A stretch of 32,234 nucleotides of DNA from Lentilactobacillus sp. Marseille-Q4993 (GTDB taxonomy: Bacteria; Bacillota; Bacilli; Lactobacillales; Lactobacillaceae), in contig NZ_CATNVB010000031.1 of the NCBI RefSeq assembly GCF_951230165.1, positions 1 through 32,234 of the forward strand. The letters are read 5' to 3'. A program made the position numbers and the translations under genes. Shown piece after piece: positions 1 through 32,234 of this stretch. Every line of letters begins with the position of its first letter. Positions within the stretch are counted from its first letter, which is position 1. The notes under the pieces are model-generated. The model was not told the origin of the DNA, did no database searches, and was given only the letters and a program-made list of their open reading frames with translations.

Positions 1-49
1 ATTGGCTTTGATGATGGCTATTTTATTTCCTTGCTTAGCGGTAAAAGAA

Positions 50-97
50 AAACTGGACCATATTTTCCGAAGAATCATGGAAAATATGGTCCAGTTT
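50..97. terminator. Perfect 19-bp hairpin terminator
   Basis: A 19-bp perfect stem (50-68 with 79-97) closes a 10-base loop, flanked by A-rich sequence on the left and T-rich sequence on the right, so it can act in both directions. It would end the minus-strand aldo/keto reductase and any gene entering from the left. Positions 1-49 show no gene I can identify. Confidence 0.8.
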
Positions 98-136
98 ATT
101 TATCGGCGTGACTTATGTCCCAGCCTCTTCTTTTGA

Positions 137-982
137 TTACAGAATATCTAATGGCTGTTTTGATTCAGGAGCAGGATACTCACTGTCAATCATAAACAGT
201 TCCTCTTTTGAGAGTGTGATGTTAGCTGCTTCAACATTAGCAACGACGTGTTCCGGATTGGCGCTTTGGGGAATTGCAAGGGTTGAGCCGTTGCGAATAA
301 CCCAGGCCAGTAATATTTGATATGGCGTTGCATTATGATTATCAGCGATCGCCTTAATTACCTTGTTAGTAGTTAAATTAGCCCCAAACCGATCTCCTTG
401 TGCAATTGGGGAGTAGGCAATTAATGGAATGTCTCGTTTGACTAACCAAGGGATCATGTCAAAATCAAGGCCGCGACTTCCCAGATTATATAAGTCTTCG
501 TTGGCTGCCACGTTGTTTCCGTTAGGTAGTCCGAGCAGTTCAACCATGTCGACAACGTCAAAATTGGATACGCCCCAACGCTTTATTTTGCCGGATTGTT
601 GGAGTTCCTGCAGAGTCGCTACCGTTTCTGAAAGTGGAACTGATCCCCGCCAATGGTACAGGTAAAGATCGACGTAGTCAGTTTTGAGCCGTTTAAGACT
701 GGTGTCTAGGCTCTTTTCCATTCGTTTCTTGGAAGCATTTTGGGGCAAGACTTTATCAATCAAAAAGAGTTTTTCACGGTCTAATCCATCAATTGCCTGG
801 CCAACTAAGTCTTCTGACAAACCGTTGCCATACATTTCGGCGGTATCAATCACGGTCGCGCCGGCGTCAATTCCAGCCCGAATGGCTTTGATTTCCGTTT
901 GGCGATTACTAGGTTCGCCCATGTGCCAAGTACCAAGTCCAATTGCGGGTACAGTGTGATCAGCAATTTTCATTGTCTTCAT
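137..982 (-). CDS. Aldo/keto reductase
   Basis: A 281-residue cytosolic NAD(P)H-dependent carbonyl reductase of the aldo/keto reductase superfamily; the physiological substrate is unknown. The N-terminal GLGTWHMG strand, the IDTAEMYG motif with catalytic Asp and Tyr, the Lys of IDKVLP and the His of YLYHWRG make up the usual tetrad. GVSNF and the late IPQSANPEHVVAN segment match the cofactor-binding part of a TIM barrel. Length is normal. I chose the ATG at 982 because GGAGGG lies just upstream; the in-frame TTG at 997 would overlap that ribosome site. It stands alone, followed by a strong terminator, with YdbT in the same direction upstream. Confidence 0.9.
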   Translation of the reverse strand: MKTMKIADHTVPAIGLGTWHMGEPSNRQTEIKAIRAGIDAGATVIDTAEMYGNGLSEDLVGQAIDGLDREKLFLIDKVLPQNASKKRMEKSLDTSLKRLKTDYVDLYLYHWRGSVPLSETVATLQELQQSGKIKRWGVSNFDVVDMVELLGLPNGNNVAANEDLYNLGSRGLDFDMIPWLVKRDIPLIAYSPIAQGDRFGANLTTNKVIKAIADNHNATPYQILLAWVIRNGSTLAIPQSANPEHVVANVEAANITLSKEELFMIDSEYPAPESKQPLDIL

Positions 983-1006
983 GAAAAATCCCTCCAATTT
1001 TGTTTC

Positions 1007-2512
1007 TTATGACTTAATTCTACTACTTTTATAGGTGCTCAAAAACGAGAATAGTCTGTCAGCTTCTGTCTTTGGATAGTACCGAAGCTCAATTTCCTTG
1101 TTGCCATTGCCAGACCGAACGTTAACGGTGAAGTGAGCTAATTGCGTCTTTGTCATCCAGATTGATTGGCGTAGCTCAAACGACTGAATGTTCTTAAGTT
1201 CGGTAATGTAGATTGAGCGGTTGAACAGATGGCCGTCAGAAACAACTAACTGCCCGTTAGCGGTACTAAAGCCACTATTTTTTGCGGAGTAGAGGCCAAG
1301 AAAGAATGCGATTGGCAGTAAAATCAAACTGATCGTTCCCCACCACTTTAAAAAGTAGATGCATGGAATGATGATAATCAACATTAATAACACTGAATTT
1401 CTGATTAAGTACCAATAGCTCCTTGTTGGTAGCCTTGTTAAGGTAGGTAAAGTTTCTGGCATCCAGCTGATAAATTTATGCATCATTCCAGCAGCCTGAT
1501 CACTAGCGATTACGGGTAAAACAGTGAGGGTGGCATCGTTATCTTCCTTACCAATTTTGGAAGCTGTTAGCACTCGTAATGTTGCTAGTTTGAAAAACTG
1601 ACGCAATATATTCTGGCTGATTTGAACTGACTGGACCCGGTTGTTTTTGATGGTAAATGTTTTTCGAGATAGGAGACCTTGTTCGGTATGAAGCTGATTC
1701 TCGTTTTCTGTGATGGTGAATTTATAGTATTTGAGAATCAGACCAACGTACGAAATCAAGAAACAGATAATTAGGAAAAATACAACCGTTCCGATGATCA
1801 GCAGAACTGATAGGTGGGCGAGTTCCGCAAATGCACTATCAATATATTTATGGGGAATCGTATCGTAAACTCGATTGTAAATTGCTCCGACCACGGCGAT
1901 AATTGGCAATATTCCGAGTGAGGTTGCCGCAAATAGATTGAGGTCGTGGTTGGAAATAGTATAAACATCCTTTGGTTCAGTTTGAATCTCTGGTTCTGGT
2001 TGAACATCGTCTGAACCATTGGTCATCCGGTTGAGGTGGCGGGCTTGAACTCGGTACTTCTCAATTTCCTCTTTGACGGATTCAGGGACGACCGGCAAAA
2101 TGCCTTCTGGTTTGGAATCGTCATGCCCAGCGGTTTCGATTTTTACTTGTTCTAAGTGAAACGGGGTTAGAAAGAACCACTGATCCTGGGATATTGTCTG
2201 AATGCGACCATATGGAATATGAATATGCTTTTTGATGAATATCCCCTTGTTGATTGTTATCATTTCAGGGGAAATCTCATAAGTGAAGAAAAGGTATCGT
2301 AAAATGGCAAAGAAGACGACCAGGAAGGCTAAGGAACTAGCTAAGATAATCATTACGAGCGTCCCGTCGATGCTTGTGAGTTTGTCGATTTGGCTCCCTA
2401 AACCAATTAAACTGACGACAATGAACCAGAGCCAATCTACTATGTTCCTAAATAGAAAGAAGAGGAGAGCAAACGGGTGAAGCCGGTGCTTTTTGCTTTG
2501 ATTAGACGTCAT
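1007..2512 (-). CDS. ydbT: YdbT-like bacterial PH-domain membrane protein
   Basis: A 501-residue membrane protein of the YdbT type, with bacterial PH (bPH2, formerly DUF304) domains between hydrophobic hairpins. Paired hydrophobic stretches occur near the N-terminus (ALLFFLFRNIVDWLWFIVV), around residues 190-260 and around 365-405. After each pair comes a PH-like beta segment, for example the one holding IHIPYGRIQTI, the one with TIKNNRVQSVQIS and a final one with ITELKNIQSFELRQS. The family is found in Bacillus next to YdbS; work there links it to protection against peptide antibiotics, but its role in lactobacilli is not known to me. Start is the ATG at 2512, 9 bases after GGAGG. It overlaps the end of the ydbS-like gene by 11 bases, so translation is probably coupled. 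Confidence 0.85.
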   Translation of the reverse strand: MTSNQSKKHRLHPFALLFFLFRNIVDWLWFIVVSLIGLGSQIDKLTSIDGTLVMIILASSLAFLVVFFAILRYLFFTYEISPEMITINKGIFIKKHIHIPYGRIQTISQDQWFFLTPFHLEQVKIETAGHDDSKPEGILPVVPESVKEEIEKYRVQARHLNRMTNGSDDVQPEPEIQTEPKDVYTISNHDLNLFAATSLGILPIIAVVGAIYNRVYDTIPHKYIDSAFAELAHLSVLLIIGTVVFFLIICFLISYVGLILKYYKFTITENENQLHTEQGLLSRKTFTIKNNRVQSVQISQNILRQFFKLATLRVLTASKIGKEDNDATLTVLPVIASDQAAGMMHKFISWMPETLPTLTRLPTRSYWYLIRNSVLLMLIIIIPCIYFLKWWGTISLILLPIAFFLGLYSAKNSGFSTANGQLVVSDGHLFNRSIYITELKNIQSFELRQSIWMTKTQLAHFTVNVRSGNGNKEIELRYYPKTEADRLFSFLSTYKSSRIKS

Positions 2513-2981
2513 TTTCAACCGCCTCCAGTGCCAGTTTCATAATTTGTTTCCTAAGGACTTCTGCTGTTTCAGGTTCGAGCCCATCTATCGTGTGGGATGT
2601 TGAAGCGGAGGTCATGGTAACCTTTGAAAGGTTCTGAGACTGGAGAACGGGTCCCTGCTCAATTGTCACGTCTTGAATCCGCGCGATTGGAATGGAAATC
2701 AACTTTCTAAAGATGAACCCCTTTTGAACTAAAACGGAGTCGTCAGTTAAGGTGTATTCAAAAAAACGATAGCGGTAATCAACTAAGACCATGTCGATGA
2801 TAAAAAAGGCAATTCCGATAACTAAAATTACGTTTCCAATAGTTGAAAGCAGTTGCCATTCGAAGATATGGCTTGCAATGAGGGCAGCGATAAAAGCGGC
2901 CACAAAGCAGGCTAGACTGATGCAGGCATTGATACGCCAGACGTTTTTGATTTTGGTGGGAAGATGCTCGGTTGTATTCAT
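2502..2981 (-). CDS. ydbS: YdbS-like bacterial PH-domain membrane protein
   Basis: A 159-residue partner of the downstream YdbT-like protein. Two hydrophobic helices (about residues 20-40 and 50-68) precede one bacterial PH domain, recognisable by FEYTLTDDSVLVQKGF, ISIPIARIQDVTIEQGP and the TMTSAS strand. This is the same order seen in Bacillus YdbS. Start is the ATG at 2981, preceded by GAGGAG at 7 bases; the in-frame TTG at 2996 would fall upstream of that site. The 11-base overlap with the next gene indicates a two-gene operon making a membrane complex (inference from family pairing). Confidence 0.85.
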   Translation of the reverse strand: MNTTEHLPTKIKNVWRINACISLACFVAAFIAALIASHIFEWQLLSTIGNVILVIGIAFFIIDMVLVDYRYRFFEYTLTDDSVLVQKGFIFRKLISIPIARIQDVTIEQGPVLQSQNLSKVTMTSASTSHTIDGLEPETAEVLRKQIMKLALEAVENDV

Positions 2982-3175
2982 AGATTTTCTCCTCAAATTC
3001 TAATTAAGTTATACTCAAAGAATATTGCAATTGAGCGTAAGATACAAGTAAATTGGGTGATTGTAAACTAAGATTGACAGATTATTCTAGAGTTTGTTTG
3101 TGCATTTTTAAAACTGATTAGTTATACTGAAGTTGTAAATAGATAACTTAAGAATTAACTAAGGAGGTAATTGTC

Positions 3176-3424
3176 ATGGGTTTAATTTGGACACTTATAA
3201 TCGGAGCAATTATTGGAGCATGTGCTGGCTGGATCACTAAGCGCCCATCAGGTTGGATCGCTAATATCGTAGCTGGATTAATTGGTTCCTGGCTTGGCGA
3301 AAACTTGCTAGGCTCATGGGGACCTCATTTAGCCGGAATGGCTCTGATTCCATCGATAATCGGGGCTTGTGTACTGGTATTAATTGTTAGCGCAGTATTT
3401 GGAATGAGAAGAAAAGAAGCTTAG
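3176..3424 (+). CDS. GlsB/YeaQ/YmgE-family small membrane protein
   Basis: An 82-residue hydrophobic protein with three membrane segments and the family pattern of Gly-rich helices (IIGAIIGACAGWITKR, NIVAGLIGSWLGENLLG, IIGACVLVLIVSAVFG). This family, also called transglycosylase-associated proteins, is induced by envelope or general stress in several bacteria; the molecular function is unknown. A very strong ribosome site (AAGGAGGT) sits 7 bases before the ATG. A -10-like TATACT lies at 3123-3128 but I see no good -35. The gene is monocistronic, closed by its own hairpin terminator. Confidence 0.9.
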   Translation: MGLIWTLIIGAIIGACAGWITKRPSGWIANIVAGLIGSWLGENLLGSWGPHLAGMALIPSIIGACVLVLIVSAVFGMRRKEA

Positions 3425-3458
3425 AATATTGACCCTTTGTAGGTCGTTGAATAATATC

Positions 3459-3509
3459 GGAATAACGGTCTTTACAAGTGAATTTGCTTGTGAGGACCGT
3501 TATTTTTGC
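3459..3509 (+). terminator. Terminator after GlsB-like gene
   Basis: AATAACGGTC (3461-3470) pairs with GACCGTTATT (3495-3504), with an inner CAAG/CTTG pairing, followed by a T-run. It ends transcription of the small stress-type membrane protein. Confidence 0.8.
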
Positions 3510-3546
3510 GGATAGGTGATTGCAAAGGTGAACATGTTAACTAGCC

Positions 3547-3576
3547 TTTACATCATCACCTCAAAAACGGTATAAT
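3547..3576 (+). promoter_or_regulatory. Promoter of the MFS gene
   Basis: TTTACA (3547-3552) and a perfect TATAAT (3571-3576) are separated by 18 bases, 35 bases before the MFS start. An 8-bp palindrome AACATGTT (3531-3538) just upstream could be a regulator site. Confidence 0.6.
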
Positions 3577-3610
3577 AACTCTTATTTGAATTTTTAGGTG
3601 AGGAATTATT

Positions 3611-4852
3611 ATGTCGAAAACGGTAAGAAACGCAATTATAGTATTAATATTTGGTAATTTTCTCGTTTGTATCGGGATGAGTCTTATTTTTCCGGTGATG
3701 CCGTTTATTAAAAACGAGCTTCATCTTTCGGCGACCGATATGGGAATTATGAACTCACTTTATGCGATTGCCCAACTGGTTGCGTCACCAATTGTTGGTA
3801 AGCTATCTGATCGAATCGGGCGAAAAAAGATTTTGGTTTGGGGACTAGTTCTCTATAGTTTTTCGGAAGTTCTGTTTGCCGCAACTAATTACCTTTGGAT
3901 GTTTGATATTTCCCGACTGATCGGTGGTTTGTCAACTGCGATGGTAGTGCCAACCACTAACGCTCTTGCGGCTGACATCACCACCCCAAAGCAACGAGCT
4001 AGGGTAATTGGATTACTGTCAGCGGCCTTTTCAGGTGGCCTGATCTTAGGACCCGGAATTGGTGGCATCCTTGCTAAGGTGGATTATAAAACTCCGTTCT
4101 GGTTTGCAGCAGTGTTAGGGGCGATGTCGATGATTTCCCTGATTGCGATGCTCCCAAATGATGAGAAAATCAAAAAGATGATGATTGAAATCAATGGCTC
4201 AACGCGGGCGATGGACAACATGCCAAAGCTTTCAAAGCAGGCGGCAAGAAAAGCAACTTGGGATGAAACCAAGCAGGTATTGTTTGGACCGATGGGGCTA
4301 CTGTTCCTAATGATTCTGGTGTCTTCGTTCGGATTAGTTGGTTTTGAAAGTATTTATAGTCTGTACGTTAATGAAGTTCACCACTTTACCTTGGAAAACA
4401 TCGCATTGGTTTTGACTCTAAACGGAGTAATCTCACTGTTCTTCCAAGTTGTGCTGTTTGACCGAATGGTGGTCTGGTTGACGGAGAAACGATTAATTCG
4501 CTACTGTTTCTTCCTATCTTTTGCTGGCACGATTTGGATTATTCTAGCTCATACTAAAATTGAGGTTATTGTGGCGACACTAATTGTCTTTACAATGTAT
4601 GATCTATTGAGGCCAGCAATTACAACTCTCCTCACTAAGGCAAGTACTAGCAATCAAGGTTTCGTTAATGGAATCAACATGTCCCTAACTAGTGTTGGTA
4701 ATATCATTGGCCCAATCGTGTCAGGGGCTTTACTTGATTGGAACTATCATTTCCCATACATGGTGGTAACGGTGTTCCTATTTGCTTCGTATATTCTGAC
4801 ATATAGAATTAAGGATAATTATTCGCAAATGAAAGTTAGCTCCCAACAGTGA
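3611..4852 (+). CDS. MFS drug/solute exporter
   Basis: A 413-residue major facilitator with about 12 hydrophobic segments, close in layout to the Bmr/NorA-type drug:H+ antiporters. The first loop carries motif A (GKLSDRIGRKK, with Asp and Arg conserved). The fifth segment carries the antiporter motif C pattern (SAAFSGGLILGPGIGG), which favours export over import. A longer cytoplasmic loop (about residues 185-225) separates the two six-helix halves. Substrate cannot be told from sequence. The gene has its own promoter and shares a bidirectional terminator with the convergent corrinoid operon. Confidence 0.85.
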   Translation: MSKTVRNAIIVLIFGNFLVCIGMSLIFPVMPFIKNELHLSATDMGIMNSLYAIAQLVASPIVGKLSDRIGRKKILVWGLVLYSFSEVLFAATNYLWMFDISRLIGGLSTAMVVPTTNALAADITTPKQRARVIGLLSAAFSGGLILGPGIGGILAKVDYKTPFWFAAVLGAMSMISLIAMLPNDEKIKKMMIEINGSTRAMDNMPKLSKQAARKATWDETKQVLFGPMGLLFLMILVSSFGLVGFESIYSLYVNEVHHFTLENIALVLTLNGVISLFFQVVLFDRMVVWLTEKRLIRYCFFLSFAGTIWIILAHTKIEVIVATLIVFTMYDLLRPAITTLLTKASTSNQGFVNGINMSLTSVGNIIGPIVSGALLDWNYHFPYMVVTVFLFASYILTYRIKDNYSQMKVSSQQ

Positions 4853-4880
4853 TAAGGTTAGAAAAAACTAAAGGCATAAC

Positions 4881-4932
4881 AAAAAATGCAACGATAAATT
4901 TCAATGAAATGAAATTATCGCTGCATTTTTTT
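4881..4932. terminator. Bidirectional terminator, MFS gene and corrinoid operon
   Basis: Left arm AAAAAATGCA plus ACGATAAATTTC pairs with GAAATTATCG plus CTGCATTTTTTT (one bulged A and one mismatch). A-run and T-run on opposite sides let it serve the MFS gene on the plus strand and the pduO-like gene on the minus strand. Confidence 0.8.
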
Positions 4933-4967
4933 GTCTAGAGAATTAATATCTGTAGTCGATCATCAAG

Positions 4968-5543
4968 CTATCTAAATACTGGGTTCCCATTTCGATACAA
5001 GACATCGTCTGTCTTTTTTAAAACGTTAGCATATCTTGCAACGGCAAAGAAATAATCGGAAAGTCGGTTAATGAAAATTTCGGTTTGGGGATTAATTTCT
5101 TCTGCGTGTTGAAGGGCAATCATTTTTCGTTCAGCCCTCCGGGTAGTTGTCCGAGCAACGTGAAATGCTGATGCTTCAGGACTACCACCTGGGAGAATAA
5201 AGCGGTCAATCTTTGGCGCAGCGGCTGTGTACTTATCAATTTTTTCTTCCAGCCACTTAGTTGCCTTGGTCGCAATTTCATCTGTAAAGATAAAATCATG
5301 CTTTTTATCATCAATAGGGGTTGCTAAATCGCGGCCCACATCGAAAAGCAATTGTTGAATTTCCTGTAGTTCTTCGTGAAGTTCCTTGGTATCGGAACTA
5401 AGAATTGAGTCAGTATAACCAACCCATGAGTTAAGCTCATCAACGGTTCCATATGCATCAACGCGCAAATCGTCTTTACCAACGATTTTGTGGCCAATGA
5501 GTTGAGTGCGGCCTTTATCACCGGCACGGGTGTAAATTTTCAA
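4968..5543 (-). CDS. pduO: PduO-type ATP:cob(I)alamin adenosyltransferase
   Basis: A 191-residue enzyme that transfers the adenosyl group of ATP to cob(I)alamin, making the coenzyme adenosylcobalamin. It follows the L. reuteri PduO sequence (as I recall it) almost end to end. Visible landmarks are the ATP-binding TRAGDKGRT (residues 5-13), VDELNSWVGY with Asp35, FILPGG with Phe115 at the place of the corrin-displacing Phe112, ARTTTRRAER with Arg131 as the expected salt-bridge partner of Asp35, and INRLSDYFFAVAR. The start is TTG at 5543, supported by AAGGAGG 7 bases upstream; no in-frame ATG fits. It is the last gene of a three-gene operon, 28 bases after the DUF4430 gene, and not in a pdu cluster. 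Likely coenzyme users elsewhere in the cell would be a class II ribonucleotide reductase or diol dehydratase (inference). Confidence 0.93.
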   Translation of the reverse strand: MKIYTRAGDKGRTQLIGHKIVGKDDLRVDAYGTVDELNSWVGYTDSILSSDTKELHEELQEIQQLLFDVGRDLATPIDDKKHDFIFTDEIATKATKWLEEKIDKYTAAAPKIDRFILPGGSPEASAFHVARTTTRRAERKMIALQHAEEINPQTEIFINRLSDYFFAVARYANVLKKTDDVLYRNGNPVFR

Positions 5544-5571
5544 GGTAGTTCCTCCTTATCGCATTAAATAA

Positions 5572-6363
5572 TTAGTAACCATCAACCGCGAAGTACCATT
5601 TAACGTGGTCGCCTGCATGAAGCTTAGTTAAGTTAGCGGCATGATCAATATACTTGCCGTTTACGCGGAATTTCCAGCCACTACCGGTCTTGATGTCGTT
5701 TTCTCCTAAACCATTGATGGCTTTTACGTACACTGAAATTCCTGGTTGGTAACTAACAGGTAATTTGGTTTTTTGTAAAGCTTCGAAAGCGTTTGAACCC
5801 TTATTCATTTTTATTGACTTGTCGAAGAAAGTCTTTTTGTAGCCAATAACACTAACTTTAACCGTTATTTTAGCCTTGGCTTTGGTAGCGGCTTTTTTCT
5901 GACTAGCTTTATGGTGAGTCGGAGTTTTAGCAGCTTGAGACTGCCTTTTAGCTCTGGACTTATGAGCTTGAGGTTTACTGCTAGTTGGTTTTTGTTCAGA
6001 ACGAGCCTTTTGCCGGCTAGTCTTTCCGTTTTTAGTGTTAGTTGAGCTAGCTGTCTGCTGTGTAGAATGGTTAGCCTTTTTTGCTTTGCTAGTCTCTCGA
6101 CGTTGCTTTTTAGGGCTGATCTTCGCTGTTTTCGACTTTGGCTGACTTTTCTTTGATTGCCTTTTTGAATTTTTACTTTTGTGGGAATCCTTAGATTTTG
6201 TCGGGGTAGCTGAATTACTACTTTGGCTGGAACTGGACTTCTTTGAGCTACTATTTTGTTCAGTTTTTGGCTCAGAATTGTTCGAAGAAACCTGATGGTA
6301 TATTCCGAATCCCATTCCGATGATTAGTAAAAGGGCAATAACTAGCCCGACTTTTTTCTTCAT
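5572..6363 (-). CDS. Membrane-anchored DUF4430 (transcobalamin C-domain-like) protein
   Basis: A 263-residue protein with an N-terminal signal anchor (residues 5-24), a long Ser/Lys/Gln/Thr-rich basic spacer (about 30-165) and a C-terminal domain (about 168-263) of the DUF4430 type. That family is related to the C-terminal beta domain of transcobalamin and intrinsic factor. Typical features are the FFDKSIKMNKGSNAFEAL segment, then VYVKAINGLGENDI, GSGWKFRVNGKYI and the closing HVKWYFAVDGY. The spacer would let the domain cross the cell wall. The gene starts 23 bases after the helical-repeat protein gene and ends 28 bases before pduO. Cobalamin binding is inferred from family and context, not shown. 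DUF4430 domains also occur in bacterial surface proteins of unknown ligand. Confidence 0.8.
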   Translation of the reverse strand: MKKKVGLVIALLLIIGMGFGIYHQVSSNNSEPKTEQNSSSKKSSSSQSSNSATPTKSKDSHKSKNSKRQSKKSQPKSKTAKISPKKQRRETSKAKKANHSTQQTASSTNTKNGKTSRQKARSEQKPTSSKPQAHKSRAKRQSQAAKTPTHHKASQKKAATKAKAKITVKVSVIGYKKTFFDKSIKMNKGSNAFEALQKTKLPVSYQPGISVYVKAINGLGENDIKTGSGWKFRVNGKYIDHAANLTKLHAGDHVKWYFAVDGY

Positions 6364-6386
6364 CTAACGATACTTCCTACTATAGA

Positions 6387-7433
6387 TTATTTGAGATTAT
6401 AAACTGACTTTGATTTGAGAGCTTGCTTGTATGCTGCGACTGCAAGGTTAACTTGACCAACACCAAGAAGTTGTGAAGCAGCACCCTTGATTGAACCGGT
6501 CTTGTTTACATATGAGTACATAGCGGTTAATGGAGTCCGCTTTTGTTTGCTGTTAAGCTTTGCTTTGGCAACATACTTAGAAGTGGCTTTCTTGGTAGAA
6601 AGAGCAATGATTGATTCGGCAGTTGAGTTAGCGTTCAAGGTAGTCTTACCGTTGAAGACATAACCAAATGCACCATTAGTGGCAATTGACCCCTTGAGGA
6701 AACCAAGACCATTAGTCATACTCTTCTTAACGTGAGCAGTTGTGTATTTGCTACGAGCAAGGGCAATCATTGCCATACTTGTAGTATCTGAGTCAGTAGT
6801 GGCTACTTGGTTGTTGTATGACCAGCCACCGTTCTTTTGTTGGTCCTTAACGATTTGGTTAGTCAGACTTGCCTTAGTAAACTTAGCGTTCTTTGGGCGA
6901 CTGAAACTATTTGAAGATAGTGCAATCAAAGCTTGGCTGGCAACGTTAACCGTTTGCTTAGTCATATTCTGTTGATAAAGTCTAGAAACAAGGTTGGTAT
7001 TATACTTACCGTAAACTTTGTAGCTAGTTGGTTTAAAACCGACGGCACTAACAGCAACGATAGCATTAGCTAGATCAGCAGCTGTACTCTTCTTGTTGAT
7101 AACCAGGTTCTTTTGAACCAGATTCCGTTGAGTTGTAGTGAATTTGTAGCCATTACCCTTTAGACCAAGGAGAAAGTCAGAATAGCCTGAGGCTGCTCCA
7201 GTTGTTTTGTACATTGAACGACTAAAAATTGGGGTTTTCTTGGCTTGGCCAGAGAGACCAACTTTATTGGTAGTAAGCATTTTAGTTGCGTAGTTTGAAA
7301 GACGCTTGTTGTTAGTTGCAGCAACACTCTTTTTTGAGCTGGCAGCGTTAGTAGTTACTGGAGTGACCAATAAGGGTGCTGCTAATAAGAATGATGAACC
7401 AGCGACTAATAGTCGTTTGATTGATTTTTTCAT
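6387..7433 (-). CDS. Secreted helical-repeat (prenyltransferase/intrinsic-factor alpha-barrel-like) protein
   Basis: A 348-residue exported protein. A Sec signal peptide (basic KKSIKR, hydrophobic core, cleavage probably after TNA near residue 30) precedes alpha-helical repeats. Repeat units resemble the prenyltransferase/squalene-cyclase alpha/alpha barrel: KDQQKNGGWSYNN (a QxxxGGW-type turn) followed by a DTTSMAMIALA helix, and NGAFGYVFNGKTTLNANSTAESIIALS further on. The same fold forms the N-terminal domain of transcobalamin/intrinsic factor. There is no cyclase DxDD-type catalytic motif and no membrane anchor or sorting signal. It is the first gene of the operon with the DUF4430 protein and the corrinoid adenosyltransferase. 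I read it as the alpha half of a split corrinoid binder; the ligand is an inference. Confidence 0.75.
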   Translation of the reverse strand: MKKSIKRLLVAGSSFLLAAPLLVTPVTTNAASSKKSVAATNNKRLSNYATKMLTTNKVGLSGQAKKTPIFSRSMYKTTGAASGYSDFLLGLKGNGYKFTTTQRNLVQKNLVINKKSTAADLANAIVAVSAVGFKPTSYKVYGKYNTNLVSRLYQQNMTKQTVNVASQALIALSSNSFSRPKNAKFTKASLTNQIVKDQQKNGGWSYNNQVATTDSDTTSMAMIALARSKYTTAHVKKSMTNGLGFLKGSIATNGAFGYVFNGKTTLNANSTAESIIALSTKKATSKYVAKAKLNSKQKRTPLTAMYSYVNKTGSIKGAASQLLGVGQVNLAVAAYKQALKSKSVYNLK

Positions 7434-7769
7434 GATTGAATGACTTCCTTTTTCAAGTTTTTAATTGTCACTACTTAGTTGGCAATTACACTATAAATAT
7501 AACATGTAGCCGTATTACAAAAGAATCAATAAGTTGTAATATTTTTACTAGGTATAGCATTATTTTGACCGGGTTGACTGTTTTAGGGCATCTAGGCGAC
7601 TTAAAAATAACTAAAATATATTAAAAAACATTCCGAAATTTTAAACCATGCTGATTCCTAACACTCACTCACGTTCCCAGTAACTTGAACTTGAAAACCG
7701 TCCTAGTAATTAAACCTTATAACGAGCATGTTATTAATGGTAAAATGTTACTTGATAGGGGTGGATAAA
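7434..7769. promoter_or_regulatory. Divergent control region of the corrinoid operon
   Basis: This 336-base gap separates the minus-strand corrinoid operon from the plus-strand gene at 7770. AAGGAAG precedes the operon start. Further up is an 8-bp inverted repeat, TATTACAA (7513-7520) and TTGTAATA (7534-7541), with a 13-base spacer. On the minus strand its TTGTAA half could be a -35, with TTTATA 17 bases on. A second inverted pair, TAATTG/CAATTA, lies nearer the gene. I found no B12-box or other cobalamin-riboswitch landmark. No further gene is evident. Confidence 0.4.
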
Positions 7770-8414
7770 ATGGTTAAGCAAGGAAAATTTGCTAAATCAA
7801 GTAAGCAGAAACAAATCAAACAAATTTTGAAACGAAAGAAACAGGCTAGTGAACGAACGATTCCTGACTCAGAATTGGAGGAGTTCTTACTAGTTCGGTT
7901 TGGCTTGACCTTAAAAAAGCGAGTTGCGAAGAAGAATAAGGAGTCTGTTCAGCGCTTCTTGATTGAATGGATCGGGGCGGCTCAGGATATGCAGACCTGG
8001 TCGTTTAGAAATTTATTTCCCGTCGTTTTGCAACGAATTAATATCAATGTTCCTTGGCAGTTCTATCGTCAAATTGAGACCAACTATAATCGGTTCCAAA
8101 ACTTCATGAAGAGAGAACTCAAGGCGGTCCCATTAAAGGAACGAAAAACGACATCTGACGAAATTGATGATAATGGGGTTCAAGAGATCATCGCTGGTCA
8201 GTTAGCGGCAAATACGTTTATTGCAACAACTGGGGGAAATCCTGAATTGCTTAAGAAGGTAAGCCAAGATCAACTCGAGGCGGTTGTTGACAGCTTTAGT
8301 GGTGATCAAGAAATCAATTGGGATAAGGTTAAGGAAATTTTTGATCCGATTGGATTTGAAATTAATCAAGAACTTGATGACGGAACAAAGGAGTGGCTTG
8401 CTAGCATCTCTTAG
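7770..8414 (+). CDS. Unrecognised cytosolic protein upstream of flp
   Basis: A 214-residue soluble protein I do not recognise. The first 35 residues are strongly basic (KQGKFAKSSKQKQ and similar) and could bind nucleic acid; the rest is mixed helical with aromatic patches (DMQTWSFRNLFP, VPWQFYRQIETNYNRFQNFM) and an acidic C-terminal part. No membrane segment or catalytic motif is evident. I chose the ATG at 7770 because AGGGGTGG lies right before it; the in-frame ATG at 7728 lacks a site. The stop is 11 bases before the regulator start and overlaps that gene's ribosome site, so the two are translated from one message and probably work together. Confidence 0.7.
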   Translation: MVKQGKFAKSSKQKQIKQILKRKKQASERTIPDSELEEFLLVRFGLTLKKRVAKKNKESVQRFLIEWIGAAQDMQTWSFRNLFPVVLQRININVPWQFYRQIETNYNRFQNFMKRELKAVPLKERKTTSDEIDDNGVQEIIAGQLAANTFIATTGGNPELLKKVSQDQLEAVVDSFSGDQEINWDKVKEIFDPIGFEINQELDDGTKEWLASIS

Positions 8415-8425
8415 GAGGACTTAAC

Positions 8426-9106
8426 ATGGCACACATGGAAAAAGAACATGCGCTAGAGTGTATCAACTTAGTCGCAATCTTCAAGGGATTACCTAAAGCC
8501 CAACGGGAACAGTTGGCTGACTTGGTTATCCAAAAATATTACCCAGCTCATTCAACGATTTATTCGGCGGGTGACAAGCTGGGACACTTTGTGATTGTTC
8601 AAAACGGACAAATTAAATTGTCCGCATATACTGCTGAAGGAAAAGAACAAATTTTGAAAGTATTATTACCTGGCGAATTTGATGGGGAAACTTCATTATT
8701 CTCGGGTAACGCTAGGAACGCTACCGCTGCAGCATTGACGGACGTTAATGTTTGTCAGATCGACCAGGGAGCTTTTCAAAATTTATTAGCAAATAGTCCG
8801 GAATTAGCAGCAAACATGCTAAAAACTATGAGTTCACGGATTATTGATCTGGAACAAGAGAAGACACTGACCAACACTACTAGTGTGAAGGGCAGACTGG
8901 CTCACTACTTGCTGGAAACCGCTGCAAGTGAGAAACAGAGTCACTTTGTGCTACCGATGAAGAAGAAAGAAATTGCTACTTATCTTGGAACTACTCCCGA
9001 AACGGTAAGTCGGGTTCTTAAGCAGTTTGAAAAGACTGGCCTGATTGAAGTTGATAAGGCCAAAGTAACGATTCTTGATGATGATGAATTAGCAATGATT
9101 GTCTAA
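8426..9106 (+). CDS. flp: FLP-like Crp/Fnr-family transcription regulator
   Basis: A 226-residue regulator with an N-terminal cyclic-nucleotide-binding-like beta barrel (residues 18-130), a dimer helix and a C-terminal winged helix. The recognition helix reads TPETVSRVLKQFE, with the Glu and SR pair typical of Fnr/FLP proteins. It lacks the cysteine cluster for an Fnr iron-sulfur centre. It does have Cys12 and Cys110, a spacing almost equal to Cys5 and Cys102 of Lacticaseibacillus casei FLP, where they form a redox-switching disulfide. A redox-sensing role is therefore likely (inference). AGGAGG is 7 bases before the ATG. No clear terminator separates it from araB, so some read-through is possible. 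Confidence 0.85.
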   Translation: MAHMEKEHALECINLVAIFKGLPKAQREQLADLVIQKYYPAHSTIYSAGDKLGHFVIVQNGQIKLSAYTAEGKEQILKVLLPGEFDGETSLFSGNARNATAAALTDVNVCQIDQGAFQNLLANSPELAANMLKTMSSRIIDLEQEKTLTNTTSVKGRLAHYLLETAASEKQSHFVLPMKKKEIATYLGTTPETVSRVLKQFEKTGLIEVDKAKVTILDDDELAMIV

Positions 9107-9172
9107 TTTTTTTATGCTTTAAAAAAGGCGTCGTAACAGGCGTCAGAACAAAAATGAAAGGGCATTCGTTTA

Positions 9173-9239
9173 ATAAATCAAATTAGAATTTGATTTATCC
9201 GTATGAATATTTTACAATTAGAATGTAGATTAATATATT
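9173..9239 (+). promoter_or_regulatory. Palindromic operator and promoter of araBD
   Basis: A perfect inverted repeat has 12-bp arms ATAAATCAAATT (9173-9184) and AATTTGATTTAT (9187-9198) around AG. A promoter overlaps it: TTGATT (9190-9195), 17 bases, TACAAT (9213-9218). A second option is TTTACA (9211-9216), 17 bases, TATATT (9234-9239). A repressor on the palindrome would cover the first -35. The half-site order is opposite to Crp/Fnr sites, so the neighbouring FLP is not the obvious ligand. Confidence 0.6.
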
Positions 9240-9263
9240 TTGAGCACGGTGGAGGAAAAACCG

Positions 9264-10874
9264 ATGGATAAAGAGCACATTAAAAGTCAAATTGTAAGCG
9301 GAAACATCTCCTTAGGTATCGAATTAGGTTCTACCAGAATTAAAGCAGTTTTAGTTTCAGAAGATTTTGAAACAGTTGCTTCTGGTGACTTTATTTGGGA
9401 AAACGAACTAGATAACGGTATCTGGACTTACCCTATCGAAAAGGTTTGGACTGGTATTCAGACTAGTTATGCAAACATGGCCCTTGAAGTTCACAACGAA
9501 TATGGGGTTGACTTAACTAAGATCAACTCAATTGGTGTGAGTGCGATGATGCACGGTTACATGGCTTTCAACAAAGCCGGTGAATTGTTAGTTCCATTTA
9601 GAACATGGAGAAACAACATTACTGGTGAGGCTGCTGAAAAGCTCACTAAGCTATTCGATTTCAACATTCCAGAACGTTGGAGTATCGCTCATTTGTACCA
9701 AGCTGTTCTTAACCAAGAAAAGCACATTGATGACATTGACTTCATCACTACTTTGGCTGGTTACGTAACTTGGAAGATTTCTGGTGCTAACGTATTGGGT
9801 GTTGGTGATGCTTCTGGTGTCTTCCCAATCGATGATGCAACTAAGAGCTACAACCAAGACATGATTGATAAGTTCAACGAATTGGACGAAATCAAAGCTC
9901 GCCCTTGGAGCGCTCCAGATGTATTCCCAGCTATCTTACCTGCTGGTGAAAAAGCCGGTGAATTGACCGCTGAAGGTGCTAAGTTACTTGATGCCTCTGG
10001 CGAATTACAAGCTGGTTCATTGATTGCTCCTCCAGAAGGTGACGCCGGAACTGGTATGGTATCAACCAACGCCGTTAAGGTTAAGACTGGTAACATTTCT
10101 GCCGGTACTTCAGCCTTCTCAATGGTTGTGTTAGATCGTCCAATGAAGGCCGTTCACCGTGATATTGATATGGTTACAACACCAGATGGTGCTCCAGTTG
10201 CCATGGTTCACGTTAACAATGGGTCTTCAGACATCAACGCTTGGGTTTCACTATTTGGTGAATTTGCCCGTGCAATCGGAGTTCAATTGAAGCCAAACGA
10301 TCTCTATGGTTCATTATTTGCTGAATCTGTTAAGGGTGATCAAGATGCAGGTGGTCTAGTTAACTTCAGTTACCTTTCAGGCGAAAACATCACCAAGGTT
10401 CCAGAAGGTCGACCAATGTTTGTTAGAAAACCAGATTCAAAGATGAATCTTGCTAACTTCATCAAGACTCAATTGTACTCAGCATTTGCACCCCTTAAGA
10501 TTGGGATGGATATCTTACTTCGTGAGGAACACATCAAGACTGACGTATTGATTGCCCAAGGTGGTTTATTCAAGACTCCAGTTGTTGCTCAACAAGTACT
10601 TGCTGACGCTCTTAACACCCCGATCACCGTTATGGACAACGCCGGCGAAGGTGGACCATGGGGAATGGCTATTCTTGCATTGTACGCAACTAACAAGAAA
10701 GATGGCGAGTCATTAGCCGATTACCTTTCAAACCGTGTATTTAGTGATGCAAGCGGTGCTACTCTTTACCCAGAACAAGAAAGTGTTCAGGGCTACGATA
10801 AGTTCATTGATAACTACAAAGCTGCCTTACCTGCTGAAGCTAAGGCCGTTGATGCAATGAAGATGCAAAAGTAG
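9264..10874 (+). CDS. araB: L-ribulokinase (FGGY family, lactobacillar AraB type)
   Basis: A 536-residue FGGY carbohydrate kinase expected to phosphorylate L-ribulose to L-ribulose 5-phosphate. It has the ATP-binding GIELGSTRIKAVL near residue 20, the substrate-side GVSAMMHGYM and FRTWRNN, and the C-terminal domain signatures GNISAGTSAFSMVV, IAQGGLFKTP and AGEGGPWGMAIL. It matches the AraB type of Lactiplantibacillus plantarum as I recall it, not the longer enterobacterial AraB. Start is the ATG at 9264 with GGAGG 8 bases upstream; a TTG at 9240 is in frame but lies upstream of that site. Codons are more biased (GGT, AAC, CCA) than in neighbours, suggesting high induced expression. araD follows after 39 bases; no isomerase gene is present. 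Confidence 0.88.
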   Translation: MDKEHIKSQIVSGNISLGIELGSTRIKAVLVSEDFETVASGDFIWENELDNGIWTYPIEKVWTGIQTSYANMALEVHNEYGVDLTKINSIGVSAMMHGYMAFNKAGELLVPFRTWRNNITGEAAEKLTKLFDFNIPERWSIAHLYQAVLNQEKHIDDIDFITTLAGYVTWKISGANVLGVGDASGVFPIDDATKSYNQDMIDKFNELDEIKARPWSAPDVFPAILPAGEKAGELTAEGAKLLDASGELQAGSLIAPPEGDAGTGMVSTNAVKVKTGNISAGTSAFSMVVLDRPMKAVHRDIDMVTTPDGAPVAMVHVNNGSSDINAWVSLFGEFARAIGVQLKPNDLYGSLFAESVKGDQDAGGLVNFSYLSGENITKVPEGRPMFVRKPDSKMNLANFIKTQLYSAFAPLKIGMDILLREEHIKTDVLIAQGGLFKTPVVAQQVLADALNTPITVMDNAGEGGPWGMAILALYATNKKDGESLADYLSNRVFSDASGATLYPEQESVQGYDKFIDNYKAALPAEAKAVDAMKMQK

Positions 10875-10913
10875 TTTTTAATACAATAGAGAAACCAGAA
10901 GGAGAATTCGATA

Positions 10914-11642
10914 ATGCTTGAAGATCTAAAAAAAGAAGTTTATGACGCAAACATGCAATTACCAAAACTTGATTTAGTTACTTTCACTTGGGGTAACGTT
11001 TCAGGTATCGACCGTGAAAAGGGTCTCTTTGTTATCAAGCCATCAGGGGTTGACTACGAAGATATGAAGCCAGAAGACATGGTTGTTGTTGATTTGGATG
11101 GTAAGGTTGTTGAAGGGGATATGAACCCTTCATCAGACACACCAACTCATACTTACTTATACAACCACTTCCCTAACATTGGTGGTATTACTCATACTCA
11201 TTCACCTTGGGCAGTTTCATTTGCTGCTGCTAAGATGGATATCCCTGCTGTAAGTACTACTCATGCAGATACTTTCTACGGTGATATTCCAGCTGCTCCA
11301 GCTTTGACCAAGGAACAAATTGAAGAAGCATACGAATTGAACACTGGTAAGGTTATTGTTGACGAATTCGAACGTCGTGGCGTTGATCCAGATGCAGTGC
11401 CAGCCGTTTTGGTTAGCCAACACGGACCATTCTCATGGGGACCAACTCCAGCAAAGGCTGTCTACAATGCTAAGGTATTGGAAGTTTCAGCTGAAATTGC
11501 TTATCATGGTCTTCAATTAACCCGTGATGAAATCCACGTACCACAATATCTCTTGGACAAACATTACTACCGTAAGCACGGTGCTAACGCATACTACGGT
11601 CAAAACAATGCTAAGTCAAAGAGTCATGCAGAACATGAATAA
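10914..11642 (+). CDS. araD: L-ribulose-5-phosphate 4-epimerase
   Basis: A 242-residue class II aldolase-fold enzyme converting L-ribulose 5-phosphate to D-xylulose 5-phosphate, the entry to the phosphoketolase pathway. Key residues align with E. coli AraD at an offset of one: metal ligands Asp75, His94, His96 and His170, catalytic Asp119 (in TTHADT) and Tyr228. GNVSG (27-31), KPSGVDYE and SSDTPTHTYLY form the phosphate and substrate pocket. Length is as expected. It is the second gene of the araBD operon, with an AAGGAG ribosome site, and is followed by a terminator where araA would often be found in lactobacilli. Confidence 0.93.
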   Translation: MLEDLKKEVYDANMQLPKLDLVTFTWGNVSGIDREKGLFVIKPSGVDYEDMKPEDMVVVDLDGKVVEGDMNPSSDTPTHTYLYNHFPNIGGITHTHSPWAVSFAAAKMDIPAVSTTHADTFYGDIPAAPALTKEQIEEAYELNTGKVIVDEFERRGVDPDAVPAVLVSQHGPFSWGPTPAKAVYNAKVLEVSAEIAYHGLQLTRDEIHVPQYLLDKHYYRKHGANAYYGQNNAKSKSHAEHE

Positions 11643-11652
11643 TTAGTAAATT

Positions 11653-11695
11653 AAAAAACGTCAGTCCTCTTTGTGAGGATTGGCGTTTTTGTGTT
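11653..11695 (+). terminator. araBD terminator
   Basis: AACGTCAGTCCTC pairs with GAGGATTGGCGTT (two G-T pairs) around a short TTTGT loop, followed by TTTTT. It closes the araBD operon on the plus strand. Confidence 0.85.
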
Positions 11696-11752
11696 TTTAT
11701 CAGTGGCTTCTTGTTCTATGTGTTTGGTTGAAACGTTTCTATGTGATTGAAT

Positions 11753-12688
11753 TTAATTATTTACTTTTGCCATTGACTCCGCGAATTTACCTTTAATGAA
11801 GTTAGCTGATGTTTGAAGCTTTTCTTTTTCTTCATCGGTTAACTTTAATTGAAGCTGTTCTTCAATCCCATCTCGGCCAACAATGGCAGGGTAGGAAAGG
11901 TATGTATCTAATTCCTTGCGGTAGTTGGACACAGGCAGTTCCTCATGAGCGTCATTTAATACAACATTCGCTAACCGAACAGCAGCAGTTGCAATCCCGT
12001 AGTTGGTATAACCCTTGCCACGGAAAACAACGTAACCGCCAATTCTAGCCTCATGATCAATTTCATCCAAGTCAAGGCCACGTTGCTCAGCGATTTCTTC
12101 AACGGGACGGCCTAAAGCACGCACGGTTGACCAAGCAGTAAATTGAGAATTACCGTGTTCACCTAAGTTATAACCGGTGACCGAACGAGGATCGATATCT
12201 AGACCATGAGCCACTGCTCGCTTCATTCGGGCTGAATCAAGTAAGGTACCAGTGCCCATCACTTGATTCTTAGGCAATCCAGTAACTTCTTGGTAGATTG
12301 AAGTAATTACATCAACTGGATTGGTGATGGCAATAAGAATACCGTTAAAACCGGTTTCTTTGATTTTTTGACCAACTTCTTTTGCTTGAGCACTTGTAAA
12401 TGGTAGTTCAGCAAACCGGTCGTCTGCCTTATTATCTTGAAGTGAAATTTTGCCTAACGCTGAAACAATCACGTCAGCATCGCCTAACGCTGAGTAATCG
12501 TTCACAGTGATGTTAGTATGGAATGGTAAATTTGCCATAGCATCTTCGAAATCTCCCGCATCAGCGATAACCTTTTGCTCGTTTGTATCAATTAAAACTA
12601 AGTCGTCCGCTGATCCTGATGAAACAATGTAATGAGCTACTGTAGAGCCGACACTTCCCATGCCGATGACACCAATTTTTCTTGTCAT
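11753..12688 (-). CDS. hicD: L-2-hydroxyisocaproate dehydrogenase (paralogue 1)
   Basis: A 311-residue NAD-dependent L-2-hydroxyacid dehydrogenase of the L-LDH family, reducing branched 2-oxo acids such as 2-oxoisocaproate. The Rossmann start GMGSVGS, the NAD-selecting Asp34 in LVLID, ITNPVDV, the substrate Arg154 with Asp151 (LLDSARM) and catalytic His178 (GEHGNSQ) are all present. The loop after the first helix resembles Weissella confusa L-HicDH rather than lactate dehydrogenase. It is about four-fifths identical by eye to the paralogue at 13918-14844. Promoter TTGAAA (12741-12746), 17 bases, TACACT (12718-12723) on the minus strand, with AGGTGAT as ribosome site. It probably reoxidises NADH during amino-acid transamination (family knowledge). 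Confidence 0.9.
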   Translation of the reverse strand: MTRKIGVIGMGSVGSTVAHYIVSSGSADDLVLIDTNEQKVIADAGDFEDAMANLPFHTNITVNDYSALGDADVIVSALGKISLQDNKADDRFAELPFTSAQAKEVGQKIKETGFNGILIAITNPVDVITSIYQEVTGLPKNQVMGTGTLLDSARMKRAVAHGLDIDPRSVTGYNLGEHGNSQFTAWSTVRALGRPVEEIAEQRGLDLDEIDHEARIGGYVVFRGKGYTNYGIATAAVRLANVVLNDAHEELPVSNYRKELDTYLSYPAIVGRDGIEEQLQLKLTDEEKEKLQTSANFIKGKFAESMAKVNN

Positions 12689-12717
12689 ATAATCACCTCA
12701 AATTAAAAGTTGATAAC

Positions 12718-12746
12718 AGTGTAGTCCTTTAAATCTTCAATTTCAA
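12718..12746 (-). promoter_or_regulatory. Promoter of hicD paralogue 1
   Basis: On the minus strand TTGAAA (12741-12746), 17-base spacer and TACACT (12718-12723). The -10 region and the bases after it, to the ribosome site, match the upstream region of the other hicD copy. Confidence 0.55.
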
Positions 12747-12851
12747 CATCAAATTTTAATTTATTTAACCGTTATCTAATTTTACATGAGGATGTCAGCA
12801 TTAAACCCTGTCGGTGGAAGCAAATAAGCACGACTAAAGTCGGTGATAAAA

Positions 12852-13541
12852 TTATTCAGCTTCTTTTAAAATTATGTCAGCCAACTTTTCGTAGTTAGAT
12901 ACTGTATAGGTTGGTTTGATTTCAAGCTGATTGACTTGATTGCTTGGGTTATACCAAATACTTCTTAGATTTGCTCTTGAAGCTCCTAATATATCCGATT
13001 GAAGCCGATCTCCGACCATGATTGTGTTGTCCTTAGTTATTTGCTTATCCGCCAGAATCGTATCAAAAAACCGTTTGTCTGGCTTTGCATATCCGATATC
13101 CTCTGAGATGAATAGTTTGGTGAAGTATTTATCTAAGCCAGACCCCTGCAACCTGCTGATTTGAGTCTGCTTAACACCATTACTACCTACTAGAAGATTG
13201 ATCCCGTTTTCTTTTAACTGAGAGAGCAATTTGCTGGCGCCATTGATCTGATAATAATTATGACCAAGAATGTTTCTGTACTTATGTTCAACAGCTACGC
13301 CATCAACCTGTTTCCCTAATAAAGCTAATGATTTTGAAAACCGAGTGTTGAGTAAGGGCTGCCGGGCTGCTCCCTTTTCAATTTCTTCCCAGACCTGGTT
13401 GTTGATTTTTAAGTATGTATCAAGCCCGTGCTTAATGTCCGTAACGCCGTTCTCCTTTAAAATCGTGGTAACACCCTCGATTTCACCGCGTTCAAAATCG
13501 AGGAGGGTATCGTCTAAATCGAAAATCACGTTCTTAATCAT
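12852..13541 (-). CDS. HAD-superfamily phosphatase, YjjG/YfnB-like
   Basis: A 229-residue haloacid-dehalogenase hydrolase. Motif I is DLDDTLLDF with the nucleophile and acid Asp, motif II is VGSNG, motif III is the Lys of GYAKPDKRFFD and motif IV is VGDRLQSDI. An alpha-helical C1 cap lies between motifs I and II (about residues 18-95). The overall pattern fits the YjjG/YfnB group of house-cleaning nucleotidases, but HAD substrates cannot be read from sequence. It sits between the two hicD copies in the same direction, behind a 376-base gap that contains strong hairpins. Confidence 0.85.
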   Translation of the reverse strand: MIKNVIFDLDDTLLDFERGEIEGVTTILKENGVTDIKHGLDTYLKINNQVWEEIEKGAARQPLLNTRFSKSLALLGKQVDGVAVEHKYRNILGHNYYQINGASKLLSQLKENGINLLVGSNGVKQTQISRLQGSGLDKYFTKLFISEDIGYAKPDKRFFDTILADKQITKDNTIMVGDRLQSDILGASRANLRSIWYNPSNQVNQLEIKPTYTVSNYEKLADIILKEAE

Positions 13542-13597
13542 TTGGTTTACCTCATTGTTGTGTTTTTTATAACTCTACCACGCTCAGGGCATAATAA

Positions 13598-13825
13598 AAG
13601 GGGGCGGAACAGAAAGCAGACGCAGTTGCTTTCGTTGTACCGCCCCCGCAGAGAGCACTACAGAAATCTTTGATTTCGTTTTAGTGCCCCAGCAAGAACA
13701 ACAATTAGTGAATTCTGCGAAAAGCGGGATTCACTCATGATGTTTACTGCAAACCGACAGTAACTGATGACCACGAATAATGGTCGTCAGTCCTGACGGT
13801 CACTGCGTGCAGTAACTATCTGTAT
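13598..13825 (-). ncRNA. Unrecognised multi-hairpin element (candidate small RNA or leader)
   Basis: Consecutive inverted repeats fill this gap. They are GGGGGCGG/CCGCCCCC with inner GAAAGCA/TGCTTTC (13600-13647), GCACTA/TAGTGC with inner GAAATC/GATTTC (13655-13687), AGTGAAT/ATTCACT (13707-13735), and an outer GTTTACTGC/GCAGTAAC pair (13743-13815) that holds CGTCAG/CTGACG and TGACCA/TGGTC arms. Read on the minus strand, the GC-rich first hairpin is the last and is followed by TTTTATTAT, as in a terminator, about 55 bases before the HAD start. Strand evidence is mixed because one arm pairs better on the plus strand. It matches no RNA family I know. Confidence 0.35.
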
Positions 13826-13832
13826 GATAGCA

Positions 13833-13880
13833 AAAATGGAGCGATAATTTCGAGGAACTGAAATTATCACTTCATTTTTT
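13833..13880. terminator. Terminator of hicD paralogue 2
   Basis: AAATGGAGCGATAATTTC pairs with GAAATTATCACTTCATTT (one mismatch, one G-T) around GAGGAACT, with A and T runs on either side. It lies just downstream of the minus-strand hicD copy and can act in both directions. Confidence 0.75.
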
Positions 13881-13917
13881 CGATATACCTATATTATATA
13901 CTAATCAGCTTCAAAAA

Positions 13918-14844
13918 CTATTTGTCCATCGATTCCGCGAACTTTGTTTTGATAAAGTCGGCTGAAGTTTGTAACTTCTTCTTTTCTTCATCGGTCAACT
14001 TTAATTGGAGTTGTTCAACAACCCCGTCACGACCAATGATTGCTGGGTAAGACAGGTATGTTCCTAATTCCTTACGGTAGTTAGAAACTGGTAATTCCTC
14101 GTGAGCATCAGTAATAGCGGCATTTGCGAGCTTAACAGCCGCAGTTGCCACACCGTAGTTGGTGTAACCTTTGCCGTGGAAAACCGTAAAGCCTCCGGTT
14201 CTGGCTTCGGTATCGAGCTTGTCTAAGTCTAAATTACGTTCGGCAGCAATTTCAGTAATTGGGCGACCAAGCACACGAACAGTAGACCAGGCAGTAAACT
14301 GCGAGTTCCCGTGCTCACCTAAGTTATAGCCAACAACTGAGCGGGGATCAATATCCAATTCTTGTGCAACTGCCCGTTTCATTCTAGCAGAATCAAGTAA
14401 AGTACCAGTGCCCAACACCTTATTCTTTGGTAACCCAGTGATTTCTTGATAAATTGATGTAATCACGTCGACGGGATTGGTGATTGCGACAATGACGCCG
14501 TGGAAGCCAGAGTCTTTGATTTTTTGGGCAACTTCCTTAACTTGGGTACTAGTGAAGGGAAGTTCTGCAAAGCGATCATCGTTGTCGTTGTTTTGAAGCT
14601 CGATTTTACCAATCGCAGAAATGATGACATCAGCATCTGAAAGTGCTGAATAATCATTCACCGTGATGTTGGTATGGGTTGGCAAGTTGGCCATTGCGTC
14701 TTCGAAGTCACCGGCGTCAGCGACGACTTTTTCCTCACGTTTGTCGATCAAGACCAAGTCGTCAGCGTAGCCAGAGGCCACGATGTAGTGAGCAGCGGTT
14801 GAACCTACGTTTCCCATTCCAATAACACCAATTTTTCTTGTCAT
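13918..14844 (-). CDS. hicD: L-2-hydroxyisocaproate dehydrogenase (paralogue 2)
   Basis: A 308-residue paralogue of the enzyme at 11753-12688, with the same active site: Arg in LLDSARM, His in GEHGNSQ, GMGNVGS dinucleotide turn and Asp in LVLID. Differences are scattered and conservative, and the substrate-loop region differs slightly ([12 protein letters not shown] against ISLQDNKADDRF), so substrate range may have shifted. Promoter TTGTAA (14897-14902), 17 bases, TAAACT (14874-14879), matching the other copy, then AGGTGAT before the ATG. Three L. plantarum genes are known by the name hicD; which one this corresponds to I cannot say. Confidence 0.9.
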
Positions 14845-14873
14845 GTAATCACCTCATCATAAAAGTTAATAAC

Positions 14874-14902
14874 AGTTTAGACCTGTCCACTGGCGATTAC
14901 AA
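14874..14902 (-). promoter_or_regulatory. Promoter of hicD paralogue 2
   Basis: Minus-strand TTGTAA (14897-14902), 17-base spacer, TAAACT (14874-14879). Downstream sequence to the start codon resembles that of paralogue 1. Confidence 0.55.
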
Positions 14903-14949
14903 CAGCAAATTTTAATATTCTAATTAAATATTAATAATAATGCGATTTT

Positions 14950-16263
14950 TTAGCTTTGAGTCATATTTTTCTTAACTGGCAGGGTGATTTCAAAAATTGA
15001 ACCAGTTGGTTCGTTGTCTTTAACAATAACCTTTCCTTTGTGCTGATTAATGATGAATGATGCAATAGCGAGACCGAGGCCGGTTCCGCCGGTCTTACTG
15101 TTTCGGGATTTGTCGGCCCGATAGAATCGTTCAAATACCCGCTTTTTGTCAGCATCTGGGATTCCAACACCGCTATCTGCCACCGAAATGGTGAGGTTGT
15201 TTTTAGTTGTAGTTGCCATCACGGTAATGGTACCGCCCTCTGGGGTGTACTTGATGGCATTGTCAATGAAGATAATTAGTAGCTGCTTAATTAGTTCATC
15301 ATCAAACACACCAGAACCATCAGCGTCAATTTTGCCAGTCAGCTCTTTATTTTGGCTCGCAGCAATTTCCTTATATGGCTGGATGGCCTCAGTCAAGAAT
15401 GGTTTGATTTCATGGGGTTGCATGTTCGCCTGCAAAACGTCAGCGTCCATCCGTGATAGGGTTAGTAGCTTTGAGGTTAGGGATTGTAGCTGATCGACAT
15501 TATTCAGTGAAGTTGAAATTTTATCAGCTTGGTCAATAATTCGATCTTTGGGTTTTGTCAACATATACTCCATTTGACTCTGAATAACCGCAAGTGGGGT
15601 TCTCAACTCATGAGCAGCATTAGCACTAAAGTCTCGTTGCCGTTTCCAAGAAGCTAAAATTGGTCTCATCGATTCGCGAGAAAGGGTGTATGCGACAAAG
15701 ATTGCCAGAACCCAGAACGCCGCCAAAGTTAGCCATAGAGACCGGACAAAGCTGTTGATTGCCAGAATATCTGAATCAATATTTTCCAAAATCAACACAT
15801 AGTTTCCAGAGTATAGTGCATTGGGATTGGATTTGGGTACTTTTATCAATAACGCTCTAAAGTGAGTCGTTAATGAAGCTGAGGTTAGGATGATTTCCCT
15901 TACCTTGCCTTTGTCTTTGGGAGTTAACTGGATATTTTTAAAGAAGGCGTATGAACGGGAACCCATCATATCCTTATTTAGAATCTCGCCACTTTTACTG
16001 TAAACGATGATGTTGGATCTGAATGGGCCACCAACTGTCGGTTGAGCGTCACCGTTAGGGGTAATTCTAAAGTTTGGCTGATTTGCATTTGTTAGAATTT
16101 GATATCTTTGCCGGGCGAGTCCTGCATCAATGTTTTGAAATATTGACCGTTGAAAAAAGATAAAGATAACGCATCCGAGCACAATAAAGAGGGCCGCAAA
16201 TGCTACCAACATTTTGATAAATAGCGACCGTTGCTGTTTCTTTTGCGAATCTTTCTTACTCAA
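14950..16263 (-). CDS. ciaH: Sensor histidine kinase, CiaH-like
   Basis: A 437-residue membrane kinase. Transmembrane helices at about 14-38 and 174-194 enclose an extracytoplasmic sensor of about 135 residues; the HAMP region is short. The H-box DFSANAAHELRTPL puts the phosphorylated His at 218. The ATPase part has the N-box IDNAIKYTP, G1 DSGVGIP, F-box FERFYRADKSR and G2 GGTGLGLAI. Start is TTG at 16263, with GGAGGA upstream that lies inside the stop of the response-regulator gene, so translation is coupled. The CiaH name rests mainly on the partner regulator; the sensor part gives no hint of the signal. Confidence 0.88.
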   Translation of the reverse strand: MSKKDSQKKQQRSLFIKMLVAFAALFIVLGCVIFIFFQRSIFQNIDAGLARQRYQILTNANQPNFRITPNGDAQPTVGGPFRSNIIVYSKSGEILNKDMMGSRSYAFFKNIQLTPKDKGKVREIILTSASLTTHFRALLIKVPKSNPNALYSGNYVLILENIDSDILAINSFVRSLWLTLAAFWVLAIFVAYTLSRESMRPILASWKRQRDFSANAAHELRTPLAVIQSQMEYMLTKPKDRIIDQADKISTSLNNVDQLQSLTSKLLTLSRMDADVLQANMQPHEIKPFLTEAIQPYKEIAASQNKELTGKIDADGSGVFDDELIKQLLIIFIDNAIKYTPEGGTITVMATTTKNNLTISVADSGVGIPDADKKRVFERFYRADKSRNSKTGGTGLGLAIASFIINQHKGKVIVKDNEPTGSIFEITLPVKKNMTQS

Positions 16264-16266
16264 TAA

Positions 16267-16953
16267 TTAATCCTCCGTTTCAAAAATGTAACCAACGTTT
16301 CTAAGGGTCCTAATTGGCTGGTGGTCAGTTAATTTGGAGATTTTTTTTCGGAGATTACTCATATAAACTTCGACTACTGACAAGGATGTTTCTGATTCAA
16401 AGCCCCAAATTCGATCGAAGATTTGTTCCTTGGTGATAATTGAGTTGGAATTCTGAAGGAAGTAAATCAGTAAGTCGTATTCCTTTCCGTTCAGTTCAAG
16501 TTCGTTGCCATCAATGGCGACGGTTCGATTGTTTAGGTTTGCTGAAAAGTTAGCTACGGCTAATTGATTGTCATCGCCTAAGCGCCCAGCACGTTTGAGT
16601 AAAGCCTTAACTCTCATTAGGAGCTCTTCTCGGTGGAAGGGCTTAGTAAGGTAGTCATCAGCTCCAAGTTCAAAACCATGCACTTTGTCATCAAGCGTGT
16701 CCTTAGCGGTTAAAATCAAAACTGGCATATCTAACTTGGTTTCGGTTCGCCACTTTTTGAGAATATCGAAACCGCTAATTTGGGGCAACATCAAATCAAG
16801 AACAGCTAAGTCATAAATTCCTTCTTGGCCCAGCATCTGGCCTTCAAAGCCGTCATGGCTGACGGTTACCTGACCGATTTCATCAAGAAATATTTTTAAA
16901 CTGTTGGCTAAATCCTCGTCATCTTCGACAATTAGAATCTTAAGTTCTTTCAT
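16267..16953 (-). CDS. ciaR: Response regulator, OmpR/PhoB family, CiaR-like
   Basis: A 228-residue response regulator. The receiver has the acidic pair Asp11/Asp12, phospho-acceptor Asp53 in LDLMLP, the LTAKD switch and Lys in LTKPF. The C-terminal winged helix contains LNGKEYDLLIYFLQNSNSI, IFDRIWGFES and SVVEVYMSNLRKKI, closely following streptococcal CiaR as I recall it. Start is the ATG at 16953, six bases after GGAGG; a GTG at 16968 is in frame but overlaps that site. CiaR controls envelope stress, competence and htrA in streptococci; targets here are unknown. It is the first gene of the two-gene operon and divergent from the YoaK-like gene. Confidence 0.9.
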   Translation of the reverse strand: MKELKILIVEDDEDLANSLKIFLDEIGQVTVSHDGFEGQMLGQEGIYDLAVLDLMLPQISGFDILKKWRTETKLDMPVLILTAKDTLDDKVHGFELGADDYLTKPFHREELLMRVKALLKRAGRLGDDNQLAVANFSANLNNRTVAIDGNELELNGKEYDLLIYFLQNSNSIITKEQIFDRIWGFESETSLSVVEVYMSNLRKKISKLTDHQPIRTLRNVGYIFETED

Positions 16954-16970
16954 GTAATCCCTCCACACTT

Positions 16971-17050
16971 TATATACAAAAAATACCGATTTTATGACAA
17001 AAAATCAATTGAAATGCTAATTCTTCATAAAGAAACAACTTTTTAAGTTG
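16971..17050 (-). promoter_or_regulatory. ciaR-like promoter and flanking inverted repeat
   Basis: Minus-strand TTGTCA (16995-17000), 18-base spacer, TATATA (16971-16976). Upstream at 17036-17050 a small inverted repeat, CAACTT/AAGTTG with a 3-base centre, contains a TTTAAG half-site like those of CiaR. The normal direct repeat with 5-base spacing is not seen. Confidence 0.5.
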
Positions 17051-17071
17051 CGCTTATGGAAAGTGTGAGTG

Positions 17072-17094
17072 ACAAATCACTTTGATTGATTTGT
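17072..17094. repeat. Inverted repeat in the ciaR/yoaK intergenic region
   Basis: ACAAATCA (17072-17079) and TGATTTGT (17087-17094) form a perfect 8-bp inverted repeat with a 7-base spacer, about 55 bases before the yoaK-like start. It is a plausible operator, but no regulator is known. Confidence 0.4.
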
Positions 17095-17149
17095 GGTTGT
17101 CAATGTAGTTAACTAGTACCGTTAAAAACGATAAATGGGGTGGCAGATT

Positions 17150-17806
17150 ATGATGAAGACACAGCAAGAACAGTATTACCAAAAGTTATCCGCTGGGGCA
17201 CTACTGGCAATGGCAGCTGGCTCAATCGATGCTTACTCATACCTTCGTGATGGAGGAGTATTTGCTGGTTTGCAAACTGGTAATATGATTTTGATGGGCT
17301 TACACCTTGGCACTGGCAAGTACGAGGCCGCAATGGGTGAGTTGTTCTCGGTTTTTATGTTTATGGTCGGAATCTTCATTATTAGGTCGTTACAATTGCG
17401 ATTCCCAGCTGAAAAGGAACTTAGAAGAAAGCAAATCACCTTGGCTTGGGAAATTTTGATATTCGTTATTGTGGCATTTATTCCGATGGGAGTTTCACCA
17501 CTGATCAAAACCGCATTTCTCTCGGTTGCTGCTGCGGCACAACTGCAGGAGTTTAGGTTATTGAAGGGCAAGCCATTTACGTCACTGATGATGACTGGGC
17601 ATATTAGAACTTTATCCGAATCAATATTTGACTTCGTGGCCAACCGAGACACTAAAGCTGGAAAAATAGCGGGTAGGACGATTACAATCATCCTTTTCTT
17701 TGCGATTGGAGCCTTTCTAAGTGGTTTTGCAATGGCATTCATCGCGGGAAAGGCGATCCTAATTCCAGCCGTGATTCTACTTATTGCATTCTTCTTTGCA
17801 AAGTAA
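17150..17806 (+). CDS. YoaK-like (DUF1275) membrane protein
   Basis: A 218-residue integral membrane protein of the DUF1275/YoaK family, function unknown. It has about six hydrophobic helices. The family pattern is visible in AGSIDAYSYLRDGGVFAGLQTGNMILMGLHLG near the N-terminus (Gly-rich helix breaks, TGN) and in FTSLMMTGHIRTL before the last pair of helices. Start is the ATG at 17150 after GGGGTGG; the ATG at 17135 would run through that site. The stop is one base from that of the convergent GNAT gene, with no terminator between. Confidence 0.88.
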   Translation: MMKTQQEQYYQKLSAGALLAMAAGSIDAYSYLRDGGVFAGLQTGNMILMGLHLGTGKYEAAMGELFSVFMFMVGIFIIRSLQLRFPAEKELRRKQITLAWEILIFVIVAFIPMGVSPLIKTAFLSVAAAAQLQEFRLLKGKPFTSLMMTGHIRTLSESIFDFVANRDTKAGKIAGRTITIILFFAIGAFLSGFAMAFIAGKAILIPAVILLIAFFFAK

Positions 17807-17807
17807 G

Positions 17808-18341
17808 CTAGTTTGGGTTGATCTTTGAGTATAAGACAACATCATGATATTCATTTGTGTGGAAGAGGTAATCTTTTAGAATACCGTCTTCATGGTAGTC
17901 AAGTCTGATGGCAACATCACGGCTTGGCTTATTTTTTATGTCCGCAATTAGTTCTAATCTGTGTAGTGCAAGTTCATTAAAGGCGATTTTTTCCATCTCG
18001 CGAAGGCAGGAGGTCATGACCCCCGCCCCCCGGTATTCCCGGCCAAGCCAGTAGCCAATTTGACCAGCGTGGTTGGTTTGATTAATTTGATGGATATCGA
18101 TCATTCCTGCGGGATGACCATTGACTGTAATTACTGTCAGTAGAAGGTTTCCAGCCGCCATCTGTTCATAAGAAAACTTGATAAATTCCTGTTCATCTGA
18201 GGCAGTCATGGTGGTTTCTGCCCAAGGTAGGTATTGTGCAAGATTTTTGCGGTCATCAGCAATTAGCCGAACTAATTCCTCTGCGTCGCTGTTGGTTGGA
18301 ATTTTAAGACTAATGTTGTCGGTTACTTTGTGGTAGAACAT
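17808..18341 (-). CDS. GNAT N-acetyltransferase, RimJ/RimL-like
   Basis: A 177-residue acetyl-CoA-dependent acetyltransferase in the RimL/YdaF branch. Signs are LKIPTNSDAEELVRLI at the start, the LPWAE turn near residue 40, GMIDIHQI in the central sheet, IGYWLGREYRGAGVMTSCLREM holding the acetyl-CoA pyrophosphate loop (RGAGVM variant of the R/QxxGxG/A motif) and a final HRLELIADIKNKPS strand. A protein N-terminus or small amine could be the acceptor. The residue order RLDYHEDGILKDYL is close to the usual LGFxxEG motif but lacks the Gly-Phe. GGAGG precedes the ATG by 7 bases. Confidence 0.85.
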   Translation of the reverse strand: MFYHKVTDNISLKIPTNSDAEELVRLIADDRKNLAQYLPWAETTMTASDEQEFIKFSYEQMAAGNLLLTVITVNGHPAGMIDIHQINQTNHAGQIGYWLGREYRGAGVMTSCLREMEKIAFNELALHRLELIADIKNKPSRDVAIRLDYHEDGILKDYLFHTNEYHDVVLYSKINPN

Positions 18342-18384
18342 GGGGACACCTCCGAATTGTTTATAGATAACTATAGCATTGGAA

Positions 18385-18728
18385 TTGCCAAGAAAAAAGG
18401 CTTGTGATACTGTTATTCCTATATAAGAAAGGTCGTGAATGGAATTGAAAAATGGAATTCGTTAGAAAGAACTATCCGTTAGGGTGGTAGTCTGACAAGT
18501 ATAAGAATGCTTTTTCTCGGCAGTCACTGAGAAGAAACTTAAGTTTGGTAGCGAATGAAAAGTTGCCATTCAGTTTCTTATACTCTATTTTTCAATTCTA
18601 TAATCGGTTGCTAGCTCTTGATTTCATCAACGTTAGCAACCACCAAATTGAATATGTGTTAACCGATTCAGCGATAGGATTGGTTTAATTGTCATGATTA
18701 ACCACCAGCATTAAGAGGTGAATATATC
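18385..18728 (+). promoter_or_regulatory. Long structured leader of the ABC-F gene (candidate attenuator)
   Basis: A possible promoter (TTGCCA 18385-18390, 17 bases, TACTGT 18408-18413 with TG before it; weak -10) leads into about 300 untranslated bases. GAATTGAAAAAT (18442-18453) pairs perfectly with ATTTTTCAATTC (18587-18598), and inside it AGTATAAGAA (18498-18507) pairs with TTCTTATACT (18575-18584). Further on, GGTTGCTA (18606-18613) pairs with TAGCAACC (18634-18641), while AATCGGTT (18602-18609) can instead pair with AACCGATT (18661-18668). The latter can in turn pair with GGATTGGTT (18677-18685). These alternatives exclude one another, as in ribosome-controlled attenuators of ABC-F resistance genes. 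Confidence 0.6.
18439..18465 (+). CDS. Candidate 8-codon leader peptide MELKNGIR
   Basis: ATG at 18439 opens an 8-codon frame ending in TAG at 18463-18465, preceded by AAGAAAGG with six bases between. Codons 2-5 are exactly the left arm of the 12-bp inverted repeat 18442-18453/18587-18598, so a ribosome on this frame would prevent that pairing. This placement is what an antibiotic-sensing leader peptide needs. Translation is not shown. A second tiny frame, MINHQH at 18694-18714, ends in the ribosome site of the main gene and could also matter. Confidence 0.45.
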   Translation: MELKNGIR

Positions 18729-20258
18729 ATGGGTATGATAAACATTAATAATTTGTCGTTTAGATATGACGGCATGCAAAGCAACTTATTTAATAAGTTG
18801 AATATCAGTATCGATGAATCCTGGAAACTGGGATTGATTGGTAGAAATGGGCGAGGCAAAACCACGTTAATGAGGATTTTGCTGGGTCAACTTGAGTATA
18901 TTGGTGACGTCCAAAGTAATTTGAAATTCCACTATTTTCCGCAGGCGGTAATTAGCGATGCGGATTCAGCTCAGAACGTTGTCTTAAAAATGGCTGGAAT
19001 TGATATTAGTGAACTTTGGCGAATTCAAATTGAAATGGATAAGCTGCAACTGAAAGATACTGTCTTGAATCAACAATTTAGTACGCTCAGTCCAGGTGAA
19101 AAGACCAAGCTAAAACTAGCTGTTCTATTTAGTGATGAAAATACATTTAAACTGATTGATGAGCCAACCAATCATTTAGATGTTGATGGTAGAAAGATTG
19201 TTGCGGATTATCTTAAGCAGAAGACTGGCTTTATCGTTGTTAGTCATGACCGTGACCTAATCAATAAAGTAGTCGATCACGTGATGTCTATTGATAGAAG
19301 TAAGGTTGAGGTTCTGAAGGGTGATTACGACACCTGGAAGGTAGCGTTTGACCAGCAAAACGAATTTGAAAAGCGGAAAAAGGCTGAAATTGAGGGTGAT
19401 GTCAAAAGGCTGGAGAAAGCTGCCAAACGGGTTAGTCAATGGGGCAACAACACCGAAAATAAGAAGGGCCAGTCAGCGTATAAGGGCCAAGGCCATGTCG
19501 ACCTTGATAAAGGGTTCATTGGGCATAAAGCTGCTAAGGTTATGAAACGCAAAAAGGTGATGGAACGACGAACCGATAGTGAAATTGAAGAAAAGAAGAG
19601 CTTACTCAAGAATATTGATGAAGAGCAGGAACTAACGCTTAACTTTAGCCGGACTCCTCAGAAGAACCTGCTAACGGTTTCGGACTTTACGGTTAGTCGA
19701 TCAGGCCACCAACTGATTGAACCGATTTCGTTTAAAATTGGTCGGCACGATAGAGTAGCGATTATGGGTCCAAATGGGATTGGTAAGACAACGGTAATAA
19801 GGGCAATTTTAGGGGATGAAAGCATCGAAACCCAAGGAACTAGCAAACTAGCCGGTGGGCTTAAGATCTCCTATGTTGGCCAGCTGTTTGATAATGTTAA
19901 TGGAGATTTGAGAGAATACGCCGAAAGCAACAAGTTGGACCTGTCCTTATTCTTGAATGCGCTGCGAAAACTCGGATTTGATCGGTCTGTGTTCGACAAC
20001 AAGATGGAAGATATGAGTATGGGCCAGAAACGGAAAATTTCGTTAGCAAAGTCGTTAGTTGAGCCTGCAAATCTTTACGTTTGGGATGAACCGCTGAATT
20101 ATTTGGACATTATTACCAGACAAGAAATTGAAAACCTAGTTTTGGAGGTCAAGCCGCCAATGTTGTTTATTGATCATGATGTGATGTTTGTGAGGGATGT
20201 GGCGACGGAAAAGATTACTTTGCGAATGAATAGTAGCGGTGAAGAATTACGATATTAG
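18729..20258 (+). CDS. ABC-F ribosomal protection protein, Lsa-like
   Basis: A 509-residue cytosolic twin-ATPase without membrane segments. Walker A motifs GRNGRGKT (residues 38-45) and GPNGIGKT, signature sequences LSPGEKTKL and MSMGQKRKI, and Walker B/H-loop regions LIDEPTNHLD and VWDEPLNYLD with VVSHDRD and FIDHDV define two domains. Between them is a charged linker (about 215-310), the part that reaches the ribosomal peptidyl-transferase centre in resistance ABC-F proteins. The start LFNKLNISIDESWKLGLIGRNGRGKTT is split like that of the Lsa family, whose members give resistance to lincosamides, streptogramin A and pleuromutilins. The drug spectrum here is inferred. AAGAGGTG lies 8 bases before the ATG. 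Confidence 0.88.
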   Translation: MGMININNLSFRYDGMQSNLFNKLNISIDESWKLGLIGRNGRGKTTLMRILLGQLEYIGDVQSNLKFHYFPQAVISDADSAQNVVLKMAGIDISELWRIQIEMDKLQLKDTVLNQQFSTLSPGEKTKLKLAVLFSDENTFKLIDEPTNHLDVDGRKIVADYLKQKTGFIVVSHDRDLINKVVDHVMSIDRSKVEVLKGDYDTWKVAFDQQNEFEKRKKAEIEGDVKRLEKAAKRVSQWGNNTENKKGQSAYKGQGHVDLDKGFIGHKAAKVMKRKKVMERRTDSEIEEKKSLLKNIDEEQELTLNFSRTPQKNLLTVSDFTVSRSGHQLIEPISFKIGRHDRVAIMGPNGIGKTTVIRAILGDESIETQGTSKLAGGLKISYVGQLFDNVNGDLREYAESNKLDLSLFLNALRKLGFDRSVFDNKMEDMSMGQKRKISLAKSLVEPANLYVWDEPLNYLDIITRQEIENLVLEVKPPMLFIDHDVMFVRDVATEKITLRMNSSGEELRY

Positions 20259-20358
20259 TAGTTGATGATTATCATAGTGACTAAAGGTGGCAGGTAGCTA
20301 ATAAAATGCTTTGTTTGGTGCGACTAGTTACGAATGACTCACTCTTTTCCTTGTTGCA

Positions 20359-20388
20359 TTGACGCCCCAACCCCAATAGTCATATAGT
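20359..20388 (+). promoter_or_regulatory. Promoter of the anchored-protein pair
   Basis: TTGACG (20359-20364), 18-base spacer, TATAGT (20383-20388), 45 bases before the first gene of the pair. No terminator is obvious after the ABC-F gene. Confidence 0.5.
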
Positions 20389-20432
20389 TATATTAGTATA
20401 ATCAACATTGGGAAGATTGAGGGGATATTTTT

Positions 20433-21359
20433 ATGAACAGAAGTGACAGAAACCAGGCCCAACATGGCCGGTGGCAGAAACGAGTTTTAGCAATTTTGGG
20501 CGGCGTTATTGTTGTGTTGGCAATTTGGTTGGCATTTGCCCTTGGCAGTTCTAACAAAGATGCCAATAAGGCCGATATGCAGCCAAAAGCGACCGCAACA
20601 AAAAAGCCAAGCAAACCTAAAAAGCTGGCACTCAAACCAGGAGAAGTGCTCGGCAATTTGACTGAGAGGGCAACTGAAAATCAGGACAGCGTTACTGGTG
20701 GTGATCCAACCGCGTCCCAGTTTTATAAAAGCGGGAATAATTGGTACTGGAAGTTGACTTCTAATAACCGTGGTGAAGTTGAAGTGGGTAAAATTACTGG
20801 AATTAAGAAATCCGGTAGTGATTATCAACTAAAGACTACTAGTCAGGTGTATGAACAAGGAACTAAGTATACGTTGACTTTGCACTGGCTTGATAAGGGG
20901 AAACAGGAATATAACGTTCATACTGACTTTAAGAGTATCAACGGTAATTATACGGTTGGTGGTTCCCAAACCACGGCTCCTCAGCAAGTAAATACAAGAA
21001 ACCTGACGAGAAGTCAGATAAAGGATTGGATTTATCGAAATATAGAGAAGTATGGTTACAGTGATGAAAGCAACGAAAATGCGGATGATAATGATCCTAA
21101 TGTTTATGGGTATCAATTCTCGTTTGATAAGAGTGGGAGACTGGGTGTTTTTGTGGTAGAAAACCATGAGTATGTCAATAAAAAGTATCATACCCACTAT
21201 CAAACAGGATCTACCCCATCAGTTGCGTCATTCACGATAACCGAGCAAGGATACCTCCAAGTTCATAACGTTGGTACATCAGGGATGGAAATGGTGAAGA
21301 ATATTACTGGTTCCTCTGAAAACCAGTCCGCCATCGTCGCCCGTACCTTTGAAGAATAG
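20433..21359 (+). CDS. Membrane-anchored extracellular protein with one copy of a shared domain
   Basis: A 308-residue protein with a basic N-terminus, one hydrophobic anchor (about 18-40), a Lys/Pro linker and an outside part. Residues about 85-170 form a domain shared with the next gene: GGDPTASQFY, a Trp pair (NWYWKL), NRGEVEVGKI, a QVYEQGTKYTL strand and a closing SINGNYTVGG. The C-terminal half (about 185-308) is different, with YGYSDESNENADDNDPNVYGYQFSFDKSGRLGVFVV split over a likely beta domain. I do not recognise either domain. No sorting motif, so it should stay anchored by the N-terminal helix. It ends 12 bases before its paralogue. Confidence 0.75.
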   Translation: MNRSDRNQAQHGRWQKRVLAILGGVIVVLAIWLAFALGSSNKDANKADMQPKATATKKPSKPKKLALKPGEVLGNLTERATENQDSVTGGDPTASQFYKSGNNWYWKLTSNNRGEVEVGKITGIKKSGSDYQLKTTSQVYEQGTKYTLTLHWLDKGKQEYNVHTDFKSINGNYTVGGSQTTAPQQVNTRNLTRSQIKDWIYRNIEKYGYSDESNENADDNDPNVYGYQFSFDKSGRLGVFVVENHEYVNKKYHTHYQTGSTPSVASFTITEQGYLQVHNVGTSGMEMVKNITGSSENQSAIVARTFEE

Positions 21360-21371
21360 GGGGAAACCAAA

Positions 21372-22331
21372 TTGGGAAAGCGACTAAAACACACCGCAAA
21401 TAAGCCCCATTCAAAAGAGAATATTCTGATTGCCCTTGCGTCAGTGATTATTGTTCTCCTGGTAGTAATGATTATTGTGGTGGTAGGCGGTAACAAGCGT
21501 AACCAGGCTAGCAAACATAAACAACAGGCTGCAGCTGACAGTTCCGTGGTTATTAAAAAGCCAACTAAAAAGGAAAAATCGACCCCGATTCAAGTTTCAA
21601 ATGGAATGGACAACTTGGCTGCATTTACTAGTAATGGGGTTGAGGATCCAGAAACGAGAACTAACGGTGGCGATATTACCTACTCGCGGTTTTATTATGA
21701 CGAACCAACTCAAAAGTGGCACTGGCTATTCAATTCCAGCAAGCGAGGCGAAGTTGAGGATGCTGTTGTCTCCAGCGTTACCAAGCAAAGTGATGCTTAT
21801 CTAGTTAATGTCACGAGTTCGGTTTATGAACCCGGTACGAAGTATCAGCTTAAACTATCTTGGATATCCAATGACCATCTGCGTTACAACATTAATACGG
21901 CATTTAAGAATATAAATGGTAATTATTGGATTGGTAAGGATGCGGATGATGATTTTAGTCAGACTTATAATACTAATACAGATCAATCAGTTAATGATTG
22001 GTTATCAAGGGTTGTTCGTGGCTCTTCTGAAGAAGTACCGAAGACAAGAACTAATGATGGAGAAATAACGTATTCCCATTTCTACGTGGTTAACGGTAAT
22101 TGGTTCTGGACACTCCGTGGTGATAAACAGGGATTGATTGTGAGTGCAACAATTGTTTCTGGTCAAGTTCACGGTAATAGTGGGCGGGTAACACTTCAAT
22201 GTATCAGTACCAGCTATCCAAACTTTAACAAGCATTTTGACCTTGATGTTAATTTAAGCCATAATTTGCAGAATTACACAGTTCAAACTGGATTTGCTGG
22301 TGGCATTTACGGTGAATACGAAATTAATTAG
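21372..22331 (+). CDS. Membrane-anchored extracellular protein with two copies of the shared domain
   Basis: A 319-residue protein with the same plan as the gene before it. An N-terminal anchor (about 17-40) and a Lys-rich linker are followed by two copies of the domain. Copy one (about 93-185) has TRTNGGDITYSRFYY, WHWLF, KRGEVEDAVV, SSVYEPGTKYQL and NINGNYWIG. Copy two (about 222-315) has TRTNDGEITYSHFY, NWFWTL, KQGLIVSATI and a more divergent end. The start is TTG at 21372, with an AGGGGGA ribosome site 8 bases before; there is no suitable ATG. The domain is unknown to me. It is transcribed with the upstream paralogue. Confidence 0.75.
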   Translation: MGKRLKHTANKPHSKENILIALASVIIVLLVVMIIVVVGGNKRNQASKHKQQAAADSSVVIKKPTKKEKSTPIQVSNGMDNLAAFTSNGVEDPETRTNGGDITYSRFYYDEPTQKWHWLFNSSKRGEVEDAVVSSVTKQSDAYLVNVTSSVYEPGTKYQLKLSWISNDHLRYNINTAFKNINGNYWIGKDADDDFSQTYNTNTDQSVNDWLSRVVRGSSEEVPKTRTNDGEITYSHFYVVNGNWFWTLRGDKQGLIVSATIVSGQVHGNSGRVTLQCISTSYPNFNKHFDLDVNLSHNLQNYTVQTGFAGGIYGEYEIN

Positions 22332-22396
22332 TTTGCGTTTGACTTTCATCGTCCACAACCTATAATTCTATGTAAACGGTATCGGAGGACAACACA

Positions 22397-22825
22397 ATGA
22401 AGGATGAACGTTGGCGACGCCCACTGTATAGAACTGAGGCACGAAATGATGAGGGACTTGAAGGCCACGCTTATGTCCCCGGCGGAATTAAGGTGCAGAC
22501 TAGTAGCCCTTTGAATGATCATTTGGGAACTAACCCGGAACAATTATTAGGGATGTCACTCGCAACTTGCTTGAAGGCGACTTTAGAGTTTGTCCAAGAT
22601 GAACATAAACTGCCGAGAAGTGGCCAGGTTCATGTTCAAGTCGCGTACATCGGGGCCAAAGCTAATTATGAATTTCTAGTAAACGCTCAAATAAGAATTC
22701 CAGACGTTGATTTTGAAACGGCGAAGCAACTGACTGAGGAAACGGAAGGTCGTTGCTGCGTTTCCAAACTATTGGCAGGAAGTGCTAATTATACGGTGGA
22801 AACGGTGGAAGAGTTTGATGAATAA
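22397..22825 (+). CDS. OsmC/Ohr-family peroxide reductase
   Basis: A 142-residue cytosolic protein of the OsmC family, thiol-dependent reductases of organic peroxides. The two redox cysteines are Cys58 (SLATCLKATLE, at the start of the central helix) and Cys120 or Cys121 (EGRCCVSKLL); two adjacent cysteines here is a small oddity. GNPEQLL-like DHLGTNPEQLLG precedes the first Cys, as usual. CGGAGGA lies before the ATG. It is monocistronic and shares a terminator with the convergent tenA. Confidence 0.88.
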   Translation: MKDERWRRPLYRTEARNDEGLEGHAYVPGGIKVQTSSPLNDHLGTNPEQLLGMSLATCLKATLEFVQDEHKLPRSGQVHVQVAYIGAKANYEFLVNAQIRIPDVDFETAKQLTEETEGRCCVSKLLAGSANYTVETVEEFDE

Positions 22826-22828
22826 TAA

Positions 22829-22860
22829 AAAAGGTCAATCCAAAACGGATTGACCTTTTA
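22829..22860. terminator. Bidirectional terminator, osmC and tenA
   Basis: AAAAGGTCAATCC (22829-22841) pairs perfectly with GGATTGACCTTTT (22847-22859) around AAAAC. A-run and T-run allow use from both sides. Confidence 0.88.
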
Positions 22861-22868
22861 ATATGGAG

Positions 22869-23534
22869 TCATACTCCCCACGTCTCCTTTTCATACGCCA
22901 TTTGCCAAAAGTTCAGCTCAAAATAGCTACTTCTGAGAAATGATTTGATCATCGCTTCTTGTTCTTCATCGGAAGCCTCTGCTCCAAGCTTATCAACGAT
23001 GCTGATCATTTTATTAGTGGCATCGGAGAACTCTGGACTGTCATAGGTTTCAATAAATTGCTGGTAAATTTTAACTGGGGAGCCGACATTAACTAACTGC
23101 TGGCCCATCTCGTTGTAAAGCCAGTAGCAGGGGAGAAGGGCCGTAGTTGCGGTAGCAGTTGTGCCTTCGTTTAATTCATGGTACATGTGGGCAACGTAGT
23201 TATATGCGTTTGGTGAAATTGGCGTTGTTTTAATTTCGTTTTCGTCAATTTTGAGTTCACCGAAGAATTCTTTGCGAATCTCAGTTTCACCAGAGTTCAT
23301 ACCGTCAGCACCTTCAATCAAGAATTGTTTGATTGCTGGGTCCGTGGTTTGGGCAGCGATTTTTCGGTGCAGGTCAGCAAAGTTACCGAGGTAGTATCGA
23401 TCCTGCTTTAAGTAGTACCTAAAGTTGTCCATTGGTAGGCTACCAGCTGCAAGTTCTGTGATGAATGGGTGATGGAAACTCTTTTCCCAAAGTGGCTTGG
23501 CGAGTTCGTGCATTTTGACAGAGATGGGTTGCAA
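22869..23534 (-). CDS. tenA: TenA-family aminopyrimidine hydrolase (thiaminase II)
   Basis: A 221-residue all-helical enzyme that hydrolyses degraded thiamine to recover the pyrimidine moiety HMP. Catalytic Cys136 lies in ALLPCYWLYNEMG and Glu206 in YFELNFWQMAY. YYLKQDRYYLGNFADL near residue 40 and NAYNYVAHMY near 110 line the pocket. Length is standard. Start is taken as TTG at 23534 because AGAGGAGTG lies upstream; the next ATG, 7 codons in, has no site. No other thiamine gene is nearby and I see no TPP riboswitch in front, so it probably acts in scavenging. Confidence 0.9.
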   Translation of the reverse strand: MQPISVKMHELAKPLWEKSFHHPFITELAAGSLPMDNFRYYLKQDRYYLGNFADLHRKIAAQTTDPAIKQFLIEGADGMNSGETEIRKEFFGELKIDENEIKTTPISPNAYNYVAHMYHELNEGTTATATTALLPCYWLYNEMGQQLVNVGSPVKIYQQFIETYDSPEFSDATNKMISIVDKLGAEASDEEQEAMIKSFLRSSYFELNFWQMAYEKETWGV

Positions 23535-23619
23535 AGTAAATCACTCCTCTAGTTTGATGAATTTATAATAACATGGGATTAACTAAAAATTATGAGAAAT
23601 TAGAGGAATATCGACAAAA

Positions 23620-23660
23620 TAAAAAGGGCACTATTCTCAACGAGAAAAAGTACCCTTGAT
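23620..23660 (-). terminator. Terminator of the acidic-loop lipoprotein gene
   Basis: On the minus strand AAGGGTACT...GAGAA-type arms pair with the matching AGTGCCCTT arm and are followed by TTTTTATTTT. It ends the lipoprotein message before tenA. Confidence 0.7.
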
Positions 23661-23666
23661 TAAAAC

Positions 23667-24224
23667 CTAATCGCCATCGTCGACCACATCTTCTTCTACC
23701 CAATACTTAGCCGAATTTTCATTCGAGGAGAAACGAATCCGGTAATATTCTTCAGTATCATAACCATTATCGTCGTCATGCTTATCATCATCATCATCGT
23801 AGTCGTCATCGTGGTCACGGTCACGAGTCCGAACGAGAGCCTTTTTATCAACGTAAATATTCTGCCCCTCATGAGCGTTAACTGAGTCCCAACTGTAAGT
23901 TTTGGCATTGCGACTCATTGGTACGTTCTTGTATAGTCTTGAATCATTAATGTCATCAAGTTGGGCTTCAAAATTGACCGTTCGATAACTTACCTTAGCT
24001 TTCGAACTGGAGTTGGATGATGCCTGAGAATCGTTACTTTGGCTTGAAGATTGATTATTATTATCGTTCGATGAAGATTCAGAACTAGACTTATTGCTAG
24101 AACTAGATTGCTTTTCAACTTTGTTGTCACTTTGGTTGCTCGACTTGTCAGAATTTGAACTACATCCAGCTAACCCAACACTAACAAACAGTAGTAAGGT
24201 CAGTAAAGTGGCCTTTATTTTCAT
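23667..24224 (-). CDS. Lipoprotein with SH3-like domain and acidic Asp/His loop
   Basis: A 185-residue exported lipoprotein. The signal peptide ends in a lipobox LAGC (Cys near residue 21), followed by a Ser/Asn/Lys-rich linker to about residue 80. The C-terminal part looks like an SH3b/SLAP-type beta domain: RLYKNVPMSRNAKTYSW, EGQNIYVDKKALVRT, then EYYRIRF and KYWVEEDVV. Between the strands is an inserted loop rich in Asp and some His (RDRDHDDDYDDDDDKHDDD), which might bind divalent cations. That is inference from composition. Start is the ATG at 24224, with GGAGGG before it. No operon partner. Confidence 0.8.
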   Translation of the reverse strand: MKIKATLLTLLLFVSVGLAGCSSNSDKSSNQSDNKVEKQSSSSNKSSSESSSNDNNNQSSSQSNDSQASSNSSSKAKVSYRTVNFEAQLDDINDSRLYKNVPMSRNAKTYSWDSVNAHEGQNIYVDKKALVRTRDRDHDDDYDDDDDKHDDDNGYDTEEYYRIRFSSNENSAKYWVEEDVVDDGD

Positions 24225-24373
24225 TAGTAAACCCTCCAAATGTTATTGTTACAATTAGCATATCAAACGGGTTTGTGGCGAACAACTATTATCTATATTA
24301 AAATGATGAATCTCTTTTAGTTGGCTATCTATGACTTGGCTGATACTATTATCGATAATAAGGGGTGGACATT

Positions 24374-25210
24374 ATGAAACAACTTTATTTAAAAACCCGA
24401 GATATTGTGATTATTATTCTGGTGGCATTTCTATTATCACTTACCACCGAAATTGTGCCGAAAATTTTATCGTGGACAGGCATCAGCTCAAAAATTTCAA
24501 ACATTGATTTTCAGATGATTATTATTTTGTGGAGTGAAATCGTTGGGGTGTTTATTATCCTTGGCGTTTTTAGAAACAACCACCAAATTGCGGCGGTAGA
24601 CTTCACTGACTGGCCTAAGTATTTAAAGGGACTTTTGGGAGGCGCTGGATTATTTGGGTTAGTTTGGATTGCCAGTGTCCTCCTAAAAGGATATTCCGTC
24701 AGTTGGGTATTTAATTTTGGCAAAACTGGGATTATCCTTCTCTTTTTTGGAGGCTTTTTAATTCAAAGCTTTTTTGAAGAAGTATTGTGTCGTGGATTTG
24801 TGCTTGGCTACTTTCTAACGAAGCACCGCGTGGTTACGGGAGTGGTTGTTAATTCATTTGTCTTTGCGGTCATGCATCTAGGTAATTCGGGAGTTACGTG
24901 GCTAGCTGGACTGAATCTGATTTTGTTCTCAGTCGTGATGTCCTTTGTCAGATTGGTTTGGGGGAACTTGCTCATTAATGGTGCGATTCATGGGTCGTGG
25001 AACTTTGCCGAAGGCGTCCTGTTCGGAACGTCTGTCTCGGGAACACCAAACATTGCTGGAGTGTGGCAATCACATGAAACCAGCGCTAGTTCACTGATCA
25101 ACGGTGGGGAGTTTGGATTAGAAGCTAGTTTTATCTGCTTTGTGGTTTACGCGGTTGTCCTTTACTGGCTGGTAATCAAATATAAAAATAATAAGAAACA
25201 CGAAGGATAG
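24374..25210 (+). CDS. CPBP-family intramembrane metalloprotease
   Basis: A 278-residue membrane protein with about eight hydrophobic segments and the CPBP (CAAX protease and bacteriocin-processing) motifs. Glu135-Glu136 with Arg140 occur in FFEEVLCRG, His168 in FAVMHLG, and His206 with Asn210 in NGAIHGSWN. These residues bind the catalytic metal. In lactic acid bacteria such proteins often give immunity to bacteriocins or process peptides, but no bacteriocin gene is seen here. Start is the ATG at 24374, after AGGGGTGG; a GTG three codons earlier is in frame but overlaps that site. Monocistronic. Confidence 0.88.
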   Translation: MKQLYLKTRDIVIIILVAFLLSLTTEIVPKILSWTGISSKISNIDFQMIIILWSEIVGVFIILGVFRNNHQIAAVDFTDWPKYLKGLLGGAGLFGLVWIASVLLKGYSVSWVFNFGKTGIILLFFGGFLIQSFFEEVLCRGFVLGYFLTKHRVVTGVVVNSFVFAVMHLGNSGVTWLAGLNLILFSVVMSFVRLVWGNLLINGAIHGSWNFAEGVLFGTSVSGTPNIAGVWQSHETSASSLINGGEFGLEASFICFVVYAVVLYWLVIKYKNNKKHEG

Positions 25211-25307
25211 AGGTTTTATTGATTACTGATACTTAGGATTCGACATTCTTGTAACCGGTTTTATAAACTATATACTGAAGTTGAAAGAATAAGGGGAGGA
25301 ATTTTAA

Positions 25308-26054
25308 ATGGATAGATTAAAGGATAAAGTTGCGATTATCACTGGTGGCGTTGCTGGAATTGGACTCGGGATTGCTGAATGTTATGTTCGTGAAGGAGCC
25401 AAGGTTGTAATTACCGCTAACCATAACGTTGATGGTGGTAAATCAGCCGTTGAAAAGTTTGGTGATGATAAAGCCCTATTCGTTCAACAAGATGTTGCTA
25501 AGGAAGAGGACTGGCAAAAGGTGATCGATCAAACGATCGCAAAGTTTGGCAAACTAGATATTCTAGTTAATAATGCCGGAATTGGTGGGGCAAACGGGCT
25601 CCTTGAAGATTCCAGTCTAGAAGAATGGAACAAGATTGTTGGTATCAACTTAACCGGTAATTTCTTGGGTGAAAAGTATGGCATTAAAGCAATGAAGAAA
25701 CATAATGGTGCTAAAGGCTCAATTATCAACGTTTCATCAGTTGCCGGTCTGGTTGGCTTACCAATGAACCCAGCCTACTCAGCAACCAAGGGTGGAACAA
25801 GAATGTTGACGCATGCAACGGCATTACAGTTAGCATCTCAAAAAGTTGATATTAGGGTAAATTCAGTCCATCCAGGCTGGATTGACACAGCTATCGTGCC
25901 AGATGACTACAAGGAACAGATTATTTCAACGATTCCAGTTGGCCATATGGGGGAACCAAAGGATATTGGTGAAGTTTGTGTCTACCTCGGAAGCGATGAA
26001 TCCAAATTCGCAAATGGTGCGGAATTCGTAGTGGATGGTGGGCAGAGAGCCTAA
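25308..26054 (+). CDS. Short-chain dehydrogenase, R-alcohol-dehydrogenase-like
   Basis: A 248-residue SDR close in pattern to Levilactobacillus brevis R-specific alcohol dehydrogenase. The cofactor turn is [12 protein letters not shown] (12-23), followed by NNAG (88-91), and the active site is Asn114, Ser143, Tyr157 and Lys161 (NVSS, YSATK). The ending [15 protein letters not shown] is typical. At the end of the second strand the sequence is ITANHN, so the Arg that holds the NADPH phosphate in the brevis enzyme is replaced by Asn38. Preference for NADH is therefore possible. It reduces ketones or oxidises secondary alcohols (family). GGGGAGGA before ATG; bidirectional terminator after. Confidence 0.88.
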
Positions 26055-26076
26055 TCCGTAAAATGGGCAAATCAAA

Positions 26077-26122
26077 AACAGCCAGTGAAAATTTCGAGCG
26101 AAATTTTTACTGGCTGTTTAAT
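26077..26122. terminator. Bidirectional terminator, SDR and seven-TM gene
   Basis: AACAGCCAGTGAAAATTTC (26077-26095) pairs with GAAATTTTTACTGGCTGTT (26100-26118), one G-T, with a 4-base loop GAGC. It serves two convergent genes. Confidence 0.88.
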
Positions 26123-26124
26123 TT

Positions 26125-26919
26125 TTACCAAATTGGCTTCTTGCCATTTGGCAATCTCTTTGGTTTAGCTGGTAATTTTTTGAGAACAAACAGGGTTCTG
26201 ATTGAGAAGCAGATGGCCACAATCCCCGTAACGTAGAACCATGGATTATTTGCCATTGAGAAGTAAGGACTAATTTGAGCCCACATGTTGGAAGGCAAGA
26301 ACGAGTTGATCGTTCCGATAATGATAACAATTGCCAAACCAGTTGAAGCTCCCATTCTGGTCCCTCGTTTTTCCCAGTACAAGCCAGGCATAATTCCCAT
26401 CAAAATGTTGGTAAAAATATACCACTTTAGCATTGCTGGGTCGTTCATGAATACTCTGAATAAGTTGACGGTCGGAACCATTACCAGGACCCAGCCACAA
26501 ACTCGAAGCCAGGCATCGGTGGTGGAAATATTCCCCCAAATTTCTTCTCGCTCAACGTAGATACATTTGACCAAGTTATAGACTTCAAACAAAGTCCAAG
26601 CAACTTCAGCGATTGCCGCGAAATTGAAGACCCAGAAGCCTCCAACCGCATGGGAGGCGGTCAAGAATACAAAAATTCCCATTGAATCAATTGCAAAGTA
26701 ATATGAGTGCATGAGAATGTTGTAAGGCGATTTGCCTTCTCGGTTTACTAGTAAAAAGCTGTAAATATATTCAATAAAGCCGATGGCAAAAGTTAGTCCT
26801 GCGACCCCTAATGTAAGTACATATTGAGGGTTGTTTGGATTAAGCGCATTTACGAAGTCGTTTAAAGAATATGATGTTCCGTGGTACGTTGCAAAAATTG
26901 AATTTAAAAAATCCCACAT
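26125..26919 (-). CDS. Seven-TM membrane protein of unknown function
   Basis: A 264-residue membrane protein with seven hydrophobic helices (around 33-58, 72-90, 95-118, 135-158, 164-183, 192-208 and 222-245) and a basic C-terminus (KPKRLPNGKKP). Conserved-looking polar residues within or near membranes are FIEYIY (Glu), FAIDSMG (Asp), EVAWTLFEVYNL and FTNILMGIMPGLYW. The plan faintly resembles the small integral-membrane terpene-cyclase group, but I cannot support that beyond layout. AAAGGA precedes the ATG. It is divergent from a TetR regulator, which probably controls it. Confidence 0.7.
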   Translation of the reverse strand: MWDFLNSIFATYHGTSYSLNDFVNALNPNNPQYVLTLGVAGLTFAIGFIEYIYSFLLVNREGKSPYNILMHSYYFAIDSMGIFVFLTASHAVGGFWVFNFAAIAEVAWTLFEVYNLVKCIYVEREEIWGNISTTDAWLRVCGWVLVMVPTVNLFRVFMNDPAMLKWYIFTNILMGIMPGLYWEKRGTRMGASTGLAIVIIIGTINSFLPSNMWAQISPYFSMANNPWFYVTGIVAICFSIRTLFVLKKLPAKPKRLPNGKKPIW

Positions 26920-26961
26920 AATAATTTTCCTTTCAAAATAATATGATTGCAGTAACTTTAC

Positions 26962-27004
26962 TTGTTATTTATCTTATTGCTTAATACAATGTATTTGGTA
27001 CCAA
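26962..27004 (+). promoter_or_regulatory. tetR promoter with palindromic operator
   Basis: TTGTTA (26962-26967), 17 bases, TACAAT (26985-26990) form a good promoter for the TetR gene. The perfect 10-bp palindrome TTGGTACCAA (26995-27004) sits on the expected transcription start. A repressor there would block its own gene and may act on the divergent membrane-protein gene. Confidence 0.6.
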
Positions 27005-27043
27005 TAAAAGTAAAAGTGTGTAATATCTTTTGAAAGGATTTTT

Positions 27044-27583
27044 ATGGATAAAAGGATTGAGAAAACCAAGGAAGCGTTAACCAGTTCGTTATTTGAAATG
27101 CTGGAAACGCAACCGATTGAAAATATTTCTATAACTGATTTATGTAATCACGCAAATGTAAGCCGCCGAACTTTTTATGTGCATTACGACAACATTTACG
27201 AAATTTTTGAAGATTATCGGGATTTTTTAGCACTTAAAGTGTATCGAGCGTTGCAGAGTCCGGATTTAGTGGCGGATAATTTACTGGTGGTTTTTGATAC
27301 GATCCTTATGTCCAATTACAAAGGGTTTCGGCAACTATGTCTTAATGATCGCCACCGTTCGCTAATTGATGATTTACATGTGATGTTGTTTAATACCCTC
27401 TGTGATGTGTTGAATATTGAAGAAAATGACGGCAAAAATCGGCTTATCCTACAATATTTGTCATTTGGAGTTATCAACTCTTACGTTTATTGGTTTAGAA
27501 ATCCTGATCTGATGGATTACGACATGCTGACTAAGACTAACGAGCAGATTGTTAGGACTAATTTGGAATTGATTAAGAAATAA
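27044..27583 (+). CDS. TetR/AcrR-family transcription regulator
   Basis: A 179-residue regulator. The N-terminal helix-turn-helix (about 8-52) is classic: TKEALTSSLFEMLETQPIENI, then ISITDLCNHANVSRRTFYVHYDNIYEIF, split here into helices 2-3 and the YxH turn. The C-terminal part (60-179) fits the TetR_C_8/DhaS-like group (LCLNDRHRSLIDDL; YLSFGVINSYVYWF), whose ligands are mostly unknown. Codon 1 is ATG, with AAAGGAT upstream. It faces away from the seven-TM gene over a 124-base gap and is followed by a bidirectional terminator. Confidence 0.88.
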   Translation: MDKRIEKTKEALTSSLFEMLETQPIENISITDLCNHANVSRRTFYVHYDNIYEIFEDYRDFLALKVYRALQSPDLVADNLLVVFDTILMSNYKGFRQLCLNDRHRSLIDDLHVMLFNTLCDVLNIEENDGKNRLILQYLSFGVINSYVYWFRNPDLMDYDMLTKTNEQIVRTNLELIKK

Positions 27584-27627
27584 AAAGACCCATGAGGTTG
27601 AGGAACAACTCAAACTCATGGGTTTTA
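27583..27627. terminator. Bidirectional terminator, tetR and nuclease
   Basis: ACCCATGAG plus TTGAG (27588-27602) pairs with CTCAA plus CTCATGGGT (27609-27623) around GAACAA, with one internal G-A mismatch and A and T runs at the ends. Confidence 0.88.
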
Positions 27628-27637
27628 TTGATTGTAT

Positions 27638-28444
27638 CTACTGATTTGGTTCTTCTACCTTGAAATCGCGGTCAATCTTAGAACGCCCAGTTTGATAATC
27701 GAACTGCACACCTGGTTGGACATTGAATAGGTATACGTTAAAGTCTAAACTGCCGTCAGTACTGATAGCTTGTAGGTGGATTCCACGCGCCATTCGTTCT
27801 GAACCTCGGAAAATTGGTTTGGCGTAGAAAATAACTTTATGGTGATCATAAAGTGCCTGGCGAACTTTTTGTTCGTAAATAGTTTGGACCTTCTGATTTG
27901 AAAATGCGGTCTGGGTAAATAAATTCTTGGGGTTGTTCTGGTCACCCGCCTCACTACCATCGTAGCGACCGTTGGCATTAATCCCGCCAGAAAGGGAGTA
28001 AGCAATTAAGTGGCCTCGATTAATAATCGCCTCGCCGTCAACAAACTTCTGATGCCAAGCTGTCGGTCGAACATACTGCCGTTCACGGTCATCATTTGAC
28101 GCTAAGTTGCGGTTTTCTAAATAAGCAACATTAGCCCCACTGGTTCGGTTATAATGATCTAAATTTTGATAGTCAACTTTGTTTTCCTGCCAGCTTTTGG
28201 GATTCAAAGTTGATTTGTTTTTGTTTACATAAACGACCGAGTTTTCGCCGGACTTAAAGTCTAAACTGGCTAACTTGTCAGTCTTTGTAACTGATTGGGT
28301 GTGAGTTTCGTGACTTGGGGTTGAACTCGGAATCAAGTTTCCCTTTAAACCACCGTTAAAAAGAGCGATGATTCCTAGGACAATAATCGCTGCGATGGTA
28401 CTCTGGGTGGTTCTCTTACTGTAACGTCTACGTCTTTTTGCCAT
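27638..28444 (-). CDS. DNA/RNA non-specific endonuclease, anchored or secreted
   Basis: A 268-residue nuclease of the EndA/NUC1 type. A basic start (AKRRRRYSKR) and hydrophobic helix (about 15-30) form an anchor or signal; the enzyme would lie outside the cell. The catalytic beta-beta-alpha-metal motif is INRGHLIAYS with Arg143-Gly144-His145 (usually DRGH; here Asn replaces Asp) and the metal Asn in NNPKNLFTQT (171-174). FYAKPIFRGSERMARGI and the FNVYLFNVQPG strand complete the fold. Start is the ATG at 28444 after AGGGG; upstream in-frame codons have no ribosome site. Role: breakdown of extracellular DNA for nutrients or phosphate, or DNA entry. PhoP-box-like repeats lie in its promoter. Confidence 0.88.
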   Translation of the reverse strand: MAKRRRRYSKRTTQSTIAAIIVLGIIALFNGGLKGNLIPSSTPSHETHTQSVTKTDKLASLDFKSGENSVVYVNKNKSTLNPKSWQENKVDYQNLDHYNRTSGANVAYLENRNLASNDDRERQYVRPTAWHQKFVDGEAIINRGHLIAYSLSGGINANGRYDGSEAGDQNNPKNLFTQTAFSNQKVQTIYEQKVRQALYDHHKVIFYAKPIFRGSERMARGIHLQAISTDGSLDFNVYLFNVQPGVQFDYQTGRSKIDRDFKVEEPNQ

Positions 28445-28518
28445 TTGTTTTTCCCCTCGATAAGCTATTAAATCAACGATACCAGATATTAGGTGATGAC
28501 GGCAAGGCATACGGCGAG

Positions 28519-28609
28519 TAACTAGTAGTTTACATAATGAAAATATCGTGTAAAAGCTATGTAAAGGTTATGTTAATCGGGTTTTCAGAGCTCCTTTTCC
28601 AAGTACAAT
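28519..28609. promoter_or_regulatory. PhoP-box-like repeats between nuclease and surface operon
   Basis: Read on the minus strand, four hexamers TTAACA (28571-28576), TTTACA (28560-28565), TTTACA (28549-28554) and TTTTCA (28538-28543) lie exactly 11 bp apart, matching the Bacillus PhoP pattern TTHACA-N5 in tandem. The third hexamer can be the -35 of the nuclease promoter, with TAAACT 16 bases on. On the plus strand TTTTCA (28582-28587), 16 bases, TACAAT (28604-28609) can serve the surface operon. Confidence 0.6.
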
Positions 28610-28667
28610 CAAAGTATCTTCATTGGGATTCGCGAAGATTAATACCATGAATTTGGAGATGGAAAAA

Positions 28668-30266
28668 GTGATTATTAATTGGAAACGAACGCTGATTTTA
28701 TCGGTGGGGGCACTGGGATTGGTTGTGACGGCGCCGTTGATTTCGCGGGCAAACTCACATGGTGGACCAGAGTTCAGTTCACTGGATGCTAGTTTGGCCA
28801 AAAATAACGTAACTTTTACGGGCAAGGCACCGTTATATAACAAACCAACAACCAGCAAGGAGCGACAAGTGATGGTTGGCAACACCCAGTTGAAACAACT
28901 AGCAAAAGTTGGCTCATCTAGTCAAAACTTTGTGGCGACCAATCAAGAAGTTACTAAAACTGGTCGGGTTTACTATCGGGTGATTTCGAATGATAACCAG
29001 TATCGTGGCTGGATTTTTGGTGGGAATAAAGCTGGCAAATTTGGTGGGGGATTAAAGGCGTTTAAGACGTTCAAACAGATTGGTGTGCCCACTTCGCTAA
29101 GCAAATATGAATTCACGATTACCACACCTGGATTCGCTAACGATGGGAAGAATTTGACTTACACAGAACCGCTTGGCACGGTCCGAGGGGCTAAGCAGAC
29201 GGTTGGTGATGCAGCCCCGTATAAAGACCAAACTTTCAAAGTCACTAAAATGGGAACTCGAACTCGTGAGGGTGATACGTGGGTGTATGTTCAAAGCACT
29301 GATAGTTCGGAAAGTAAATTAAATGGGTGGATTCTGTATAGTGGCTTAACTCCAGCTGAGAAACCGATTGCTCATAATGCGATTCGAATTGATATCGTAA
29401 ATTCTGCGGGACAGCTCTTAAAGGCGGTTGATTACGTTAAACCGGCTGCTGAAGCTGGCGACTATCTTGGCATCAACTACTCTGAATCTGGTACCCCCGT
29501 TTGGATTCTTCGAGCTAGTGATAAACAGAAAATTCAAAAGTTGATTAGAGATGCCTTGGCTGGAACTGGTTATGGGATTGAAACCATTAGCGCGGCAAAA
29601 AATGGCTTTTTAGCTGAAGCCCAGTTTGGTGGCAAAACTTCGCTAACTGCTTTGCCAACGGATGCCACCCCGACGGATTCGCTGAAGGTCAATTTAGTTG
29701 ATGATAGTGGCGGGGTACTAGGTAGTTTTAACTACACTAAGACTGCCAATAATGTGAATGATACGCTGGCGGTTGATAATAATGGTTTTGTTGGTTTGTC
29801 TGACGATGACGCAAATGCATTACAAAAAGATGTAAGTGATACGTTGAAGAAATCTGGTTACAGTCTGACATTATCGGCTAAGCAGAAGCAGGAGTTAGCC
29901 ACAACTTCGTTTGGCAATACGGTGTATCTGAGTGGAGCCAAGAAAACCAAGACGATTGCGGATAGTGCGGTCAGAATCAAACTGATTGCTAATGACACTG
30001 GTAAAACAGTCACTTCAATAGATTACGTCAACACAGACGCCGATGATCCGGCTCCAAAAGGTTCTGACCTTGGGGAGAGTACGGCTACTGGCTGGACGCT
30101 TAAGCAGGATGACAATGCGGCAATCACTAGTCAAATCGTTGCAGCTCTTGATGGTACTGGGTATCAGCTTGACGGGAACAAGCTCTCAACTGGTGATGTA
30201 TCAACAATTGGAGCAGCCAAGTTTGGTGACTCAGTTTCTGTGAATGTATTACCAGCAAATCAGTGA
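28668..30266 (+). CDS. Secreted modular protein: two SH3-like domains and three repeats
   Basis: A 532-residue exported protein. I chose the GTG at 28668, 9 bases after GGAG, because it gives a clean signal peptide (MIINWKRTLILSVGALGL onwards, cleavage near residue 30). Two SH3/GW-like domains follow (about 45-120 and 163-226; signs LYNKP, VYYRVISND, YRGWIFG and WVYVQS, NGWILYSG). Then come three tandem units of about 90 residues (238-330, 338-424, 434-530), each with I/VRIxLxxxxGxxxxSxDY, a GTGY/KSGY element and AxFG(G/N/D) near its end. No LPxTG or anchor is seen, so retention could rely on the SH3-like modules binding wall polymer (inference). The second gene follows after 17 bases. Confidence 0.75.
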   Translation: MIINWKRTLILSVGALGLVVTAPLISRANSHGGPEFSSLDASLAKNNVTFTGKAPLYNKPTTSKERQVMVGNTQLKQLAKVGSSSQNFVATNQEVTKTGRVYYRVISNDNQYRGWIFGGNKAGKFGGGLKAFKTFKQIGVPTSLSKYEFTITTPGFANDGKNLTYTEPLGTVRGAKQTVGDAAPYKDQTFKVTKMGTRTREGDTWVYVQSTDSSESKLNGWILYSGLTPAEKPIAHNAIRIDIVNSAGQLLKAVDYVKPAAEAGDYLGINYSESGTPVWILRASDKQKIQKLIRDALAGTGYGIETISAAKNGFLAEAQFGGKTSLTALPTDATPTDSLKVNLVDDSGGVLGSFNYTKTANNVNDTLAVDNNGFVGLSDDDANALQKDVSDTLKKSGYSLTLSAKQKQELATTSFGNTVYLSGAKKTKTIADSAVRIKLIANDTGKTVTSIDYVNTDADDPAPKGSDLGESTATGWTLKQDDNAAITSQIVAALDGTGYQLDGNKLSTGDVSTIGAAKFGDSVSVNVLPANQ

Positions 30267-30283
30267 TTGGAAGGGATTTAATA

Positions 30284-31636
30284 ATGAAAAAGCAGCTAAA
30301 AATGGCCGTTCTTGGGCTGAGTGTGATGGTGGGAATGACTCTGGGGTATCAGACAGTGTTAGCGGACGTAATCTATGCTCCTGACCCAGCTAATAACATC
30401 ACTCAAGTTGATAAGGGCAATGTTTTAAAGGAATATAAGAAGAAAAGTCTTAACGTGATAGACAATCAGACCGTGAAGGGTAATATGGATCGAAAATATA
30501 ATGAGCATACTTTGACCCCTGATTCACCATCAACGGTTGATAATTACCAGACCACTGCTGATAGCAGTGCCCAGACAAATTTAGCCACCCAGTTTTTCTT
30601 ACCCGATGGGTTCAATGTAACTGGATATCAGCATGGTAATTTCCAAAACGTCACGCTTGATGACCAGGGAAATGTTTACTTTATCGAGTCAAACGGTAGT
30701 GAAACCAACCTAGGAGTAATCGTGGAGTACAATCTTCAAAAGCTGCAACAACTCGGAGTTGGTAAGGATACAATGGCGCTATGGCGGGCGTTTAACTATT
30801 TCAACCCGTATACAAACGAGGGGCTGGCTCATAATCAGGACTACGAAAATGCCTTTAACGAAATGAAGCAGCCTAAACTAAAGATAAAGGCCCTTAACGC
30901 TAAATTAGGAGTGGTTAGTGATAAGCACGATAAGCGAGTGATCAAACTAGCAATCGCTAAAGCTGAAAAGAAGATAAAGGCGATCAAGCAAGAGAACAGT
31001 GAACTGTTTAAGAACGAGAAGATTGCAGCGGCAGCCCAAATTAGTCAACAAATCGATATTGGTCACGGGCAGACATTATCGTTTAATCCGCAAAACCAAC
31101 ACCTATATATCGTTAAGGATAATACGCTTACGGATTTAGAAAATCAGAGTGAGAATAATGACGTAATTGAGATGAACACCGATAATTTGAAACCGATTCG
31201 GGAATATAATTTCAAGATGTTTTATGGCGATTCTGATAATTATCAGCTCCACACCTTGACGTTTGATAAGCAAGGTAACGCATACTGGTGCCGGAAAACT
31301 GGATTGGGGATGATGTTCTTCTTTGGTCGCCTTGATAAGCATGATGTTCAATTTCAAGCAGCTCCATCGTACCTAAAGAGTCGTGGTGGTTCGCCAAACC
31401 AAGGGATTAGCTACAATGCTAAGAATGACAGGTTGTATTTTGTTTCGGATGATATTTTAACGTCGATTCCGACTCAAGAGGTGAGGGATGGCAGTATCAG
31501 CCCGAGTGATATTCACTACTATGGCTTTACCAGCAAGCGGGAATGTGAGAGTTTGTCGTTCGACCAGGATGGCTATGGATATTTGTTGATGTTGTGGCCG
31601 GCGGAGTTGGTAAAATCGTCGACGCCATTGAATTAG
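30284..31636 (+). CDS. Secreted protein with propeller-like strands
   Basis: A 450-residue exported protein. Signal peptide residues 1-27 with likely cleavage after VLA. The mature part has repeated motifs of the type LDDQGNVYFIES, FDKQGNAYWCRK, YNAKNDRLYFVSDD and FDQDGYGYLLML, which look like beta-propeller blades. A Lys-rich helical stretch (about 205-250, KIKALNAKLG to IKQENSEL) is inserted between them. I do not recognise the family; similar extracellular proteins of unknown function occur in lactobacilli. Start is ATG 30284 after GGAAGGGA, 17 bases after the previous stop, so both proteins come from one message and may act together on the surface. Confidence 0.75.
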   Translation: MKKQLKMAVLGLSVMVGMTLGYQTVLADVIYAPDPANNITQVDKGNVLKEYKKKSLNVIDNQTVKGNMDRKYNEHTLTPDSPSTVDNYQTTADSSAQTNLATQFFLPDGFNVTGYQHGNFQNVTLDDQGNVYFIESNGSETNLGVIVEYNLQKLQQLGVGKDTMALWRAFNYFNPYTNEGLAHNQDYENAFNEMKQPKLKIKALNAKLGVVSDKHDKRVIKLAIAKAEKKIKAIKQENSELFKNEKIAAAAQISQQIDIGHGQTLSFNPQNQHLYIVKDNTLTDLENQSENNDVIEMNTDNLKPIREYNFKMFYGDSDNYQLHTLTFDKQGNAYWCRKTGLGMMFFFGRLDKHDVQFQAAPSYLKSRGGSPNQGISYNAKNDRLYFVSDDILTSIPTQEVRDGSISPSDIHYYGFTSKRECESLSFDQDGYGYLLMLWPAELVKSSTPLN

Positions 31637-31828
31637 AAAATTAGATTGTTAATAAAATGGATGTAAAAGCCCAGCCTTAATTTCAGGTCGAAATTAGGGC
31701 TGGGTCTTTGTTTTAAGCCGGGTGCTTGTTAAATGTTGTAACTGTTGGCTTTCTCTCTTCGTTTAAAAAAATAAGCGCAATTATGGAAGAACACAAAAAA
31801 ACAGTAGTAAATTTCAGGAAAATAAAAT
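31637..31828. other. Intergenic gap before the IS
   Basis: It contains the surface-operon terminator at 31666-31712 and about 115 further AT-rich bases in which I see no gene. The whole gap between the last CDS and the transposase start is 331 bases; its right part belongs to the IS. Confidence 0.6.
31666..31712. terminator. Terminator of the surface operon
   Basis: CCCAGCCTTAATTTC (31670-31684) pairs with GAAATTAGGGCTGGG (31690-31704), one T-G, around AGGTC, then TCTTTGTTTT. Confidence 0.88.
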
Positions 31829-31906
31829 GGTTCTACAATATCTGTTGTTGGTGATAGATTTTTCTATCACTGATAGCAGATTTTTTGTATATTCTAAAGG
31901 TACACA

Positions 31907-31930
31907 AAAAACGGAGACCCTCCGTTTTAA
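31907..31930 (+). terminator. Hairpin insulating the transposase gene
   Basis: AAAACGGAG pairs with CTCCGTTTT around ACC, between the IS end and the transposase start. It would stop transcription coming in from the host chromosome. Confidence 0.6.
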
Positions 31931-31967
31931 ACCACCCTACTAAAAGCGTTCAAAGAAAGGACTCCGC

Positions 31968-32234
31968 ATGGATAATATTAGCAAAGATTTATTAAATATA
32001 AAAGATGAAAAAATAACTTTGATTGATAGTTCGGTTGGTAATGATGGTGTGACTAGGATTCAAGCTACGCTTGATTATGTTCCTAAGGCTTGTGAACACT
32101 GTGGAATTGTTAATGAAGGTCAAATAACCAAATATGGTTGGCGGAAGACAACCGTCCGGTATCCACGAGCGATTGGAAGCACAGTGATTTTAATCTTGAA
32201 ACGCCGTTATTTCTGTTGTAAAGAAGATGCTGGT
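31968..32234 (+). CDS. ISL3-family transposase, N-terminal fragment
   Basis: An open frame of 89 codons that runs off the window end. It begins MDNISKDLLNIKDEKITL and shows the N-terminal zinc-ribbon of ISL3 transposases: CEHCG, then KYGWRKTTVRYP and RRYFCCKED. The helix-turn-helix and DDE catalytic part lie beyond the window. Start ATG at 31968 with AGAAAGGA upstream. Truncation here is only a window effect. Confidence 0.85.
   Translation, partial: MDNISKDLLNIKDEKITLIDSSVGNDGVTRIQATLDYVPKACEHCGIVNEGQITKYGWRKTTVRYPRAIGSTVILILKRRYFCCKEDAG

Follow-up and report, generated by a model that had tools for sequence, protein, structure and literature searches.

Animal transcobalamin, intrinsic factor and haptocorrin carry a toroid and a beta domain in a single chain. 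In bacteria, BtuG is a beta-propeller protein that works with a TonB-dependent transporter. BtuG surface lipoproteins of Bacteroides capture B12 (PMC6143338); the locus described here resembles them in the proposed capture of B12 by surface proteins, the difference being that BtuG hosts are Gram-negative. Exported bacterial SLBB proteins, often with a toroid, were proposed to be B12 scavengers (Burroughs et al. 2007, PMC1796856), and the same paper describes SLBB genes in operons with CbiO/CbiQ-like transporter genes and an intracellular AraC-SLBB protein in Lactobacillus. An nrdJ-cbrS-cbrT-pduO cluster and the transporter ECF-CbrT, which carries cobinamide too, were reported for Lactobacillus delbrueckii (Santos et al. 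2018, PMC5997447); as named in the accessible text, the cluster has no toroid, and cbrS is mentioned there once, without a function. A CblT/CblS/CobS/CobC salvage operon plus CbrVUT was described on plasmid pMF1298-5 of Lactiplantibacillus plantarum (PMC6722938).

Fused toroid-SLBB proteins, the proposal of B12 scavenging (2007) and the nrdJ-cbrS-cbrT-pduO cluster are already known. The accessible text of Burroughs et al. (PMC1796856) treats toroid-SLBB fusions and paralogous SLBB pairs, whereas we describe a split pair of toroid and SLBB protein; this two-chain form is new, as is its linkage to PduO, CbrT, QueG and riboswitches, which is absent from that text. Within open-licence PubMed Central, our literature search turned up neither a split toroid/SLBB pair nor an association of DUF4430 with CbrT nor a partnership of such proteins with an ECF transporter. 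ECF vitamin transporters are, to our knowledge, understood to work without extracellular binding proteins, and a possible extracellular capture module for one of them is new as well.

The window, that is, the whole stretch of 32,234 nucleotides of Lentilactobacillus sp. Marseille-Q4993 that was analysed, contains three open reading frames on the minus strand. TOR (6387-7433) is an exported alpha/alpha-toroid protein of 348 residues, the proposed alpha half of a trap; SLBB (5572-6363) is a membrane-anchored protein of 263 residues with a Lys/Ser-rich spacer and a C-terminal DUF4430 domain, which is transcobalamin beta-like; and PduO (4968-5543) is an ATP:cob(I)alamin adenosyltransferase of 191 residues with a TTG start. 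They lie in the transcription order TOR, SLBB, PduO with intergenic gaps of 23 and 28 nt and have ribosome-binding sites (AAGGAAG, AGGAAG and AAGGAGG, respectively) 5' of their starts, which confirms the single unit claimed by the first-pass annotation. With PduO linked to the pair in the window, a single transcription unit would then cover both uptake and activation. TOR and SLBB are encoded in different frames across the 23-nt gap and are not a single chain. A terminator-like hairpin 3' of PduO (about 4881-4933, minus strand) was read in the sequence; it is near-perfect and near-symmetric, has A and T runs on its flanks and could serve both strands. The consensus terminator scan did not list it, and promoter and terminator consensus scans of the window had a yield not above that of shuffles. 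A microRNA Rfam match over the hairpin (E 0.31) was taken as chance, and the window has no Rfam match at the gathering threshold and no riboswitch. BLAST with relatives' genes found no ECF S- or T-component gene in the window, and the sole ATPase match (22%) was to an ABC protein at 18729-20258.

The DUF4430 assignment of SLBB is given by PF14478 (55.8 bits vs a cut-off of 23.8, residues 189-258), and the domain proper was placed at 5590-5799 (minus strand) in the genome search. The protein has a single hydrophobic segment, whose best 19-residue window begins at residue 5; it has no cysteine and therefore no lipobox. The spacer comprises the 136 residues 30-165, with 39 K/R vs 5 D/E. A whole-protein SLBB profile matched PDB entries on low-complexity spacer stretches, and a domain-only profile did not reach transcobalamin or intrinsic factor in the PDB, the best match being an antibody chain (0.013). 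PduO is full length, matching positions 1-171 of the 171 in PF01923 (195.2 bits vs a cut-off of 24) and also TIGR00636 (205.8 bits vs a cut-off of 108.45), so that both cut-offs are exceeded over the whole domain.

By eye, the N-terminus of TOR is of the Sec type. From the sequence alone, neither Pfam nor NCBIfam nor a single-sequence search of the PDB gave a helpful match, Pfam having nothing near a cut-off (best E 0.16), and its profile matched squalene-cyclase domains in the PDB (1.8e-5 and 7.2e-10). It had been annotated as an alpha-helical repeat protein; it is predicted to be an alpha/alpha toroid (pLDDT 88). The TOR model alone is closer to terpene cyclases than to the cobalamin carriers, which counts against the trap. 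A linked model was made for a relative locus, L055, by reading through stop codons to join the TOR and SLBB chains. Intrinsic factor was its best match of the 999 PDB chains compared, spanning both domains over 339 residues, and ranks 1-6 were all intrinsic factor, transcobalamin and haptocorrin entries; the pTM of the model is 0.58, its rmsd to the carriers is 4.9-7.0 A, and recall of transcobalamin and intrinsic factor by AlphaFold2 is possible. It has extra short strands after a helix (residues 555-572). At the level of computed models, TOR adopts the toroid fold and the relative's linked pair places its two domains in a manner resembling transcobalamin and intrinsic factor. Searches of the PDB with phmmer or profiles, up to E 10, gave no sequence match to solved transcobalamin, intrinsic factor or haptocorrin. 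The toroid and the beta domain are common to the animal carriers and to TOR plus SLBB, for which cobalamin binding is predicted, and no sequence similarity was found between them; unlike the animal carriers, the bacterial pair consists of two separately exported chains, one of which, SLBB, is membrane-anchored with a wall spacer.

The genomic neighbourhood of the pair was surveyed with a TOR alignment in a collection of 84,980 species, which gave 48 loci, among them near-identical ones and ones that share a genome. SLBB was the next gene or part of the same reading frame in 42 of them, and fused TOR+SLBB frames occur naturally beside split pairs in several genomes. The same-strand run includes ECF genes (an S-component, or T plus A) at 33 of the 48 loci (34 with a looser rule), and four further loci (L041, L047, L075, L085) have ECF genes when read by eye; in L052 the ECF genes are on the strand opposite to TOR. 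A pdu gene was inside the examined stretch in 20/48. Six loci (L040, L046, L048, L049, L054, L080) lack every one of ECF S, ECF T, pdu, NrdJ and QueG over the stretch examined. In Lentilactobacillus, TOR and DUF4430 were found in the same 17 of 24 genomes, and PduO in those 17 and in one 83%-complete genome. TOR followed ECF genes in 13 of 20 Lentilactobacillus stretches (EcfA was called in 13, EcfT in 11 and the S-component in 11), nearly always with SLBB next. A relative's S-component had as its only PDB sequence match 6fnp_A, an ECF-CbrT entry (6.3e-9). The conserved order of ECF genes and TOR-SLBB, with a CbrT-like S-component, agrees with the ECF-type importer suggested by the first-pass annotation, and the pair usually occurs with corrinoid links, be they ECF, pdu, NrdJ, QueG or riboswitch. 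The corrinoid reading thus withstood both refuting conditions that were examined, the structural one and that of the gene neighbourhoods. PduO was in the same-strand run in only one of the 48 loci, L070 of Levilactobacillus angrenensis (EcfT-EcfAA-EcfS-TOR-SLBB-PduO); it comes right after the TOR-SLBB pair in the window and in L070 only, which counts against the trap.

Cobalamin riboswitches (RF00174) were found 5' of TOR on the same strand in all seven loci outside Lactobacillaceae (L081-L087, from Metabacillus, Bacillus, Coriobacteriales and Clostridia). The riboswitch is directly before the TOR homologue in six of the seven and one gene further in the other; counted to the first possible ORF starts, its distance to the TOR-containing frame is 42-186 nt in six loci and about 1.1 kb in L086. 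L087 has two TOR genes, with the riboswitch ahead of the first, and in L084 the fused toroid-SLBB protein is preceded by a CobQ-like protein and by BtuR/CobO (167.8 bits). Within Lactobacillaceae, the window and eight loci (L005, L055, L070, L099, L106, L089, L098, L094) were scanned, and none showed a riboswitch 5' of TOR or SLBB; in L070, an AdoCbl riboswitch comes right behind PduO.

Co-occurrence of SLBB with PduO and B12-dependent enzymes, put forward as a check by the first-pass annotation, was evident in the genomes of Lactobacillaceae. DUF4430 was present in 39 of 151 genomes, PduO above cut-off in 36 (in one of them, G085, which is 65% complete, the match is a fragment of 64 aa) and both in 33. 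The six SLBB genomes without PduO had no NrdJ, PF02310 (B12-binding domain) or PF02572 (BtuR/CobO), and all six had QueG (limit E 1e-30; query TIGR00276, 381 bits). QueG is a cobalamin enzyme that is not known to require adenosylation. PduO or QueG accompanies SLBB in 39/39 genomes, vs 9/112 of those that lack SLBB (Fisher 7.8e-28, with relatedness left out of account). Taken genus by genus, PduO was present in 15/15 with SLBB vs 1/25 without (p 4e-10). Six genomes without SLBB have QueG and three have PduO; therefore, the link is not two-way. Two of the genomes with PduO and no SLBB (G046, G160) encode PF07685 proteins of 456-510 aa, the size of CobQ/CbiA, and so look like B12 makers. The source genome has no PF07685 protein of that size, only frames of 239 and 233 aa.

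A PduO match was found within 0.6 kb downstream of SLBB on the same strand in 12 of the 33 genomes with both, from six genera. SLBB and PduO are neighbours in the window, and eight of the other 11 places were examined. A CbrT-like S-component gene lies between SLBB and PduO in seven of the eight (that of L089 matches 6fnp_A at 8.8e-58), and an unnamed 180-aa frame does so in the eighth, L096. The gene before SLBB is NrdJ (TIGR02505) in seven of the eight, namely L089, L090, L092, L095, L096, L098 and L114 and not L097. CbrT thus stands with PduO and NrdJ as in the L. delbrueckii cluster (PMC5997447), and since the gene between NrdJ and CbrT in the relatives is an SLBB protein, cbrS of L. delbrueckii should, going by position, be an SLBB gene. 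The SLBB proteins in this layout are short (about 130-150 aa), and three of eight checked have a lipobox by a simple pattern. The flanks examined held no toroid, except for a weak match in L097; therefore, SLBB may act without TOR.

The source genome has NrdJ and a cluster for glycerol/propanediol dehydratase that includes an AraC regulator with a DUF4430 domain of its own. The single CbrT-like S-component found in it is on contig C9 (6fnp_A, 2.1e-14). Its neighbours there are EcfT, a fused EcfA, two SLBB genes and two genes for toroids, of which one has 777 aa; S-component, EcfT and EcfA are thus present in the genome and absent from the window cassette.

The predicted fold, the linked-model match, the ECF-CbrT genes, the co-occurrence and the riboswitch linkage favour the corrinoid trap proposed by the first-pass annotation. 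Weighing against it are the absence of an ECF S- or T-component gene and of a riboswitch from the window, the lack of a sequence match to the animal carriers, the limits of the linked model and the six TOR loci bare of ECF S/T, pdu, NrdJ and QueG genes. We consider it likely that the cassette is a two-chain trap like transcobalamin and intrinsic factor, combined with the activating enzyme and feeding a CbrT-like ECF transporter. That the TOR/SLBB system handles corrinoids is very likely in our view; that TOR and SLBB form one site is probable, and that the corrinoid passes on to CbrT is somewhat less so. The exported TOR would supply the toroid half of the site, and the membrane-held SLBB would project its beta-grasp domain through the wall on the positively charged spacer, with cobalamin or a related corrinoid held between them. 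We infer corrinoid binding, a clamp of separate chains, hand-over and service of the window copy by an ECF transporter, in this genome the single CbrT-like importer found on C9, which has its own TOR and SLBB genes. Inside the cell, PduO would convert the corrinoid to adenosylcobalamin for NrdJ and glycerol/propanediol dehydratase.

Other explanations were weighed against the two-chain trap. SLBB alone could be the corrinoid receptor for the ECF transporter, with TOR an accessory wall, glycan-binding or structural protein that has no contact with the vitamin. This is unlikely, as TOR homologues directly follow the riboswitch in six of the seven loci outside Lactobacillaceae, several genomes encode TOR and SLBB as a single fused chain and the linked model matches intrinsic factor and transcobalamin across both domains; the lectin name given to some TORs is also without Pfam support in the five scanned. 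Less probable still is capture of another corrinoid (cobinamide, pseudocobalamin or another cobamide) for salvage. Cobinamide is also carried by ECF-CbrT (PMC5997447), one plasmid copy is 4.4 kb from cobS and a salvage operon accompanies CbrVUT on pMF1298-5 (PMC6722938), but we see nothing in favour of a ligand other than cobalamin in the case of the window copy, and the linked genes do not separate the cobamides.

We give very little credence to the remaining two explanations. TOR as a secreted class II terpene-cyclase-like enzyme, beside SLBB and PduO by coincidence, would account for its best fold matches, which are squalene-hopene and drimenyl diphosphate cyclases, and for the D-x-D-x-T motif, which is invariant in 30/30 rows of the TOR alignment (as D-S-D-T-T, D-A-D-T-T or D-T-D-I-T) and aligns with DVDDT of drimenyl diphosphate synthase. 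The catalytic motif of class II terpene cyclases is DXDD. We rejected a cyclase on the DxDxT found in place of this motif and on the corrinoid gene context; Export of the Sec type, the cobalamin riboswitches, the linkage to ECF-CbrT and the fusions with SLBB all speak against it. A decaying or redundant duplicate, with the C9 locus doing the work, would agree with the lack of an adjoining ECF transporter, with the two TOR and two SLBB genes on C9 and with the divergence of the window TOR, which shares at most 58% identity with any relative in the tree. The three intact reading frames have good ribosome-binding sites, however, and TOR and SLBB of the window keep the invariant residues of their families. 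In the tree, the window TOR falls in an 11-row set (support 99/95) that includes two ECF-linked TORs and eight whose neighbour is a long toroid-SLBB protein, with no ECF; its exact place is unsure because of its long branch (0.49).

With the two-chain trap, DUF4430 arms and 'fucose-binding lectin II' toroids, families without an assigned function, gain a testable mechanism, and an ECF transporter may possess an extracellular capture module. A broader scheme, for which we see an even chance, is that in a Gram-positive lineage a dedicated, split 'intrinsic factor' is coupled to the ECF transporter specific for B12. Its toroid, loosely held or free to diffuse, would be clamped onto the ligand by the wall-spanning SLBB arm, and the AraC-SLBB regulators would use their SLBB domain intracellularly to sense the vitamin. 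Since split and fused versions stand side by side, the family would record the domain shuffling behind animal transcobalamin; a bacterial two-chain counterpart of intrinsic factor bears on the origin of the animal B12 carriers.

Such traps, some of which are plasmid-borne, may serve food and gut lactic acid bacteria in the competition for B12. TORs 89-100% identical to that of L058 are on seven plasmids, five of them mobilizable, in Levilactobacillus, Lactiplantibacillus, Lactobacillus and Lentilactobacillus. The name 'fucose-binding lectin II', which we do not adopt, is used for TOR in six of the seven plasmid records. The accessible text on pMF1298-5 names the transporter and salvage genes and not TOR or SLBB (PMC6722938); on this plasmid the CbrVUT genes are followed by TOR and DUF4430 genes (EcfT-EcfA-EcfS-TOR-DUF4430), as in the ECF-TOR-SLBB loci. 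In p47-5, the order is DUF5776 protein-TOR-DUF4430, and this is the copy 4.4 kb away from cobS.

The genome of the window carries another corrinoid-type locus on contig C9 (L005:5537-13828), which encodes a 777-aa toroid protein, a DUF4430 (SLBB) protein, a copy of the toroid protein TOR, a further SLBB protein, EcfT, fused EcfA and a CbrT-like S-component. In a Coriobacteriales locus (L084:5364-11215), a fused toroid-SLBB protein is found together with BtuR/CobO, a CobQ-like protein and a cobalamin riboswitch, and in Levilactobacillus angrenensis PduO is immediately followed by an AdoCbl riboswitch (RF01482, 79.2 bits, L070:12533-12684).

On contig C3 of the window's genome, an AraC-type regulator whose C-terminus carries a DUF4430 domain (L006:9520-10614) is encoded next to glycerol kinase and the glycerol/propanediol dehydratase cluster. 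AraC-SLBB proteins of Lactobacillus were described previously (Burroughs 2007, PMC1796856). This one represents an SLBB of the cytosolic kind, and is possibly a B12 sensor. QueG was present in all six Lactobacillaceae genomes having SLBB without PduO (G047, G089, G109, G113, G117 and G138), which suggests that these import B12 solely for queuosine synthesis.

The invariant D-x-D-x-T motif of TOR (residues 214–218, window 6780-6794) aligns with the DVDDT segment of a class II terpene cyclase, and may have been reused in corrinoid binding. TOR genes are carried on plasmids in several genera; the name given to them in plasmid records, "fucose-binding lectin II" (L118:7001-8053 and L119:8977-10023), is unsupported by Pfam.

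Elsewhere in the window, two lactate/2-hydroxyacid-dehydrogenase-like genes of close mutual similarity (11753-12688 and 13918-14844) flank a HAD-hydrolase-like gene, all named by eye.
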